64,000 nt of DNA from Diplonema papillatum (taxonomy: Eukaryota > Euglenozoa > Diplonemea > Diplonemida > Diplonemidae): contig JAPJBO010000490.1 in the NCBI GenBank assembly GCA_030068145.1, forward strand, positions 1 through 64,000, in the 5' to 3' direction. Below, piece by piece: positions 1 to 64,000 of this stretch (within the stretch, counting starts at the first letter, position 1; every line of letters starts with the position of its first letter). The position numbers and the translations under genes were made by a program. Below the pieces are notes generated by a model that was given only the letters and a program-made list of their open reading frames with translations, had not been told where the DNA came from and made no database searches.

Positions 1-935
1 GGGCTCGATGCAATACCTCTCGGGCAACCGCAACTGTTCACTTCGTACGTGGGTCGAAGTTGCGGCATGGCATAAGCGATGCACGTGCGCCTTTTTTCCC
101 CGCTGTGGCCGCTCGCATCACTGAATACTATCATGGAGTCCTGACACACGGCGACGTCCTTCAGCCTGAGAGTCAGAGCGTCACTCTGTTCCGCGCGAAC
201 TGCTCAAAATAGTGTTGCGCCTTCCCCAAGTACCGCTGGCGCACGGTTTGATTTCAACCGGGAACCATCTATGACCGGTGATCCCGGTGCTCTAGAGTCA
301 CTGCGATAACAAACTGACGAGGGATCAATTGGGCCCATGCAAGCAGCCTGTTTGTGACCGGTTTGGATAATCTGCGTCTTGATATCTGCAGTCTCTGTCC
401 CTTCTGCTGGTTCCTTCTCCTGTCACTTCTGCCGTGCGACAAACCGGCGACGGGAAATGCCGCGAGAAATTTCTCAGAAACTTGGCCCATTCCGTGCCAA
501 GACTTTCGTGGCCCTGGCCTGAGGATGTGGACAACACGATGGCTGTGCACTGAGCCGGCAGGTGTGCCTCTGCGTTCATCACCCATTGGGTCCCAAATCA
601 ACCAGAAAAATAGCCACAGAAATCACCCACAAAAACTAACGGAAATCTCGGCTGAATTATTTCGAACTCTTTTTGGTACTTTCTTCCGACTCGGCCCGAG
701 TCAGACGGCCGTCTACCTTTTTCCCTCGGGAAAAAGTACGGAAACGTCCGGTCCGAGACGGTCGGAGTCAGACCGACTGCGAAGTACGGATGAGAGGTTT
801 GAAACAGCAGTACCAGACGAGGCTGTTGAAGCTTTTCGCCAGCAGCACGTCGAGGAGCCACCTGCACTCGGTACTGGAAACACGTTAGCCTTTCATGACA
901 AGCCAGGTGCGGGTGCAGCATACCGATGTTTCTCG
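1..935. other. no recognisable gene
   Basis: I see no conserved domain, RNA gene or tandem repeat in this stretch. A 200-codon open frame on the plus strand (354-956) shows no family motif and ends inside a dispersed repeat, so I do not call it a gene. Confidence 0.5.
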
Positions 936-1040
936 TCCGAGTCTAGAGGTTGGTAAATTGAAATTCTCAATTTAGCTCTCTAGCGAGCTATCCCACGTTT
1001 CTGGGGCAGGCCGTGGGGTACCCCCACCCCGGACATTTCT
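936..1040 (+). repeat. ~105-bp dispersed block, copy 1
   Basis: This block, starting with TCCGAGTCTAGAGGTTGG and ending at GGACATTTCT, recurs almost unchanged in inverted orientation at 24,676-24,781. It is rich in short internal palindromes (AAATTGAAATTCTCAATTT and AGCTCTCTAGCGAGCT). It sits directly against the head of the minisatellite element, but that element's second copy (20,874-21,686) lacks the block, so it is an independent repeat unit. Its nature is unknown. Confidence 0.7.
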
Positions 1041-1095
1041 CTACCGTTTTTTTTTGGTATTTTTGAGAATTCAAAATTCGTCGAAAACTTTTCTC

Positions 1096-1344
1096 TTTTG
1101 GGGGGCACCTAGCTGAGTGGTCAGGTCGTCGGTGCTGAAAGTGGCCCCTGGCTGGAGGCACCGGTTCGATCCCCACTCCGGAAGAAAAACAACACGGTAC
1201 CAAAGCTAGGCGTCTGGGGATGGACTCCCGGAAGCAACTCCTAGTCCAACAAGCTCAGAGAACACCGCCCTGTAAAGCGGATGCCGGTGGGAAGGAGGGG
1301 ACCTACAACAGGCGAGCACAAAAAAAAAAAAAAAAAAAAAAAAA
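1096..1344 (+). mobile_element. tRNA-derived SINE with poly(A) tail
   Basis: This ~250-bp insertion has a perfect Pol III A box (TAGCTGAGTGG, 1,110-1,120), a B box (GGTTCGATCCC, 1,163-1,173), an unrelated body and a terminal run of about 24 A residues. The related element at 20,874-21,686 preserves the uninterrupted target. Comparison shows the insertion is flanked by a short target duplication, TCTC (1,092-1,095 and 1,345-1,348). The layout matches LINE-mobilised tRNA-derived SINEs. The anticodon arm is degenerate, so a functional tRNA is unlikely. Confidence 0.75.
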
Positions 1345-1599
1345 TCTCGCGGCGGACAACGGCGTGGCACAGTCGTCAGTTGACGACGTTCCTTACCTAC
1401 GGGTGGGAGGTTCGGTTCCCGCCGGTGGACTTTTTTCCGGGTCTGCACTCAGCATCAAAGGTTCACCAGGGGCGGTCCGGAGGGGCCCTCCCCCCTGGAT
1501 AAGGGCCCCCAACTTGCCATCATCAAGGTTTTCCGGGGGGGTCCGGGGTACGCGCCCCGAACTTGCTATCATCCCAACCGAACTTGCCATCAGGGTTCA

Positions 1600-2745
1600 A
1601 CGGGTTCGGGTTTTCACAAACGCCGAACTGGACAAAAAGGTTCGGGTTTGCACCAACGCCGGACCTGGGCAAAAGGTGCGGATTTGCACCAACGCCAGGC
1701 TGAGCAAAACAATTCGGGTTGGACAAACCGGACCGGCAAGAAGCTTCGGGTTTGCACAACGCCCGACTGGGCAAACGGTTCGGGTTGCACAAACGCTGGA
1801 CTGGACAAAAAGGTTCGGGTTTGCACAAACGCCGGCCTGGGCAAAAAGGTTCGGGTTTGCGCAAACGCCGGACTGGACAAAAAGGTTCGGGTTTGCACAA
1901 ACGCCGGACTGGACAAAAACTTTCGGTTTTGCGCAAATGCCGGACTGGACAAAAAGGTTCGGGTTTGCACAAACGCCGGCCTGGGCAAAAAGGTTCGGGT
2001 TTGCACAAACGCCGGACTGGGCAAAAAGGTTCGGGTTTGCGCAAACGCTGGACTGGACAAAAAGGTTCGGGTTTGCACAAACGCCGGACTGGGCAAAAAG
2101 GTTCGGGTTTGCGCAAACGCCGGACTGGACAAAAAGGTTCGGGTTTGCACAAACGCCGGCCTGGGCAAAAAGGTTCGGGTTTGCACAAACGCCGGACTGG
2201 ACAAAAAGGTTCGGGTTTGCACAAACGCCGGACTGGACAAAAAGGTTCGGGTTTGCGCAAACGCCGGACTGGACAAAAAGGTTCGGGTTTGCACAAACGC
2301 CGGCCTGGGCAAAAAGGTTCGGGTTTGCGCAAACGCCGGACTGGACAAAAAGGTTCGGGTTTGCACAAACGCCGGCCTGGACAAAAAGGTTCGGGTTTGC
2401 ACAAACGCCGGACTGGACAAAAAGGTTCGGGTTTGCGCAAACGCCGGACTGGACAAAAAGGTTCGGGTTTGCACAAACGCCGGCCTGGACAAAAAGGTTC
2501 GGGTTTGCACAAACGCCGGACTGGACAAAAAGGTTCGGGTTTGCACAAACGCCGGACTGGACAAAAACTTTCGGGTTTGCACAAACGCCGGACTGGACAA
2601 AAAGGTTCGGGTTTGCACAAACGCCGGCCTGGGCAAAAAGGTTCGGGTTTGCGCAAACGCCGGACTGGACAAAAGGTTCGGGTTTGCACAAACGCCGGAC
2701 TGGGCAAAAAGGTTCGGGTTTGCGCAAACGCCGGACTGAGCAAAA
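1600..2745 (+). repeat. 36-bp minisatellite array, ~31 units
   Basis: The unit has period 36 bp, with core GTTCGGGTTTGC followed by a CAAACGCCGG segment. The main variants are GACTGGACA versus GCCTGGGCA and GCACAAAC versus GCGCAAAC. Because 36 is a multiple of three and the unit lacks stops, frames stay open on both strands for hundreds of codons; one reads RFGFAQTPDWTK repeatedly. No plausible start context, domain or conserved partner frame supports translation. The inverted copy at 20,935-21,375 has about 12 units, so copy number varies between loci. Confidence 0.9.
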
Positions 2746-2798
2746 GGTTACCTCTAGACTCGCTAAGGGTGGTCCTAACACCCATGTACTTGATTAGT

Positions 2799-4043
2799 TC
2801 AAACTGACAGTCGGCCAATGGGAGTGGCTGTATGGAACGGTGTTCTACCGCTGTCGTCCGACAAACTGATCAACGACGGATCGAGGGACACGAGCAGCTT
2901 GATGACTGCCACACGACCCGCAGCCGATGCGTAGTGCAGAGGGGTGGACCCCGTGTTGTCTCGTGAAGAGCAACACACGCCTTTGCGGATGAGTGCGCGC
3001 ACGGTGTCGACGTGTCCTGCCAACGCTGCGCAGTGAAGCGGTTTTCTGCCGGAGTAGTCCGACGACTCAACGTCCGCCCGTGCGTGGAGGAGGGTCTCAG
3101 TCACGAGACCCGCGGACGAAGCGACGTGCAGCGCGGTTCTGCCTTCCGTGTCTATTGCTGACACAGGGCTTCCGTGTTCAATGAGAAGCCGAGCGACGCC
3201 AGCGTGTCCGTTAGACGCAGCCCAGTGCAACGGTGTTCTCACATTAGCATCAGCCAGAGCCGACTCTGCGCCAAAGGCCATGAGTAGCTTCACTGAGTCT
3301 TCGTCGCCTGTCGAAGCAGCAAAGTGCATCGCTGTTTGCCTCTGGTTGTCACCCGCTGCCGTCTCGGCGCCGGCTTGCAGCAGGACTTGTAGGACGTTCC
3401 GCCACTGGCAAGCGACAGCCCAGTGCAAGGGCTGTCTGCCGTGCCTGTCAGCAGCCATGAGGTGCGCACCACGTTGTAGCAACAGCAACGCGACTTCGGC
3501 ACGGCCACGCTCAGCTGCTCTGTGAAGGGGCGTCAAGCTGTCTTCAGACACACTGTTCACATCTGCACCCAGGTCCAGTAACTCGATGACCGCAGCCGAT
3601 TGTCCGGCCACTACGGAGAAGTGGATAGGCGTTCTCCCCAGCTCATCGCGCTGCTCCAAACCGCAGCCCATACGTTGCGACTCGATTAGCAGACGGAGAA
3701 TCGACGTTGTCCCCGAGGCCGCCACCCGGTGCACGGGCGACACGAAGTTGACAGTCTTCGCCCTCATCGGCACCGCGACGAAAAGCGTGACCAACTCCTT
3801 CTGCCCGGTGTCGCACGCCAGTTGCAGCGGCGACTGCGAAGATTTATCCAACGCGTCAACGTCGCCGCCGTACAATACGAGCATTTTTGCAATTGCAGCC
3901 AGGCTCAGCTTCACTGCCCAGTGCAGTGGCGTGAAGCCGTGCTCACCCCTCGCGTCGACGGACGCGCCATGCTGCAGAAGGTACAAGACAACTGGTGCAC
4001 AGCCGGCATGCACCGCTGAAAGCAGCGGTGTTGACTGTTTCAT
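2799..4043 (-). CDS. ankyrin-repeat protein (414 aa)
   Basis: A single-exon gene encoding about twelve consecutive ankyrin repeats and almost nothing else. Typical TPLHWA, TALHVA and TPLHYA helix starts recur about every 33 residues from residue 5 to the C-terminus (for example RTPLHWAASNGHAGVARLL). Ankyrin stacks are protein-interaction scaffolds; no kinase, channel or F-box partner domain is present, so the partner is unknown. The ATG at 4,041-4,043 is the first in frame and begins just before the first repeat. The stop lies within 10 bp of the minisatellite element, so the 3' flank is repeat. A dispersed GTCTCC repeat lies about 30 bp upstream of the start. No signal peptide or membrane segment; probably cytosolic. 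Confidence 0.9.
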   Translation of the reverse strand: MKQSTPLLSAVHAGCAPVVLYLLQHGASVDARGEHGFTPLHWAVKLSLAAIAKMLVLYGGDVDALDKSSQSPLQLACDTGQKELVTLFVAVPMRAKTVNFVSPVHRVAASGTTSILRLLIESQRMGCGLEQRDELGRTPIHFSVVAGQSAAVIELLDLGADVNSVSEDSLTPLHRAAERGRAEVALLLLQRGAHLMAADRHGRQPLHWAVACQWRNVLQVLLQAGAETAAGDNQRQTAMHFAASTGDEDSVKLLMAFGAESALADANVRTPLHWAASNGHAGVARLLIEHGSPVSAIDTEGRTALHVASSAGLVTETLLHARADVESSDYSGRKPLHCAALAGHVDTVRALIRKGVCCSSRDNTGSTPLHYASAAGRVAVIKLLVSLDPSLISLSDDSGRTPFHTATPIGRLSV

Positions 4044-4074
4044 GTTACGATCCCCTCCTGGGGGTGGGGCACAT

Positions 4075-4170
4075 CCTTTTTGGAGTTGTAGTTCGCTTGA
4101 GACTCCGGGATTTTAGAGTCTCCGGGTGACCTTCGTCGAATGGATTCTTTTAGCTAATACGTACTGGGTA
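4075..4170 (+). repeat. dispersed GTCTCC repeat, diverged copy
   Basis: This is a diverged member of a ~100-bp family whose best copies are at 48,452-48,570 and 63,441-63,545. Shared landmarks are AGTTCGCTTGA, then TTTTAGAGTCTCCGGGTGACC and an A/T-rich tail with TTCTTTTAGCTAA. It lies directly upstream of the ankyrin start, so it could contribute to the promoter or 5' UTR, or be an old insertion. Confidence 0.6.
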
Positions 4171-4601
4171 GGTTTGGGGGGCATGCATGGCTTCTTTCGT
4201 GTACACTTTACGTGCTTGCTTTAGCAAGTCAGGTTCGTAACAATTTGTGACCAACACCAAGATTTCCCCAGGTCAGGGGAGTGTTCTTGGGCTCCCCCAC
4301 GTCTTACAAGTTTTTGATTAGGTGAATGCATAAGACTGCCGGAAACAATGCAGTAGGCAACGCCAGGAGATGTCTGGGTTTGCTCAGGCTGGGTGGGCTT
4401 GGAAGGCTGGGTCCGGATCGGCACTAGTTAAACACGGTTGTGTCCAGCACCAGGTGCCGGAGAGAAATACGGAGTCTCCAGGTGCAGGTGTGGCACAACC
4501 GCAAATCGGGCGTGGCATACCTGCAAGTAGTGCTCTGTTTCACGGGTGAAAGTGAGAGACTTCAGGAACCGACAAGATTTTGGCGAATCCTACGGAATTC
4601 A
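4171..4601. other. no recognisable gene
   Basis: Intergenic sequence; I see no conserved coding or RNA feature. Confidence 0.5.
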
Positions 4602-4774
4602 GGGGGGGGGGATTGCAAGAACGTGCTTGGAATGGGTATGTGCTCAACACCGCACTGGTCCCGTCTGCGCCGTGTTTCGGTCCTTTAAGCCACGGACACA
4701 TAAGGCGGACCATCATCAGCGTGGAACCTGAGTGTCTGCAGACAGGACTGCGGTGTGAGTCTGGTTTGTCAGGC
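4602..4774 (+). repeat. ~170-bp dispersed repeat, copy 1
   Basis: The unit starts after a G run, GATTGCAAGAACGTGCTTGG, and ends GGTTTGTCAGG. A nearly identical direct copy lies at 5,104-5,273, and a diverged partial copy at about 9,405-9,475 shares TTGCAAGAACG and CACCGCTCTGGTCCC. Both good copies have a run of G residues at one edge. Confidence 0.85.
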
Positions 4775-5103
4775 GGCTGTTCGTAGCTCGTCACAGCCAG
4801 GACCACCCGTGCTACTAGAGCACAGGCGAATCCGTCACGGGGAGAAGGCCCCTACAACCGTGTCTGAGCAATCAGTTAAAAAACTCAGGGCACTCGCCCT
4901 GATTGTGACTGCGACTCGCTAGGCAGCACTGACTTGTCTTCTTTTTACGGTGGCAATCTGCGAAGTAAACTCCGCAGAGCACAGTGGACATGGGGTTGCC
5001 GTGTGCAGCACCAATGGTTGAAGTACCAAAAGGAAAAGAGTGCGAGGAAGTAATCCTGCGTGCTGAGGGCAGCAAGTCGCGTTACGCGAAGTACCCTACT
5101 GGA

Positions 5104-5273
5104 ATGGGGGGATTGCAAGAACGTGCTTGGAATGGGTATGTGCTCAACACCGCACTGGTCCCGTCTGCGCCGTGTTTCGGTCCTTTAAGCCACGGACACA
5201 TAAGGCGGACCATCATCAGCGTGGAACCTGAGTGTCTGCAGACAGGACTTCGGTGTGAGTCTGGTTTGTCAGG
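5104..5273 (+). repeat. ~170-bp dispersed repeat, copy 2
   Basis: Near-identical to 4,602-4,774 but with different flanks: GGAATGGGGGG on the left and a 14-G run on the right. The left flank (CGAAGTACCCT.CTGGAATGGGG) is itself repeated at 17,950-17,974, at the edge of the Penelope-like element. Confidence 0.85.
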
Positions 5274-7488
5274 GGGGGGGGGGGATTTCAGCTGGCTTAC
5301 ACATCAGAGAAGCGTGCCAATCGGTCTCCCTATATTCGGGTGCAGGTAGCGACCACATGCACGAGTCTTGCTGCTACTACTCTACATTCCTATGAGTGAA
5401 AGCTCTCTTTTACCGGACTACAGCTCCTTTTTCAGAGTCTCAGAGGCAGCCGAATTGTGTTGCTGACACTGGTGCTGCATGTTTTGTGCCGGACACTAGC
5501 GAACCATTACACGAGCAAGAACAACAACACACTTCTCGGGGATTAGCCCAAGACCCGTGCATGGCTACCGTAGTGCACCTTCCTCGGATGCTACGGTCGG
5601 GAAGGGGCTTCAATGTAGTTGGGAAAACACGTTCCCCTTCCCCGCGTTCGCGTGTGGGGTTGCCACCAGGCAACTGCCGCAGCAGCCGCAGATACGTCCT
5701 TCGCCCTTGGCTCACTTTCGGGAGGTGTCGCTGCTCATCTACCAGTGTGTTCCTGGTTGTTGCCCTAGTGACAGACCCGCCGCCTTAGTTTCGCCCGGTA
5801 CACGAGACTAATCCAATACCAGGCATCATCAGTCGTGCTCTTGGATTTCACCCTGTTGGCCTAACAGGGTGGTGGCGGCCGACCTGTCACGGGTTATCTC
5901 GGCGTTGTGTTTGTAGTCATGTAGCACTTGGACGGGCTACCGACCGGCTGATTTCAAACGCCTGGGTTTGCTCGCTTGTGGGGAGGTGTCGCAACACACC
6001 TACCAAGACCCGCTGGGCGGTGCGAATCCTGGTTGCTGCCCCGCACTCCACGCGATAGTGTGTTGGCTGTTTCATTGCCACCTGCGCCCTGCGCCCAAAC
6101 TTTGATGAGGCTGCCCACATCGATGCCAGTGGGACCACGATGCCTGCCCACATGCACAGCATCATACTTTGTGCTAAAATGGAGGAAGGCAGACCACCAG
6201 ATCATCAGTGGGCACCATCAACTCCAACGCTGCTTCGGATGAACACCCGCTAATTTGGGAAAAGAGAGAGCCTTGGCCTCGTCCCCCCAAAGGCCGCTTA
6301 ACCGGCTTGCATTCTGTTTTGGAACGCTCGCGGAGGCTCGCTGCTAGACTTTTGCCGCGAAACATCGGGCATGACATGTGCTTTGTGTGGAATGCCACGC
6401 CGAAAACTGAAAGAAAATGCCGGGGCAACCCTTTTTTCCTTCTCTCTCGTTTCGTCTGCGGCTGAAGAAGAAGGCGGGCCGCTTCTTTGAGTGCGTATTT
6501 TTGGAAAGTGTGAGAAAAAACGGTAAAAAGAGGGAGGGCTAGTACGAGACTGCTAGTAGACGACTTGCCGCCCAGATTTTCCCGGGAACAAGTCTTCAGA
6601 ACGGCATATTTTCGATCGCTGTAATCTGCACGTTGGGTTTCTGCTTGAAGCGTGGTTCCAGAGCGGAGTATCGCTCGGCGCCCGCAGTGGTCTATGAAGC
6701 CGCCGAGGATGCTAAGCAAGTAGTAGTATTGCTTTTTTTTTTTTTTTTTTGGGGCCTCCACGCCAGCACCGATGGGGAGATTTTTTTTTCCTTTGTAAGA
6801 ACGGGGGACCAAAAGAGAGACCGAAGAAAAACAGAAGGAGACAAAAGATTCACCACAAAAACACATAAGCATGACCAAATTAATCTATGCTGCTTCACGA
6901 AGAAAGTTCAGGAAAATGACACGCCTCCCTTCGCGAGTTGCGGAAATCGTTCTTGCAGCTAGGGGAAACCTTGGTGTTTGGGCAAAATCTTGCCTCTCAC
7001 GTATGTTGATCCTCGCATCAATTCTTCTCCGCGGGAATGCAGAGGGGAGAGTGTAAGAGTAAAGGCTGCTACGACCCACACTCTCTCGCAGCCTCGGTGG
7101 TCTCGTGATCGCTCGAGCTGAGGGGCGCCATATGTTCACTGGAGGGCAGATAGTCGTTGAGCATCGCACGCTGAAGTGCTCGTAATACGTTTTTTAGATA
7201 CGAGCCTTGGACGTGGAAAATGCGTCGTGAACCTTCCGAGGATGCTGGATGCTGGGACAAAAGACTCCAGTCGGCCTTCATTGGGCTTTTAACTGGTGTC
7301 TACTCCTTTGCAGAAGACAGCATCTTCTCTGAAAATCAATCAAAAGAGCCTGTTTGCCGGAGGCAAGTGTCAAGACTAGGGATCGTCTGTGTGGGGAAGA
7401 CGCCTTCTCGTGCGTCCGATTGGTGACGTTTTCACGCATTCGTCAACGTGCGACGGCTAACAACCTTCCGGCAGGAACCGCAGTGCTG
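5274..7488. other. no recognisable gene; NAGLU 3' flank
   Basis: This 2.2-kb stretch has low-complexity T and G runs (for example 6,735-6,751) but no domain, RNA gene or strong repeat that I can identify. The part next to 7,489 presumably contains the NAGLU 3' UTR. A 234-codon minus frame at 6,174-6,878 has no family signal. Confidence 0.5.
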
Positions 7489-9075
7489 TCATCCAAGCTC
7501 CTGTTTTAGAAACTTGAGGATGTCGCCGTCGTCGCTGCACGAAAAATCAGGCAGCTCGCCCTTGAGCCAACCTCGTTCGAAGGTTCGCAGCTCCCCGTTG
7601 AGTTCCATCTGGTCCAGCATTTCGCCACTGCTCCCGGCCTTTGAGCGAAGAAACTGCGCGTACAACTGCCAGCGCTTGGCGTAGTACTTTTCGGTTAGGC
7701 CCGCCCACGCCTTCTTCGCATAGTCTTGTAGCTGGGAGTCTGGGAACGACCAAGTCGTAACTTGCACGGCCATATTCCAGCGGAGCGCACGAGCCTCGTC
7801 GGTCGACTGCGCCCACTGTTCTGCGTCGTCTATCCAGCAGCCTAGCTGTGTGTTTTCGTCCGTCGCCAGTACCGTTTCTATCTTTGCGACCACCTCGTCC
7901 ATTAAATCCAAAACGTCTTCCACGTCCAACCAGTCGCTTTTCAGTCGCTGGTTGATTGCCTCCAGTTGCCTACAAAAGAAGCTCTGCATGATGATGTTCG
8001 TGATCGCAGCGACGTCCCGCCTCCAGTTCACAATATGTTGCAGGTCCGAGAAGTCAACAAATTCTTGCCATGCCACGAGTACGCTGGAGGAAACGATGCC
8101 CCCGACACACGATTCAAACAGTTTCGGACGCGAGAGCAGCATCCATTTGTCCGTATGCTGTTCGACTTCTCCGTTGTAAAACTCATTAACGAACACCCTC
8201 CACACCTTTATAACAGCATGGTCCGTTGCTACCGCATACCGCGAAGCGACCCACTCGTCTATCCACGCATCGGTGTCCTCTTCAGCCCCAGTGCCGGTCC
8301 AGGCCAAGTCCAGATAGAAGTCATACACGATGGGGTTCTGTCCTGGCGCTTCCATCGTTATCCCCAACCCGACCACCGCGTGGCCACTTCCGAGCGCCGC
8401 TTGCGCCTGCTGCTTGTACAGGTCCAAATTCCCGTACATGCCGGAACGGCCCCCGAAATTGTGGAGCAGCCCGAGCACATATGGATGCCCCTTAAAGCCG
8501 GACGTCTTCGCCGCCAAGGGATCGATATCACTGGCCACGTCGATGACAAGAACGTCGGAGGTGGGCAGCCCTCGCAAGTACTCGTTCATCGCATTATAAT
8601 TGTCGGCCCTCCACCAATCGTCCTCAAACATGCTCCCTTGCACCAACAACTTCCCGTACGGGTCCCCCTTCTTAACTGCGGAGTACAACGCTGCTGCAGC
8701 GGCTTCGATGTATCCCGGAGCCCTCTGCGTCTCGCCCCAGCCGCCGTTGCTGTCTGCGCTGTAAAAATGGGCGGACCACCCGTACGCCTTGCGTTGCGCC
8801 TGCACAAACGCGGTGGCGATGCGGGCAAAAAGCGGATCGTCTCCGGCGAGGAACAAAGGAGCTTCGAAGTCTTCCCAAGGCTGCCCTTTGGCGAAAGAGG
8901 CTTTCGGGTGCCTGAACAGCAGGGCGGTGGGCACGTGGCCTGCGAAAGCCGGCAGCACTGGTTGCATGCCGAAGCTTCGCATTCGTGCGAGAATCTTCTT
9001 CTGCAGTTCGTGCTGGCTTTCAATAAAGTCGATGGTGATCGGACCCATCCAATGCTCAGCTTTGCCATTGCGACT
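7489..9075 (-). CDS. NAGLU: alpha-N-acetylglucosaminidase, exon 2 (catalytic barrel and C-terminal domain)
   Basis: This exon encodes the last 528 residues of NAGLU (glycoside hydrolase family 89), the lysosomal exo-enzyme that removes terminal alpha-N-acetylglucosamine in heparan sulfate breakdown. It carries the family blocks MRSFGMQPVLPAFAGHVP, LLHNFGG and GQNPIVYDF and the all-helical C-terminal domain. Catalytic glutamates are plausibly the E of WGETQR and the E of ITMEAPGQN, aligning with the two known family acids. The 5' edge is set by an acceptor (ACCGCAG|AGTCGC) that restores the family segment R.G....W.GP in frame with exon 1. The stop is at 7,489-7,491. Exon 1 is 9.7 kb upstream at 18,753-20,657, across an intron filled by transposons. 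Both exon frames are intact, so the gene looks functional. Confidence 0.93.
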   Translation of the reverse strand, partial: SRNGKAEHWMGPITIDFIESQHELQKKILARMRSFGMQPVLPAFAGHVPTALLFRHPKASFAKGQPWEDFEAPLFLAGDDPLFARIATAFVQAQRKAYGWSAHFYSADSNGGWGETQRAPGYIEAAAAALYSAVKKGDPYGKLLVQGSMFEDDWWRADNYNAMNEYLRGLPTSDVLVIDVASDIDPLAAKTSGFKGHPYVLGLLHNFGGRSGMYGNLDLYKQQAQAALGSGHAVVGLGITMEAPGQNPIVYDFYLDLAWTGTGAEEDTDAWIDEWVASRYAVATDHAVIKVWRVFVNEFYNGEVEQHTDKWMLLSRPKLFESCVGGIVSSSVLVAWQEFVDFSDLQHIVNWRRDVAAITNIIMQSFFCRQLEAINQRLKSDWLDVEDVLDLMDEVVAKIETVLATDENTQLGCWIDDAEQWAQSTDEARALRWNMAVQVTTWSFPDSQLQDYAKKAWAGLTEKYYAKRWQLYAQFLRSKAGSSGEMLDQMELNGELRTFERGWLKGELPDFSCSDDGDILKFLKQELG

Positions 9076-9919
9076 CTGCGGTAATTTGGGTTCTTACGTT
9101 GGTAGACACTCAGGTGGGGCCTGCAGGTACGATACATATCCCGCTCACGTTTCCTTACAACAAGACAAAGACGTTTCCGTAGTACGTAAGAAACCGTACA
9201 CCGCGAGAGTAGGAGAATGTAGAAAAGGGAAACTAGAGTTTTCGTTGACCGCACTAACCCTGAGCCCAAATCCTGGACGTGGTTTCAAGTGGCAAATGAT
9301 CATGATCAGAAGGTCCTACTTGGGCGGTTCAGTTTCCTCACACATTGCATGTGGCCAAAAATAAAAGAACGGCGCTTTCATCCGACTTGGCCCTACAAGC
9401 CCGGGGGCTTGCAAGAACGTACGTGCTCGACACCGCTCTGGTCCCATTTGCACCGGGGTATCCTGAACCTGAGTATTGACTGGTACATAGCCCTACCCCT
9501 AACCTACCCGAAAGGTGTCTACCGGGGTTAGAAAGCTGGGCTGGGGCGGCACATGTGGGCACAGATGTGTTACAAGCTACCGCAGGTGTCCAAAACCCCG
9601 GCCCCTCAGCGAAGCCGGCAGCCAAGCCCCAACCCAGCTCCGGGCTGGGTGACACCTTTCTCTTATCAACCAGTCTGCGGAGTCTGTTCATTGAACCGGG
9701 ACCCTAAAAGCGAGCGCGGCCACTGCCTCCCGCCCCTCCATGGCCTGGTGGTGGCGGCCGCACACTACACGACCGCCAGGTTTGCGGCCAGAAACAGAAC
9801 GTTTCGTGCTTGCCATCAATGACTGTCCATGAGGAAACTGGACACCTACGGAGGCTGATAAAGACAACGTACCGTGGGATTTGCATGTTCTTTATTTACC
9901 GATATGGGGGGGGGGGGGG

Positions 9920-10506
9920 CGTTGTTGTTGGTGCTGGTTTTGTGGGATGAAGTAGGGGAAAGAAAATTTCTTTTTGCGGTGGTCTCCGCTGGCCTGGTAG
10001 TCCGTGCTACCTCCTTTCTTTTACACTCGTTCTCTTCTCTACTCACTACTGTACGTACTCTTTCGCTCTTTTTCTCTCTTTGGCTAGCCAAAACAAAAGA
10101 CTTCTGCGACCGACACCACGAACACATTCGCAATGAATGTGGCCCTGGGCCCCCCACGTGCATACATGTTGAGCAGGGGTTGCCATGTAGCCCGTATCGG
10201 TCTAAGTCAACACTGTTACTTTCATGGGATGTTCACCGGGGAAGGGTCCGACCTAACCGTTAGTCAACAGCAACGTCGAAAAGGGGGAGGGGGAAAGAAG
10301 ATAGAAAATCGGTGGGGTTGACAAGCTCGTAAGTGGTTGTTTGTAGATCAGTACAACCTTAAACTACGCCTAGCACACGGCCAGGCGGTCTTTAACGAAC
10401 CTCCAGTACATTAAACGCAAGTCGGCAGGTCGTCATCAGACGCGGCACGAAAAGCAAACGTCGCCGACGCAGCACTTCAGCAATGCGTCCTCTTATTTAC
10501 AGTGGG
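9920..10506 (-). repeat. 3' pseudo-LTR of the Penelope-like element
   Basis: A 587-bp block from CGTTGTTGTTGG to TTATTTACAGTGGG, matched almost base for base by 17,976-18,562. In the element's orientation it begins just after the ORF stop, so it should carry the 3' end. I looked for a hammerhead ribozyme, as occurs in many Penelope-like pseudo-LTRs: a CTGATGA (minus strand, near 10,438) is present, but the paired GAAA core is not in place. Confidence 0.88.
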
Positions 10507-10565
10507 CACCGTACCTGAACTCAGCCCCGCTAGGCCGAGATTCCGGCTGTTCCGCAGGGCATACA

Positions 10566-13500
10566 TCACTCCCCGAAGTTGACGTACGTGCAGAGACGTT
10601 CGTGCACATGCAGGCCTCTGAGGCCCCGGAACAATCGACCGTCCTTGGTGCGGTCGGTGAAGCAGCGCTTGCAGCGCAGTTCCGGGGGGTCCTTGGGCTG
10701 TTCAGGTGGCTGGTCGTGTGCTGCCAAAGCGGCGTCGGAGGGCATGGGTTGGCAAGATTCCAGATTCGCGTCGGTACAGGGCGGACTAGAAGGTATCAGC
10801 GGGACCTGCGGTGGGACTGTTGTTGCCATCATAGTAGGTGATGGCAAGCGTTCGACCACCTCGTGGGACGCATTGGGGATTCGTACGTATGCGGCGAGGT
10901 ATATGTCAGTCCAAGGAACGTTGTCGACGTGCAAGACTCGTTCGTCATCGAAAAGCGTCCATTGCATCCCTTGCAAGACGTATGTGACAAAATGGCCGCT
11001 TGTCGTATTTTGTCCCGTGTGTACAACCACCGCGGAAAGGCGTAGTGTGCCGTCCGGCAGTCGCAGGAGGAGCGGTAGGGAAGCGTCATTCCGTAGTCTC
11101 GCACCATCGCTTGCGTAAATGCCGAACTGCAACAGCAGGCACTCGGACGCCACATGCACGTTCATGGTCTCCACAACGGATCCAGCAGCTCCGCAGTCAC
11201 ACCTCCTCTCCGGATTCATAATTCCACGAACACAGAATGCGTCCTCCACCGGCCTTCCACGAGGGACTTGAAGACACCGTACCAGTTGATGACGGGTGGA
11301 TGTGGCGCCACAGGCGATACATCGTGTTGTTGTCGTCATCGTGTTCTCCAGGCACGTCTGGAAAAGCCGCCAATCCGGACAAGCCTCCGTCGTCTCGTCC
11401 GGCCCTAGGGAGCTGTCTGTCCTATCCAGAATTGCAACCAAAGCCTCGTGCGCGTCGTGCTGTCGCGCATCGCAGAACATTGGGAGCATGGCGAGGATTG
11501 TTTCAGCCCCTATCCTTCGGCTGTCTTGGCTGAGCTGGCTCCTCCCCGAGCGCGAGCTTACCAGTAGGACGAAGTACGTCAAGAACTCCTTCAGGAACCC
11601 CCGGAAATTCAGAGGATTCTGCGCAAGACTGTAATACATGTTCTCGATCGGTTCCACACGCAACAAGAGCTGCAGTACCGCATTGAGAAAACAAGTATTC
11701 CCAAGGTTCGGGAGGCCGGCAGGTTCAAACGGTGACGGGTCGAACATGCGGGAGGGCCGTTGGATACAAATGACAGCTTGGCGGCCGACAGCGGGTGATG
11801 ATTCCAGCATGTCAGGCACTGCATGGGACACGTCGCAGCGCCGTTTCGGTCCAGGCTGAGCAGCCTCATCGTCTCTGCGCTTGCGCTTTCCTTTAGTCGT
11901 CCCATCCTGGGGCACAAGATCACGACGCTGCTTCGGAGCCGCAGTGGAAGGCCGATCGGGCGTATCTCGTTCCGTTCGTGTGCCAGGTCGAGGACGGTCC
12001 CTGTATCTCACGAAGGCCTTCTCAGCGAGCAGCCTCTCGACCGCTTGGTCGATGGACTCCAAGTCGGGCATCTGCAGAATGCGTTCCACTTCATGTACGA
12101 GCCACACGAAGTGCGCACGGATCTTCTCGCAGTGATCACCGAACTTCGCTTCTGGGTACGTGTCTAGTAACCATTTACGAAACCCACTTTTTAAGACACT
12201 CTTGCGGTACCCCCGTCTCATGAGCTTCAGCACCGTGTTGTTCATCTCGGTCTTAAAGTCATGGAGGTTGTTCGCAATCCTGCCGTTACGCACAAGCGCT
12301 CCGATGAGGATACTCGACCCAAAGTTCGATGGAGCCGTGGAGAGCACGGATGTGTACGCCAAGGGCTGGTATCGGTATGCCTTCGCTTTGTCGAGGACTG
12401 ACAGGCGCATGTATCTCCTCCCGGACATCTCGGAGACTTCATGTCGAATCCGAATACCAAGGAAAGTGGCGTCCCCAACCTTGGCGTTTGTCTGTTTGTA
12501 CCTCATGTTGTACACAGATTCCGGTGGGGGTTTTGTGCCGAAACACAACAGATCGTCAATGAAGCGGCGTGTCAGGCTAAGCAATGCCGCACGTTGCGTG
12601 TCCCCGTCTTCCAAGAGTCGCATCATGTATTTTCGCTCTTTCGCATAGCAAAAGAGGTTGGCGATGTCCGGGGAAGCGTTCGCACCCATTGGGATGCCTA
12701 GCGTCTGCCTCATGAGAACCCTATTGACCAGAACATAGGTATTCACCAGGCAGAAAGACAAGAGGGTCTTGAGCTCCTGCGCCGAATACGCTGCTTCATG
12801 TGACCGTACCTCCGTGTTTACCTTAAAGGCGAAACAGCGCTTCTTACGAGTCGGCCCGTGTTGGCTCTTCGGACGTACTAATACGAGTCTTCCCGCGTCC
12901 ACGTTCAAACGTGCAGCCTCCGCCGCGAAGGCCTCATTAATCGTGTCCGCAACCGCATTAAGAAGCTCCTCAAGCTCCAGCTGGTCATACATCGTTGTAA
13001 AGTCAAATGTACCAGCGTCCAGCTGCGCGAGTTCGTCCGCGTGTGTCTTCAGGAAGAAGGCCGTGTCGTCGCTCGACTCCGTGATCCAGAAGTACCGGTA
13101 CCCAGTCGCGTTGAACCGAATGTCGTCTTCCCGCCGGAGGATGCTCATGATCGCCTTCAGCAAGCCGGTCAGGTCCAGTTGCGCGTCCGTCGTAGACGAG
13201 AACGTGGTCTTAGGGCGGGCGTCCCGTCCAGCATCGGCCGCCTCGGAGTCGGAGTCGACACAGTTCTTCCGCGAAACCCCAGCGATGTACCGCATGGACG
13301 TCACTTCCTTGTGCAGCTTCAGGGTGCCATATAGGTATGGGAGGACGTTCGATGAGTGTAATCCTTCCCGTCCGAGGTAGGCCTTGTGCCTCGCAATGAC
13401 TTGTTGAGGCGTCTCTTCGCTCGGGGAGTAGTTCGTACTGTGATTGACCTTCGCGTGTAAGTCCTGGTTGTAAAATCTTTTACACACGAAGCCGAAATCA

Positions 13501-15023
13501 TGCGAGCTCTTGTCCACGGGCAGGATCACGAGATGTTCCTGCAACTCCAACAGTTTTTTACGCGCTCCAGCCGTCAGCTCCGGATCGGCTCCCACCCGGG
13601 AGAGGTCAACCGTGGCTAGTATCTTCCTCCGTAGCATCCTTGCGAAGTGCGGAGGGGCGTCCTTGAATTGCTCCTCAACGAACTGGGTCACAGCTTTGTC
13701 GACCTCCCTGCAAACGGCTTCTTCCCCACCGTCCGGTCGGAACTTGCGACCCTTGTCAAAAAGCGAAATTAGCTCGCTCGACGTTTTGAGGAGGTGTGCC
13801 TGCCCGCACGCATGCCCTTGGATGTGGTATCCGTCTAGAAGGTAGCGTTGGCAAGGGCATTCACCAGGGGGAGGGGCCGGGGCAGCAGTTGTTTGTCGCG
13901 AAACATCCGTAAAGTTTGACAGAAGGACCCCGAGGGGAGGATTAAGCGACGTGGAAACCCTCGTGTTCACGAAGTCCGTTGAGTCCGCGAGCATTTCACG
14001 GAGTTCGGTATCGTGACGGAAAACGGCGGCTAGCTTCCTTTCATCCATCATCTTGCTCACCTGCCGTATGCAGAACCAAGGCGTTCGTGCTGCACTCTTT
14101 TTCTTCTTCGCAAGATGGTTGATCTCACTAAGCCTCGCCGTGAGCAGCTCGTCCAGGATTGCTACCTTCGGGTGCTGCAGGTGCTCAACCATGAACATTC
14201 GCACCCAGGTACGAACTCTGTAAACGCGGCTCTTCATCCACGGGTTCACGTCGTATGCCCGTAGGGTGTCCTCATCGAGTCCGAACATGTAATGCAGCTG
14301 CTTCCGGATGCCGAAGTATCGGCCTCGACTTTGGTCCACGTGGATCTGCCCATCCTTCACATGCACCCAGGCGTCTCCGCGCTCTCGAGGATTTTCCGGG
14401 GTAGACTGCCCGCTGTCCGGTTTGCCCTTGAACGACGGAGCAGATCGCGGCTTCTTACCTCGCTTGTTAAAGCCGCTTGCAGTACTAACCATATTGAACT
14501 GCGGCTTTAGCCTCGCGATGAAAGCCATTTCTATCGGCTCGGCAACTTTGTCGAAGTTACCCCCAGCCGCATAGAACGCTTCTGGGACGTCGTAGAGGAT
14601 GAACGCGTAAGGCGGCGAGGGGAGGTTCTGCAAGTGTCGCTTGAACCTGTCCTGCTTGGTGTTCCGGCCAGACCAATGCTTTGTAACCCGCTCCTGCATC
14701 GTCTTGCTCGTCTTGCCGATGTACAGCAGGTTGGCGTGGGCATCAACTAGTCCGTAGATGAGACCCGTAGCGCGGTAGTTGCTCGCGTCTGTCGGGCGCT
14801 GGAGTCTCATCGTCGCGTACGTGTGGTCTAGGAGCCTGCGATACCTCTTCTGGAACCGGGCCGTAAACAGCTCGCCCTGCTCTTTCCACTTCGGCCAATC
14901 TATCTGTGTCGTCTTCTCCGTTTTGCCACGTACACAGTCAGTTTGGAAGAATGGTGCGAGAAAGGGCTTTGCGAACTCCGGGCGTCGACGCATGTCCGCG
15001 TCAGCTGGTGGCAAACGTACCAT
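10566..15023 (-). CDS. Penelope-like polyprotein: GIY-YIG + RT + ubiquitin-specific protease (1485 aa)
   Basis: One uninterrupted ORF. (1) N-terminal GIY-YIG endonuclease, residues ~85-180: GLIY at 87-90, YIG at 101-103, catalytic R112, E162/E165 and LKPQFN. (2) A Cys/His cluster at 388-410 (CPC..HACG). (3) A Penelope-type RT, ~498-950: DKSSHDFGFV, YLYGTLKLHK, FDFTTMYDQL, GIPMGANASPDIA, FIDDLL (823-824 catalytic DD) and FLGIRI. (4) A basic linker with KRKRR-type nuclear signals, ~1008-1070. (5) A USP/UCH deubiquitinase, ~1101-1385: Cys box NLGNTCFLNAVLQ (C1111), RQHDAHEAL, zinc-fold pairs CIAC and CDC, His box SGHFVTYV (H1344) and FDDERV. (6) A C-terminal CKRC..H.H..C finger. N-terminal GIY-YIG matches the permuted Penelope clade (Naiad/Chlamys type). 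All catalytic residues are present. The USP is presumed to act on host or self-encoded ubiquitinated proteins; its substrate is unknown. Confidence 0.93.
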   Translation of the reverse strand: MVRLPPADADMRRRPEFAKPFLAPFFQTDCVRGKTEKTTQIDWPKWKEQGELFTARFQKRYRRLLDHTYATMRLQRPTDASNYRATGLIYGLVDAHANLLYIGKTSKTMQERVTKHWSGRNTKQDRFKRHLQNLPSPPYAFILYDVPEAFYAAGGNFDKVAEPIEMAFIARLKPQFNMVSTASGFNKRGKKPRSAPSFKGKPDSGQSTPENPRERGDAWVHVKDGQIHVDQSRGRYFGIRKQLHYMFGLDEDTLRAYDVNPWMKSRVYRVRTWVRMFMVEHLQHPKVAILDELLTARLSEINHLAKKKKSAARTPWFCIRQVSKMMDERKLAAVFRHDTELREMLADSTDFVNTRVSTSLNPPLGVLLSNFTDVSRQTTAAPAPPPGECPCQRYLLDGYHIQGHACGQAHLLKTSSELISLFDKGRKFRPDGGEEAVCREVDKAVTQFVEEQFKDAPPHFARMLRRKILATVDLSRVGADPELTAGARKKLLELQEHLVILPVDKSSHDFGFVCKRFYNQDLHAKVNHSTNYSPSEETPQQVIARHKAYLGREGLHSSNVLPYLYGTLKLHKEVTSMRYIAGVSRKNCVDSDSEAADAGRDARPKTTFSSTTDAQLDLTGLLKAIMSILRREDDIRFNATGYRYFWITESSDDTAFFLKTHADELAQLDAGTFDFTTMYDQLELEELLNAVADTINEAFAAEAARLNVDAGRLVLVRPKSQHGPTRKKRCFAFKVNTEVRSHEAAYSAQELKTLLSFCLVNTYVLVNRVLMRQTLGIPMGANASPDIANLFCYAKERKYMMRLLEDGDTQRAALLSLTRRFIDDLLCFGTKPPPESVYNMRYKQTNAKVGDATFLGIRIRHEVSEMSGRRYMRLSVLDKAKAYRYQPLAYTSVLSTAPSNFGSSILIGALVRNGRIANNLHDFKTEMNNTVLKLMRRGYRKSVLKSGFRKWLLDTYPEAKFGDHCEKIRAHFVWLVHEVERILQMPDLESIDQAVERLLAEKAFVRYRDRPRPGTRTERDTPDRPSTAAPKQRRDLVPQDGTTKGKRKRRDDEAAQPGPKRRCDVSHAVPDMLESSPAVGRQAVICIQRPSRMFDPSPFEPAGLPNLGNTCFLNAVLQLLLRVEPIENMYYSLAQNPLNFRGFLKEFLTYFVLLVSSRSGRSQLSQDSRRIGAETILAMLPMFCDARQHDAHEALVAILDRTDSSLGPDETTEACPDWRLFQTCLENTMTTTTRCIACGATSTRHQLVRCLQVPRGRPVEDAFCVRGIMNPERRCDCGAAGSVVETMNVHVASECLLLQFGIYASDGARLRNDASLPLLLRLPDGTLRLSAVVVHTGQNTTSGHFVTYVLQGMQWTLFDDERVLHVDNVPWTDIYLAAYVRIPNASHEVVERLPSPTMMATTVPPQVPLIPSSPPCTDANLESCQPMPSDAALAAHDQPPEQPKDPPELRCKRCFTDRTKDGRLFRGLRGLHVHERLCTYVNFGE

Positions 15024-16159
15024 GTTGACCGCGAAGCTCTTGCGAGGATTGTGGGGCCGGGTCCGTATCGTAAAGGGTGGTGCTCTGTACAGGGATCGGG
15101 GTTGCCGGGGGTAGTAGAATGCGTCGGCTGAGGCGTTGACGGAACGTAACGGAACTGATTTGAATTGCTTGAGGGAGGCTGTGCACTGTACAAAGGGGTG
15201 GTAGCGGGATTGGGTGGTGAGCGGGTTGCTGTTCTGGATTATTGGCGGTACTCTTCACGCGACGTACACGGTGTTGTTGTTAGGGGTGTCGGTTTGTTGC
15301 TAAGCTCAAGTCTTAGCGCGCTTTGTTCGGAGGGTGCGTTTTGTGGTCTTGGTTGGGGGTTTTCCCGGTTTGTAGTAGCGAGGCCGCACGGGGGCAGGAT
15401 GGCACCAAGCCTAGACTCTGCCCGGTCTCGTTGCCGATGTCTTGTGGTACAGCGGGGCGAAGTTAATACGATTTAACCGTCTCCCTACCTGTACCGGCTG
15501 CGTTTCTTCGTCGGTTGTGCCATGGGCAGTTGGTTTTCGACCTCTGTACACTGTGTCAGAGGCCTCAGATCGTGGGCGGGTTGTTTTTGCGAGAGGTCCC
15601 CCCGCGGCGTTTGAGGGGACTGGGTGGGTACGGCCGCCAATCCACCTAGACTCCGCCCCCTCATTCCGTCCTAGCATGAAGCATTGACCACGGACATCTC
15701 GGGATTGGAGTCACCTTTCATTCTTGAGCGAAACCACACTCAAAAGGTACTCGCCATCATCCAGAACTGCTGCTTTGCGTCTATTGTCTTCGTCGGCATT
15801 TACATCTAAAACTATGTACAAGGGAGTGCGGAGGTTGTTACCAGTCAGCGTTCTCGCACGTCGCGCGAGCGACCAGGCGGGGCGGTCTTGCAGTCAAGCG
15901 TCTTTTTGTCGCGGCAGCTGACTAGCCCAGTGTCGTACACACGTAGTCACAAACGTCATAACTATGTCAGCGAACTAACCATGCGAGTTGCGTCAGCAGG
16001 GCGTACCGATGGCCTCCAGGGGGGACTTACGGCTCCGGCGTCGTAGCGTCAAACATGAGTATTGCACGTCGTTCGTCGGGCACGGTGTTGAACGTCGTGG
16101 AAAACCGAAATGGTGCCGTGCAGTGGTCGTCGTAGCAGTAGCATCATGTAGGGTTTACT
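15024..16159. other. 5' leader of the Penelope-like element
   Basis: No further coding domain is seen between the ORF start and the leader tandem repeats. The ATG at 15,021-15,023 is the first in frame. The GIY-YIG domain starts 85 residues later, so a slightly later start would not remove it. Confidence 0.5.
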
Positions 16160-17100
16160 GTCCACCGCCAGTGTGAGTCGCCTGAAGTGCGGGTGGCTGG
16201 TGTTTAAGTCCAGCGTTTTGCATCGGCCTACTCTACACGGCAGGGGTAGGTCAGGGGCAGCGCCGTCTGTTGGGTGCGGATGTCGGACAAGCGCAGGTCC
16301 GGCGTTTTGCATCGGTCTACTCCGCACGGCACGGGTAAGTCAGGACGGACAGCGACGTTTGATGAGTGGATGTTGGTCACGCGGCAACGTACGGCGCAGG
16401 GACCGTGTGTAACATATCGTCGGGAGATGGGAGAGGAAGGGATGGGGCAGGTAGCGTCAAGTAGGTTCTCTGACTACCGCCTGTGTGAGCCGCTTGGAGT
16501 GCGGGTGGCCGGTGTGCAACTCCAGCGCCTTGCATCGGTCTACTCTACACGGCAAGGGTAAGTCAGGACGGACAGCGACGTATGATGAGTGGATGTTGGA
16601 TACGCGGCAACGTACGGCGCAGAAACCGCGTGTAACGTACCTTTGGGAGATGGGAGAGAGGAACGGATGGGGGAAGCGTCACGTGGGTTCTCTGACTATC
16701 GCCTGTGCGAGTCGCCTGGAATGCGGGTGGCCGGTGTGTAAGTCCGGCGTTTTGCATCGGCCTACTCTGCACGGCAAGGGTACGTCAGGACGGTCCGCGA
16801 CGTCTGATGAGTGGATGTTGGATACGCGGCAACGTACGGCGCAGAGATCATGTGTAACGTATTGTCGGGAGATGGGAGAGAGGGACGGATGGGGGTAGCG
16901 TCACGCGGGTTCTCTGACTACCGCCTGTACGAGTCGCCTGGAATGCGGGTGGCCGGTGTCTAAGTCCGGCGTTTTGCATCGGCCTACTCTGCACAGCAAG
17001 GGTAAGTCAGGACGGACAGCGGCATCTGCTGAGCGCGGATGTTGGACAAGCGGCAACGTACGTCGTCGGGAAGGCGTGTAACGGCTGGTGCGTGTGTGAC
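16160..17100 (-). repeat. ~222-bp tandem repeats in the retroelement leader
   Basis: Four units are marked by GCGGGTGGC.GGTG at about 16,189, 16,501, 16,724 and 16,945, each followed by GTTTTGCATCGG.CTACTC and ACGCGGCAACGTACGGCGC. The last two intervals are about 222 bp; the first interval is longer (~312 bp) because it contains an extra GTTTTGCATCGG sub-block. The array lies upstream of the ORF and could be a promoter or UTR array; that is inference. Confidence 0.8.
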
Positions 17101-17975
17101 ACGTAGTCGTGATATGGAAACCGGAAAAGAGCCCCGTCGCGTCCAGATGCGGTTGTGGTCGTGGGGTGTGTGTACGTTCACGTCGTACAGCGGGTTGTGC
17201 GTCGTAAACATGGGAACGTCTTTGTGATAGGGACGAGCGTCCCCCAGATGTGCCACAACGTGCGCGTCTGCGAGTAGCACGACACTCCCATGTCGCCTTT
17301 GTCGGACAAGGTTCGATAATCCCGACTTGTAACAGGGCTAGGAAACCAGATCGGCGGCGTAGTAAAACTGAGAAAGCTAAGCAAACCGCTGCGGGATGAA
17401 GCCTGCTACCCGTCCCACGTCCTTGACAAGCCTACTTGCTTGCGTTCTGCAGGAGCCTCGGCAGGAGAGTTCGGTTGCGGTTGGTTGCTTGTGAGCCAGG
17501 TGATGGTGGAGGAGGGGCAAGAGTAAACGTCGTCTGGTGAACCGGTCCAGCCGGTAGGGGTAGGGAGGAAGGTTACGCTGATGGTAAGGTAGCAGTGAGG
17601 ACCAAGACTTCAACGGCTACAAGGCTCGCCCTGAACAACACGCAGCAAGCAGAGGGCTCAGGTCCCAAGCATCGCGAATGTCCTCGCAGCGGCAGCTTTA
17701 GACGACTATTTATGGCATAGCCATCCAGGACCCCTCTCCAGGCGTCCTGTTGGACCACCGCCTGTCGTTCTCGTTGAAAGGCTAGGGGGAGAGAAGTTTT
17801 ATGAAGGCGCACCTAATCCGGCTCCCGTGAAAGAGGCAGAAAAGGCCACAGAGGGGCTAAGTAAGGGCCCATGCGTGCTTCAATGGCTGTCGCCAGAGCT
17901 TGATGCGTAGCGGTATCGCTAGCGTGTCGAGGGCAGCAGATCGCTGACGCGAAGTACCCTTCTGGAATGGGGGGT
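17101..17975. other. retroelement leader, no gene
   Basis: No recognisable domain. At 17,928-17,975 the sequence GAGGGCAGCA..ACGCGAAGTACCCT.CTGGAATGGGG repeats the block at 5,064-5,108, including the terminal G run. Confidence 0.5.
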
Positions 17976-18562
17976 CGTTGTTGTTGGTGATGGTTTTGTG
18001 GGATGAAGTAGGGGAAAGAAAATTTCTTTTTGCGGTGGTCTCCGCTGGCCTGGTAGTCCGTGCTACCTCCTTTCTTTTACACTCGTTCTCTTCTCTACTC
18101 ACTACTGTACGTACTCTTTCGCTCTTTTTCTCTCTTTGGCTAGCCAAAACAAAAGACTTCTGCGACCGACACCACGAACACATTCGCAATGAATGTGGCC
18201 CTGGGCCCCCCACGTGCATACATGTTGAGCAGGGGTTGCCATGTAGCCCGTATCGGTCTAAGTCAACACTGTTACTTTCATGGGATGTTCACCGGGGAAG
18301 GGTCCGACCTAACCGTTAGTCAACAGCAACGTCGAAAAGGGGGAGGGGGGAAGAAGATAGAAAATCGGTGGGGTTGACAAGCTCGTAAGTGGTTGTTTGT
18401 AGATCAGTACAACCTTAAACTACGCCTAGCACACGGCCAGGCGGTCTTTAACGAACCTCCAGTACATTAAACGCAAGTCGGCAGGTCGTCATCAGACGCG
18501 GCACGAAAAGCAAACGTCGCCGACGCAGCACTTCAGCAATGCGTCCTCTTATTTACAGTGGG
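17976..18562 (-). repeat. 5' pseudo-LTR of the Penelope-like element
   Basis: Direct repeat partner of 9,920-10,506, same length (587 bp), differing at only a few positions (for example GTGATGG versus GTGCTGG). It forms the upstream end of the minus-strand element. It should contain the promoter, but I recognise no core promoter motif. Confidence 0.88.
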
Positions 18563-18721
18563 GGGGGGGGGTCGAATAATAACACCTGTGCTATTATTCG
18601 AGTTGTCGAATACTAAAAAAAGTTCCGGGTAGCCGAACAGTAGCAGGATCAAATAGTGGTAGTGTTTTTAGACAACCAGACGTGTCAAATAACTGTCATT
18701 ATTCGACCCCCCCCCCCCCTG
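18556..18721. mobile_element. 166-bp TIR element with G-run termini and TA duplication
   Basis: The ends are inverted: CAG plus a G run plus TCGAATAAT.ACA on the left and its complement on the right, about 28 bp each. TA dinucleotides flank both ends (18,554-18,555 and 18,722-18,723), as in Tc1/mariner-type insertions. There is no coding capacity. It sits between the Penelope-like 5' end and the NAGLU exon 1 donor. The left boundary is ambiguous by a few bases because the pseudo-LTR also ends in TTTACAGTGGG. Confidence 0.68.
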
Positions 18722-18752
18722 TACAAGAAGTAAGTAAAAAAACGGTACGTAC

Positions 18753-20657
18753 CCATGCTAGGAATGCGGGCCCGGCGAAGTGAGTAAGAACATCATCTTC
18801 GGTGAGTCCTACGTCGGTGTATACTTCCATCCATACTTTTTCCTGCCCAGTAAAAGCGAGGGGCAGGTTCACGCCGCGCAGCGCCAGCCAGTCGATCTCC
18901 CGCTCCCACCGCTTGAAATCCCACCACGCCATAGAGTAGCTGAAGGTCACGGGGTTGAACGCGTGCTTGTACGGCACCCTCGACGTCAACTCGAACGCCT
19001 CCACCGTCCAATCAGTCGGATTTTCCGATGGGAAGCTGTCAAACGCGTCTCGGCCTGAAGAGATGGAGACTCCGTTGTGTTTGAGGTACGTGTAAATACA
19101 GCGAGAGGCTGCGACACCTGTGCTGCCTGTGACTAACGTCGTTTCGGTGGTTGCATTGACGGTGCACGTGTCCGGTTGAAAGGTAGGTTGGATAACGACT
19201 GAGAACCGGTCAGCAGACCAAACATCGAGGATGCGGTACAACATGTCGACGACGGCGGCTTGCTGCTCATCAGGTGACGGTGCCCAGTCCGCTGCTGGTG
19301 GTTTAAAACCGCCAGCTAACTCTCGCGTGGCACACAGGTACGACGTTTGCACTGGTTCCGAATAGTCTGCGGGCGGCTCTACAACGTCCTCGTCCGCGGT
19401 CAAAGGCGCCCACATCAAATTCGTGGTGAAATGCTGGCAGCCCCCGGCCGTTCCGAGCGCGATACCCGGGGATTCCGGAGGCGTCCAAAACTTGTAGTAA
19501 TGGAGCCCAAGGACCTTTGCCGCTTTTTCACACTCACCCGCCGTTGTCAGCGGGAAGACAGCGGCAGGGCAACCGTCGGGGCTGTGCACTTGGACGTAGA
19601 GCGGGCGGCACGCGGAGGGTTGACGGTTGATGCCCGGCGGGCCGGCAAAGCCATCGGGGCACGAGCACTGGATGTTGCCGAGCACTCTGTCGGGGTCGTG
19701 GCAGCTGGCTTTCGTTGCGCACGGCGATATCACCGAGCACTCGTCGACGTCGGGACTGGCGCACAGATCCTTGCACGAAGTGCTCCAGCGAGACTCGAAC
19801 TCGCACCTGACTTCGAGCAACTCGCCCCCTCCGCACACACAGTGGCCGCGCGTGCGCGGCTGGATGCGCTCCTCGCAGCCATTCGGCGCCTTCGCCACCG
19901 CCTCCGACTCGCAACTCTCGTGCTGCACCCACCTCACGCACTCGCCCCTCGCCGTGGTGGTGCCGCCGGTCTGCACACACGACTTCTCGCCCAGCGTTGA
20001 CACATACGCAGACCCTGTTCGCGCCGTGCAATGGCCATCCACTGTGCAGGTCACTCCGGTGCAGGTCCAATCCAACGCAACGCATGAAGCCCATGCCTGC
20101 GAAAAAGACGTCGGCTCAGGAGCCTCGGGGTGGATGCCGTGCAGGTATTTGTGGTCCAGAACGTCGCCGTCCTTGCAAAACAGCTCCTGGCCGGGCGAAG
20201 GCGACGCGGTCGAAGGAACCAACGTAGGCCGGGGCGCGCTTGTGTCGGAGGTTGGAGAAGGTGGCGACGCGGTCGAAGGAACCAACGTAGGCCGGGGCGC
20301 GCTTGTGTCGGAGGTTGGAGAAGGTGTAGTCAACGGTGCGAGGGGGATCTTCGTCATGGGAGCGTCAGTCGCGGGTGCGGTCGTGTTGGGCGGGGACTCG
20401 GTGGTGGGGACCGGGGCTTGGGTCGGGAAGGCTTCGGGGGAGCGGGTTTTGACGAACGCGACGGCCAGGACGAACACCACGACGACGGCGGCCAGCACGC
20501 CGAACACGGCGGCCACCGTCCGGTGCCCTCCGCACTTCTTCTTCACCTGCGGCCGCAGGTCGCCGACGTCCCACTCGTCCACGTCGCGGAAGCTGGAGTC
20601 GTCGGTTTCGATGTCCTGCATCTCCTCGAGGGAACCTTCTTCGGGATCGGGGTCCAT
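18753..20657 (-). CDS. NAGLU: alpha-N-acetylglucosaminidase, exon 1 (membrane anchor, EGF-like module, N-domain)
   Basis: This exon encodes 635 residues. An acidic cytosolic tail (1-45) precedes a single hydrophobic segment (~47-70), with no signal peptide, giving a type II membrane protein. A Thr/Pro-rich stalk follows, containing a 21-residue tandem duplication (SPTSDTSAPRPTLVPSTASP). Next are a Cys-rich region and a calcium-type EGF-like module starting DVDEC. From ~470 on it is the NAGLU N-terminal domain and the first strands of the GH89 barrel (FSYSMAWWDFKRWEREIDW, GVNLPLAFTGQEKVW, FAGPAFLAW). The donor TGG|GTACGT ends the exon in phase 0. Known NAGLUs are soluble lysosomal enzymes with a signal peptide, so the anchor, stalk and EGF-like module are unusual. 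The start ATG at 20,655-20,657 is well placed for a short cytosolic tail. Confidence 0.9.
20205..20326 (-). repeat. 63-bp in-frame tandem duplication inside NAGLU
   Basis: Two near-identical 63-bp units (marker GGAACCAACGTAGGCCGGGG) encode the duplicated 21-residue Ser/Thr/Pro stalk segment. It keeps frame and probably only lengthens an O-glycosylated stalk. Confidence 0.85.
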
Positions 20658-20873
20658 CTTTTACTGCGCGCGTGTCCAAGTCTACACCCCCCTTTTCTCC
20701 CGGCGTCCACTGTCAGACCCTGTTGGAAGAGGTTCTTCGAGACTGGAGGTCCTGTGAACATGCGATGTGAATAGCCTCTATTCGAGCCAACCCCACTTTT
20801 CTTGCAACAATATTGAAAGTTTATTGTTTTTGGACTAGATAATAGCGAGGAGCAATCTTTTTTTTCCCCTGCA

Positions 20874-21686
20874 AGTACATGGGTGTTAGGACCACCCTTA
20901 GCGAGTCTAGAGGTAACCTTTCGCTCAGTTCGGCGTTTGCGCAAACCCGAACCTTTTTGTCCAGTCCGGCGTTGGTGCAAACCCGAACCTTTTTGTCCAG
21001 TCCGGCGTTTGTGCAAACCCGAACCTTTTTGCCCAGTCCGGCGTTTGTGCAAACCCAAACCTTTTTGTCCAGTCCGGCGTTTGTGCAAACCCGAACCTTT
21101 TTGTCCAGTCCGGCGTTTGTGCAAACCCGAACCTTTTTGTCCAGTCCGGCGTTTGTGCAAACCCGAACCTTTTTGTCCAGTCCAGCGTTTGTGCAACCCG
21201 AACCGTTTGCCCAGTCGGGCGTTGTGCAAACCCGAAGCTTCTTGCCGGTCCGGTTTGTCCAACCCGAATTGTTTTGCTCAGCCTGGCGTTGGTGCAAATC
21301 CGCACCTTTTGCCCAGGTCCGGCGTTGGTGCAAACCCGAACCTTTTTGTCCAGTTCGGCGTTTGTGAAAACCCGAACCCGTTGAACCCTGATGGCAAGTT
21401 CGGTTGGGATCATAGCAAGTTCGGGGCGCGTACCCCGGACCCCCCCCCCGAAAACCTTGATGATGGCAAGTTGGGGGCCCTTATCCAGGGGGGAGGGCCC
21501 CTCCGGACCGCCCCTGGTGAACCTTTGATGCTGAGTGCAGACCCGGAAAAAAGTCCACCGGCGGGAACCGAACCTCCCACCCGTAGGTAAGGAACGTCGT
21601 CAACTGACGACTGTGCCACGCCGTTGTCCGCCGCGAGAAAATTTTCCGACGAATTTTGAATTCTCAAAATACCAAAAAAACGGTAG
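20874..21686 (-). mobile_element. minisatellite-bearing repeat element, copy B
   Basis: Inverted relative to copy A (1,041-2,790). It keeps the same tail (AAGTACATGGGTGTTAGGACC), about 12 units of the 36-bp minisatellite and the same head, ending ACCAAAAAAACGGTAG. It lacks the SINE found in copy A, so it shows the pre-insertion state of the head. Confidence 0.75.
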
Positions 21687-22979
21687 TTAAATTCCGCTCC
21701 TTCGAGGGGTCGCTCGGAGCCGTTGCTTCCACTCGTCCCGCGCATTTAACGTACATTTAATGCCGCATTCGCCCAAACAGAATACGTGGTTACTGGTTAC
21801 GGTCCTTAGCTGGCCTGCTAAAGCTGTGGGACAGAGCCGACGGCGCAGCCGCTGCTAGCAGGGGCGGCCTGTGCGGGACTGACTAAGCGACGGAGGCGGC
21901 AGGTGCGCAACCGTGGCTGTGAGTCTAACAGACGGAGCTCAGCTGGCGGCGAGCAAGTTTGCGTTTGCTGGCCGACCGCGCCATTCAGCTCACGTGTCTA
22001 TTGGATTGTCCCAATGGCTCTTATCCCAATGGACCTTGGCGCAGCGCCCGAAGAGGAGGGCGGGAGGAAGCACCGAACGGGAGCTAGCCTCGCCAACCGT
22101 CTCCTTCGCGACATCAAGGGACGGAAGCGCTGCCAGGACTAGTCAGCGGTCGACCCTAGCGCACTTCGCTATTGCTGCGTCAACAACACGCTGGTCGACT
22201 TCCCCCATTCTGCGGATGGGGAGTCCCGCCCAAGGGTGTAGGAGCCTGCGTGGGCAGGGCCGCGATGTTTTTCCCGGGATCCTGTCGAGCACGCGTTGCC
22301 CGGGGACGACATCGTTGTCCCCACGCGCCGAGACGTAGACTCGTCTTCGTCACCGAACCACAGAGACGGGTTGCAGCTGGAACCGGCCCATTCTACCGAA
22401 GAGCGCCGACGTCGCAAAGCTCAGCTTTACCGCCAGGGAGGCTTCAGGCCCCTGCCCGCGACCTTTGCCATGACCTTCACGAATGCGTTGTAGTGCGCCG
22501 CGCCGCCGCGGCCTCTTCGAACGACTGGTGTATTAGGATTCCGCCGTCGTCGCAGGCGCGCTCTGCTCTAAGGGGAACATGCTCACCGGACTTCACCTGG
22601 CGGATCATGAACTTCCTCAGGTAGCCGTGTTCGCCGGTAGACTCGGGAGGTCGATCATGGAACCTGTCACCAGCCCCTTTCGGACCGAGCCCCTAATGGT
22701 CTTGTTCGCCGGGAAGTCAGCACGGATGGCCTGCCTCGACCTTGCCAGGGCGTCGGGTTGCGGTGCAGCAGCTCTTCTTTGGTGATCTCGGGCTGACCGG
22801 GCGGGCCAGGCGAGTGGATGACATACTCAACTAACTCCGACGCCGGCCAGCCCGTCCTGAGGATGCAGCAGGGTGCCAGCGCCCCAAATACCCCCCGCAG
22901 CATCTCGTACGGGGGGTCCACGTCGCACGCACGGTCCAGCCCCATGCGGCGGAAGTTGCGAGGACCTCTCTTTCCAGCC
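21687..22979. other. no intact gene; possible degenerate coding relic
   Basis: GC-rich sequence without an intact family. On the minus strand, frames between 22,667 and 23,034 change register but read like coding sequence in pieces (for example YEMLRGVFGALAPCC and GWPASELVEYVIHSPG), which may be a frameshifted gene relic of unknown family. Confidence 0.3.
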
Positions 22980-23430
22980 AGTCAAGAAATCCACGCGCAT
23001 GCGCTGGGCTACATGAGCTGGTGTTGTTGCACACGAATCGCCGCGGTCATTCCGTCGTGATCTGCTTGTACGGCGTCGTGTCAAAGGCGCGCTCGGCGAA
23101 ACATACCTCCTCAGTCCTGGCTGCAACTTGCCACCGGGAGCCGACAAGATCGGCGCTGCATCAACGCAGCGTTGATGGATGGCGATGATACATTGGACCG
23201 CTCTTGCCAGCGTCAAAAATTCCACGCGCATGCGCTGGGCCTCTGAACCGGTGTCGTTGCGCAGTCATCGCCGCCGTCATTTCGTCGTGATCTGGGCATG
23301 TCCCTCGCCACTAGTACGGCGTCGAAGGCGCGTTCGGCGAACTCATACCTCCTCAGCCTGGAGCTGGAACTTACCACGGCCGATCAGGAGCCGACAAAAC
23401 CGGCGCTGCAACAACGCAGTGTCCGGACTG
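22980..23430. repeat. two-copy tandem duplication, ~230 bp
   Basis: TCCACGCGCATGCGCTGGGC, TCGTCGTGATCTG, TACGGCGTCG, CATACCTCCTCAG and GAGCCGACAA occur in the same order starting near 22,985 and again near 23,220, with moderate divergence. No gene function is evident. Confidence 0.75.
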
Positions 23431-23639
23431 TTGAGCAGGAGACGAGAGACGAGTTGGCGTGCGTGTTGATGCGCGGACGAGGCGAGCCCCTCCCGCGTTG
23501 ATGGTGTGATGACGAACCTAAACATTAAACACGGGGAAACCCGCCAGCGAGTCGGTCGTTGGGCCCGCTCCTCTTTGCGCTTCATCCTTGTGCTGACGCG
23601 CGCGGGCTCCGGCTCCCGGGACCTCTGCTGGGCCTGCGT

Positions 23640-24535
23640 CTGTCGAGGCCCGAAGACCACTAAGTCAAACCCGGAAGCTTCAGAGGCCGGGTAACTGGTA
23701 GCAGACCCGAAACCCCAATAAGTTTATCAGAGGTCACGCGCGGCAACCGGGGCAGGCCGAAGACCACTAAGTCAACCGGAAGCTTGAAAAAAGAGGCGGG
23801 TAACCGATAGCACGCTAGGTCTATCAGAAGTCACGCGCTGCAACCGGGGCAGGCCAGAAGACTACTAAGTCAACCAGAAGCTTGAAAAGGAGGCGGGTAA
23901 CTTATAGCACGCTAGGTCTATCAGAAGTCACGCGCAGCAACCGGGCCAGAAGACCAGGCAGTCAACCAGAAGCATGAAAAGAGGCGGGCAACCGATAGCA
24001 CGCTAAGCCCATCGGAAGTCACGCGCGGCAACCGGGGCAGGCCCGAAGACCACTAAGTCATACCCGGTGAAAAAAGAAGGCGGGGTAACTGATAGCAGGC
24101 CGCGAAGAACCACTAAGTCTATCAGAAATCACGCACAGCAACCGGGGCAGGCCCGGAGACCACTAAGTCATACCCAGAAGCTTGAAAAAAGAAGGCGGGA
24201 GAACTGATAGCAGGCCGCGCAGAACCACTAAGTCTATCAGAAATCACGCGCAGCAACCGGGGCAGGCCCGAAGACCACTAAGTCATACCCAGAAGCTTGA
24301 AAAAAGAAGGCGGGAGAACTGATAGCAGGCCGCGAAGAACCACTAAGTCTATCAGAGATCACGCGCAGCAACCGGGGCAGGCCCGAAGACCACTAAGTCA
24401 TACCCGGAAGCTTGAAAAAAGAAGGCGGGGTAACTGATAGCAGGCCGCGAAGAACCACTAAGTCTATCAGAGATCACGCGCAGCAACCGGGGCAGGCCCG
24501 AAGACCACGAAGTCATACCCAGAAGCTTGAAAAAA
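23640..24535. repeat. ~105-bp satellite array, about 8 units
   Basis: The marker GAAGACCACTAAGTCA recurs at intervals of roughly 95-118 bp (near 23,653, 23,763, 23,867, 24,047, 24,159, 24,277, 24,385 and 24,499), followed by AGAAGCTTGAAAA, GGCGGG, GATAGCA and CTATCAGA.ATCACGCGC. Units in the second half are most alike, so homogenisation seems more recent there. It ends at an A run (24,531-24,542). Confidence 0.88.
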
Positions 24536-24675
24536 AAAAAAAGAAGGGGGCGGTCGTTATGGATTGGATGGAATTGGAAAGAAGGGACGGGGGGGGGGGG
24601 ACAACTGGCAGGGCAGGTCGGGGGATTTCGTTCGTGCCGGCCTTTTGCACGAAATTAGCTGGCATTAAATTCCCA

Positions 24676-24781
24676 AGAAATGTCCGGGGTGGGGGTACCC
24701 CCACGGCCTGCCCCAGAAAAGTGGGATAGCTCGCTAGAGAGCTAAATTGAGAATTTCAATTTACCAACCTCTAGACTCGGA
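24676..24781 (-). repeat. ~105-bp dispersed block, copy 2
   Basis: Inverted copy of 936-1,040, ending CCTCTAGACTCGGA. It is followed directly by a tRNA-like sequence, unlike copy 1. Confidence 0.7.
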
Positions 24782-24785
24782 AAAT

Positions 24786-24862
24786 GCATAGAGGTGGCAG
24801 AGTGAGCGGGCGTCGGCCTTCAGGCCGGTAGGCCCGGGTTCAAACCCTGCCCATCACACTTT
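24786..24862 (+). repeat. tRNA-like Pol III promoter sequence (SINE head or tRNA relic)
   Basis: It has an A-box-like GGTGGCAGAGTGAGCGGG (24,793-24,810), a hairpin-forming CGGCCTTCAGGCCGG, and a B box GGGTTCAAACCC (24,836-24,847). The spacing suits a tRNA, but the acceptor stem does not pair convincingly and the anticodon loop is irregular, so a tRNA-derived repeat is more likely than a working tRNA. Confidence 0.5.
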
Positions 24863-25043
24863 TCCGGTCGAAGATAGTTTTCGAGTCTTGTTGGATTTCG
24901 GGGTCTGATGTGCCCGAAATTTGCGTTTGTTGCGGAGTTTCTCAGTATCTCGTGGTATTTGGGTCACCCCGGGAAACGGAGTCGGGGTCTCCCCGGTTAC
25001 TGGCGAGCGAACTTGCCATCACAGGCCAAATTTGCTACCAGAA

Positions 25044-25203
25044 CCCGAACTTTGCTTCGCCCGAACTTTCCTTCACCAGAACTTAGCATCGCCCGAGCGT
25101 TGCTTCGCCCGAACTTTGCTTCACCCGAACTTAACATCGCCTGAGCGTTGCTTCGCCCGAACTCAGCTGCACCCGAACTTTGCTTCACCTGAACTTAGCT
25201 TCG
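25044..25203 (+). repeat. 16-bp tandem repeat, 10 units
   Basis: Units follow the pattern CCCGAACTTTGCTTCG with substitutions. It forms the outer part of the left foldback-like arm; the right arm has only one or two equivalents near 26,935-26,953. Confidence 0.9.
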
Positions 25204-26600
25204 CCCGTCACCAAATCTTTACTGTTTCCCGAGCTTTAACTGCTGCCTCCAGTCTCGCCCCGCGCCGGTCTTTAGCCGAGCGCACGTACTTTTGCCGGTC
25301 GGAATGAACCAATCTTGTTCGGTTTCCGACCACTTGTCTCCCTGAAGTGTCGTGGACCTCGGGTTTTGGTACGGTTGGAACCCCAGCAAAATAGCAGAAA
25401 TAAGGGTGTCAAACACCTTTTTCTCTAAGAATTTCGTATTTTTTGAATACTTTTGGGCCTCGTACCACCATTCCAAACTTTTGACCCATTATAGACCAAA
25501 CCGCCAAACTTTTGACCCACGTTCTAAACCTTTGACCCATTATAGACCACGTTCCAAACTTTTGACCCATTATAGACCATACTTCGAACTTTCGACCAGC
25601 ATTGACACTTGACATTGGAGCTCATTGACAGTCATCATCGCGGCTCAATCGACGGATAATGCCGTTAAAAAGGGTGCCTCGTTTTCGTCTGCAAATTCCG
25701 GGGGCTGCAACTGCGATCAAGTTATGGCCCATAATATGGGCTACAGTAGTGCAGACCCAGAGCAAAAGGACGTCGTGGAGACACGGAATCGCACGCTCAC
25801 TGTGTGGGAGCTGGCCCCGCTCAGCCCGGAAAGCCCAGCATCTGCACCTGGCAGCCGGCGGGGCCGAGGCAGCAACGGAAGTCCATGCACTTTCCACCTC
25901 AGCGTGCGACGTTGCAGAGTGGACGGCGATGCGTTGAGGAAAAAAAAGGCTTGACCACAGTTGTCGTCACCAAGATGAAGGAGCTACTACGCGTAGTGGT
26001 GCAGAGACAACCAGCAGTGACAGCTCGGCCACTACGCCCTCCACGAGTCGCACGAACAGTTGCAACCGACAAGTTGCACCACGACTAAAATCTGGCAAAG
26101 TGCGGTACTCATTTGCATGCAAATGACTCCCCACTAGCAACAAGAACAAGACGAATGCGTGACACAGCCGTGTCTTAAAGGTGAGAGAGGCATGGCTCGC
26201 GTCAGAGGACAATACCACAACGCAACAAGACGACGGACACAGGGCCGGGTGACAGGCGGAACTGCACGAAAGCAGTTTGATCAGAGCCGTCCGCAACAAG
26301 ACAGCCTTCGGGCTTTTGACCGGGAAGACGCTCACCGACCGCCGAAACTGGCACCGACGCCATCACTGGCCGCGTCTGGCGAGACAACTGACTGAGTTAC
26401 CGGACGCCGTCTCAGGTCAGTCAGTCAGCCTGGCAGCCCCTCTATTATTAGGCTCTCATGAGGGAGGCTCAGGATTTGACGGCAAGTCACGGCCTCAGGT
26501 GAAGAGGCCAGCTGACAGAAACCACAAAAACGCCAAAAGGTTTGTGCATTGCTGGACATTGTCTTGTACGCATAGAATGGGACATGAGTTTGGCTTATGG

Positions 26601-26790
26601 GTCAAAAGTTTGAATCGTGGTCTATAATGGTCAAAAGTTTGAATCGTGGTCTATAATGGTCAAAAGTTTGAATCGTGGTCTATAATGGTCAAAAGTTTGA
26701 ATCGTGGTCTATAATGGTCAAAAGTTTGAATCGTGGTCTATAATGGGTCAAAGGTTCCAAGGACGGTCTATAATGGGTCAAAAGTCTGAA
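26601..26790 (+). repeat. 29-bp tandem repeat, 5 perfect and 2 diverged units
   Basis: The unit TCAAAAGTTTGAATCGTGG plus TCTATAATGG repeats five times without change, then degrades. The diverged reverse complement lies at 25,468-25,600. The perfect identity of the five units points to recent expansion. Confidence 0.92.
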
Positions 26791-27184
26791 GTACTTTTTC
26801 GACGAATTTTTGCTCGTTTTCAGCTCCGATGAAGAGATCCGTGAAAAGTAGACCCGGAGACGAAGTACATTTGCGCTGGTAAAGACCGGCGCCCAGCGAG
26901 ACCAGAGGCAGCAGTTAAAGTTCGGGAAACAGTAAAGTTCGGGCGATGCTAAGTTATTCTGCACACACGCTTCATGACGCTGCGTGCTGCCAAGTCGTCC
27001 ATGGTTTGTCAGTTCGTCAAGTCCCGTCGCCTGTACGTCCTCACCACTTGTTACCTGGGCTTCGGGCTCAAGGGACCAATATGACACGATGCTCAGGAAC
27101 AAAACGTGCACCCGCGTGGTGCGTGTGCGTGGGACATTACTACCGAGACTGCAGGCCACTCGGTAGCGCGGGTAACGGGGAACG

Positions 27185-28092
27185 CTTCAAGAGAAAGGGG
27201 GGAAGCAACAGAAAACGGGGGCAAAGACGCGTCTCCGCATAACAAAAGGGAGAGAGGCACCGTACTCAACGGTCCTGATGCGAATGCGGCTGCCGTGACA
27301 GAAGGTCGCCCAGGTGAACAAAACGTTGTAACCCGTCAGACAACAAGGTTTGCGATTCTTAGCTGGTCAGCTTGTCGCTGCCAAACGGGGTGGGGACAAT
27401 GACGGCACCCAGCACGTAACCGGTCCACCGTATTGGCAATTCCAAGCGAAAAACTGCTGAGAAGAATAAAGCACGACGCATTACTCCGAAACAGGGTTTC
27501 TACCCGAGAGGTTCCTTACGCAATCTGCGGCTTGATGTGAAGACTTGTGGACAATTTTATTGACTTCTAGGTAAGATCTGTCATCCAGGATGGACGTGCT
27601 CTTAGCCACTGTCATGGTACATGGTACACCGTGTATGAGCAGCCCGTCTATCAGGAGTAGGCGTACTCACTAGGCGTGGATGGCTCAGGTGCTCAAGCCA
27701 CCATGGGATGTGGGCTCTCATACACACGCACGTACTATCTATATAGATTCTGGCGGACTGACTTTCCGTGCTTTCGTATGTCACCGACCCGGGTCTTCAT
27801 CATGGCAGCCTTTTCGAAACGTTTTCGTAAAAAAGGGAGGAAAATGGGGAGGAATGGGGTACTTGGATCTAAAAATAGAGAAACTAATGTAGGGCAGAAC
27901 GGACGGGGGAAAAATACGTGGTTGTGGTTATCTTCGTCGGTTGGGTAGTTCATGCTACCTGTAAGCGAAGGGAGGTGGTGATCGTTTGATGCTTAGCAGA
28001 GCACTGCCTCTCGTGCACGGTGCAAGTCTTTTTAGAGTTAAAGTTCGCTTGAAATACCGGGGTTTTAGGGGAGCCCCTCGAGTTTTTCAAAG
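27185..28092. other. no recognisable gene
   Basis: Duplicated intergenic sequence. A copy of the dispersed GTCTCC family head (CTTTTTAGAGTTAAAGTTCGC) lies at 28,028-28,060. Nothing coding is supported. Confidence 0.5.
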
Positions 28093-28494
28093 AAATACTC
28101 GAGGGGCTGCCTTGTGCTCATTTCCGACGGAGGGGGAGAAACAAATCGGAATTCCCTAACCCAGGACAATTCGCAAAGCAGCTGCAATAATTTTCGCAAT
28201 ATTGGTGCTGTAATAACCGAGAGCGCACGGCGGCAAGCAACGAGACTATTGTGCCGTTTCTTAGGCGCCTGAGTTTCTGAGGAGAATCAATGTTGCGCCG
28301 GACCTTCAACCCCGGCCACCTCTTCACCCGACCTGTCGAGCTGCATCGGCATATTCCTTTTTGTTGGACGCTTACGCCCGCCACTACACCCAGATTTAAC
28401 TGTGGTTCGTGTGGGCTACAGCACATTATTCACTTTGAGATTTGGGACTCTTGCTGCGAGTTTGAGATTCCGCAACTGGCAGCCTCAAGTATTT
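28093..28494. mobile_element. MITE-like repeat, family with AAATACTCGAGG ends, copy 1
   Basis: The termini are inverted (AAATACTCGAGGGGCTGCC on the left; GGCAGCCTCAAGTATTT on the right) and there is no coding capacity. Internal landmarks CGTGTGGGCTACAGCACA and GATTCCGCAACTGGCAG are shared with copies at 32,785-33,325 and 46,648-46,821. I could not find a clear target duplication. Confidence 0.6.
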
Positions 28495-30067
28495 CCTAGA
28501 AAACAGATGCTTCTACAAAAAAAGAAAGAGAAAAAGGGAGTGCGAGACTCTGTAAGCAAGGGATGATAGGGGGAGCGGGAAATCGTAGTAACCGTTTCAG
28601 GTTGGGGAGTTTCCGGTGTTTTCAAGATACCAACAGTCAACTCGAATGCCGACCACAGGCCTTTTTTGAAAAGAAGCACGACTGAGACTGTGTATCAGAC
28701 AAAATGCTATCGTTCGTTAAAAAGGCAAGGGAGAAAAGCCGGTAGTGAAACCGACACAAGCTCAAAGCAATGAGAAACTTCGGAACCCGGAACTAAAGGT
28801 TCCAACCCTATGGCCGACAATCCTAGGATTTCTCTGTCCAAAAGTCTTGGCAGCGTCGTTCGTCTGACACAGATTCCGTGTCCTAATGGTACAAATATTG
28901 ACGGCACACGACCGCACGCGTGGCCGTCATGGTTCCAATGCCCCTGCAGCAGGTCGACTCAAGGGGGTCAGATTGGTCTTTGGATTTCCCCGAAAGACTC
29001 TGGTCAATCGTTATTTGACATGGCAATCGTTTCATTTCTGGGTACGTGCTTTCGCCGTTTGGTGCCAGGCACCAAGTCGTTTTTTTGTTGCTACACGAAA
29101 GGAGCGCAACGCTCCGTCTCAATGAGCAAAGAACTCCACGGCTCGCGGTAGTACTGTGTCTCACGCCGGACTGGACGAGGTCATGGCCGCTCCTGTGGTC
29201 AGTCAGTAATACCGGTGATGAAAGAAACCAGCCACCGCTACAATTCGGTACTGAACCATCAACAGCAGCCAACGAAGCACTTGACCGGTCCTTTGTGCAC
29301 ACTGTTCTTCGAGCACCTGCACACCCGCCTGCGGATGACGGGGCAGTTTGCATCGGCTCCAGGGCCAGAAAACAGGGCCAGGAGAAAGGGGCTTCCCCAC
29401 TACTCGTGAAGCGTTCCTTCCGCCCGAAGGCAGGAGATACGAGAACTTCGCATAGCACTACTCACCCGTGCGGGCAAGAAGAATGCAACGTTGGCAGCGC
29501 CCTTGGCAAGGACTTTGGTTGATTGCGAAAAAAGGTGCGCAGACGGGGGGGCACGGGTGTGCGTGTGAGTACAAGCCTCACTCAATGTTCTTCCTCTCGT
29601 AGAATACTGCGCACCAATACAAAAAAGGACTAGTTTGTCACACGAACGAATTAGACGTTGTGTGTGTTGTTTGTACGTGATGGACGATTGTCGTACCCAG
29701 GGGTGGAGAAACATGCCTTCGCCTCAAGGACCTCTCAGGTGTCTATGACGATTGACCCTTTTTCAAGAACTGTAATCGGAAATGTCCATTCTTGGCCAGG
29801 AGGAAGGAACAGCTAATGCAAGCAAACGTGTCCCTTGGATTACCACGCACATGTGGACAGGTTTCCGTAAGACGGACGTTCTTCACGTTGCACACAGGAC
29901 TTCCGAGATCCCAAGCCGTCCTCAGACATCCAACCCCCAGGTGTTCTCAAAACTGCAAAAAAATAGCAAAATACAAGGCTTCTCATCCCTGTACTACAAG
30001 AAATTGTTAGAAAGCAGCAGAGGTATCATCCGTTCTGCCCGAGTGTTGGAAATGAGATGAGGAACTC
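28495..30067. other. no recognisable gene; lipase A 3' flank
   Basis: Duplicated in unit B (33,326-35,582). Short open frames on both strands are not conserved in frame between the two copies, which argues against coding. Confidence 0.5.
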
Positions 30068-31276
30068 TCATGGTTTTGATGTGCTCGGCAGTGCGATGAT
30101 ACGCTGAGCGTGGTCAGCAAAGATCTTCTTGGCGCTGTATTGGTACCTGAGAGTGTCAAGCAGTGGGTCCAGTGTCATGATCTGAAGATGGTCGAGGTAG
30201 TTAACGTCTTGGTAGATCCACCGGCCCATCGGCCAGCTACTTCCGTCATACTCGTGGCACTCGCTTCTTGATGACTCCTCGACAATGGGGCAGATCTGAT
30301 TGATCCAGTTCACCAGCCCATCGTTCTTCTGCTCTTCCGCCTTCGTGTGGGAAGTGTCCTTCCCGATCCAGTTCGCGAACGGCTTCAACAGTATGATCAT
30401 GCCGAGGTCGGCCTTTTCGTACCAGTTGCCGCAGCTGAAGAAAAAGCAGTTTCTCTTGGGTGACGTCCGCTCAGTGGCAAAGGAGTAGTAGTACGTGTCG
30501 TTGTATGCCAGCGGCCCTTCTGCATTCGCAGAGCGGACGCCTTCAATCGACAAGTCGTAGCTGGCAATGTCTTTGTTTTCCTCCTTCACGAACGGCGATG
30601 CCTCAACGCGGTCCCAGAACGAGCTGAAGCTCTCACCAGACTCCCGCTCCAGACCCCATTGGTCAAGTTGGATGTCATAAAGGTCGTCGATCACTGTATT
30701 GTCAAGCAGTCCTGCAGCTGTCACAATCAGATTCTTCACCAGTTGCATCAACTCCGCCTTCGTAATAAGATCGACTATAGTCGACCCGCTGAGCACGCCA
30801 CTGAACGCTGTCATGCTGGTGATCCAGTTGTGACCGCCCAGGAAGAGCTCGCTGGTATCTTCTTCACAACCTGAGCCCTCACGCAGGATCCTCTGCAGTG
30901 TGGTTATGGTGGGGCCTCCCATCGAGTGTCCGAACAAGTGAACCTTGTGGTCTGCGTCCCACTGAGGGAACATTCCTTTGCCTGTGTAGTCCCGCCCGAA
31001 CCGTGAGTGGTTGAACTTCCTCGAGTGGCAGACACCATAGTCCACGACTGTCCCGCGCACCTGGGCGTAAGCCTCACACGCCCGGTCCCAGTTCGACGAG
31101 AACTTGCCGACTGACACTGCGTATGTCGTCAATCCAGCCTTCTCCAACGTGCGCTTGTACATCCAGTTATCCGGGGACGATGCCAAGCCGTGCACAAGCA
31201 CCACCGGGTCGCTGTTGCCTGCTAAGGCTTCCGGCAGCAGCAGCGCTGCAAGCAGAAAGAGCGTGCTGGGGTTCAT
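30068..31276 (-). CDS. secreted family I.5-type lipase, copy A (402 aa)
   Basis: A single-exon alpha/beta-hydrolase. A signal peptide covers residues 1-20 (hydrophobic LFLLAALLL, cleavage near ALAG). The oxyanion strand PVVLVHG lies at 24-30, then the family signature VDYGVCHSRKFNHSRFG and the nucleophile elbow GHSMGG (S118). Candidate acid D319 is in KNDGLVNW and H363 in YLDHLQ. These blocks match the bacterial staphylococcal/Geobacillus lipase family I.5, which hydrolyses triacylglycerols or phospholipids. Length is close to that family. It pairs with 35,583-36,791, from which it differs at about 18 of 402 residues. Secretion to the exterior or a vacuole is inferred. A bacterial origin by transfer is possible but untested. 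Confidence 0.9.
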   Translation of the reverse strand: MNPSTLFLLAALLLPEALAGNSDPVVLVHGLASSPDNWMYKRTLEKAGLTTYAVSVGKFSSNWDRACEAYAQVRGTVVDYGVCHSRKFNHSRFGRDYTGKGMFPQWDADHKVHLFGHSMGGPTITTLQRILREGSGCEEDTSELFLGGHNWITSMTAFSGVLSGSTIVDLITKAELMQLVKNLIVTAAGLLDNTVIDDLYDIQLDQWGLERESGESFSSFWDRVEASPFVKEENKDIASYDLSIEGVRSANAEGPLAYNDTYYYSFATERTSPKRNCFFFSCGNWYEKADLGMIILLKPFANWIGKDTSHTKAEEQKNDGLVNWINQICPIVEESSRSECHEYDGSSWPMGRWIYQDVNYLDHLQIMTLDPLLDTLRYQYSAKKIFADHAQRIIALPSTSKP

Positions 31277-31420
31277 TTCTTGTCACGACTTTCCTTTGTG
31301 AGTGAATTCGAAAACAATCCTGTGCATAGCTTCGTGCTAACCGCTACCAACGACATGTGCAAGGATTGGGAGGACGGGGTTGGAATCGACCCAGATGCAA
31401 GCACACGTCTCCGTCAGCAA

Positions 31421-31984
31421 CGCGAGATGTTTCCTGGTATGTAGCGTACACTAGAAACAGTACTACGGATGGATGCCGACTCTGGGGTGAATCGTGCAAC
31501 TTCCAGTCCATTCAGGGTGACAGATTCAAGACTGTTGCCAATCGTATGTCCGTACGGCAATGGTACTGTTGACGGACCATGAACCCAGCGCATTGTCCGC
31601 GATTCCCCGAGGCGTTGATTTTAGCGTTTATTGTGGTTTAGAAGTTCGGTGTTTTAGGGTCTCCGGTTGACCATTGAGGCTGTTATTTTAGCTGGAGTTT
31701 TGGTGTTGACTGTGGCTAGACTTTGGCGAAGGGCGTCAAGGGCTGCCATGACTTTCAATGCGCTTCGCAACCGACACGAAGCCGGGGGACCCTCCTACTG
31801 CACCAAGCCAAGCTATTATTAGTATTAGCAATCGCTGTGCGCGAGTCGTTTCTCGACGAAAGATCACTCGAAAGCGACCTGGCAGCAATGCTGGAATAAC
31901 ATGTATTCGGCAATACGGCAAGACGCCCTTCGGCAGTACTGCCGATGGCCGTCTTTCAGTGCGGCGCATATGAAACAACTCGCT
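31421..31984. other. no recognisable gene between duplication units
   Basis: A diverged GTCTCC-family copy lies at about 31,618-31,700 (GTGTTTTAGGGTCTCCGG), upstream of lipase A. No coding feature is supported. Confidence 0.5.
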
Positions 31985-32135
31985 CAGTCCGTACAGCGTA
32001 ACGCCGTTGCCTCTGCGAGGAGCTTCGCTATGACTGCGGGACATTTACAGATCGACCATGCTGCAGACACCGCCCTACGGAGTCGCTGCTGCGTCGTGGC
32101 GGAATGTACACTGCGGTCCGTCCACTGTTCGAGCA
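31985..32135 (+). pseudogene. fragment of a CDK-like kinase exon, opposite strand
   Basis: Nearly identical in stretches to kinase exon 2 (38,667-38,947, minus strand), for example GCTGCAGACACCGCCCTACGG and GCTTCGCTATGAC. Relative to that exon it lacks about 18 nt that would encode the DVWSAG region, so the segment is broken at a core kinase motif. It carries no splice signals of its own that I can see. It is probably a duplicated scrap of the neighbouring kinase gene or of a close paralogue. Confidence 0.75.
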
Positions 32136-32784
32136 ACTTCTCAAGAGAAACGGAGGAACCAACAGAAAACGGGGGAAAACAAGCGTCTCCGCATAACAAA
32201 AGGGAGAGAGGCACTGTATGCTACGTTCCTGATGCGAATGTGGCTGCCGTGACAGAAGGTCGCCCGACAAAGTAACCCGCCATTGACAGCAAAGCTTGCG
32301 ATTCTCTGGCTGGTCAGCTTCGTCGCTGCCAAACGGGGTGGGGACAATGACGGCACCAAGCACGCAACCGGTCCACCGTATTTGCAATTCCAAGCGGAAA
32401 ACTGCTGAGAATATGCACGACGGCCGTGTTATAGTTCCGAAACAGGGCTTACCCCAAAAGTTTCCGATGGCTAGATATGCAAACATGTGGACAATCTTAC
32501 TGACTTCTAGAGGTCTCTGTTGGGCAAAATATCCGTGCGTTAGGATGTCACCGGTCCCGATCTGCTGATCCATCATGGCAGCCACTTTGAAACGTTGACG
32601 AAGTAAAGAAGATTGGTCGGATCTGAATATGGGCAAACAGGGGTGAACGAGGGGGCAAAAATACGTAGTGAACTCCGTCGCTTGGGTAGTTCGTGGTACC
32701 TAAAAACGAAGGGGAGGTGGTGATCTTTGTTTGATGCTTAGGCAGAGCACTGCCTCTCGTGCATGGTTCAAGTCGTCTCTAAAG

Positions 32785-33325
32785 AAATACTCGAGGGGCT
32801 GCCTTGTGCTTGCTTCGATGGAGGCTACCATTGTGCCGTTGCTCAGGCGCCAGAGTTTCTGCAGAGCAGAGAAATTTTGTAGCAACACGTAGCGGGTCGT
32901 TTTTGTTGAATCTTTATGCCGGGACTTCAGTCCCGACCACCCTCTTCCCGTAGCTCTTCGCACCCGACCTGTTGAGGTGCTTCGGCATGTTCCTTCCGTT
33001 CTTGCTGAGTTGAATGCTTACGCATACGCTCATCCCTGCAGTCTTCGCATGCCGGCATGTCGGGGTCCTATCCGTGGTGCGACCCTCCGCACAGCACTCT
33101 GCGACCGTCATGCACCGTCTCGCTGATCGTCATCCGGTGCTTCTCGCAGTATTTGACGGCAAGCCCGTCCTCACTCCGGTGGTCGTTTTCGCAGCACTGC
33201 ACCACCGCTAAACCCAGATTACCTTGTGCTTCGTGTGGGCTACAGCACGCATAATGGGGAGTCACTGGCATGCTGATGAGTCCCACTCTTCAAGACTTCA
33301 CAGCTGGCAGCCTCCTCGAGTATTT
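32785..33325. mobile_element. MITE-like repeat, AAATACTCGAGG family, copy 2
   Basis: Left end AAATACTCGAGGGGCTGCC, right end GGCAGCCTCCTCGAGTATTT. Longer than copy 1 by about 140 bp, mostly in the interior. Because it lies at the equivalent place in unit B, the insertion predates the segmental duplication. Confidence 0.6.
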
Positions 33326-34548
33326 CCTACAAAGCAAAGGTGCTTCTAAAAAGAATAGTTGAGTTGCAGCTCTTGACAAAGATAGATGGAAAAAAGAAGG
33401 TCTTTTTATTCTTCGCTTTTTTTCACGAACGGGGGGGTCGGTCCTGCTTTTGGCTTTGTAGGTTCTCTCGACTCCCCTATTCGTGGTCAGCACAAACTCA
33501 AGAGGTCTAGTCAACTATTCCCTGCAGTATTGGCATACTTTCAAAAAAAGAAAAGAGAGAGAGCAAGAGAGAGAAAGGGAGTGTAAGACTCTCTAAGCAA
33601 GGAACGATAAAGGGGAGGGGAAATCGTAGTGACTTGGTGTTTTCAGGTGGGGAGTTTCCGGTGTTTTTCAAGATACCTGCAGTCAATTCGGAGGTCGGGA
33701 TGCCGGCGACAGGCCTTCTTCGAAAAGAAGCACGACTCAGACTGTGTGTATCAGACAACAGAACGCTGTCATTTGTTAAAAAGCAAGGGAGGGAAGGGTG
33801 GTAGTGAAAACAGACATTAGCACAAATGAATGAGAAACTTCGGAACTCGGGACTAAAAAGTTCCAATCCTATGGCCGACGGTCCTAGGATTTACCGTGTC
33901 CGAAACGTCTGAGATCTTGGCGGCGTTCGCCGGACACGTTCCGTGTCCAAATGGTACAAATATTGACGGCACCCAAGTCTCAGGTGACCTACGCGTGGTC
34001 GTCATGGTTCCAATGCCCCTGGCAGCAGGTCGACCCAAGGGGGTCATGATTGGTCGTTGGGTTTCCCCAAAAAAGACGCAATCGTTAATTGGACTCACGG
34101 GGAAATCGTTGAATCCACCCTCGAATACGTGCTTTCGCCGTCTGGTGTCAAGCACCAAGTCGTCTCTGTTGCTACAAGCAGCCAACGAAGCACTTGACCG
34201 GTCCTTTGTGCACACTGTTCTTCGAGGTCTTGCACCCCGCCTGCGGATGACGGGGCAGTTTGCATCAGCTCCAGGGCCAGTACACAGGGCCAGGAGAAAA
34301 GGGGTTTCCCCAACTAGAATGGTGAAAACATTCCCTTCCACCCGGAGGCAGGGGGTGCAAGAACCTCGCAAAGCACTAAGAAGAATGCAACGTTGGCAGC
34401 GCCCTTGGTCGTTTGACTAAGGGACTTAGGGTTGATTGCGAAAAAAAAGTGCGCAGACGGGGGCGCACGGGTGTGCGTGTGAGTTCAAGGCCTCACTCAT
34501 TGTTCGTAGCCTCGTGTAATGCGACGTATCGATAAAAAAGGGTTCTCG
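33326..34548. other. no recognisable gene
   Basis: Equivalent to 28,495-29,600 in unit A. No family signal in the short open frames. Confidence 0.5.
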
Positions 34549-34825
34549 TGGGAACGTGTCAGTTAGACTTGGCGGACACTGGCATAGCGGAGAACCCCCC
34601 CCCTCCCCCACCTTTATACTTTTTGACGGACAGAAGACGGCATGGCAAACTATGGCTTGGTCCTACAGGCTACTGTGGCCGAGGGCCCCTCGCCCCCCCC
34701 CCCACCCACCCCTTTTTATCCCGGTGGCGGACATATGGCGGCATGGCAAACCATAAAAAATAAGGCCCGAGACTCCCATGCCAGACATTGTCCGCCAAAG
34801 TCTAGCTGACACGTTCTCCGTGTCA
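34549..34825. mobile_element. ~275-bp TIR element, present only in unit B
   Basis: Left end GAACGTGTCAGTTAGACTT and GGCGGACA.TGGCAT; the right end is its complement (about 36-bp TIRs). The corresponding place in unit A, between GGACTAGTTTG and TCACACGAACGAA (near 29,627-29,645), has no insert. The internal C runs (34,594-34,613 and 34,691-34,711) are unusual. There is no ORF. Confidence 0.72.
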
Positions 34826-35582
34826 CAAAAACGAACTAGGCGCCGTTTGTTTGTACTTGCCGGGCAATAGTCGTACCCAGGAAGGTGGAGAACCATGCCT
34901 TCGCCTTAAGGACCTGTCCTGGTGAAGGTAAGGCTGGCGAAAAACGGGTGTCTCTGACGATGGTACGTTTTTCAAGAGTTTATGCGGTCGGAATCGCCCG
35001 TTACTTGGAAGGAGAAGCTAATGCAAACAAACGTGTCCCTTGGATTACCACGCATTTGGACGGACAACCGCAAAGCGGGCGTTTTTCGCGGAGGGATCGT
35101 CGCACAAGACCCCTCAAATCCAAAAGCCGTCCCGCAGGCCGTCACTCAAACCCCAGGAGATCTCAGGAATCTGAGACACTTCGAAAAAAATACCAAAACA
35201 CAAGGCTTCTCATCCCTGGAATTGGTTCTAAATACTAAGAATATTGACAACCGGAGAGGGCGCGGAAAGTGGCGGCACACACAGTCCCCCGCCAGATTTG
35301 GCTCCCGAAACCTTTCCACGGATCAGCCGTCCTGACGGGTTCTTGGGAAATGTTCTCACCTGCACTGTTCCACTTTAGGGTCCCAGTGCCCATGGGGCCC
35401 ACGTGATCACTGCCTCTCTTCGAGGATGCTGGATACTCCAATATTCTTTTTTACGCGCCTTGTAGCAACGTGCTTGTGTCGGTGGGGCTTGCACTGCAGT
35501 GACGATACATACAAATGTTTGTTGTTATGTAGAGTGATCAGCACACCGTTGTGCCCGAGTGTTGGAATTGAGGAGGAAACTC

Positions 35583-36791
35583 TCAAGGTGTTGATGTGCT
35601 CGGCAGTGCCATAATACGCTGAGCGTGGTCAGCAAAGATCTTCTTGGCGCTGTATTGGTACCTGAGTGTGTCGAGCAATGGGTCCAGTGTCGTGATCTGA
35701 AGATGGTCGAGGTAGTTAACGTCTTGGTAGATCCACCGGCCCATCGGCCAGCTACTTCCGTCATACTCGTGGCACTCGCTTCTTGATGACTCCTCGACAA
35801 TGGGGCAGATCTGATTGATCCAGTTCACCAGCCCATCGTTCTTCTGTTCTTCCGCCTTCGTGTGGGAAGTGTCCTTCCCGATCCAGTTCGCGAACGGCTT
35901 CAACAGTATGATCATGCCGAGGTCGGCCTTTTCGTACCAGTTGCCGCAGCTGAGGAAAAAGCAATCTCTCTCGGGTGACGTCCGCTCAGTGGCAAAGGAG
36001 AAGTAGTATGTGTCGTTGTATGCCAGCGGCCCTTCTGCATTCGCAGAGCGGACGCCTTCAATCGACAAGTCGTAGCTGGCAATGTCTTTGTTTTCATCCT
36101 TCACGAACGGCGATGCCTCAACGCGGTCCCAGAACGAGCTGAAGCTCTCACCAGACTCCCGCTCCAGACCCCATTGGTCAAGTTGGATGTCGTAAAGGTC
36201 GTCGATCACTGTATTGTCAAGCAGTCCTGCAGCTGTCACAATCAGATTCTTCACCAGTTGCATCAACTCCGCCTTCGTGATAAGATCGACTATAGTCGTC
36301 CCGCTGAGCACGCCACTGAACGCTGTTATGCTGGTGATCCAGTTGTGACCGCCCAGGAAGAGCTCGCTGGTATCTTCTTCACAACCTGAGCCCTCACGCA
36401 GGATCCTCTGCAGTGTGGTGATGGTGGGGCCTCCCATCGAGTGTCCGAACAAGTGAACCTTGTGGTCTGCGTCCCACTGAGGGAACATTCCTTTGCCTGT
36501 GTAGTCCCGCCCGAACCGTGAGTGGTTGAACTTCCTCGAGTGGCAGACACCATAGTCCACGACTGTCCCGCGCACCTGGGCGTAAGCCTCACACGCCCGG
36601 TCCCAGTTCGACGAGAACTTGCCGACTGACACTGCGTATGTCGTCAATCCAGCCTTCTCCAACGTATGTTTGTACATCCAGTTTCCTGGGAACGCTGCCA
36701 AGCCGTGCACAAGCACCGCCGGGTCGCTGTTGCCTGCTAAGGTTCCCGGCAGCAGCAGCGCTGCAAGCACAAAGAGCGTGCTGGGGTTCAT
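35583..36791 (-). CDS. secreted family I.5-type lipase, copy B (402 aa)
   Basis: Tandem paralogue of the gene at 30,068-31,276, same length with no indels and about 95% identical in protein. The signal peptide (LFVLAALLL..TLAG), GHSMGG nucleophile, KNDGLVN aspartate and YLDHLQ histidine are all conserved. Differences cluster near the N-terminus (AVLVHGLAAFPG versus VVLVHGLASSPD, beside the oxyanion hole) and around residues 264-281. Intact frame and catalytic set in both copies, in a background of diverged noncoding flanks, suggest that both are under selection. No intron. Confidence 0.9.
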   Translation of the reverse strand: MNPSTLFVLAALLLPGTLAGNSDPAVLVHGLAAFPGNWMYKHTLEKAGLTTYAVSVGKFSSNWDRACEAYAQVRGTVVDYGVCHSRKFNHSRFGRDYTGKGMFPQWDADHKVHLFGHSMGGPTITTLQRILREGSGCEEDTSELFLGGHNWITSITAFSGVLSGTTIVDLITKAELMQLVKNLIVTAAGLLDNTVIDDLYDIQLDQWGLERESGESFSSFWDRVEASPFVKDENKDIASYDLSIEGVRSANAEGPLAYNDTYYFSFATERTSPERDCFFLSCGNWYEKADLGMIILLKPFANWIGKDTSHTKAEEQKNDGLVNWINQICPIVEESSRSECHEYDGSSWPMGRWIYQDVNYLDHLQITTLDPLLDTLRYQYSAKKIFADHAQRIMALPSTSTP

Positions 36792-36940
36792 TTCTTGACA
36801 CGACTTTCCTCTCTCTTTTTAAGTGATGAATTCAAAACAATCCTGTGCATAGCTTTGTAACGACATATTCAAGGAGTGGAGGAGGGGGAGTTTCAAACGA
36901 CCCAGATGTAAGCTCATGTTTCGGTCAGACGCAGACGTTG

Positions 36941-37912
36941 ACCGTTGACTGCAGCTGGACTGTGGCCGGACTCTGGCGAATTCGTCAAGGCTGCTGACCT
37001 TCAGAGTGCAAGTTCCCCTAGGGATCCGGGGTTTTATAGTCTCCGGGTCCATTGTCGTAAAGGTTCCTTTAAGGTATAGTATGTTAGTGTGCGTATCGTA
37101 TCTGCTGTAGTGGCAGTACGTGTACTTGTGCGTCTTTGTTGCCTATCGCCGACTATTCGACTTATCTTTACAGCGCGCTCTTATTTCCTTTGTGTCTTGC
37201 CATTTTCATGGCTCTTGCGACCGACACCGTGTTCGCGTTTGATGCGCATCACAAACGACACGACAAGCCTGAATTGGATGCCTGGCATTTCTTGTCGGAT
37301 GGGGCTCGCGGTTCTGAGTATCTCGGCGCGCTCAACAAAAAAGCGAATCAACTCTGGAGGCCAGACGAGAACAAGCTACGAGCTGTTGATTGTCAGACGG
37401 AAGGCGCTAGACACGTTGATTGAGCAAACTTTTGGAGCCACGAGGCCTCAAAAACATGGGAGAGCTTCGTAACGTTGCAGGCGAGCAAGCGGGCGCTACC
37501 ATCCTGCGGCTTCATGCGCAGCAACAGCGTCGTTCGCTTTTTGGCAGCTGACTGTCTCCGAGGGCCTTGACCTGAAGTCTTACACGAAGCCCGCCGGTCA
37601 AGTAAAATCCTAAACCTTTAGACTCTGAGGGTTCGAGAACTCGCCAAATGGCCACATTTAGTTTGAGCTCGTTGCGAACACCGTACTTCCGACTGTTCTG
37701 CTGGCGACTGGTCCGCGTTTTGCTACGACGTCTTCTCTAGTCAGGACTGCCGTCTTGAATTCTTCTGCTGGCATGCTGGTTGACAGTGCCTTTTGCTACT
37801 AAGTATTATGCAGGCGGCAAATGCCATCGCACATACAGCTGTGTCGGACTACTCTGTGGGGCGGAGCTGTTGCCAGAGGGCGAAAGCCCGGTATCTCGTT
37901 TTGTGACGAGGC
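36941..37912. other. no recognisable gene
   Basis: A short plus-strand frame (37,136-37,423) starts with a hydrophobic stretch but matches no family I know. A GTCTCC-family remnant (GGGGTTTTATAGTCTCCGGG) lies at 37,029-37,048, about 240 bp upstream of lipase B. Confidence 0.45.
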
Positions 37913-38075
37913 TCAGGCCGGGGGGTAGGCGTCCCGGTCAACCTTGGCGAAGTAGTCGGTTTTCAGCGCTTCGGCGGGCTCTGGGCGGGCGTGGCTTTCG
38001 TTGCTCAACAGGTGGTCCAGCAGCCGAACGGCGTCTTCTGGGGGAGCTGGGAAGGCGTGGTTCATCGAGCATCTC
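37913..38075 (-). CDS. CDK-like kinase, last exon (tentative)
   Basis: Follows acceptor GTGCAG|GAGATG and encodes PAPPEDAVRLLDHLLSNE then ARPEPAEALKTDYF, the LL..LL....R....AL...YF pattern of kinase subdomain XI, ending at TGA (37,913-37,915). It joins the preceding small exon in frame (TAC AG|G AGA TGC). A second subdomain-XI-like segment lies in that preceding exon, so either the C-lobe helix is duplicated or the two exons are alternatives. Confidence 0.6.
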
Positions 38076-38145
38076 CTGCACTTTCCTGAACGGAGGGACT
38101 CAGACAAAGCTCGGAGCCGTACATGACGGAATTCCATCTTCCAAC

Positions 38146-38256
38146 CTGTAGGACGTGGGGTCTGGTACAGATTTGTTGGCGAGGAAGGGATGCTTCAAAG
38201 ATTCGGGCGAACCCGCGCAATCCCCCGGAACGGTGCGTGTGAGCAGCCTTCTGGAG
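38146..38256 (-). CDS. CDK-like kinase, internal exon (tentative)
   Basis: Bounded by TTTAG|CTCC and CTACAG|GTTGG. One frame reads SRRLLTRTVPGDCAGSPESL then KHPFLANKSVPDPTSY, resembling subdomain XI (LL...P..R....LKHPF). Its phase does not join directly to the end of exon 2 (38,667), so at least one exon between 38,260 and 38,660 is still unplaced. Confidence 0.5.
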
Positions 38257-38666
38257 CTAAATCGCCGATTCATGTCAACAAGGTTAGTATAAATTCATTA
38301 ACGCGGAGATTCTAAAAAACAGCTCAAGAGTTTGTGCTGTGAATGGAGGTTCCTGCGAGATTGAGAGAGAGAGAGAGAGACGAGTTGGAGTGCAGGGACC
38401 ATCTCTCCGAGGAGTTTCCGGTCGCCTCACTGCCACGTACTTCTAAGGCGGGCGTAGGTCGTCGTTCCGTCGGAGGCGCGGTGCGGGCCGCGGCCGCGTC
38501 ACCGAGGGTGACGGCGTCGGTGTTGACACAACCGGGGCCGATTTGGCAGGCGGGCAAGCCTGTTTCGCGGGGGAGCACCGTCTTGACGCGTCGCGGGCTC
38601 TCTTCTTCTTGGCAATGGCACGGGCCAGATTGATGGGCACCTCAGTTCTGAGTTGTATTTCCATAC

Positions 38667-38947
38667 CTTTGGTCCCGCAGAGAAATGTCATCTGATTCAC
38701 GACGTCGACGTCACTCCTGCGGCTCGCATCCGGCAGGAACAGCGGATGGAATGCGGTGTACATTTCTGCCACGACGCAGCCAGCACTCCAGACGTCAGCA
38801 GCGACTCCGTAGGGCGGTGTCTGCAGCATAGTCGATCCGTATTGTGCCGCGGTCATAGCGAAGTCCCTGGCAGAGGCCGCGGCCGTGCGCTGTAAACAGA
38901 AGATCTCAGGCGCGCGGTAGCACGACGTCACGACCGACGGGCTGTAC
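38667..38947 (-). CDS. CDK-like kinase, exon 2
   Basis: Starts after acceptor AAACAG|GTACAG. Joined to exon 1 it reads ..CCRYSPSVVTSCYRAPEIF, the activation-loop end and P+1 loop of CMGC kinases, then YGVAADVWSAGCVVAEM (subdomain IX) and PLFLPDASRRSDVDVVNQM. The insert LQRTAAASARDFAMTAAQ between APEI and YG is longer than usual. The donor chosen (ACCAAAG|GTATGG at 38,666) is the best fit, but the frame stays open beyond it to 38,443, so the 3' boundary is less certain than the 5' one. Confidence 0.75.
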
Positions 38948-39542
38948 CTGTTTAGCGAGGGGGAGCTTCGTTTTTGCCCTTCAATTCCCACAAGCGCCAG
39001 CTTGGAAGGACATGCTCGACAATAATTGCCAGACAAAGAACCGAAGGGATCCCAAGTGCTGTAACTACCGAACCACGTGTTGAACGGACGTGAGGGTGCG
39101 GGTCTACCCCAACACGACAAATCACACAAACACACGAGGGAAGTGAGAGTGGTGTAAGCGAAGAACAAATCAGATTGTGCTCGTATTGTATTTTCCCCCT
39201 CTACCTCTATATTTCCTCCCTTCCATTCGGAGTCAAAGCAGCTACGTCGAGTACTTTCGGAGAGAAACTGGGGTCTCCGGGCGACCTGAACATTTTGGGT
39301 TCGCCCGAAGGTGGTCGATACACGCGCATCGGAAAAGTGAACAGGGATCTAATTTTTCGTGTTCGGCCTGTTACGAACATACTTGAGATGATGCCTCAAT
39401 TTTGCGCGGACACATCAGTGTTTTGGCGCATTACGTAGCTCGACACGCGCCCCATCGTCTTGGGAATGCCACCCCACTCTCTCCTTCAAACACCACCCCC
39501 GAGTTTTCGATTCATTCTTGAAAAACAAACGTAAAGGCAGAC

Positions 39543-40150
39543 CTGCAGCATTCCTTCTCTTCACGGCTCAAGCCAAAGTCCGCAATTTTGAGGACACCCT
39601 CCTTCGATACGAGGAGGTTGTCCGGCTTTATGTCAAGATGGAGTATTCTGCGATGGTGCAAGTAAGCGAGTCCTGCAAAGAGATGCTTTGCGTACACGCG
39701 GATTTGTCCGTCGACGAGAAGCGTTCGGGCGAGGGGTTCTTGTTGTGTGGCGCGGTGCAGGAGAGACGCGAGGGAGTGGTCAATGTATTCGAGGAACAGG
39801 TACGTGTTCGAGATGCCTGGAGTACGAGGGTAGACGTCGTGGCCGGGTAGAGCGTCGGAGTCCGCTGAGGCAACGGGGAGGTGGTCTGTGGCCAGGGTTG
39901 CTGGCTGCTCGTCGACGACGATGTCGATGAGCTTCACGATGTTGCGGTGGCAGCACTTTTTTATGACCGCGATCTCCCGCAGCAGCCTCGGGAAGAACCC
40001 CGCGTCGCGCATGACCTGGCTCGACTTCAGCCGCTTCCGAGCCAACTTCTTCCCGGTGCGGATGTGCGAGAGCCGGCTGACGACACCGTAGCTCCCCGTC
40101 CCGATTACCTTGTCCTCGGTGTACTGCGTGAGGTCGATTCCTTTTGTCAT
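39543..40150 (-). CDS. CDK-like protein kinase, exon 1 (N-lobe and catalytic loop)
   Basis: Encodes the first 202 residues: Gly loop GTGSYGVV (17-24), ATP lysine in LARKRL, the C-helix PRLLREIAVIKK, hinge FLEYIDHSL, catalytic loop HLDIKPDNLLV and ADFGLS. The HRD arginine is leucine here, though the catalytic Asp, Lys and Asn remain. CMGC/CDK affinity comes from the helix spacing and the downstream YRAPEI. A long insert between beta-4 and beta-5 (ATLATDHLPVASADSDAL) is unusual. The ATG at 40,148-40,150 is 16 residues before the Gly loop, a normal distance for CDKs. The donor TGCAG|GTCTGC (39,542) gives a clean in-frame join across a 595-bp intron. Confidence 0.85.
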
Positions 40151-41426
40151 CGCCGCTCGGCGCCTGAGAGTGGCGATCGCTCCCCTTGCGCGGGTGGGGT
40201 GAAAGAAACCCCTATTGGAACCACCTCGTCGTGCACCGCTAACATGTTCCCGAAACGGATGCTTGATGCTTCATTTCGACCTGGTCGTGACTGGATTCAC
40301 GAGTGCAACCTCACCTGTTCACGCAGCACTCCCACCCCAACCTACTCACGCCCAAGGACAAAAAATGATGCAACGCAGGCACTAAATCATGATCGGCCAA
40401 TGCAACGCATTCGCGCCCCGAACAACTTGTGGAACCCAGTTTACGCACTACCCAAAACGCACGGATATCTGCAACACGTGCAGTCGTAGGGTGCTGCACT
40501 CTTCTTTTCAGGTTCGTGGCGGTGACGGTGGCCGTCCTTCATCGCTTTCCGTGGGATAAAGGGAAGGGCTTGCAATTGACCCACATGCAGAATGGAACCT
40601 CACTGAGAGTCGGTGTTTGACGTCGTTCCAATAGCTGCTCAAGTCGCACAATTTAGATCTTCCAAGACCCGCCTTCAGCGCACGACATCTTGTTGCACAC
40701 GATGAACTGTTACAAAAGGAAGGAGTGCAAGCGGGTCAATCTACCTCTGCGGATACTCGCAATAATCGCGAGGCCGGTGGACTATCAACACACACGGGGC
40801 AGAAGGCCTCAAAGCTAGAGAAGACACAGGAGAGGATAACCGGCAACAAAGAACCCATGGCCTTCGATTGAGGGTTTTCTAACTTTATGCGCATCTTTCG
40901 GTGCTGCTTGTGGGTGCGACACCCTCGCAGTCCGTGGTCCGTGTTTTCAGTATCAGGCCAATGCAGAGCTAGTCAGTGCAGGCGTCACAAAGGCAAGCAT
41001 GCTCAGGACGTTCCTCGATAAGCTCATCGGAGGTGGAAATGGTGATGAGGAAGGTCTGTCGGGAGATGCCGAAACCTTGCCTCGAATTGATCAACACGTT
41101 GGCTTCCAGTACAGCAAACCACGTTGTCACGCATCCATTAGCTGCTTTACCACTACTTGCCTGGTTAACGCAGCCAGCACCGCCGTGTACAGGTGTTTCA
41201 TGCAAGAAAATGGGCAGACTTGAAACTCAAGGACCGCCAGTTTCTTGTCTTGGATGAAATAGCACGGCAACACGTTGACAGGTGCGAATCAATTGGCCTC
41301 TACTAGTCCGGTTTGACACAGTCGATAAAACGTCACGTCATCACACTTGAACGAGCCGTTCGCGTTGAAATACTCGGTGACTATAAGAACCCCGGATCTC
41401 TTGTGGTGAACTTACACTCTAAAATA
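40151..41426. other. no recognisable gene
   Basis: Intergenic sequence between the kinase start and the GTPase stop; nothing supported. Confidence 0.5.
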
Positions 41427-42176
41427 TCAGCGGGCCGACCTGAAAGTCTCGAGGGCCTCCGAAGCGGCTTCCTTGCCTCGGATGAGTAGCATGGCGACCG
41501 CGTCAACTGGGGGGCCTCCATTGGCCGGGTTGAGCTTGAGAACGGGGCATTTGAGGACCTTCGAGAGGCTCGAGATGTCGGTGCCGGAAGCGTTTCCGGT
41601 CGCTTCGTTGACGACGACGACGATGCGGTCCGCCGTGACGCCGTCCCTCAGCAGGCGGTTGACGACCTCCTCGGCTTCGAGGAAGCCCTGGCGGAGCTCT
41701 GCGGCGAGCATGACCACCGCCGCGGTGAACGGGTGCCGCCTGCCCTGGAACGGGCTCGCCCACGCAAACGGGCCGTCGTTCGCCGGATTGGCCAGTTTCT
41801 TCTCGTGGACGACGGCGCCCGCTTCCCACAGCTGGAGCTGGACGGCGCCTTCCTCCGGAGAGTCCACGACGGTAGACGTGTACTCGACGCCGGGTGTGTC
41901 GCAGTGCCTCCCGACGGCCCGGAAGCCGCAGAGGGCGTGGATCATGCTCGTTTTCCCGCTCTTCTGCCTGCCGATGACCACGACGGACACCGTTTTGGCG
42001 CAGCGCGCCACCGCCTCGTCGAGCAACCCGGCGACGGACTGCCTCGCGCTGTACGTCAGCATCCTGTTGTCGCTGGCGAATCGATCGAAGCCTTTGTCGC
42101 TCAAAAACCCGTTGTCCCCCGTGCCGGGAAGGCACTGCTTGCACCGCGACGACGCCAGCTCGATGATGCCGACCAT
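41427..42176 (-). CDS. Ras-like P-loop GTPase, degenerate G motifs (249 aa)
   Basis: Single exon. Walker A/G1 GRQKSGKTS is at residues 69-77, preceded by beta-strand KTVSVVVI, as in Ras-superfamily or Roc-type GTPases. The expected G3 (WDxxG) appears as LWEAG, and G4 (NKxD) as VVVNEATG, so the aspartates that read Mg2+ and guanine are replaced. A switch-like segment TPGVEYTSTVV follows G1. A 60-residue N-terminal extension with CKQC is not part of the fold. It may bind nucleotide weakly or be a pseudo-GTPase with a scaffold role. No lipidation motif at the C-terminus (ETFRSAR). Confidence 0.7.
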   Translation of the reverse strand: MVGIIELASSRCKQCLPGTGDNGFLSDKGFDRFASDNRMLTYSARQSVAGLLDEAVARCAKTVSVVVIGRQKSGKTSMIHALCGFRAVGRHCDTPGVEYTSTVVDSPEEGAVQLQLWEAGAVVHEKKLANPANDGPFAWASPFQGRRHPFTAAVVMLAAELRQGFLEAEEVVNRLLRDGVTADRIVVVVNEATGNASGTDISSLSKVLKCPVLKLNPANGGPPVDAVAMLLIRGKEAASEALETFRSAR

Positions 42177-43324
42177 CTTTCCGTGTGCCCGGCCTCTTCT
42201 CGCTCTGCTTGTGCTTCCGACGCCCCCGTACGGGCGTGCAGGTTGGTGTCTTCTTCTTTTTACTCACCCTTCGGTCAAGGAGCCGGCTTGGGTCGCGTCA
42301 GACCAGCCCGCCAGAGGTAGCTCTGCTTGTTCGTTCCCTCCCTCACCCCTCTTCTTCTTTTCGTCAGCACGTAGAACCACCCCCGGGGCGGGTGCTGCCT
42401 GGTTTTTGTCTTGTGGGGAACACTTTTTGCCTTGAAAAAGCGAAGAAGAAGAAATCGCCGAAGGTGGATCCGCTGATGATGGATGTTTTGCGCATGGAAG
42501 ACTGGGTTCTGTTTAGCTGGTCACATGTTTTCGCACGGGGAGAGGGACTAATGCCGTCGATGCGTCTCCACTTCAGATAACTACATCTATGAACGTCTAA
42601 ACTACACTCATGACGTAGCTGCTTTGACTCCAAACGGAAGGGAGGAAATTTAGGGGCAAAGGGGCAAATACAGCACAATCATGATCGGATTTGTTCGTAC
42701 TTCGCTTACACAACCATGTGTTGTTTTCTCACTCAGGACCTTTTCCCCTGTCGTGTTTGTGTGTCTTGTCGTGTAGGGATAGACGGGCTTGACCTCACGT
42801 CCGTTCAACACGTGGTTCGGTAGTTCCTGCACTGGGGATCCCTTTGGTTCTTTGTCTGGCAGCCTTCGTCGAGCATTTCCTTCCAAGCTGGCGCTCATGT
42901 AAAACAAATTCGTTAAATAGTTAGGCATTCGCTCACAGTCACTCTCCGACCCACCTTCAAGGTTCGCATACCAGAGAGTCTTCAGAACAAACGAAAGTGA
43001 AAAGATCCGAGCAGTGCAGTGGGTCGCCCACTTGTTGTTCTTGCGTCCCTCTTGACACGCACTGGGTTGCAAGTCGTTGTTTCTTTTCTTTCTTCCTGCC
43101 CTTCTCTTCTCTTTCCTCGGCTTCGCAAGAAATGACAAACGAGCGACTGCAAGTTCAAGCGTGCCAGTCCGCCCCTCGAGATTGCTGGTTCTGCGGGTTT
43201 GCGGGGTGGACCGGATCAGTGGAACTGTGAACGGACACGCATGAGGACGGGTACGCAAGATAGTTGCTGACGCTCGACTCGAGAATTGCACGTGTGAACT
43301 TGAGGGTATGGTTTCACCAGTACG
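42177..43324. other. no supported gene
   Basis: A 304-codon minus-strand frame covers 42,650-43,564, but it is low in conserved character, overlaps inverted repeats at one end and shows no domain. I leave it uncalled. Confidence 0.4.
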
Positions 43325-43545
43325 GTAGAGCTGGCCCCGGCTGGAGCTAAGCCCGAGAGCCTCGGGGCCGGAGCTGGGAATGTATCTACTGGAACAACGG
43401 GGCAACACTACTGTTTTATGAGTAGATCCATTCCCAGCCCCGGAGAGCCTGGACTTCGCGGGTCTGGCGAGACTGGGAGGTGGGGACAACAGGGGACACT
43501 TTCTCGTTTCATCAGTAGATCCATTCCCAGCTCCGGCCCCGGCCA
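43325..43545. repeat. cluster of inverted repeats around GTAGATCCATTCCCAGC
   Basis: GGGGCCGGAGCTGGGAATG near 43,367 is opposed by CATTCCCAGCCCCGG (43,430) and CATTCCCAGCTCCGGCCCCGG (43,510). The segments can form alternative hairpins. Its origin is unknown; it may be a damaged TIR element. Confidence 0.6.
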
Positions 43546-46213
43546 GCTCCCACACTGGTTTCACCCTCGGATAAAAAGCCTTGCAAGTAGGATCACCAGA
43601 AGATCGACCTGGCTAATCATGACGACTTTTTTTTAGCACTATTTGTGAAGTCGTAGGAGAAAATCACATGCGCGTTCCGATGCAATGTACTCTTGAACCA
43701 AAAAAAAGAACCAATCGAATGAAGACACACGACTTCAAGTCGGTGCAAGCCCGCAAGAGCTTCACCTGCTTTGGGCGGTTGGTAGAGCTTTACGCAATCA
43801 TCTTCCTCGACGCTTTCTTATTTCACCCGTAAATTGATTGTGCTGGCCAGAAAAGACGGCGTGCGCCTTCTTTTCTAAGGATCCATAGTGCTAACTATCA
43901 TTCTACTGTGTTTGATTACGGCCATCACTGATGGCTTAGGACCAGCAGCCCGTGACGTACCCGGTCGGCGCAAGGAGAAAAGAGATCTGACGAAACGAAA
44001 CTGGAAGGTCGGGCGCATAAACAGAATCAGTTGCCCACGCGAGAAGGTTCTTGTTTTCGACCCACCCAAAACGTTCGTGCCTCTCGAAATGGAAGGTCTG
44101 GCAGAGCCGGGGGAGCAACCTCGTATCTTTAGCTCCTGATGGGTGATGTGGCATGAAGTTTCAGAAGTATCTTCCGTCTGCCGGCATTTGACGCAGATTA
44201 GCGAGCCCTAAGGAAACTTGGAACGTTATGAGAGGTAAGAGGCACGACGCCTCTCAGGCCTGCCAGGCTCCATCCGGTTCCTTGACAGGACTCAAGGAGC
44301 TGCGGCAACCACAAGCTCGCAGCGACGAAGCTGCAGAGAGGCGAGCTGGCGGGGTTGGTGGCAACTGCGCTGAGTCTTCGACCTCACATTTTTTTTGCAG
44401 GCTGTTTATTGACCGTCTCCGGCCTTGCTGCCGCTCGTTCACGATGAAACGCGACGATTCGCATTCGAAGGTCGTTGGGCGCTGCAAAACAGTCTGTGCT
44501 CTGTTTGTGCACACTAGCGGCAACCGGCTGGATTGAATGCCGGTCGACATTCTTTTTTTTTTATGACGGCAGTTTTTTGCCAATCGGTCGCCTCGTGGCT
44601 ATGACTTTGTGGAGTTTTCTTCTTTTTTTTTTTTTTTCGCATTTGCGGGGGTGAGGTCTCTCTACACGCGGCGCATAAAAATTGTGCGCGTGGGCGGGGT
44701 TTTTGTTTCTTTGCCCGAGATAACTATAGTGGGCGTGCATTTGCCGGAAGAATCTCTTTTTCACAAAACAACAGAAGCCGTGTTCGGAGGCGGATTTGTG
44801 GACGAAGAGATCCCGACCCTACGAAAAACCGGACTGCGACGTGAGGCTTGGTCATGGCCAACAGAATCGTCAGTGTGTTTCCGTTCCCAATCTCTGCGCC
44901 CGGGTTGCGGGCGTGTTTACGCAATACCTTTCGGCAACCCCGCACGTCCAAAGAACAAGCTCGTCGGTTTGAGTGGATCGGCGTGACGCGTTGTAGGGTG
45001 TGCTGTCGGACATCGTTGTTCGAGGACTCGTCCCACTGTTTCCTTCTTGTCGATTAACTGGTTCTAGTTTTGCGCGTAGCCACGGGGGCTCCACAAGCAA
45101 AGGGAGGCTAGACAGAACCACTCACGTTCGGGTCAAGAGAAGACAGCTGGCATCGTTTGGGCACACCCAGTGTGGGGCACGGTGCACAAAGTAGTTAGGT
45201 TTTGCTTGGCGAGGCGGCTGATCGTGCGACGAACTACGTGACTCGTCATTCGCCAACCAATCGCGGCCGATACAAAGAATTGATGAAATGTGTTCCTCGC
45301 AAAGCCTTGTTCGCTCTTTCTTTTTTTACGCCACAAGGGGGGAAAATGTTTCTTGGGTTTGAAGAGCGCGTGGTGCTTGCACCACTGAGGCCAGGTTATT
45401 TAACCGCGGATTCAGTGAAGGATTGTTCAGGAAACGGTCGTGAGCGAAACCCGACCAGGTAACGACCATTTCACTGTCTTCTTTGGGGGGGGGAGACTTA
45501 GTTTACGTTCATGCAGGACCTTGCCTCACACACGCATGTTTGCTGCTCGCGCGAGGTTTTGTTCGAAGACGAAGAGAAGAGAGGGATCCATCACTTCGTA
45601 TTCGAAGCGAAAGAAGCTCTGGACGAACCCAAAGCGTTTCCCAAAGCGCGCACATGGCGTGAGGGGGGTGGACTTACAAAAGACACAAAGACCACAGGAG
45701 CAAGCAACTCCCACTGACAGCGAGGGGGAGAGAAAGAGAACAGCTGAACTCGACACGGCTTCGCGAGGGATCCTACAAAAAGAAGAGACCTGAAAGATAA
45801 CGGGTCCTACGTAATTGATGCAACCTTCTGTTCGGCGGCACAAATGCGCAAGAAAACAAGAATACAGGAACAGGCGCAGTCTTTTGTTGATGAATTTCTG
45901 TTGTGCAGCAAGAAATGCATCCAAAACATTCTACTTTTTTTTTTTCTCTGCGTTTTCTCGGCTGGTAGGCGAACACGCAAGTTCGTTTGAACTTTTTGTT
46001 GGACGCTTACGTCCGCCACTAAACCCTGTGCTTCGGGGCTGCAGCACATTACCGAGATTGAAATATTATGGGAATCATTGGCATGCTGATGAGTACCACA
46101 CTAACTTTGAGATTGAGCAACTGGCAGTCTCCTCAAGTATTTCCTACAAAGCACGTGCCTATACACAATATTGACCCGCTCCGGCGAATTATATGACGGC
46201 TTGCGGCGGTAGC
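43546..46213. other. no recognisable gene
   Basis: Several short open frames of 60-130 codons occur on both strands without domain signal. A right end of the AAATACT-family MITE-like repeat (CAGTCTCCTCAAGTATTTCC) lies at 46,125-46,144; its left end is not clear. Confidence 0.45.
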
Positions 46214-46269
46214 AAGCATTCTCGTCACATTACATGTTTGGCGGAGCATGTAATGTGACGAGAATGCTT
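46214..46269. repeat. perfect 23-bp stem hairpin
   Basis: The arms AAGCATTCTCGTCACATTACATG (46,214-46,236, given here as two parts: AAGCATTCTCG and TCACATTACATG) and their exact complement (46,247-46,269) flank a 10-nt loop. No mismatch occurs in 23 bp. The flanks do not continue the pairing. Confidence 0.9.
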
Positions 46270-46647
46270 TCTGTTGTAAAGGGGTTTGACACCCATGTGG
46301 CAAGAGAGAGTAGCAGAGCCCAAGCTTTTGATAGCTTGGGGAAGAAGAAACATTTTTCAAAGTGAAAGTTCGCATGAGAGTCGGGATATTAACTCCAAAG
46401 CAGGGGTGTCGATTCGCTTGAGGTTCATTTTTGCGCGCTGCCACACCTACATACACATCTTTAAGCCCCTTTTTCGCGAGGCTAGCCCGTTTGCATTAGA
46501 GTAGGCGATCTCTCAGGGTCGGTACTTTCGGACATGCGCCATTTCGTCTCTTGATCTCGCATTGAGGGTTGCATTGCATTGCATTTAGGAATAGTTGAGT
46601 TGCAGCCCTTGACAAAAGTGCACTGCCAATGTCACAAAATGAATAAG

Positions 46648-46821
46648 AAATACTCGAAAGGGCCGCCTAATGCATGCTTCAACGGAGGCTAAGAAGACGA
46701 AACCGTACCAAAGGCCAACTGGACTCTTCTGTCGAACACTTCCGCCCAGATCCGCCCGTGTTTCGTGTGGGCAACAGCATTTCTTTTGCGATTTTGCAAC
46801 TGGCGGTCTCCTCGAGTATTT
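46648..46821. mobile_element. MITE-like repeat, AAATACTCGA family, short copy
   Basis: Left end AAATACTCGAAAGGGCCGCC, right end GGCGGTCTCCTCGAGTATTT, 174 bp. It shares the internal TTTCGTGTGGGC.ACAGCA with the longer copies, so it is a deletion derivative. Confidence 0.55.
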
Positions 46822-47679
46822 GCTAAATAGGTGATGGGGGATTTTGTTTGTGCGCACTAGCGGAACTCACCTACTTTGGTGAGGTTCATGTAACACGCGG
46901 CCGACTGCTAATATTCGGTACCAACAAAGCATTGTAAACACAAAGAGCGCTTCGTGCTTCGCACGACAGGTACCGGTCGGGCCTTGCTATCGGGTACGTT
47001 AGATTATCCGATCCCAGCATCAGCTCAAGTGGTCGTGTCAACTCCTGCCTGCAGAAGGGGGGGTGAGGGGCGGCACCTTCTCAAAGTCCTGAACTCAGCT
47101 CGTGAATTCTGTTTTCATCTTCCGAAATCTGCGCCGGGCAGGTGAACACGGTCTGCAGCTTTGCAGCAGCACACCGCGGATGGTGCGTATAAGTCGGACT
47201 TCGACGAGTGCGTGAGCCCCTCCGAAGAAAGGTCCATCACACTAGTTCCAGGCTGCTTAGCCCGAGTCTCTGGGTCGCGTCCCCCTCCTTCTCTTGGTCG
47301 CCTGGTCTTGCGTCTTGCTGGTCCGTCCGGGTTGTTGACCGCGGATGGTGCTGAGTGCGCACCCGCGAAGGCGGTGCTCGCGCAAGGCGAGGCAGTTCAT
47401 AATACCATGTTCACCGACGCCGCATCTCCGAGACCACACGAGGGCACCAGCACACGTGAAAGAAGAAGCCCAAACAGGCACGGTAGAATGGGAGGAGGAG
47501 GAGGAGGGGCGAACCCTCTGCGTCGCGGGATTGACCATTTACTATGCGTGCGCGGTCACCGCGCGCGACATTCAACTGCCACACTTACGCGACACGGGAG
47601 CAGGATACGACTTTGCAAGTTGCCGTTCGCCGAAGGCCGGCGTGGCCCGATGAATCCGATGTGCCCCGAGTAACTCACG
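46822..47679. other. no recognisable gene
   Basis: A ~40-bp segment at 47,209-47,243 (GTGCGTGAGC then CCTCCGAAGAAAGG) recurs at 60,677-60,712. Open frames here have no domain signal. Confidence 0.45.
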
Positions 47680-47815
47680 CATTCCTCGAGACTGGGTTCT
47701 AGCTTAGAGTTCAGCCGTAACCCATCCAGTGGTAGCATCACGGCATGGTCCGATCGAACAGACCGTGGATACCAGGGACTAGCAACGGGAGTTCCTCTCG
47801 TGCTAAGTAGGGTAA

Positions 47816-47859
<44 letters not shown>

Positions 47860-48060
47860 GTTAGTGGGTGAACAATCCAACCCGTGGATACCCAGGGGGT
47901 TCCTCTCGTATTGCTGTCGAAATGCGCTGGCTCGATGGGCTCTCTCTCCATCAGTAGGGTGTCTCGCGACGGTCTCAACCCAGCTCACGTTCCCTGCTAG
48001 CGGGTGAACAATCCAACCCGTGGATACCCAGGGACTTGAAACGGGAGTTCCTCTCTCTCC
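47680..48060 (-). pseudogene. LSU rRNA-derived repeat cluster (domain VI region)
   Basis: On the minus strand the sequence carries universally conserved LSU landmarks: GGATTGTTCACCC (47,870 and 48,005), GGGAACGTGAGCTGGGTT (near 47,850 and 47,985), GACCGTCGTGAGACAGG (47,823-47,839), TTTTACCCTACT, CACGAGAGGAAC (47,791) and TACGAGAGGAAC of the sarcin-ricin loop (near 47,905). The blocks occur two to three times in scrambled tandem copies, and the stretch normally found between CCCTACTGATG and the ricin loop is missing, so this is not a working rRNA gene. It begins 75 bp beyond the carboxylesterase stop, in the same orientation, and may be transcribed as its 3' UTR. Confidence 0.82.
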
Positions 48061-48134
48061 CCTTGGGAAGGGGGGCCAACTGCGAGCGGTTCTGCCTTCC
48101 GGGGGGGGCCGCGGGCCGCCGGGTGCAAATCCGG

Positions 48135-48429
48135 TCAGTCGTCGGCCTCGGCGTCGTCGTGGTCGACGTGGGGCAGGCACGAGTCGAAGTACCGGGAGTT
48201 GGAAGCGTAGAACTCGCACGCCGGCTCGCTGATGTTGACGACGGTCACCAGCGGCACGTCGATGTTGAGCAGGACGCGGTCGGTCTTCGTCACCGGCGCC
48301 CACTGCGGGCCCGGGTTGCCGTCCTTCACGAAAGCCATCCACAGTGACCGCACGGTCTCTGCCAACTTGTTGTCGCCATCTCCGTCGCCCCTGTCCTGCC
48401 AGTCGTGCTCCGGATCGACCGCGTACCTC
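48135..48429 (-). CDS. carboxylesterase, exon 2 (C-terminus)
   Basis: Encodes the last 98 codons of the esterase whose first exon is 49,132-50,792. Acceptor ACGCACAG|GAGG joins in phase 2 to give ..LPYLWRYAVDPEHDW.., then LAETVRSLWMAFVKDGNPGP, the conserved C-terminal block of type-B carboxylesterases (LW..FAK.GNP). It ends at TGA 48,135-48,137. No C-terminal ER-retention signal (ends HDDAEADD). Confidence 0.88.
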
Positions 48430-49131
48430 CTGTGCGTGGGGGGAAACCTTAGTTTTTAGAGTTAAAGTTCGCTTGAAATTCCGGGGTTTTAGGGTCTCCG
48501 TGTGACCGTTCATGAATGGGTTCTCTTAGAGCAAGAAAGGGCTATGTGGTTACGGTTGTATTTTTAGTGCTAACAATCTTGCGGGCTGCCCTTCAATGTA
48601 TTGCGAAGGCTAAAAAGACGTAGGCCAGCGTGTTTTGGTGATTGATCAGAATTCCTTGCTGTGAAAATGACACAATGTGGCTCTGTGCGTATTTTTCGAC
48701 GGAGGTTTCTTTTTGGCGACCCCGTGTTTTTGCGTGGGCTGCAGCACAGTTCCTCCCTGCCGGGATTTGGATTTTTGCTGCAATAGTGGACCAAGTCTCG
48801 GAGGAGAAAATGAGCCAATGCACCCCCTGCCTGATCAAATGTTGCCGAGCCTTGTAAAACGTAATCGAGTTTCGTAGAGTGCAATCATCCGCGTAATCGA
48901 ATATAATCGCCGCGTGATCGTTTGGGTTAGAATTCAAAGAATCTGTGGCGACGATCTGCATCTGCTCTCCGCGTGATGGAGCTGAGGTCGCTTTCAGGGG
49001 CGGGTGGGTGAACGAGCTCAAGGAAACGTGATGTGGCCCTCCCTTTGAGATTTTACGCCTGGCGGCCCTCCTTGATCATGTCCTACAAAACAGGTGCCCA
49101 TCCGCACACACAAGGGCGGGAGACGGCATAC
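48430..49131 (-). other. carboxylesterase intron, 702 bp, phase 2
   Basis: Donor CTGTG|GTATGC, acceptor CACAG|GAGG. It contains an excellent copy of the dispersed GTCTCC repeat (48,452-48,570) near its 3' end and a diverged AAATACT-family MITE-like sequence in the rest. Confidence 0.85.
48452..48570 (+). repeat. dispersed GTCTCC repeat, well-preserved copy
   Basis: TTTTTAGAGTTAAAGTTCGC, AATTCCGGGGTTTTAGGG, TCTCCGTGTGACCGTTCATG and AAGAAAGGGCTATGTGGTTA follow in order, almost identical to 63,441-63,545 and to the first half of 59,098-59,170. It sits inside an intron, antisense to the host gene. The high identity of unlinked copies indicates recent dispersal. Confidence 0.88.
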
Positions 49132-50792
49132 CACAGGTACGGCAGCCCGCAGCTGTGGTCGGTGAACGGCCGCTCCGGCCTGGGGTCGCGCGCGAACAGG
49201 AACTCCCACACGGGCACCCCTTGGTCGGCGAGCGCGGCGCCGGAGAGGGTGCTCGGGCAGACGTACGAGTAGTGCGTCTCGACTTCGACCGCCCGCTTGC
49301 ACGTCGCAGAGCAGTTGGCGACTTCCTCCAGCGACCCGTGCAAGCCGGGCGGGAACAGCGCGCCCAGCACCCCGCTCAAGCCGCCCGGCCGTTGTATCAC
49401 CTGAGGCCGCACGGTATCGGTCGACGAGAGCTCCAACGAAGGCTCCGGAAACCGGTGGTCAACCCACGCGTCCCAGTCACCCGGGGTCATGTTCCCCTTC
49501 GCGCCTGCATACAACGCCCCGTCGTCTCTGCAATTTCCATGGAGGACAGCCACCCCGCTATGGTTCCCGGCGATGATCATCTGGTGCGGGTTGTCGACGA
49601 TGTTGTACCCATCGACGGGTGGACTGTACGTGCAGCCGTCCGAGCACTGCGGCTTCTTCGTGATGTTCGCGAGGAGCGCCGGGTCGAGCTGGCCGAGGCA
49701 CGTCAGGCTCGAGCAGTTGGCCAGGTCCAAGATCTCGAAGTACTGCTGTTTCGCCGCGGCCTGCGTCGTGACCGTCCAGGGCGCGAACGCCGCCGAGTGC
49801 ATGATCGCCGACCGGAACAACCCGCGGCTCCCCGGCGAGACGTAATGCAGCCCGACAGACCCTGCCCCGGAGCTCTGCCCGGACACCGTCACCCTCGCCG
49901 GATCCCCCGCGAACGCGCTGATATGGTCACGCACCCACTCCAGCGCCACGCGCTGGTCGTCGATTCCGTACCAACCCGTCAGCCCTTCTTCTCCGCCCCC
50001 TAAGAACCCGTAGACGCCCAGGCGGTACGCGATCACCACGACGACGACCCCGCTTTGTCGGACGAAGTGCGATCCGTCGTAATCAGCCGTCGCGCCATAC
50101 CCGTAACACCCGCCGTGGATCCAAACCAGCACGGGCAGCAGCTCGTCGCCGTGGTCTGTCGGCGTGTAGATGTCGAGATACAGACAATCCAGCGATCCAA
50201 CGCCCGCGAGGTTAATGCACGCGGGCGCACGCTGGGTAGCGTCGAGAGTGCCGGCCCAAGGTGATACGGGACGCGGTGAGGTCCAGGGCGCCGGGGGCTG
50301 CGCGTACGGGACGCCCGTGTACCGCTGCACCCGGCGCTGCTGGTGCCCGCGGACGCGGCCGAGGCTGGGGATGGAGGCGAAGCACTCTGTCTCCGGCGTT
50401 TCCCGCGCGACGGTGTACGCGAGCAGCGCGGCGGCGGCCAGCAGGGCGAGGCAGACGGCCGCCGCGGCGGCGCGCGCCGCGCGGGAGGGGCGAGCGGCGG
50501 GGTAGTTGGTCTGCAGGTCTTTCACCTCGTCTGGCGCGTCTGCTTGGGCGGCTTCGTAGTCGCCTGCAGCGGCGCCGGTGCTCCCGCGCGCGGTGTCCGT
50601 GAGCTTGATCACCGGGATGTGCGAGGTCGACGACGGGAAGCACACCGACGACGGCGAGCAGAGCCGCACGTCATCCGCCCGCACCTCCGGGCTCTGGGGG
50701 CTTCGTATGCTGTCGGTGTCCTTGTCATCTATGGGCTGCAGCTCGATAGAGTAGCCCTCCGCCCCGTTGTCATTCATTGATGTTTCTCTCAT
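49132..50792 (-). CDS. type II membrane-anchored carboxylesterase (cholinesterase/neuroligin-like), exon 1
   Basis: Encodes residues 1-554. A ~105-residue cytosolic tail is followed by one hydrophobic segment (~106-128, AARAAAAAVCLALLAAAALL) and an extracytoplasmic type-B esterase domain. Motifs are YTGVPYAQPP, SLDCLYLDIYTP, VLVWIHGGCYGYG (oxyanion hole) and the nucleophile elbow GQSSGAG (S307). The acid is D423 or D424 in NCRDDGA, and the histidine H546 is in TDHSCGLPYLW. The catalytic triad is complete, so an active esterase is more likely than a neuroligin-type adhesion protein. The start is the first ATG; a second ATG is five codons later. The 5' end of this gene is the source of the tandem array at 56,141-57,742. 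Confidence 0.9.
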
Positions 50793-50804
50793 CCCCCTTG
50801 TTTT

Positions 50805-50865
50805 AGCGTTTGATGTGGTTTACAGGTCCGGTGTTTTAAGGTCTCCGGTTGCTGGGAGTCGGGTA
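50805..50865 (+). repeat. GTCTCC-family sequence upstream of the carboxylesterase
   Basis: TTTTAGCGTTTGATGTGG, then CCGGTGTTTTAAGGTCTCCGG, starts 13 bp upstream of the start codon. It corresponds to the middle of the GTCTCC repeat and is also carried in each unit of the 500-bp array, so it may be part of this gene's promoter or 5' UTR. Confidence 0.55.
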
Positions 50866-50927
50866 GTGACACAGATGGACAGATTTGCACACAATAACTA
50901 CGGCTACAGGGGCAATGTTGGCACCCT

Positions 50928-51340
50928 ACCTGTTTTTTTGTTATTTTGTTTTTTTTGTTTTTTTGTTTTTTTGCTCTGGAGGTTTGTGTTTTTTTGCCCT
51001 GGTGGTCTGGTGCACTCTTGCTGGCTCGGGTGAGCCAGGGTCTTCCACCTGCAGGCCAGCGGTCTGGTGAGGTGGCATTTCGAGTACTTATCAGAAGTTT
51101 TTGAAGCAGTCTGCAGAACTATCAGGATTGTTGAGCAGTAGCTGAATGGTCTTGGCAGGCAGGATGTGAAAAGCTGGGCGTTTTTGGTGGCTTAGGTGCG
51201 GTGTAGCAAGGTTCGACCGGGCGTGTGCACGAGTATTTGGGTTCACCAGGAGGGCCTTGTTTTTTTGTTTTTTTGCGTTTTTTTTGTTTTTTTTTTTTTG
51301 TTTTTTTGCTGTTTCTTTGCTCCAGGATTCGTTTTTTTGC
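50928..51340. repeat. two T-rich tracts with regular TG/GC interruptions
   Basis: T7-T14 runs separated by single G or GC at 50,928-50,995 and 51,257-51,337, each followed by a GCCCTGG or GCTCCAGG box. Simple-sequence expansion; no coding value. Confidence 0.8.
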
Positions 51341-52222
51341 CTACATTGTACAGGGGGGGGCTAAATACAATTGTCACAACTGTATTCCAGAGCACGCACG
51401 CCAATCCCTGCCCCGGCAGAACTTGACAGTTGTTGAATAGAATTGTCTTGGAATACAATTGTTTCTACAGAAGTCGCCTTGTCACACGGCCAAGACGGAG
51501 ACAGTCCGGACAACACGTAGCCAAGCTGCACGAGCCGATTTCGTCCAAGGGCGCCCACCAAAGCGCCACCTACAAACGCTCCGCCGACGTGCGCCACCTA
51601 CACTACGGGCCGTTCCAAAATCACTCTACTTCTCCACTGATTTTGCGGAATCGTCTACGGCCGGCAGGCCGCAGCAGTAGATCTCGAGATAGTCGGCGAA
51701 ACCACAGTACTGGGTGTCGCCCTTCGCCACCGCCGACCACTTACGACAAACCACGTCCCTGCCGGGTCATCACGCTACTTAGTACGCTTGCGCAGTGGCT
51801 CGTAATAGCCTACAAAGGTTTCACAATAGTCACTGCCAACTTGACAAACGTAACCACCGGTCTCCAGTCTAGCGGAGCCCAGACCTGTTGTGGAGGGTCC
51901 ACGATTAGAAACCGTGTGCACAATTGTATTCCAAGGTAACTGCACCAAATACAACTGTGTTCCAACACAATTCTATTCAGCTGGACGGACTCTGAAACCG
52001 GCAAAAAGAATAGGCGCGATGTTTGTTTGTACGTGCCGGGGGAGGATTAGCCTGTTAGTGAGTGATAGTGAGTGAATATGATCGGTAGGCTAATCTTCTC
52101 CCAAACACGCTGCCAGCGTTCTCTTTCGTGTTTACAATTAATTGTTATTACGAAAAAGAATAGGCGCGATGTTTGTTTGTACGTGCCGGCCCCTTGTAGT
52201 AGGTGTCTCTCCTGAGAGTCTT

Positions 52223-52703
52223 TTACAGCGTCGTGCAGAGTTCTTTCCAATACTTTCGTTGGATTGGAAGACGCGTATATGCGTCCGCAGGCATGCTCTT
52301 CGTCGGAACAAAAAAGAGCTTCAGATGGTTCCCCTGTCTCTTCAAGGTGTCTTGCAACGCTTTCAACCAGGGTATCGCAGCGTACTTGAGGGAGTACCCT
52401 TTCCGCACAATGCCTATCACGGCCCTGTTGTCGACTCCCACCACGAGTAGGGTGTTCTCCTGGGGCTGACCCCGAACCAACATGAATAGAGCGTACAGCT
52501 CCTTCAGATAAATTGGAGACAAAGCCAAACATCTCGGGAAGATTCCGTAGTGTGCTTGGCCGTCGATGTAGGCCCAACCGACACCACTCGCATCTGAAAA
52601 TCCGAAAGCCCTGTCTGCAGGGAGCGGCTGCCAGAATACGAAAGCATTTTCCTCCAAGTGGTGCACCGTCTGACGAAGGAGGCGGAGAAGCTCCCATCCA
52701 ATG
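52223..52703 (-). CDS. RNase H domain of the YR retrotransposon
   Basis: The RNase H frame carries FGFSDASGVGWAYI (first Asp), KELYAL (Glu), VGVDNRAVIG (Asp) and PADAYTR (last Asp region), the full active-site set and the ADA.SR-like end typical of DIRS RNase H. It overlaps the RT frame but is offset by one base, with the switch near 52,700 (RT side TLDGSF, RH side WELLRLLRQ). A sequence lesion or programmed slippage would be needed to make one RT-RH protein. Confidence 0.82.
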
Positions 52704-53875
52704 TCTTCCAGCTTCGCCAGAATTCGCTATCTCTAAGGTTACCATTTCGGGTGATGCCCGACATCCAGTGCAGCAGCTGCAGCAGATCGGCAAATGGCAG
52801 CCTCAACACATGCTGTCTCCAGATGAGACACCCTGCGAGCCGCCACCACGACCGTAACGGAGCACCTGGGGCGAGCAAGAGTCTCTTGGCCGGTCCTATG
52901 ACCTTCTCAACCCACGAGGGATCCAAGCGCCACTTCTTGTCGCTCAGGTTAACCTGCAAGCCGAGCGTTATGAAGACGGAAGAAGGCTCCTTCTTCTCCC
53001 CAATTACAATCCCGTAATCGGAACACAGTTCCTCAAACCTGCTACGAATCCTTTCCAGAACGACTTGGTCGTTGCTTAGGAAAAAACAGTTGTCGATCCA
53101 AGCGAAGCTATCCGACTCTGCTTGGTAACCCTCCGTGGCGAGCTGTGCAATCGACTCGGACACTGCCTGAGCCAGCTGAGGGGCGCCCCGGTATCCCATC
53201 GGCAAGACCTTCAATCGGTAAATCTTGTTGTCCACCCGGAAACAGAAGTAGCGTCGAACCTGTTCATTCAGTGGAAACTGGAAGAAAAATGACTTAAAGT
53301 CATATTCCGCCAAGTAATCGAAACCCATCATTTTTTCTATCATCGATGGGTAGGAAGGCAGTTTACATGGCGGGCATGGGGTGTGAGCAGTTGCCGCGTT
53401 CACGCCGGTGCATGCCAGAATGAACCGAAGTTGTCCCTTTTTAGACTTTTCGACACAGAAGGCGGAGTGACACCATCTTCCCGTCTCCTTCCTACAACGA
53501 TGCCGAGGTTGAGTAAGCGAGACACGTGAGGCGAGAGTTTCTTGTTCGCCGGACCCGGAACGGTAGGCCGGCCACTACCTATCAGGGAGCGAATCTTGGC
53601 TTCTTGGACCCACTCGAAGTTGGGCCTCAGCGCCGGGAGGTCTGATACAAGCTTTTCCACGTTCACCGTGGAGCACAATGCTGGAGCCACGACCCCAGTG
53701 TAGCATGTGCTTGTCTTCGGCTTCGGCAGCTCTTGGTCCTGACTGAGCCAAGTCTCGGCGTAGTCGTAGGGGCCTGCGAAGTCCTTCAGCGTCACCGGCC
53801 ATGTCACCGTGGGTTCGTCTACCTCGGTAGGAGGGGTGCCCAGGGGACATTCGGTACCCGAGTGGATCAGGCACT
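52700..53875 (-). pseudogene. reverse transcriptase of the YR retrotransposon, frameshifted
   Basis: The RT N-terminus reads VQEAKIRSLIGSG..LSPHVSRLLNLGIVV in one frame (to ~53,441). The rest continues in the -1 frame from KKGQLRFILACTGVNAA through YDFKSFFFQFPLNE (motif A), PMGYRGAPQLAQ (B) and FAWIDNCFFLS (C, where YxDD is WIDN) to about 52,700. The switch lies at CTAAAAAGGG. A second one-base offset separates RT from RNase H. Two offsets suggest decay, though -1 slippage at the A run is possible. The second catalytic aspartate of motif C is Asn, which also argues for an inactive copy. Confidence 0.75.
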
Positions 53876-54811
53876 TCACTTTTGAAGTAGGCTCAGCGGA
53901 GCAGCAGAATCCTGGGCAGCCCCCCACAAGTGATGAGGGATGTACTGGCGGGTGGTTTCCACACTCTTGTGGCGACCCACCACCTGTGCCGCCTGCTCCC
54001 CCAATTCCGAGAAGCGAGCCACCCACGTCAATGCCGAATGCCGAAGGCCGTGCGACGTCAGATCGAGTCGAGCTCGCAGGACCATGTTGTACCGAGTGGT
54101 CCGAAGGTCGGGGTAGAACATGTACTTCTCGCCCAGCTGCAAACGGGCGTTCCACCAATCCAGCATCCACCTGACGAACCTTCCCGTCCTTTGCAGCAAC
54201 AAAGGCTGTCCGCGACCGCTCTGATCCGTCTTCCCGTTGACCAACATTACTAGCACAAGGTTCTGGTCTCGAGGGCACAACAGGATGTGCTTCGTTTCGA
54301 GCCGGATCAGGTCGATTAGTCGAGCCCCGAGACTCCATTGGGTCGCCAGGGCGGCGCGATAGAGCCCAGTCATCTCGCGGACCGCTTCCTCCACCTGCTG
54401 GTTGCCCACCAATGTGCGAGACGTAAGAGCCCTGCGTTCGTACTCTTTTAGCTCGCGGCTCAGAGTTCTTCGGAACGCAGCCGTCGGGTCGATTGACAGC
54501 ATCCGACGATACGTCATGTACTGCCGAGCGGACTGCGTCTGGAGCTCTCCCTTTTCCAGCTTCAGCTGGAGCCACATGAGGAAGATGTGGTCCTCGGGCA
54601 GGTGAGGATGGCTCCTTCTGACCAGAGAGGCGAAAGCCTCGCTGCGTGTCTGTACACTGGAGAGCGCAGCTGAGTTCGCATAGCACTGCGAAGCTCTTTC
54701 CAGAACTCTCCGGTGGAGATAAGGTATCTCGTCGGCAGAAATCCGTTCCCGTTTTCGGGAATTTGAAGCTGGGAGTGGAAGCCGGTAGCGGGTCGGAGCA
54801 GGTAGGTTGAG
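53876..54811 (-). CDS. tyrosine recombinase of the YR retrotransposon
   Basis: The frame is open from directly after the gag stop codon and shares gag's reading frame. The N-terminal helical domain (RKRERISADEIPYL, ERASQCYANSAAL) begins before the first ATG (54,577), so that ATG cannot be the true start. The catalytic domain has the Arg in WSLGARLIDLIRL, HGLRHSALTW (HxxR), VGRHKSVETTRQYI (second His and nucleophile Tyr). All residues are present. It would integrate a circular DNA copy by site-specific recombination, without a DDE integrase. Translation probably needs readthrough of the gag TGA or reinitiation. Confidence 0.85.
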   Translation of the reverse strand, partial: LNLPAPTRYRLPLPASNSRKRERISADEIPYLHRRVLERASQCYANSAALSSVQTRSEAFASLVRRSHPHLPEDHIFLMWLQLKLEKGELQTQSARQYMTYRRMLSIDPTAAFRRTLSRELKEYERRALTSRTLVGNQQVEEAVREMTGLYRAALATQWSLGARLIDLIRLETKHILLCPRDQNLVLVMLVNGKTDQSGRGQPLLLQRTGRFVRWMLDWWNARLQLGEKYMFYPDLRTTRYNMVLRARLDLTSHGLRHSALTWVARFSELGEQAAQVVGRHKSVETTRQYIPHHLWGAAQDSAAPLSLLQK

Positions 54812-55732
54812 TCACCCCCTTTTCGCCTTCTTTACACGGTTCTCCTTCTCCACTTCGTTTTTTGGTGCCTGCGGGGTCTTTACCTGCAATAAGGCGTTTT
54901 GGAGATTGGTGGCCCACCGGTCGTCCATACCCCCGAACTTCACCTTTCGGGCCCTGCCCTCATAGAGCGAGGAGGACTCGCCGGAGCCACCAGTTCTGAA
55001 CCGAAGACGGTTCGACTCCATCCGGACGATGGTAGCCTGCATGGCCTGAAGCACGGGAGGGTTGTTGTGAGCAACAGGCAGAAGAGCCCACAGAGAGTCG
55101 TAAGACGACCTCAGCTCATGCCGGTACGCCTGCCCCGCCTCGTTCACCTCTAACGCCTCACCAAACCGGCGGGTGAGGTCATTGCGTAGGGAGAGCCGGC
55201 CCCCCGAAGTCTTCAGCAAGGGGGCCCACGTCTGGACTCGTCGCGCGTCTACTTCGGCATTCTCAGCAGCCTCTGCCTCCTGGCGGTCTCGGGCAGCATC
55301 TGCCTTGAGTTTCGACAGCTCAGACTGGGTGCCTGTGAGCTGGTGCAAAAGGAGAGAAAAGGGCGCCTTCCAGGGTCCATCTGGAAGATTCTCCAGGACC
55401 GCCTGTAGGGCTCCGCCCTCGTCCTCATCCTCCCCCGGCTGAGGAAACAGCCTCGGGAACTCGATTGGGCCCTCGAGGTCGTCGGCCATGGCTGCGCGCT
55501 TGTTTCGGTCAGCAAGGCAGCAACAGACTGGACAGCTCCAGTTGTCGTCCTTAATGCTTTCCAAGAAGCTTGCAGCGTCCGGTCCCAACTTCTTGGTTAC
55601 GCATCCTGCAGATGCGATGTAACCGCAAGAAGCACACCTCGACGAGGTGTCCGGCCTGTGTGCAATGCTGCACGTCGCGAATATGCATTCGCTCTCCGCT
55701 TCATCGTAATCCTCCCCGCGGGGGAGTTTCAC
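54812..55732 (-). CDS. gag-like protein of the YR retrotransposon with PHD-like finger (306 aa)
   Basis: The N-terminus has a treble-clef/PHD-like cysteine array (CIFATC, CASC, GC, W.CPVCC between residues ~15 and 72). A central coiled-coil-like region follows (SELSKLKADAARDRQEAEAA, ~138-160), and a basic C-terminus (NRVKKAKRG) ends at TGA 54,812-54,814. Position upstream of YR and RT and the lack of enzymatic motifs suggest Gag. PHD-like fingers occur in other protist retroelements and could bind histone tails; here that is inference. Intact. Confidence 0.75.
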   Translation of the reverse strand: MKLPRGEDYDEAESECIFATCSIAHRPDTSSRCASCGYIASAGCVTKKLGPDAASFLESIKDDNWSCPVCCCLADRNKRAAMADDLEGPIEFPRLFPQPGEDEDEGGALQAVLENLPDGPWKAPFSLLLHQLTGTQSELSKLKADAARDRQEAEAAENAEVDARRVQTWAPLLKTSGGRLSLRNDLTRRFGEALEVNEAGQAYRHELRSSYDSLWALLPVAHNNPPVLQAMQATIVRMESNRLRFRTGGSGESSSLYEGRARKVKFGGMDDRWATNLQNALLQVKTPQAPKNEVEKENRVKKAKRG

Positions 55733-55995
55733 GACGGGGATAGCACCCCATTCGACTTCTCCCTCGAGGATGTCAGTCCGAGTTGGTGCCAGTCTTTGTT
55801 TGTACGTGCCGGGGGAGGATTAGCCTGTTGGTGAGTGATAGTGAGTTAATATGATCGGTAGGCTAATCTTCTCCCAAACACGCTGCCAGCGTTCTCTTTC
55901 GTGTTTACAATTAATTGTTATTACGAAAAAAAAAAGACAATTGTATTCAAAGGACACAATTGTATTCCAAGACAATTGTATTTAGCGCCCCCCTG

Positions 55996-56140
55996 TAGCC
56001 AAGTTTGGGATTAACCAGGAAAAGCATTCGCTCTGCATTGAGTCTTGTTTAGTTTTTAGACTGTTTCTTGTAGTAAGCGGTCGGTTTGTTGAAGTCTCCG
56101 TTTGACTTGTGAGGCGAGGGGGAAGGGTTTTTATGTTGAG
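55996..56140. other. flank between TIR element and tandem array
   Basis: Sequence read in minus frames as a continuation of the array's truncated esterase 5' region; no independent feature. Confidence 0.4.
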
Positions 56141-57742
56141 TTTTTTTGTAATCTTGAAAGTGAAGAACTTGGAGATGACGGTCGGTTTCCCGAGGATCGA
56201 AGCGGTGCTGCAAAGAGCAGCGTGTGCTTGGGCGGCTTCGTAGTCGCCTGCAGCGGCGCCGGTGCTCCCGCGCGCGGTGTCCGTGAGCTTCATCGCCGGG
56301 ATGTGCGAGGTCGATGATGACGGGGAGCACACTGACGACGGCGAGCAGAGCCGCACGTCATCCGCCCGCACCTCCGGGCTGGGGGTTTCGTATGCTGTCG
56401 GTGTCCATGTCATCTATGGGCTGCAGCTCGATAGAGTAGCCATCCGACCCGTTGTCATTCATTGATGTTTCTCTCATCCCCCTTGTCTTAGCGTTCGATG
56501 TGGTTTACAGGTCGGTGTTTTAAGTTCTCCAGTTGACCATTCAGGCTGGGAGTCGGGTAGTGACAGAGATGGACAGGTTTGCACACTTTAACTACTGTGA
56601 TTAACCCGCTATCAAATTAGCCCTGTTTGGTTGAAGCTGAGTTTTTTGTAATCTTGAAAGTGAAGAACTTGGAGATGACGGTCGGTTTCCCGAGGATCGA
56701 AGCGGTGCTGCAAAGAGCAGCGTGTGCTTGGGCGGCTTCGTAGTCGCCTGCAGCGGCGCCGGTGCTCCCGCGCGCGGTGTCCGTGAGCTTCATCGCCGGG
56801 ATGTGCGAGGTCGATGATGACGGGGAGCACACTGACGACGGCGAGCAGAGCCGCACGTCATCCGCCCGCACCTCCGGGCTGGGGGTTTCGTATGCTGTCG
56901 GTGTCCATGTCATCTATGGGCTGCAGCTCGATAGAGTAGCCATCCGACCCGTTGTCATTCATTGATGTTTCTCTCATCCCCCTTGTCTTAGCGTTCGATG
57001 TGGTTTACAGGTCGGTGTTTTAAGTTCTCCAGTTGACCATTCAGGCTGGGAGTCGGGTAGTGACAGAGATGGACAGGTTTGCACACTTTAACTACTGTGA
57101 TTAACCCGCTATCAAATTAGCCCTGTTTGGTTGAAGCTGAGTTTTTTGTAATCTTGAAAGTGAAGAACTTGGAGATGACGGTCGGTTTCCCGAGGATCGA
57201 AGCGGTGCTGCAAAGAGCAGCGTGTGCTTGGGCGGCTTCGTAGTCGCCTGCAGCGGCGCCGGTGCTCCCGCGCGCGGTGTCCGTGAGCTTCATCGCCGGG
57301 ATGTGCGAGGTCGATGATGACGGGGAGCACACTGACGACGGCGAGCAGAGCCGCACGTCATCCGCCCGCACCTCCGGGCTGGGGGTTTCGTATGCTGTCG
57401 GTGTCCATGTCATCTATGGGCTGCAGCTCGATAGAGTAGCCATCCGACCCGTTGTCATTCATTGATGTTTCTCTCATCCCCCTTGTCTTAGCGTTCGATG
57501 TGGTTTACAGGTCGGTGTTTTAAGTTCTCCAGTTGACCATTCAGGCTGGGAGTCGGGTAGTGACAGAGATGGACAGGTTTGCACACTTTAACTACTGTGA
57601 TTAACCCGCTATCAAATTAGCCCTGTTTGGTTGAAGCTGAGTTTTTTGTAATCTTGAAAGTGATGAACCTGGAGTTGACGGTCGGTTTCCCGAGGATCGA
57701 AGCGGTGCTGCAAAGAGCAGCGTCTGCTTGGGTGGCTTCGTT
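56141..57742 (-). pseudogene. 500-bp tandem array (3.2 units) of a carboxylesterase 5' end
   Basis: Units 56,141-56,640, 56,641-57,140 and 57,141-57,640 are essentially identical; a partial fourth ends near 57,742 with more changes. Each contains, on the minus strand, the upstream region, the start codon (MRETSMNDNG) and about 85 codons homologous to 50,550-50,792, then unrelated sequence (ISKFFTFKITK). All units lack the same 2 nt in the AGAGCCC stretch of the parent (AACCCCCAGCCCGG), shifting the frame and giving an early TGA. They cannot make the esterase, and the mutation predates the amplification. Confidence 0.88.
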
Positions 57743-58299
57743 TCCTGTACAGAGCAGAGACATGATCATTGAAGCAGTGGGACACAGGCCTTCTGAAAGC
57801 TACAATCCGGAAAGTTGTTGGACCCTTCGTTGACTCTCAACCTTTTCCTGCTGGACCCTCAGGACCCCCCTGGAATAAATCCTGGTAAAAGCACCTGATA
57901 AAGGTCCTGGTAATCCTTTCGGGACATGGTTTAGCTGACGGTAACCGGAGCAATGACAGCTGCCTCTTACTGCGACTGCGCGTGAGGTACGTTGTGCACT
58001 ACAAGGCGAAAAAGAAGGTGTAAGCGGCAACGGACGGCGGGCGCCAAAGGCTATAGAGTCAAGGCAGGCGGTAGGAAACAGACAATACGGCACGAAGGGG
58101 GTGGAGTCGGGGTGGGGGGGGGCGACGACGGAGTTCGGATACCGCGCCACCAGCTGGCCTTTCAGCGTTGCTGGCGGTCAACCGGGAGCTGACGTGCTGT
58201 CGGTCGCCGCGTTTCGTTCGTTTCTTTGATCTTGGCACACCGGCCTCCGGGTCACCTTCGCCGCAGCTCGACTTCGAGGATAAATGTTTCTCTGGCGCC
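57743..58299. other. no recognisable gene
   Basis: Nothing supported; short G-rich run at 58,110-58,121. Confidence 0.45.
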
Positions 58300-58500
58300 T
58301 CTCTCGCCTTTGGGTAATGGAGCCGGAGGTGGTATTTCCAATTACCACTAGGATAACTGGCTTGTGTGCACTGGAAATATGACGAATATGGACGTGTTAG
58401 CGGAAGTCGAATGCTACCGATGAAAGACTTTCCACCAGGGATAACTGGCTCTGCACTGGAAATATGACAAATATGGACGTGGTATGCGGAAGTCAAATAC
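58300..58500 (+). pseudogene. LSU rRNA-like tandem pair (peptidyl-transferase region motif)
   Basis: TTACCACTAGGATAACTGGC (58,341) and CCACCAGGGATAACTGGC (58,431) match the conserved LSU sequence around AGGGATAACTGGCTTGTG. Each is followed by TGCACTGGAAATATGAC.AA and TATGGACGTG, so the ~90-bp unit is duplicated in tandem. Beyond the motif the match to rRNA is weak, so this is a fragment or a repeat that captured rRNA sequence. Confidence 0.6.
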
Positions 58501-59097
58501 TATTACCATCGCCAGTGTGAAATTTGCTTCAGGTCGAGACACAACGAGGTTGGACGCCTCGGCGGTGTTCACCTTTTTCCCAGCCGCTTAATCAAAAAAC
58601 GCTTTTGCGCAACGGACGGTTCGCGTCCGTTGTTTGTAGCTCAGTGTTGAGGGTGTGCCTCCGCTGATCACACAAAAGGTCGGGTTTTCGTGCCACTCCA
58701 CCCGGAGTTGGCTAGCGTGCCAGTTGTCCTTCGACTGTCGTTTGCTTCCTGATCTGTGTCTACCGTTCTCATAGCCGATCCGGGGCGGGTGTTTTTCCGC
58801 TCGACCCAAACCCTGATTATTTGGTTTTCAGGATCAACTCGACGGTGGTTGCCTGCTGATCAAAAGAGCTGAGTTTTGTGCTGGTCAATTGGAGCTGCCG
58901 TGCAGGTTGCCGGTCGACTTTCTTTCCGCTCCTTCATCCTGGGTTCATCTTGCCTTGCTTGAGCCTTGGAGTCAAAGATTCGTCGTTCTTTTATCTTCTC
59001 TTCGTCTTGTCCAAGGCGTCCTATAGTTTCCTCCTCCCTGCAGGGTGCTTGCTCCAGCAGTGGGTCCGGACGCTCTTCGACTTCTCAATGCTGGCTC
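58501..59097. other. no recognisable gene
   Basis: Nothing supported. Confidence 0.45.
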
Positions 59098-59175
59098 GTC
59101 TTTTTAGAGTTAAAGTTCGCTTGAAATTCCGGGGTTTTAGGGTCTCCGTGTGGCTGTCCATGAGTTTTTATAAAA
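59098..59175 (+). repeat. dispersed GTCTCC repeat, 5' half
   Basis: CTTTTTAGAGTTAAAGTTCG through TTAGGGTCTCCGTGTG matches 63,441 and 48,452, then diverges at GGCTGTCCATGAG. Confidence 0.85.
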
Positions 59176-61446
59176 GTCTTGTTTTGGTTTGCAAGCGGAG
59201 AGAGAGGGCACGCCGCCAGCAGGAAAAGGAAGCAACAACGATGCTCCTAGTAATGCGGCGAGTGACACAACAGGGGCAGAGCCCAAGTTTGGACCGGTGT
59301 TCTACGGATAGCCGGAACGTGGCGCAAGCATAAGGACATCGCCACTGTCGAGGCGAATCTGTTGGAATCCCGGGCAAGCTACTCTGTTTCTCTGGACGGA
59401 TTGGAGACGGCAAACCTGTCGTTCGGACTATTACTAGTCTTCAAAGAAACAAGTTTCTTTTCCTACAAAGGGTAAGAGTCCATAATTCTTCGGTGAGCCA
59501 GTGCTCCGTAGAACCGCTGAACTCATCCCAGGGCGGCGGTTGTCCCGGAAAAAAGCATGCGAGGTCTACTGAGAGAGAAGGGCAAAATAAATTGCGCAGG
59601 TTTTGTTTCACCCTTATTTTCTACGGTTTTCGTTATCAATAACTCCATCATTGCACTCTCAGCGGTCCTTGCGCGTGCCTATCAATGACAGGAATGTTGA
59701 GGTTTCTTTCTTATCGACGGCAATAAATCAGGGGTTCAGTTAGGACTTTCTGCTCTATTCCCGGTGTTCCGGGTTTTGCCATCAGATCCACCAGCTCTTT
59801 GCACAACTCTTTCTCGTGGTCATGGCTGTGGTAGTCCTAGTGTGCAAGCCGGTTCCAGGCTCATTTTTAGAGTGAAAGTTTTTGTGTCACCGTGGATCCC
59901 GAGAGACGATCAGTTTGGTGTGTCTTGCCACCTTTTTTCTGTCTTTTCCAAATTCGGTTTTGAGGCGAAACCCGGTCTTGGAAACCGGGAAGCCGGCCCT
60001 AACTAAAACCCCTGCAATAATGGACGTTGAGGTCGTAGAAGCGGGGGGGGGGGGGGGGGGGGGGGGGACTGATTTGCGTTTGTTGTCAGCACACCCCCTC
60101 CCAGTGGGATTTTCTCTGTTCCCCCGGTAAACTCGGCGGTGGTTCCCGCAGGTCCGCTGCCGTATCAAAAAAGTTGCCCAGGTTCCGATTCGATGATTTG
60201 ATTGAACGCACGCAGGGTTGTATTTATCACCGAGACATTCTTGGCGAAATGGGTATTGCAGGCCGCAAGAACGAACCCCGAGTCTTTTTCTTTAGACGGC
60301 TTCCTAGTAGAACCTTGAAGGGTCCTTTTGAGGTTGAAAGGACCGGTTTTTTCGAGTCACCGGTTGACTGCTGAACGCTGTCGAGTTTCTGTTGCCGACA
60401 ATCAAGCGATTTGATGTACAGTCTGCCGTCATTCGACGTTCTGTTATCCTCCCTTTTGGGTGGTGGCTCTACATTCAATCTGGTACCCCCGAAAACCCGT
60501 ATTGCGTACACCCCAGGACTTCAGCAGCCATATACTAAGTCAATGCGGGAGTGAAAAAGTGCGGGAGTGGCCACTCCCGCATTGAGGGAGTGAGGCCGAC
60601 CGCACAAATGACCGCAAAACCACTCCCGCGGAGTGGGAGTTCGGGGTGGAGTTCGTGCATATGAGTCAGACTTTGAGTGCGTGAGCTCCTCCGAAGAAAG
60701 GCCCATCGCACTCGCGTAGTTCGTGCGGGGTTTGTGAAACGGCGAGGACTACATTCTATATGTGTAGTGCAGTAATGGACATTTTGCCGTAGTGACAGGT
60801 TATGTAAGCCCTGTCAGGTCCGTTTAGATACTCAGTTAGCCACCGACTGCATGTGGAGAAGACAAAAGTAGCCCTACCCCGTATTGCGGAGTTCCCGCGT
60901 AGTTTGCGCGGAGTTCTTGCGTACTTCGTTACTTCGGTTTCCGGGGGTACCACAATCCTCCCTCTTTTTTCCTTTTTCGTTCTTTTGTTCTGCTTTCATT
61001 ATTTTTGGTGCGTTAGTGATGATTATAATACTTTCAGACGGCTGATTTTTGATTGTCGTTTCCCTCCCTCTAGTTAGCTGCAGACGGAAATAGGTATCCC
61101 TGCGTGAACGGTCCTGTGGAATAGAAGGGGGGGGGCATAGGTGCGCTGCTGTCGCAGTGAAAGGGCGGGAAAGAATGTATTTGTGAAAAAGTGCTTGTAA
61201 AGTGGTAGTTTAATGGTGGAACCACTTTCGCAGCCTCATAGCCTTCTAGATCGTGCTTTGGAACTCCGCGTAAGCGCGGCAACCCGCGAGCGGTCATTCG
61301 AGCTTCGGCACCAAAAAAGACTGCTTTTCTATGGTACCTCTGTGTTGCGGACAATCAACCGTGGTTGCTGTGCGGTCTGGTGCCTTTGAACGTAACGTGT
61401 TGCCTCCTTAGTTTCGTTTTTAGACTATCAAGAAGGGGAGGTTCAG
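59176..61446. other. no recognisable gene; poly-G run and palindromes
   Basis: Contains a run of about 27 G residues (60,041-60,067), a 22-bp perfect palindrome centred on GGAGTGGCCACTCC (60,560-60,581) within a cluster of inverted CACTCCCGC motifs (60,541-60,640), and a GTCTCC-family head remnant at 59,863-59,885. No gene is supported. Confidence 0.5.
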
Positions 61447-62275
61447 AGCAGAAAACCCCGTTTGCTAGTGTTTGCCTGCCCGAGAGTTTGCCACATCTTT
61501 AGGTGAGAGCCACCTGTGCAAGGACATGCATCTGTTGCGACGGGGTCTATCAGGCAGGATGATCCGGCTTAAACATCGATGATAACTATCGACGCAATCA
61601 CCGGGAGAAGAAACCTCGCGCAGTAAAAGCTCGCTCGATAGGCAACAGTGCAATGGCCATTTCCTGCATCGCACGACTTCCGTCTCAACCAAAAGTTTCG
61701 ACGCGGCAAGACCGCAGATAGTACTGTCCATTGGAAACTGGGACCCCGTTTTGTTTGTGCGCGTAACCACCCGACTCCACCCTTTTTGGCCTGCCAGTCG
61801 ACTTTTCTGGCTTCGCAAGGTAAAGCGAATGATGGGAAGCACTCAGAGCAGAAACCCCCGTTTGCTAGTGTTTGCCCTGGTAGAGAGTTTGCCACATCTT
61901 CAGGTGAGAGCCGCCTGTGCAAAGACATGCATGTTGTGACGGTGTCAGGCGGGATGAACCGGCTTTAGAACTATCGACGCACTCGCCGGGAGCAGAAACC
62001 TCGCGCAGTAAAAGCTCGATAGGCAACGGTGCAATGGGGACCTGTACCTTCCCGTGTGAGATGTTTCATTTCCTGCATCGCACGACTTTCGTCTAAACCA
62101 GGGTTTGACGCGGCAAGGCCGCAGATAGTACTATTCATTGCAAACTGGGCACTTTTTGTTTGTGCACGCGGTGTGGAATCACCCGACTCCACCCTTTTTG
62201 GTCTGCCAGTCGACTTTTCTGACTTCGCAGCATTTCCGCTACGCCAGGTAAAGCGAATGATGGGTAGCATTGGAG
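61447..62275. repeat. two-copy tandem duplication, ~400-430 bp per unit
   Basis: Unit 1 (61,447-61,843) and unit 2 (61,844-62,275) share AGCAGAAA.CCCCGTTTGCTA, GAGAGTTTGCCACATCTT, CTCGCGCAGTAAAAGCTCG, GACGCGGCAAG.CCGCAGATA and GGTAAAGCGAATGATGGG. Unit 2 has a ~25-bp insert after the CAATGG block. No coding frame is conserved. Confidence 0.88.
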
Positions 62276-63440
62276 AACTCGCTTCCTCGGATTATCCTAG
62301 ACTTTTCATGGGCGTGGCACCTGAGAAGTAGAATCCTGGTCTATGTGGGATACTGCTGGTAGGACTGGCGACGGGATTAACTGAGAGCTGACTGTAAGTG
62401 TCCGAGTGATTGTACATCAAAGGGTATCGGTTCACCTTAACAGCAGGGCAACTCCACCAACTCTCGCGAGCGTCTTTTCAAGCCCCTGAGCTGGCAACGT
62501 AGAACTGGCTACTGTTGCATTCTTCGTTGCTCGGGAGCTTTTCGACTACCTTCGCGACCGTGTTTACATCCCTTGGGGCTTCTTCAGGCTGTCTCGCATC
62601 CATTCACAGAGAATGGCCACTACACTATATTGCGGCAGCCCCTGATACTTTCCCTGCCAGACTTTTGGACCGAACACACAATTCGGCGGCACACGGTTCC
62701 ACCACAGACCCTTTTTGAGATGCCGTAAAATGTGAACAAGCGCGATAAACACACGCAATGGAGGGGTCAGGCCGAAGAGGCGTTGAGCTTAACACCTCCA
62801 GAATGCGTGCTTCGCACCCGTAAGAAAAGACACGCGCACAGTGTTTTTGAATTGAAAATTCTGGCGGACGTTGCTTTTTCATTTTTTTTTCGCTGGTGAA
62901 AGACGAGCGTTTTGATGGCTTGGAACCTGTTGTCGGCTCGTAGAGGAGCCCTGGGCGCTTCGGTTGTGGGAGGAAATTGAAAGAGATGCGTAGTTTTGTT
63001 GAAAGCACAAAACGGACTCAAATACGTTTGTCGTGGAGGGGGACGGGGTGGGGCAAAAGCTTGCTAACGTCGCCTACTTTGGACGGCCTTGTCTTTCATC
63101 CCTTTTGCTCAATGTCCGCTCGCACATGCTCTTGCTTAGTCTTGTTGCACCGCATGCATTTTATCGGCACACTTTTTGCAGCAATGGCAACTTGGCCCAG
63201 ACGGCTTCTAAAACAGTGGAATACGAGTAGCTCTGTGGCTGTCGCTTGGCTGTCAGTGCGCGCTCTCCCGCGTTTCGAATGCTAGTCCCAATTCCCGCGG
63301 ATTCAGCAACGCAACTGGGGGTCGACGAGACTCCGGCGAAAAGGGCTTCTAGATCGAAACAGCTGGGTCCAGTGATTTTCTTTGTTGTTTTTGTGCTTCC
63401 GACGACCTCGCAAGGGCTAGCAGATTGGCGCGTCTTTTGA
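62276..63440. other. no recognisable gene
   Basis: Nothing supported. Confidence 0.45.
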
Positions 63441-63545
63441 CTTTTTAGAGTTAAAGTTCGCTTGAAATTCCGGGGTTTTAGGGTCTCCGTGTGACCGTTC
63501 ATGAATGGGTTCTCTTAGAGCAAGAAAGGGCTATGTGGTTACGGG
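63441..63545 (+). repeat. dispersed GTCTCC repeat, full copy
   Basis: Almost identical over ~100 bp to 48,452-48,570, from CTTTTTAGAGTTAAAGTTCG to GCTATGTGGTTACGG, then TTGTATATTTTTAGAGTGAA, which starts another copy of the head. This suggests head-to-tail units. Confidence 0.88.
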
Positions 63546-64000
63546 TTGTATATTTTTAGAGTGAAAATAAGAGCTCGCCACTCGCACAACCGCGGCTGAC
63601 ACAAGACTAATGATGATGATGACGGTGGGAAGAGAGAGTTGTTTTCGTTGAACGCAGTGCCTGATCGTTTTGTACGTGAAGCTGGATTCAGGAATTGAAA
63701 ACGCCACGGTTTGCGGCGACGAGCTTCTCATTTCCTCCAACATTTCATGTTTGGTAAAGGTTTTTATGTATTTTGAACAGCGCAGCGGGGGTAGCGGGAA
63801 AAGTGCATGCTATGTGTCCGTGGTAGGGTTGCCCGGTGTCTTCTTCGGTATTTTCGTCTTTTTTCGCCTTTTTCGTCATGTGCAATGTTCTGCAGGGTTG
63901 GGAGAGATCTCCCAGCCTTTAACGGGGTTTGCCTCATCTCAAAGCTTAAGATTTCCAGAAGAGGCTCCGAAGTGTCGTCCTTCCTGGCCCGCAAGCAACC
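63546..64000. other. no recognisable gene
   Basis: Nothing supported up to the window edge. Confidence 0.45.

Follow-up and report, generated by a model that had tools for sequence, protein, structure and literature searches.

Among Penelope-like elements (PLEs), those of the Naiad/Chlamys type, reportedly described by Craig et al. in 2021, are said to combine an N-terminal GIY-YIG endonuclease, a CxC motif and a telomerase-like reverse transcriptase (RT) with pseudo-LTRs and a bias toward insertion into simple repeats, and to be devoid of a hammerhead ribozyme. To our knowledge, no Naiad or Chlamys element encodes a ubiquitin-specific protease (USP). Proteases acting in the ubiquitin system are represented in mobile elements of other kinds. 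The DNA transposons Ginger1, Helitron/Helentron and Mutator are described as carrying OTU or Ulp1 domains in the available text of PMC2836005 and PMC6431247, and one further example, in the available text of the former, is a Trichomonas vaginalis transposase_11 protein with a peptidase C19 domain (XP_001314237.1; PMC2836005).

Here we describe an element from the marine flagellate Diplonema papillatum, found in a 64,000-nucleotide stretch of genomic DNA (the window), that is almost certainly a recently mobile PLE with an N-terminal endonuclease, in which one ORF encodes a GIY-YIG domain, a telomerase-like RT and a USP. The window copy belongs to a family of near-identical copies (F1), and two sister families, F2a (P0003) and F2b (L028), possess the same architecture. 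The features of the locus are as follows.

9075-18752, minus strand: probable host NAGLU intron (GTACGT...CAG) containing the PLE in the same orientation, from the NAGLU halves and splice-like sites
9906-9919: G-run marking the target at the element's 3' end, poly-C when read on the element strand, from the sequence
9913-10506, minus strand: 3' pseudo-LTR / 3' UTR, a few flanking G included, from pairwise identity with 17969-18562
9920-18559, minus strand: whole PLE, 8.64 kb, from repeat ends and flanking G-runs read from the sequence
10566-15023, minus strand: single uninterrupted ORF, 1485 aa
10590-10673, minus strand: C-terminal CxxC...HxxxC motif, residues 1451-1478, putative zinc finger, by eye
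10920-11717, minus strand: USP / peptidase C19, residues 1103-1368, with C1111, H1344 and D1359-D1360 (PF00443, E 5.1e-23)
11733-12023, minus strand: fast-evolving linker, residues 1001-1097 (28% amino acid identity between F1 and F2b)
12024-13583, minus strand: telomerase-like RT, residues 481-1000, with DFTTMY 674-679, GIPMG 776-780 and FIDD 821-824
13848-13859, minus strand: CxC motif CPCQ, residues 389-392 (CPC 389-391), between endonuclease and RT, by pattern match
14634-14762, minus strand: GIY-YIG endonuclease core, residues 88-130 (PF01541, E 9.8e-5)
16297-17062, minus strand: tandem repeats upstream of the ORF, 222-bp unit, 3.4 copies
17969-18562, minus strand: 5' pseudo-LTR, a few flanking G included, from pairwise identity with 9913-10506
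18560-18571: G-run at the 5' end of the element, read from the sequence

The intact 1485-codon ORF that the initial annotation had reported is present, with no stop, on the minus strand, the strand having been left unstated in that annotation. The N-terminal GIY-YIG nuclease it had proposed is recovered by a Pfam profile search, barely above the cut-off (23.0 bits versus 22.6), with the sister proteins scoring at the cut-off (P0003, 22.6) or below it (P0005, 20.9), and a candidate catalytic glutamate is seen by eye in EPIE at residues 162-165. The CxC pattern also matches F2, P0010, P0011, P0012, P0028 and P0031, and likewise the relatives P0038, P0039, P0042, P0045, P0047 and P0048. For the Penelope-type RT, also borne out, the Pfam search of the 1485-aa protein recognised no RT family, and NCBIfam and PDB sequence searches produced no usable match for F1, so structures were compared instead: the AlphaFold2 model of the RT (pLDDT 89.5) has telomerase RTs for all of its top 16 Foldseek matches in the PDB, and relatives possess weak RVT_1 matches, below the Pfam cut-off. 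The identity of the RT is established by its motifs, these weak matches in relatives and the telomerase matches of the modelled structure. The order of domains, endonuclease, CxC and RT, places the endonuclease N-terminal to the RT. The CxxC...HxxxC motif, whose region matches no Pfam family, is also recognised by eye in F2, P0010, P0012, P0016 and P0024. As Pfam detects no ubiquitin-like domain in the ORF, a role of the USP in cutting its own polyprotein is disfavoured.

The USP appears complete, as had been noted from the sequence. The match to PF00443 (UCH/USP) spans positions 2-240 of the 254 in the profile, that is, the whole catalytic domain, and C1111, QHDAHE (1188-1193), the zinc-fold cysteines (CIAC 1235-1238 and CDC 1275-1277), H1344 and the LFDDERV end (1357-1363) are all in place. 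The structural model of this domain, of moderate confidence (pLDDT 61.3), matches USP12 (Foldseek E 4e-18, TM 0.71), and Ubp8, the deubiquitinase of SAGA, is found among the structural matches along with many other USPs. C1111, H1344 and D1360 occupy invariant columns of a nine-row USP alignment, with two reservations: P0018, a partial model, has no meaningful match at His/Asp, and the Asp of P0012 is uncertain. At the third catalytic position, F1, F2 and P0020 have Asp-Asp, P0022 has Asn-Asp and P0012 has Asn-His, and the Cys and His boxes can be aligned across PLE families. The domain is probably an active deubiquitinase.

The element is arranged as 5' pseudo-LTR, 5' region, ORF and 3' pseudo-LTR. 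The pseudo-LTRs, correctly called near-identical in the initial annotation, share 99.5% identity across 594 bp, which speaks for recent insertion and not for selection. The G-run at 18560-18571 is probably a target-site duplication of the homopolymer tract. A search of Rfam, at E up to 1, revealed no match to a hammerhead ribozyme or any other family in positions 9300-19000. The NAGLU (alpha-N-acetylglucosaminidase) domain is divided between ORFs at 18699-20657 and 7489-9048, the joins carrying GTACGT and CAG, and the PLE probably sits, sense-oriented, inside an intron of about 9.7 kb within a NAGLU locus occupying 7489-20657 of the minus strand. Transposable elements inside long introns are reported in the available text of the D. 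papillatum genome paper, and the word Penelope is absent from its main text, so far as available (PMC10161547). Elsewhere in the window, two 402-aa lipase-like genes (PF24708), probably a tandem duplication, are found 5.5 kb apart on the minus strand (30068-31276 and 35583-36791).

A genome search with the ORF, in which the best 31 of 1354 candidates were scored and copy counts are thus lower bounds, uncovered at least 14 near-identical F1 copies with the whole ORF, on 14 contigs, at least 13 further F1 copies that are shortened or broken, and, among the 31 scored, four whole copies at 68% identity. The presence of the same whole ORF in 14 copies on 14 contigs excludes a chance ORF. Relative to the window copy, the 13 other whole-ORF copies show 1-7 mismatches over 4458 nt, and F1 copies overall 0-10 over the 3.2-4.5 kb compared. 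Among the 14 whole-ORF copies, nine follow the element colinearly throughout the stretch examined, and five (L008, L009, L010, L012, L013) lose similarity in the 5' region. Among the 13 incomplete copies, 10 start inside the ORF and three show no simple truncation: L017 opens with 75 nt of rearranged sequence, an internal part of L020 is deleted, and L024 extends upstream of the ORF with its frame broken. Downstream flanks are common to L005 and L006, and to L011 and L026, and so not all F1 copies are independent insertions; those of the other whole-ORF copies differ.

At the 3' junction, a run of at least seven C is present within 3 nt in 24 of the 27 F1 copies, while L009 and L020 have four C and L025 ends before the usual 3' end. 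Upstream, a C-run of at least seven lies within 40 nt in 11 of the 13 incomplete copies, the run being six in L020 and two in L023. In three incomplete copies the flank, as judged by eye, is repeated on both sides, over about 15 bp in L020, about 37 bp in L022 and about 12 bp in L027, and these are apparent target-site duplications, longer than the C-run alone. Such junctions agree with an element that inserts at C/G tracts and is often truncated at its 5' end. Downstream of an F2b copy lies another USP fragment, which is diverged (L028:6686-7465, 81.7% identical to the F2b USP region of L029), an arrangement that resembles tandem PLE arrays.

The proposal, in the initial annotation, that the USP is maintained by selection holds up, with ratios of about 0.2 between families, but the pseudo-LTR identity on which it was partly based indicates only recent insertion, and our case is built on the between-family dN/dS instead. 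Within F1, the Cys, His and Asp motifs of the USP are kept in all 27 copies, among which this domain shows two synonymous and one non-synonymous variant codons. Between families, with one copy per family used for each region, the USP dN/dS (NG86) is 0.227 for F2a/F2b (95% bootstrap 0.16-0.33; dS 0.57), and it is 0.190 for F1/F2b and 0.165 for F1/F2a, at dS of 1.6-1.9, which is near saturation; the bootstrap upper limits of these between-family ratios are 0.26-0.33. The ratio for the RT is about 0.08-0.09, and for the linker it ranges overall from 0.29 to 0.59 over two runs (0.33 and 0.59 where computable in one, 0.29-0.52 in the other), so that constraint is strongest on the RT, intermediate on the USP and weakest on the linker. 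By these estimates, the USP is under purifying selection between families and is old in this PLE lineage.

Variable presence of the domain is also apparent. The USP is carried by 39 of the 42 RT loci of F1 and its sister families (the best 42 of 10055 candidates scored), eight of these being assigned by the motif check, 10 F1 loci by that check together with a Pfam USP scan, 18 by their position in the scan and three separately. L032 and L039 have lost it through an in-frame deletion of 1053 bp that removes nearly the whole USP and joins the region of the Cys box to the C-terminal motif, the RT and the ORF staying open. With this deletion in common and 99.9% identity across the 5.1 kb compared, they perhaps represent one insertion. 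In the third USP-less RT locus (C207:228317), similarity ends near residue 1031. The initial annotation had considered a fusion that is unique and decaying beside copies lacking the USP; with the domain in 27 of 27 F1 copies and in 39 of 42 RT loci it is neither, although USP-less copies of the kind envisaged do exist (L032/L039). A Pfam scan of the genome for USP, in which the best 149 of 935 candidates were scored and the counts are lower bounds, produced 112 matches that only their score and domain span place with the element families (54 at 85.3-85.9 bits, 17 at 76.7-81.1 and 41 at 76.5), three partial matches, and 34 of higher score, 11 of them retrieved, which are taken to be mostly host genes.

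Related proteins provide a wider view. The RT profile search found at least 56 proteins, and the two protein searches, with the ORF and with the RT profile, scored 7990 and 7994 candidates sharing most words. P0020 (D. papillatum), P0022 and P0012 each have a USP C-terminal to the RT, and the gene models P0018 and P0017 have part of one in that position. The domain scores above the Pfam cut-off in F1, F2a, P0020, P0022 and P0012, and the same domain is present in F2b; no UCH match was found by Pfam in P0010 or in P0016 (the latter on a 2.5-kb contig), which belong to the same RT clade. In the RT tree, built from 30 of 60 proteins, the USP-bearing PLEs form one group with P0010 and P0016 (93/95). 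Relatives with an N-terminal GIY-YIG, by pattern or Pfam, are also present in this tree (P0031, P0039, P0042, P0045), and its 30 proteins include no named Naiad/Chlamys reference element. Another RT-USP protein, P0059, found by a search with the USP part alone and to be treated with caution as it comes from one 3.4-kb contig, is placed in the other large RT clade, grouping with P0046 and P0050 (97/99), and from this placement the USP was probably gained at least twice among PLEs.

No donor gene for the USP was found, the USP-only protein search resulting in five matches at E <= 0.001 among 3948 candidates, and the viral contigs searched contained no relatives. One candidate donor was provided by L052:2002-4107 (G000:C9), a 702-aa ORF made of a metallo-beta-lactamase (MBL) domain and a USP, the latter 55% identical to the element USP and sister to F1/F2 (100/99). 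Over 6 kb of this locus the match to the query is confined to the USP part. From 188 nt past the ORF, however, the sequence matches the F1 pseudo-LTR (77.8% over 221 nt), because of which the locus is rejected as a donor gene and its MBL-USP is taken as PLE-derived; it may represent an old 5'-truncated PLE copy that has joined a host gene, or else a chimeric element. A single clade of the seven PLE USPs alone is rejected (p-AU 0.001), the sole cause being that F1/F2 group with the C9 MBL-USP; once the MBL-USP is included, the PLE USPs are weakly held together (61/86). The USP tree, which contains 10 of the 11 retrieved genomic USPs and the longer C9 ORF in place of L051 (an earlier tree had six of the 11), leaves the number of captures unsettled, due to the long branches of P0012 and P0059. 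One more case is P0028, a protein with a PLE-type RT and an N-terminal OTU-like stretch (GEGNCFFHAL...NHF), without a Pfam match, whose best PDB match is a viral polymerase chain (E 2.4e-4), which we take to be an OTU domain, with OTUD3 at E 0.006.

As to the function, the reading we lean toward is of an element-borne USP, under selection, that deubiquitinates its own RT or ribonucleoprotein (RNP), or a factor at the target. The GIY-YIG domain would cut at or near C/G homopolymer tracts, and the element RNA would be copied by the RT through target-primed reverse transcription, which would frequently stop short and leave 5'-truncated copies. The tethered USP would remove ubiquitin in cis from the RT or RNP, slowing proteasomal turnover, or its substrate may instead be some host protein retained at the target, for example one of DNA repair or of chromatin. 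Being part of the same polypeptide, the USP would act mainly where the RT acts. Protection from degradation or from silencing is what we infer, and we regard the chances as even that the USP works locally, at its own RNP or the target site, and not in some host pathway farther away. Should copies of the L032/L039 type still move, the USP would have to be dispensable or supplied in trans. A broader and tentative proposal is that PLEs have repeatedly gained deubiquitinases (the USP of the diplonemid clade, the separate USP of P0059 and the OTU-like stretch of P0028), that host ubiquitination may in general hinder or regulate telomerase-like retrotransposition, and that element USPs can seed host genes, the C9 MBL-USP perhaps being one.

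USPs act on chromatin in SAGA, and the element USP could likewise act in trans on a host pathway, for example by reversing ubiquitin-dependent chromatin silencing through the ubiquitin of histones or silencing factors. The structural match to Ubp8, one of many USPs matched, would agree with this, and so would the fast-evolving linker that precedes the domain; PLEs also seem to have acquired USPs more than once, which fits a general host barrier. Yet Pfam recognises no targeting domain and the fusion to the RT favours action at the RT, and we find this reading rather unlikely. It is improbable, further, that the USP is usually spliced out, the working product being an RT without it, with the USP made separately or only under certain conditions. 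Five gene models (P0004, P0006, P0007, P0008 and P0009) do depart at or near 'RLVL' in the RT, where GTACGT is found (12873-12878, minus strand), and two of these, P0004 and P0009, join an acceptor before PKDPPEL (10698-10700), ahead of the C-terminal motif, thus skipping the USP; if this splicing were real, some mRNAs would be without the USP. However, the models in question lack RT motifs B and C, so the RT would be dead, the genome paper, in its available text, cautions about spurious introns in models near repeats (PMC10161547), and the whole-ORF models P0002 and P0003 represent clusters of 11 and 10 members, respectively. Models ending or splicing near the same GTACGT join other exons, for example those of RRP12 and Mg/proton exchanger models.

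More improbable still is a passenger, a captured host domain without a role that is carried along because the copies are young. The F1 copies are indeed too alike for a test of selection, and USP-less copies and relatives exist, but between families the frame and the catalytic residues are kept at dS of 0.57-1.9, with dN/dS of 0.17-0.23, and divergent PLEs repeatedly carry a domain of this kind. Finally, a host gene, or a chimera of assembly or annotation joining a USP gene to a retroelement, might be suspected from the location in a probable NAGLU intron and from the annotation 'putative ubiquitin carboxyl-terminal hydrolase 16' given to P0002, a public protein that is near-identical. This is scarcely credible in view of 14 whole-ORF copies on 14 contigs with downstream flanks that differ, except in L005/L006, of the 5'-truncated copies and C-run junctions, and of two sister families of the same architecture; the multiple copies rule it out.

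If the USP is active, D. papillatum would harbor a eukaryotic retroelement with its own selected deubiquitinase on the RT polypeptide, and the retroelement class nearest to telomerase would become open to tests of ubiquitin control over target-primed reverse transcription. For comparison, this culturable model protist provides near-identical intact copies as well as loci that naturally lack the USP next to complete ones. The data suggest that the ubiquitin system of the host is something such elements must manage.

Among the described systems, Naiad and Chlamys are alike in the N-terminal GIY-YIG, the CxC motif, the telomerase-like RT, the pseudo-LTRs, the bias toward simple repeats and the absence of a hammerhead, and to these the D. 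papillatum PLE adds the C-terminal USP and the CxxC...HxxxC motif after the RT. The cellular USPs (USP12/46, USP36, USP21) share the catalytic fold and residues, whereas the element USP is only 18-25% identical to them (among the structural matches listed), is fused to an RT, and is short (approximately 266 aa). Canonical Penelope/Poseidon elements, in the available text of PMC11167929, also possess GIY-YIG and a telomerase-like RT in one ORF, along with pseudo-LTRs, but their endonuclease is C-terminal and a hammerhead ribozyme is present, while in D. papillatum the endonuclease is N-terminal, no Rfam match is seen and a USP is added. The Terminons, giant endonuclease-deficient PLEs of rotifers, are likewise PLEs with acquired accessory enzymes, these being exonucleases, esterases, Rep and others, with no deubiquitinase mentioned in the available text (PMC6431247). 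The DNA transposons mentioned above, as far as their available descriptions go, similarly combine a mobile-element protein with a deubiquitinase-type protease, in one case of the C19 type, but they are not retroelements, and their protease folds differ, except in the Trichomonas case. A literature search, with subscription papers mostly outside its reach, found no published PLE with a USP. Thus the PLE with an N-terminal endonuclease and the element-borne ubiquitin protease are each of a known kind, and it is the USP in a PLE that appears to be new.
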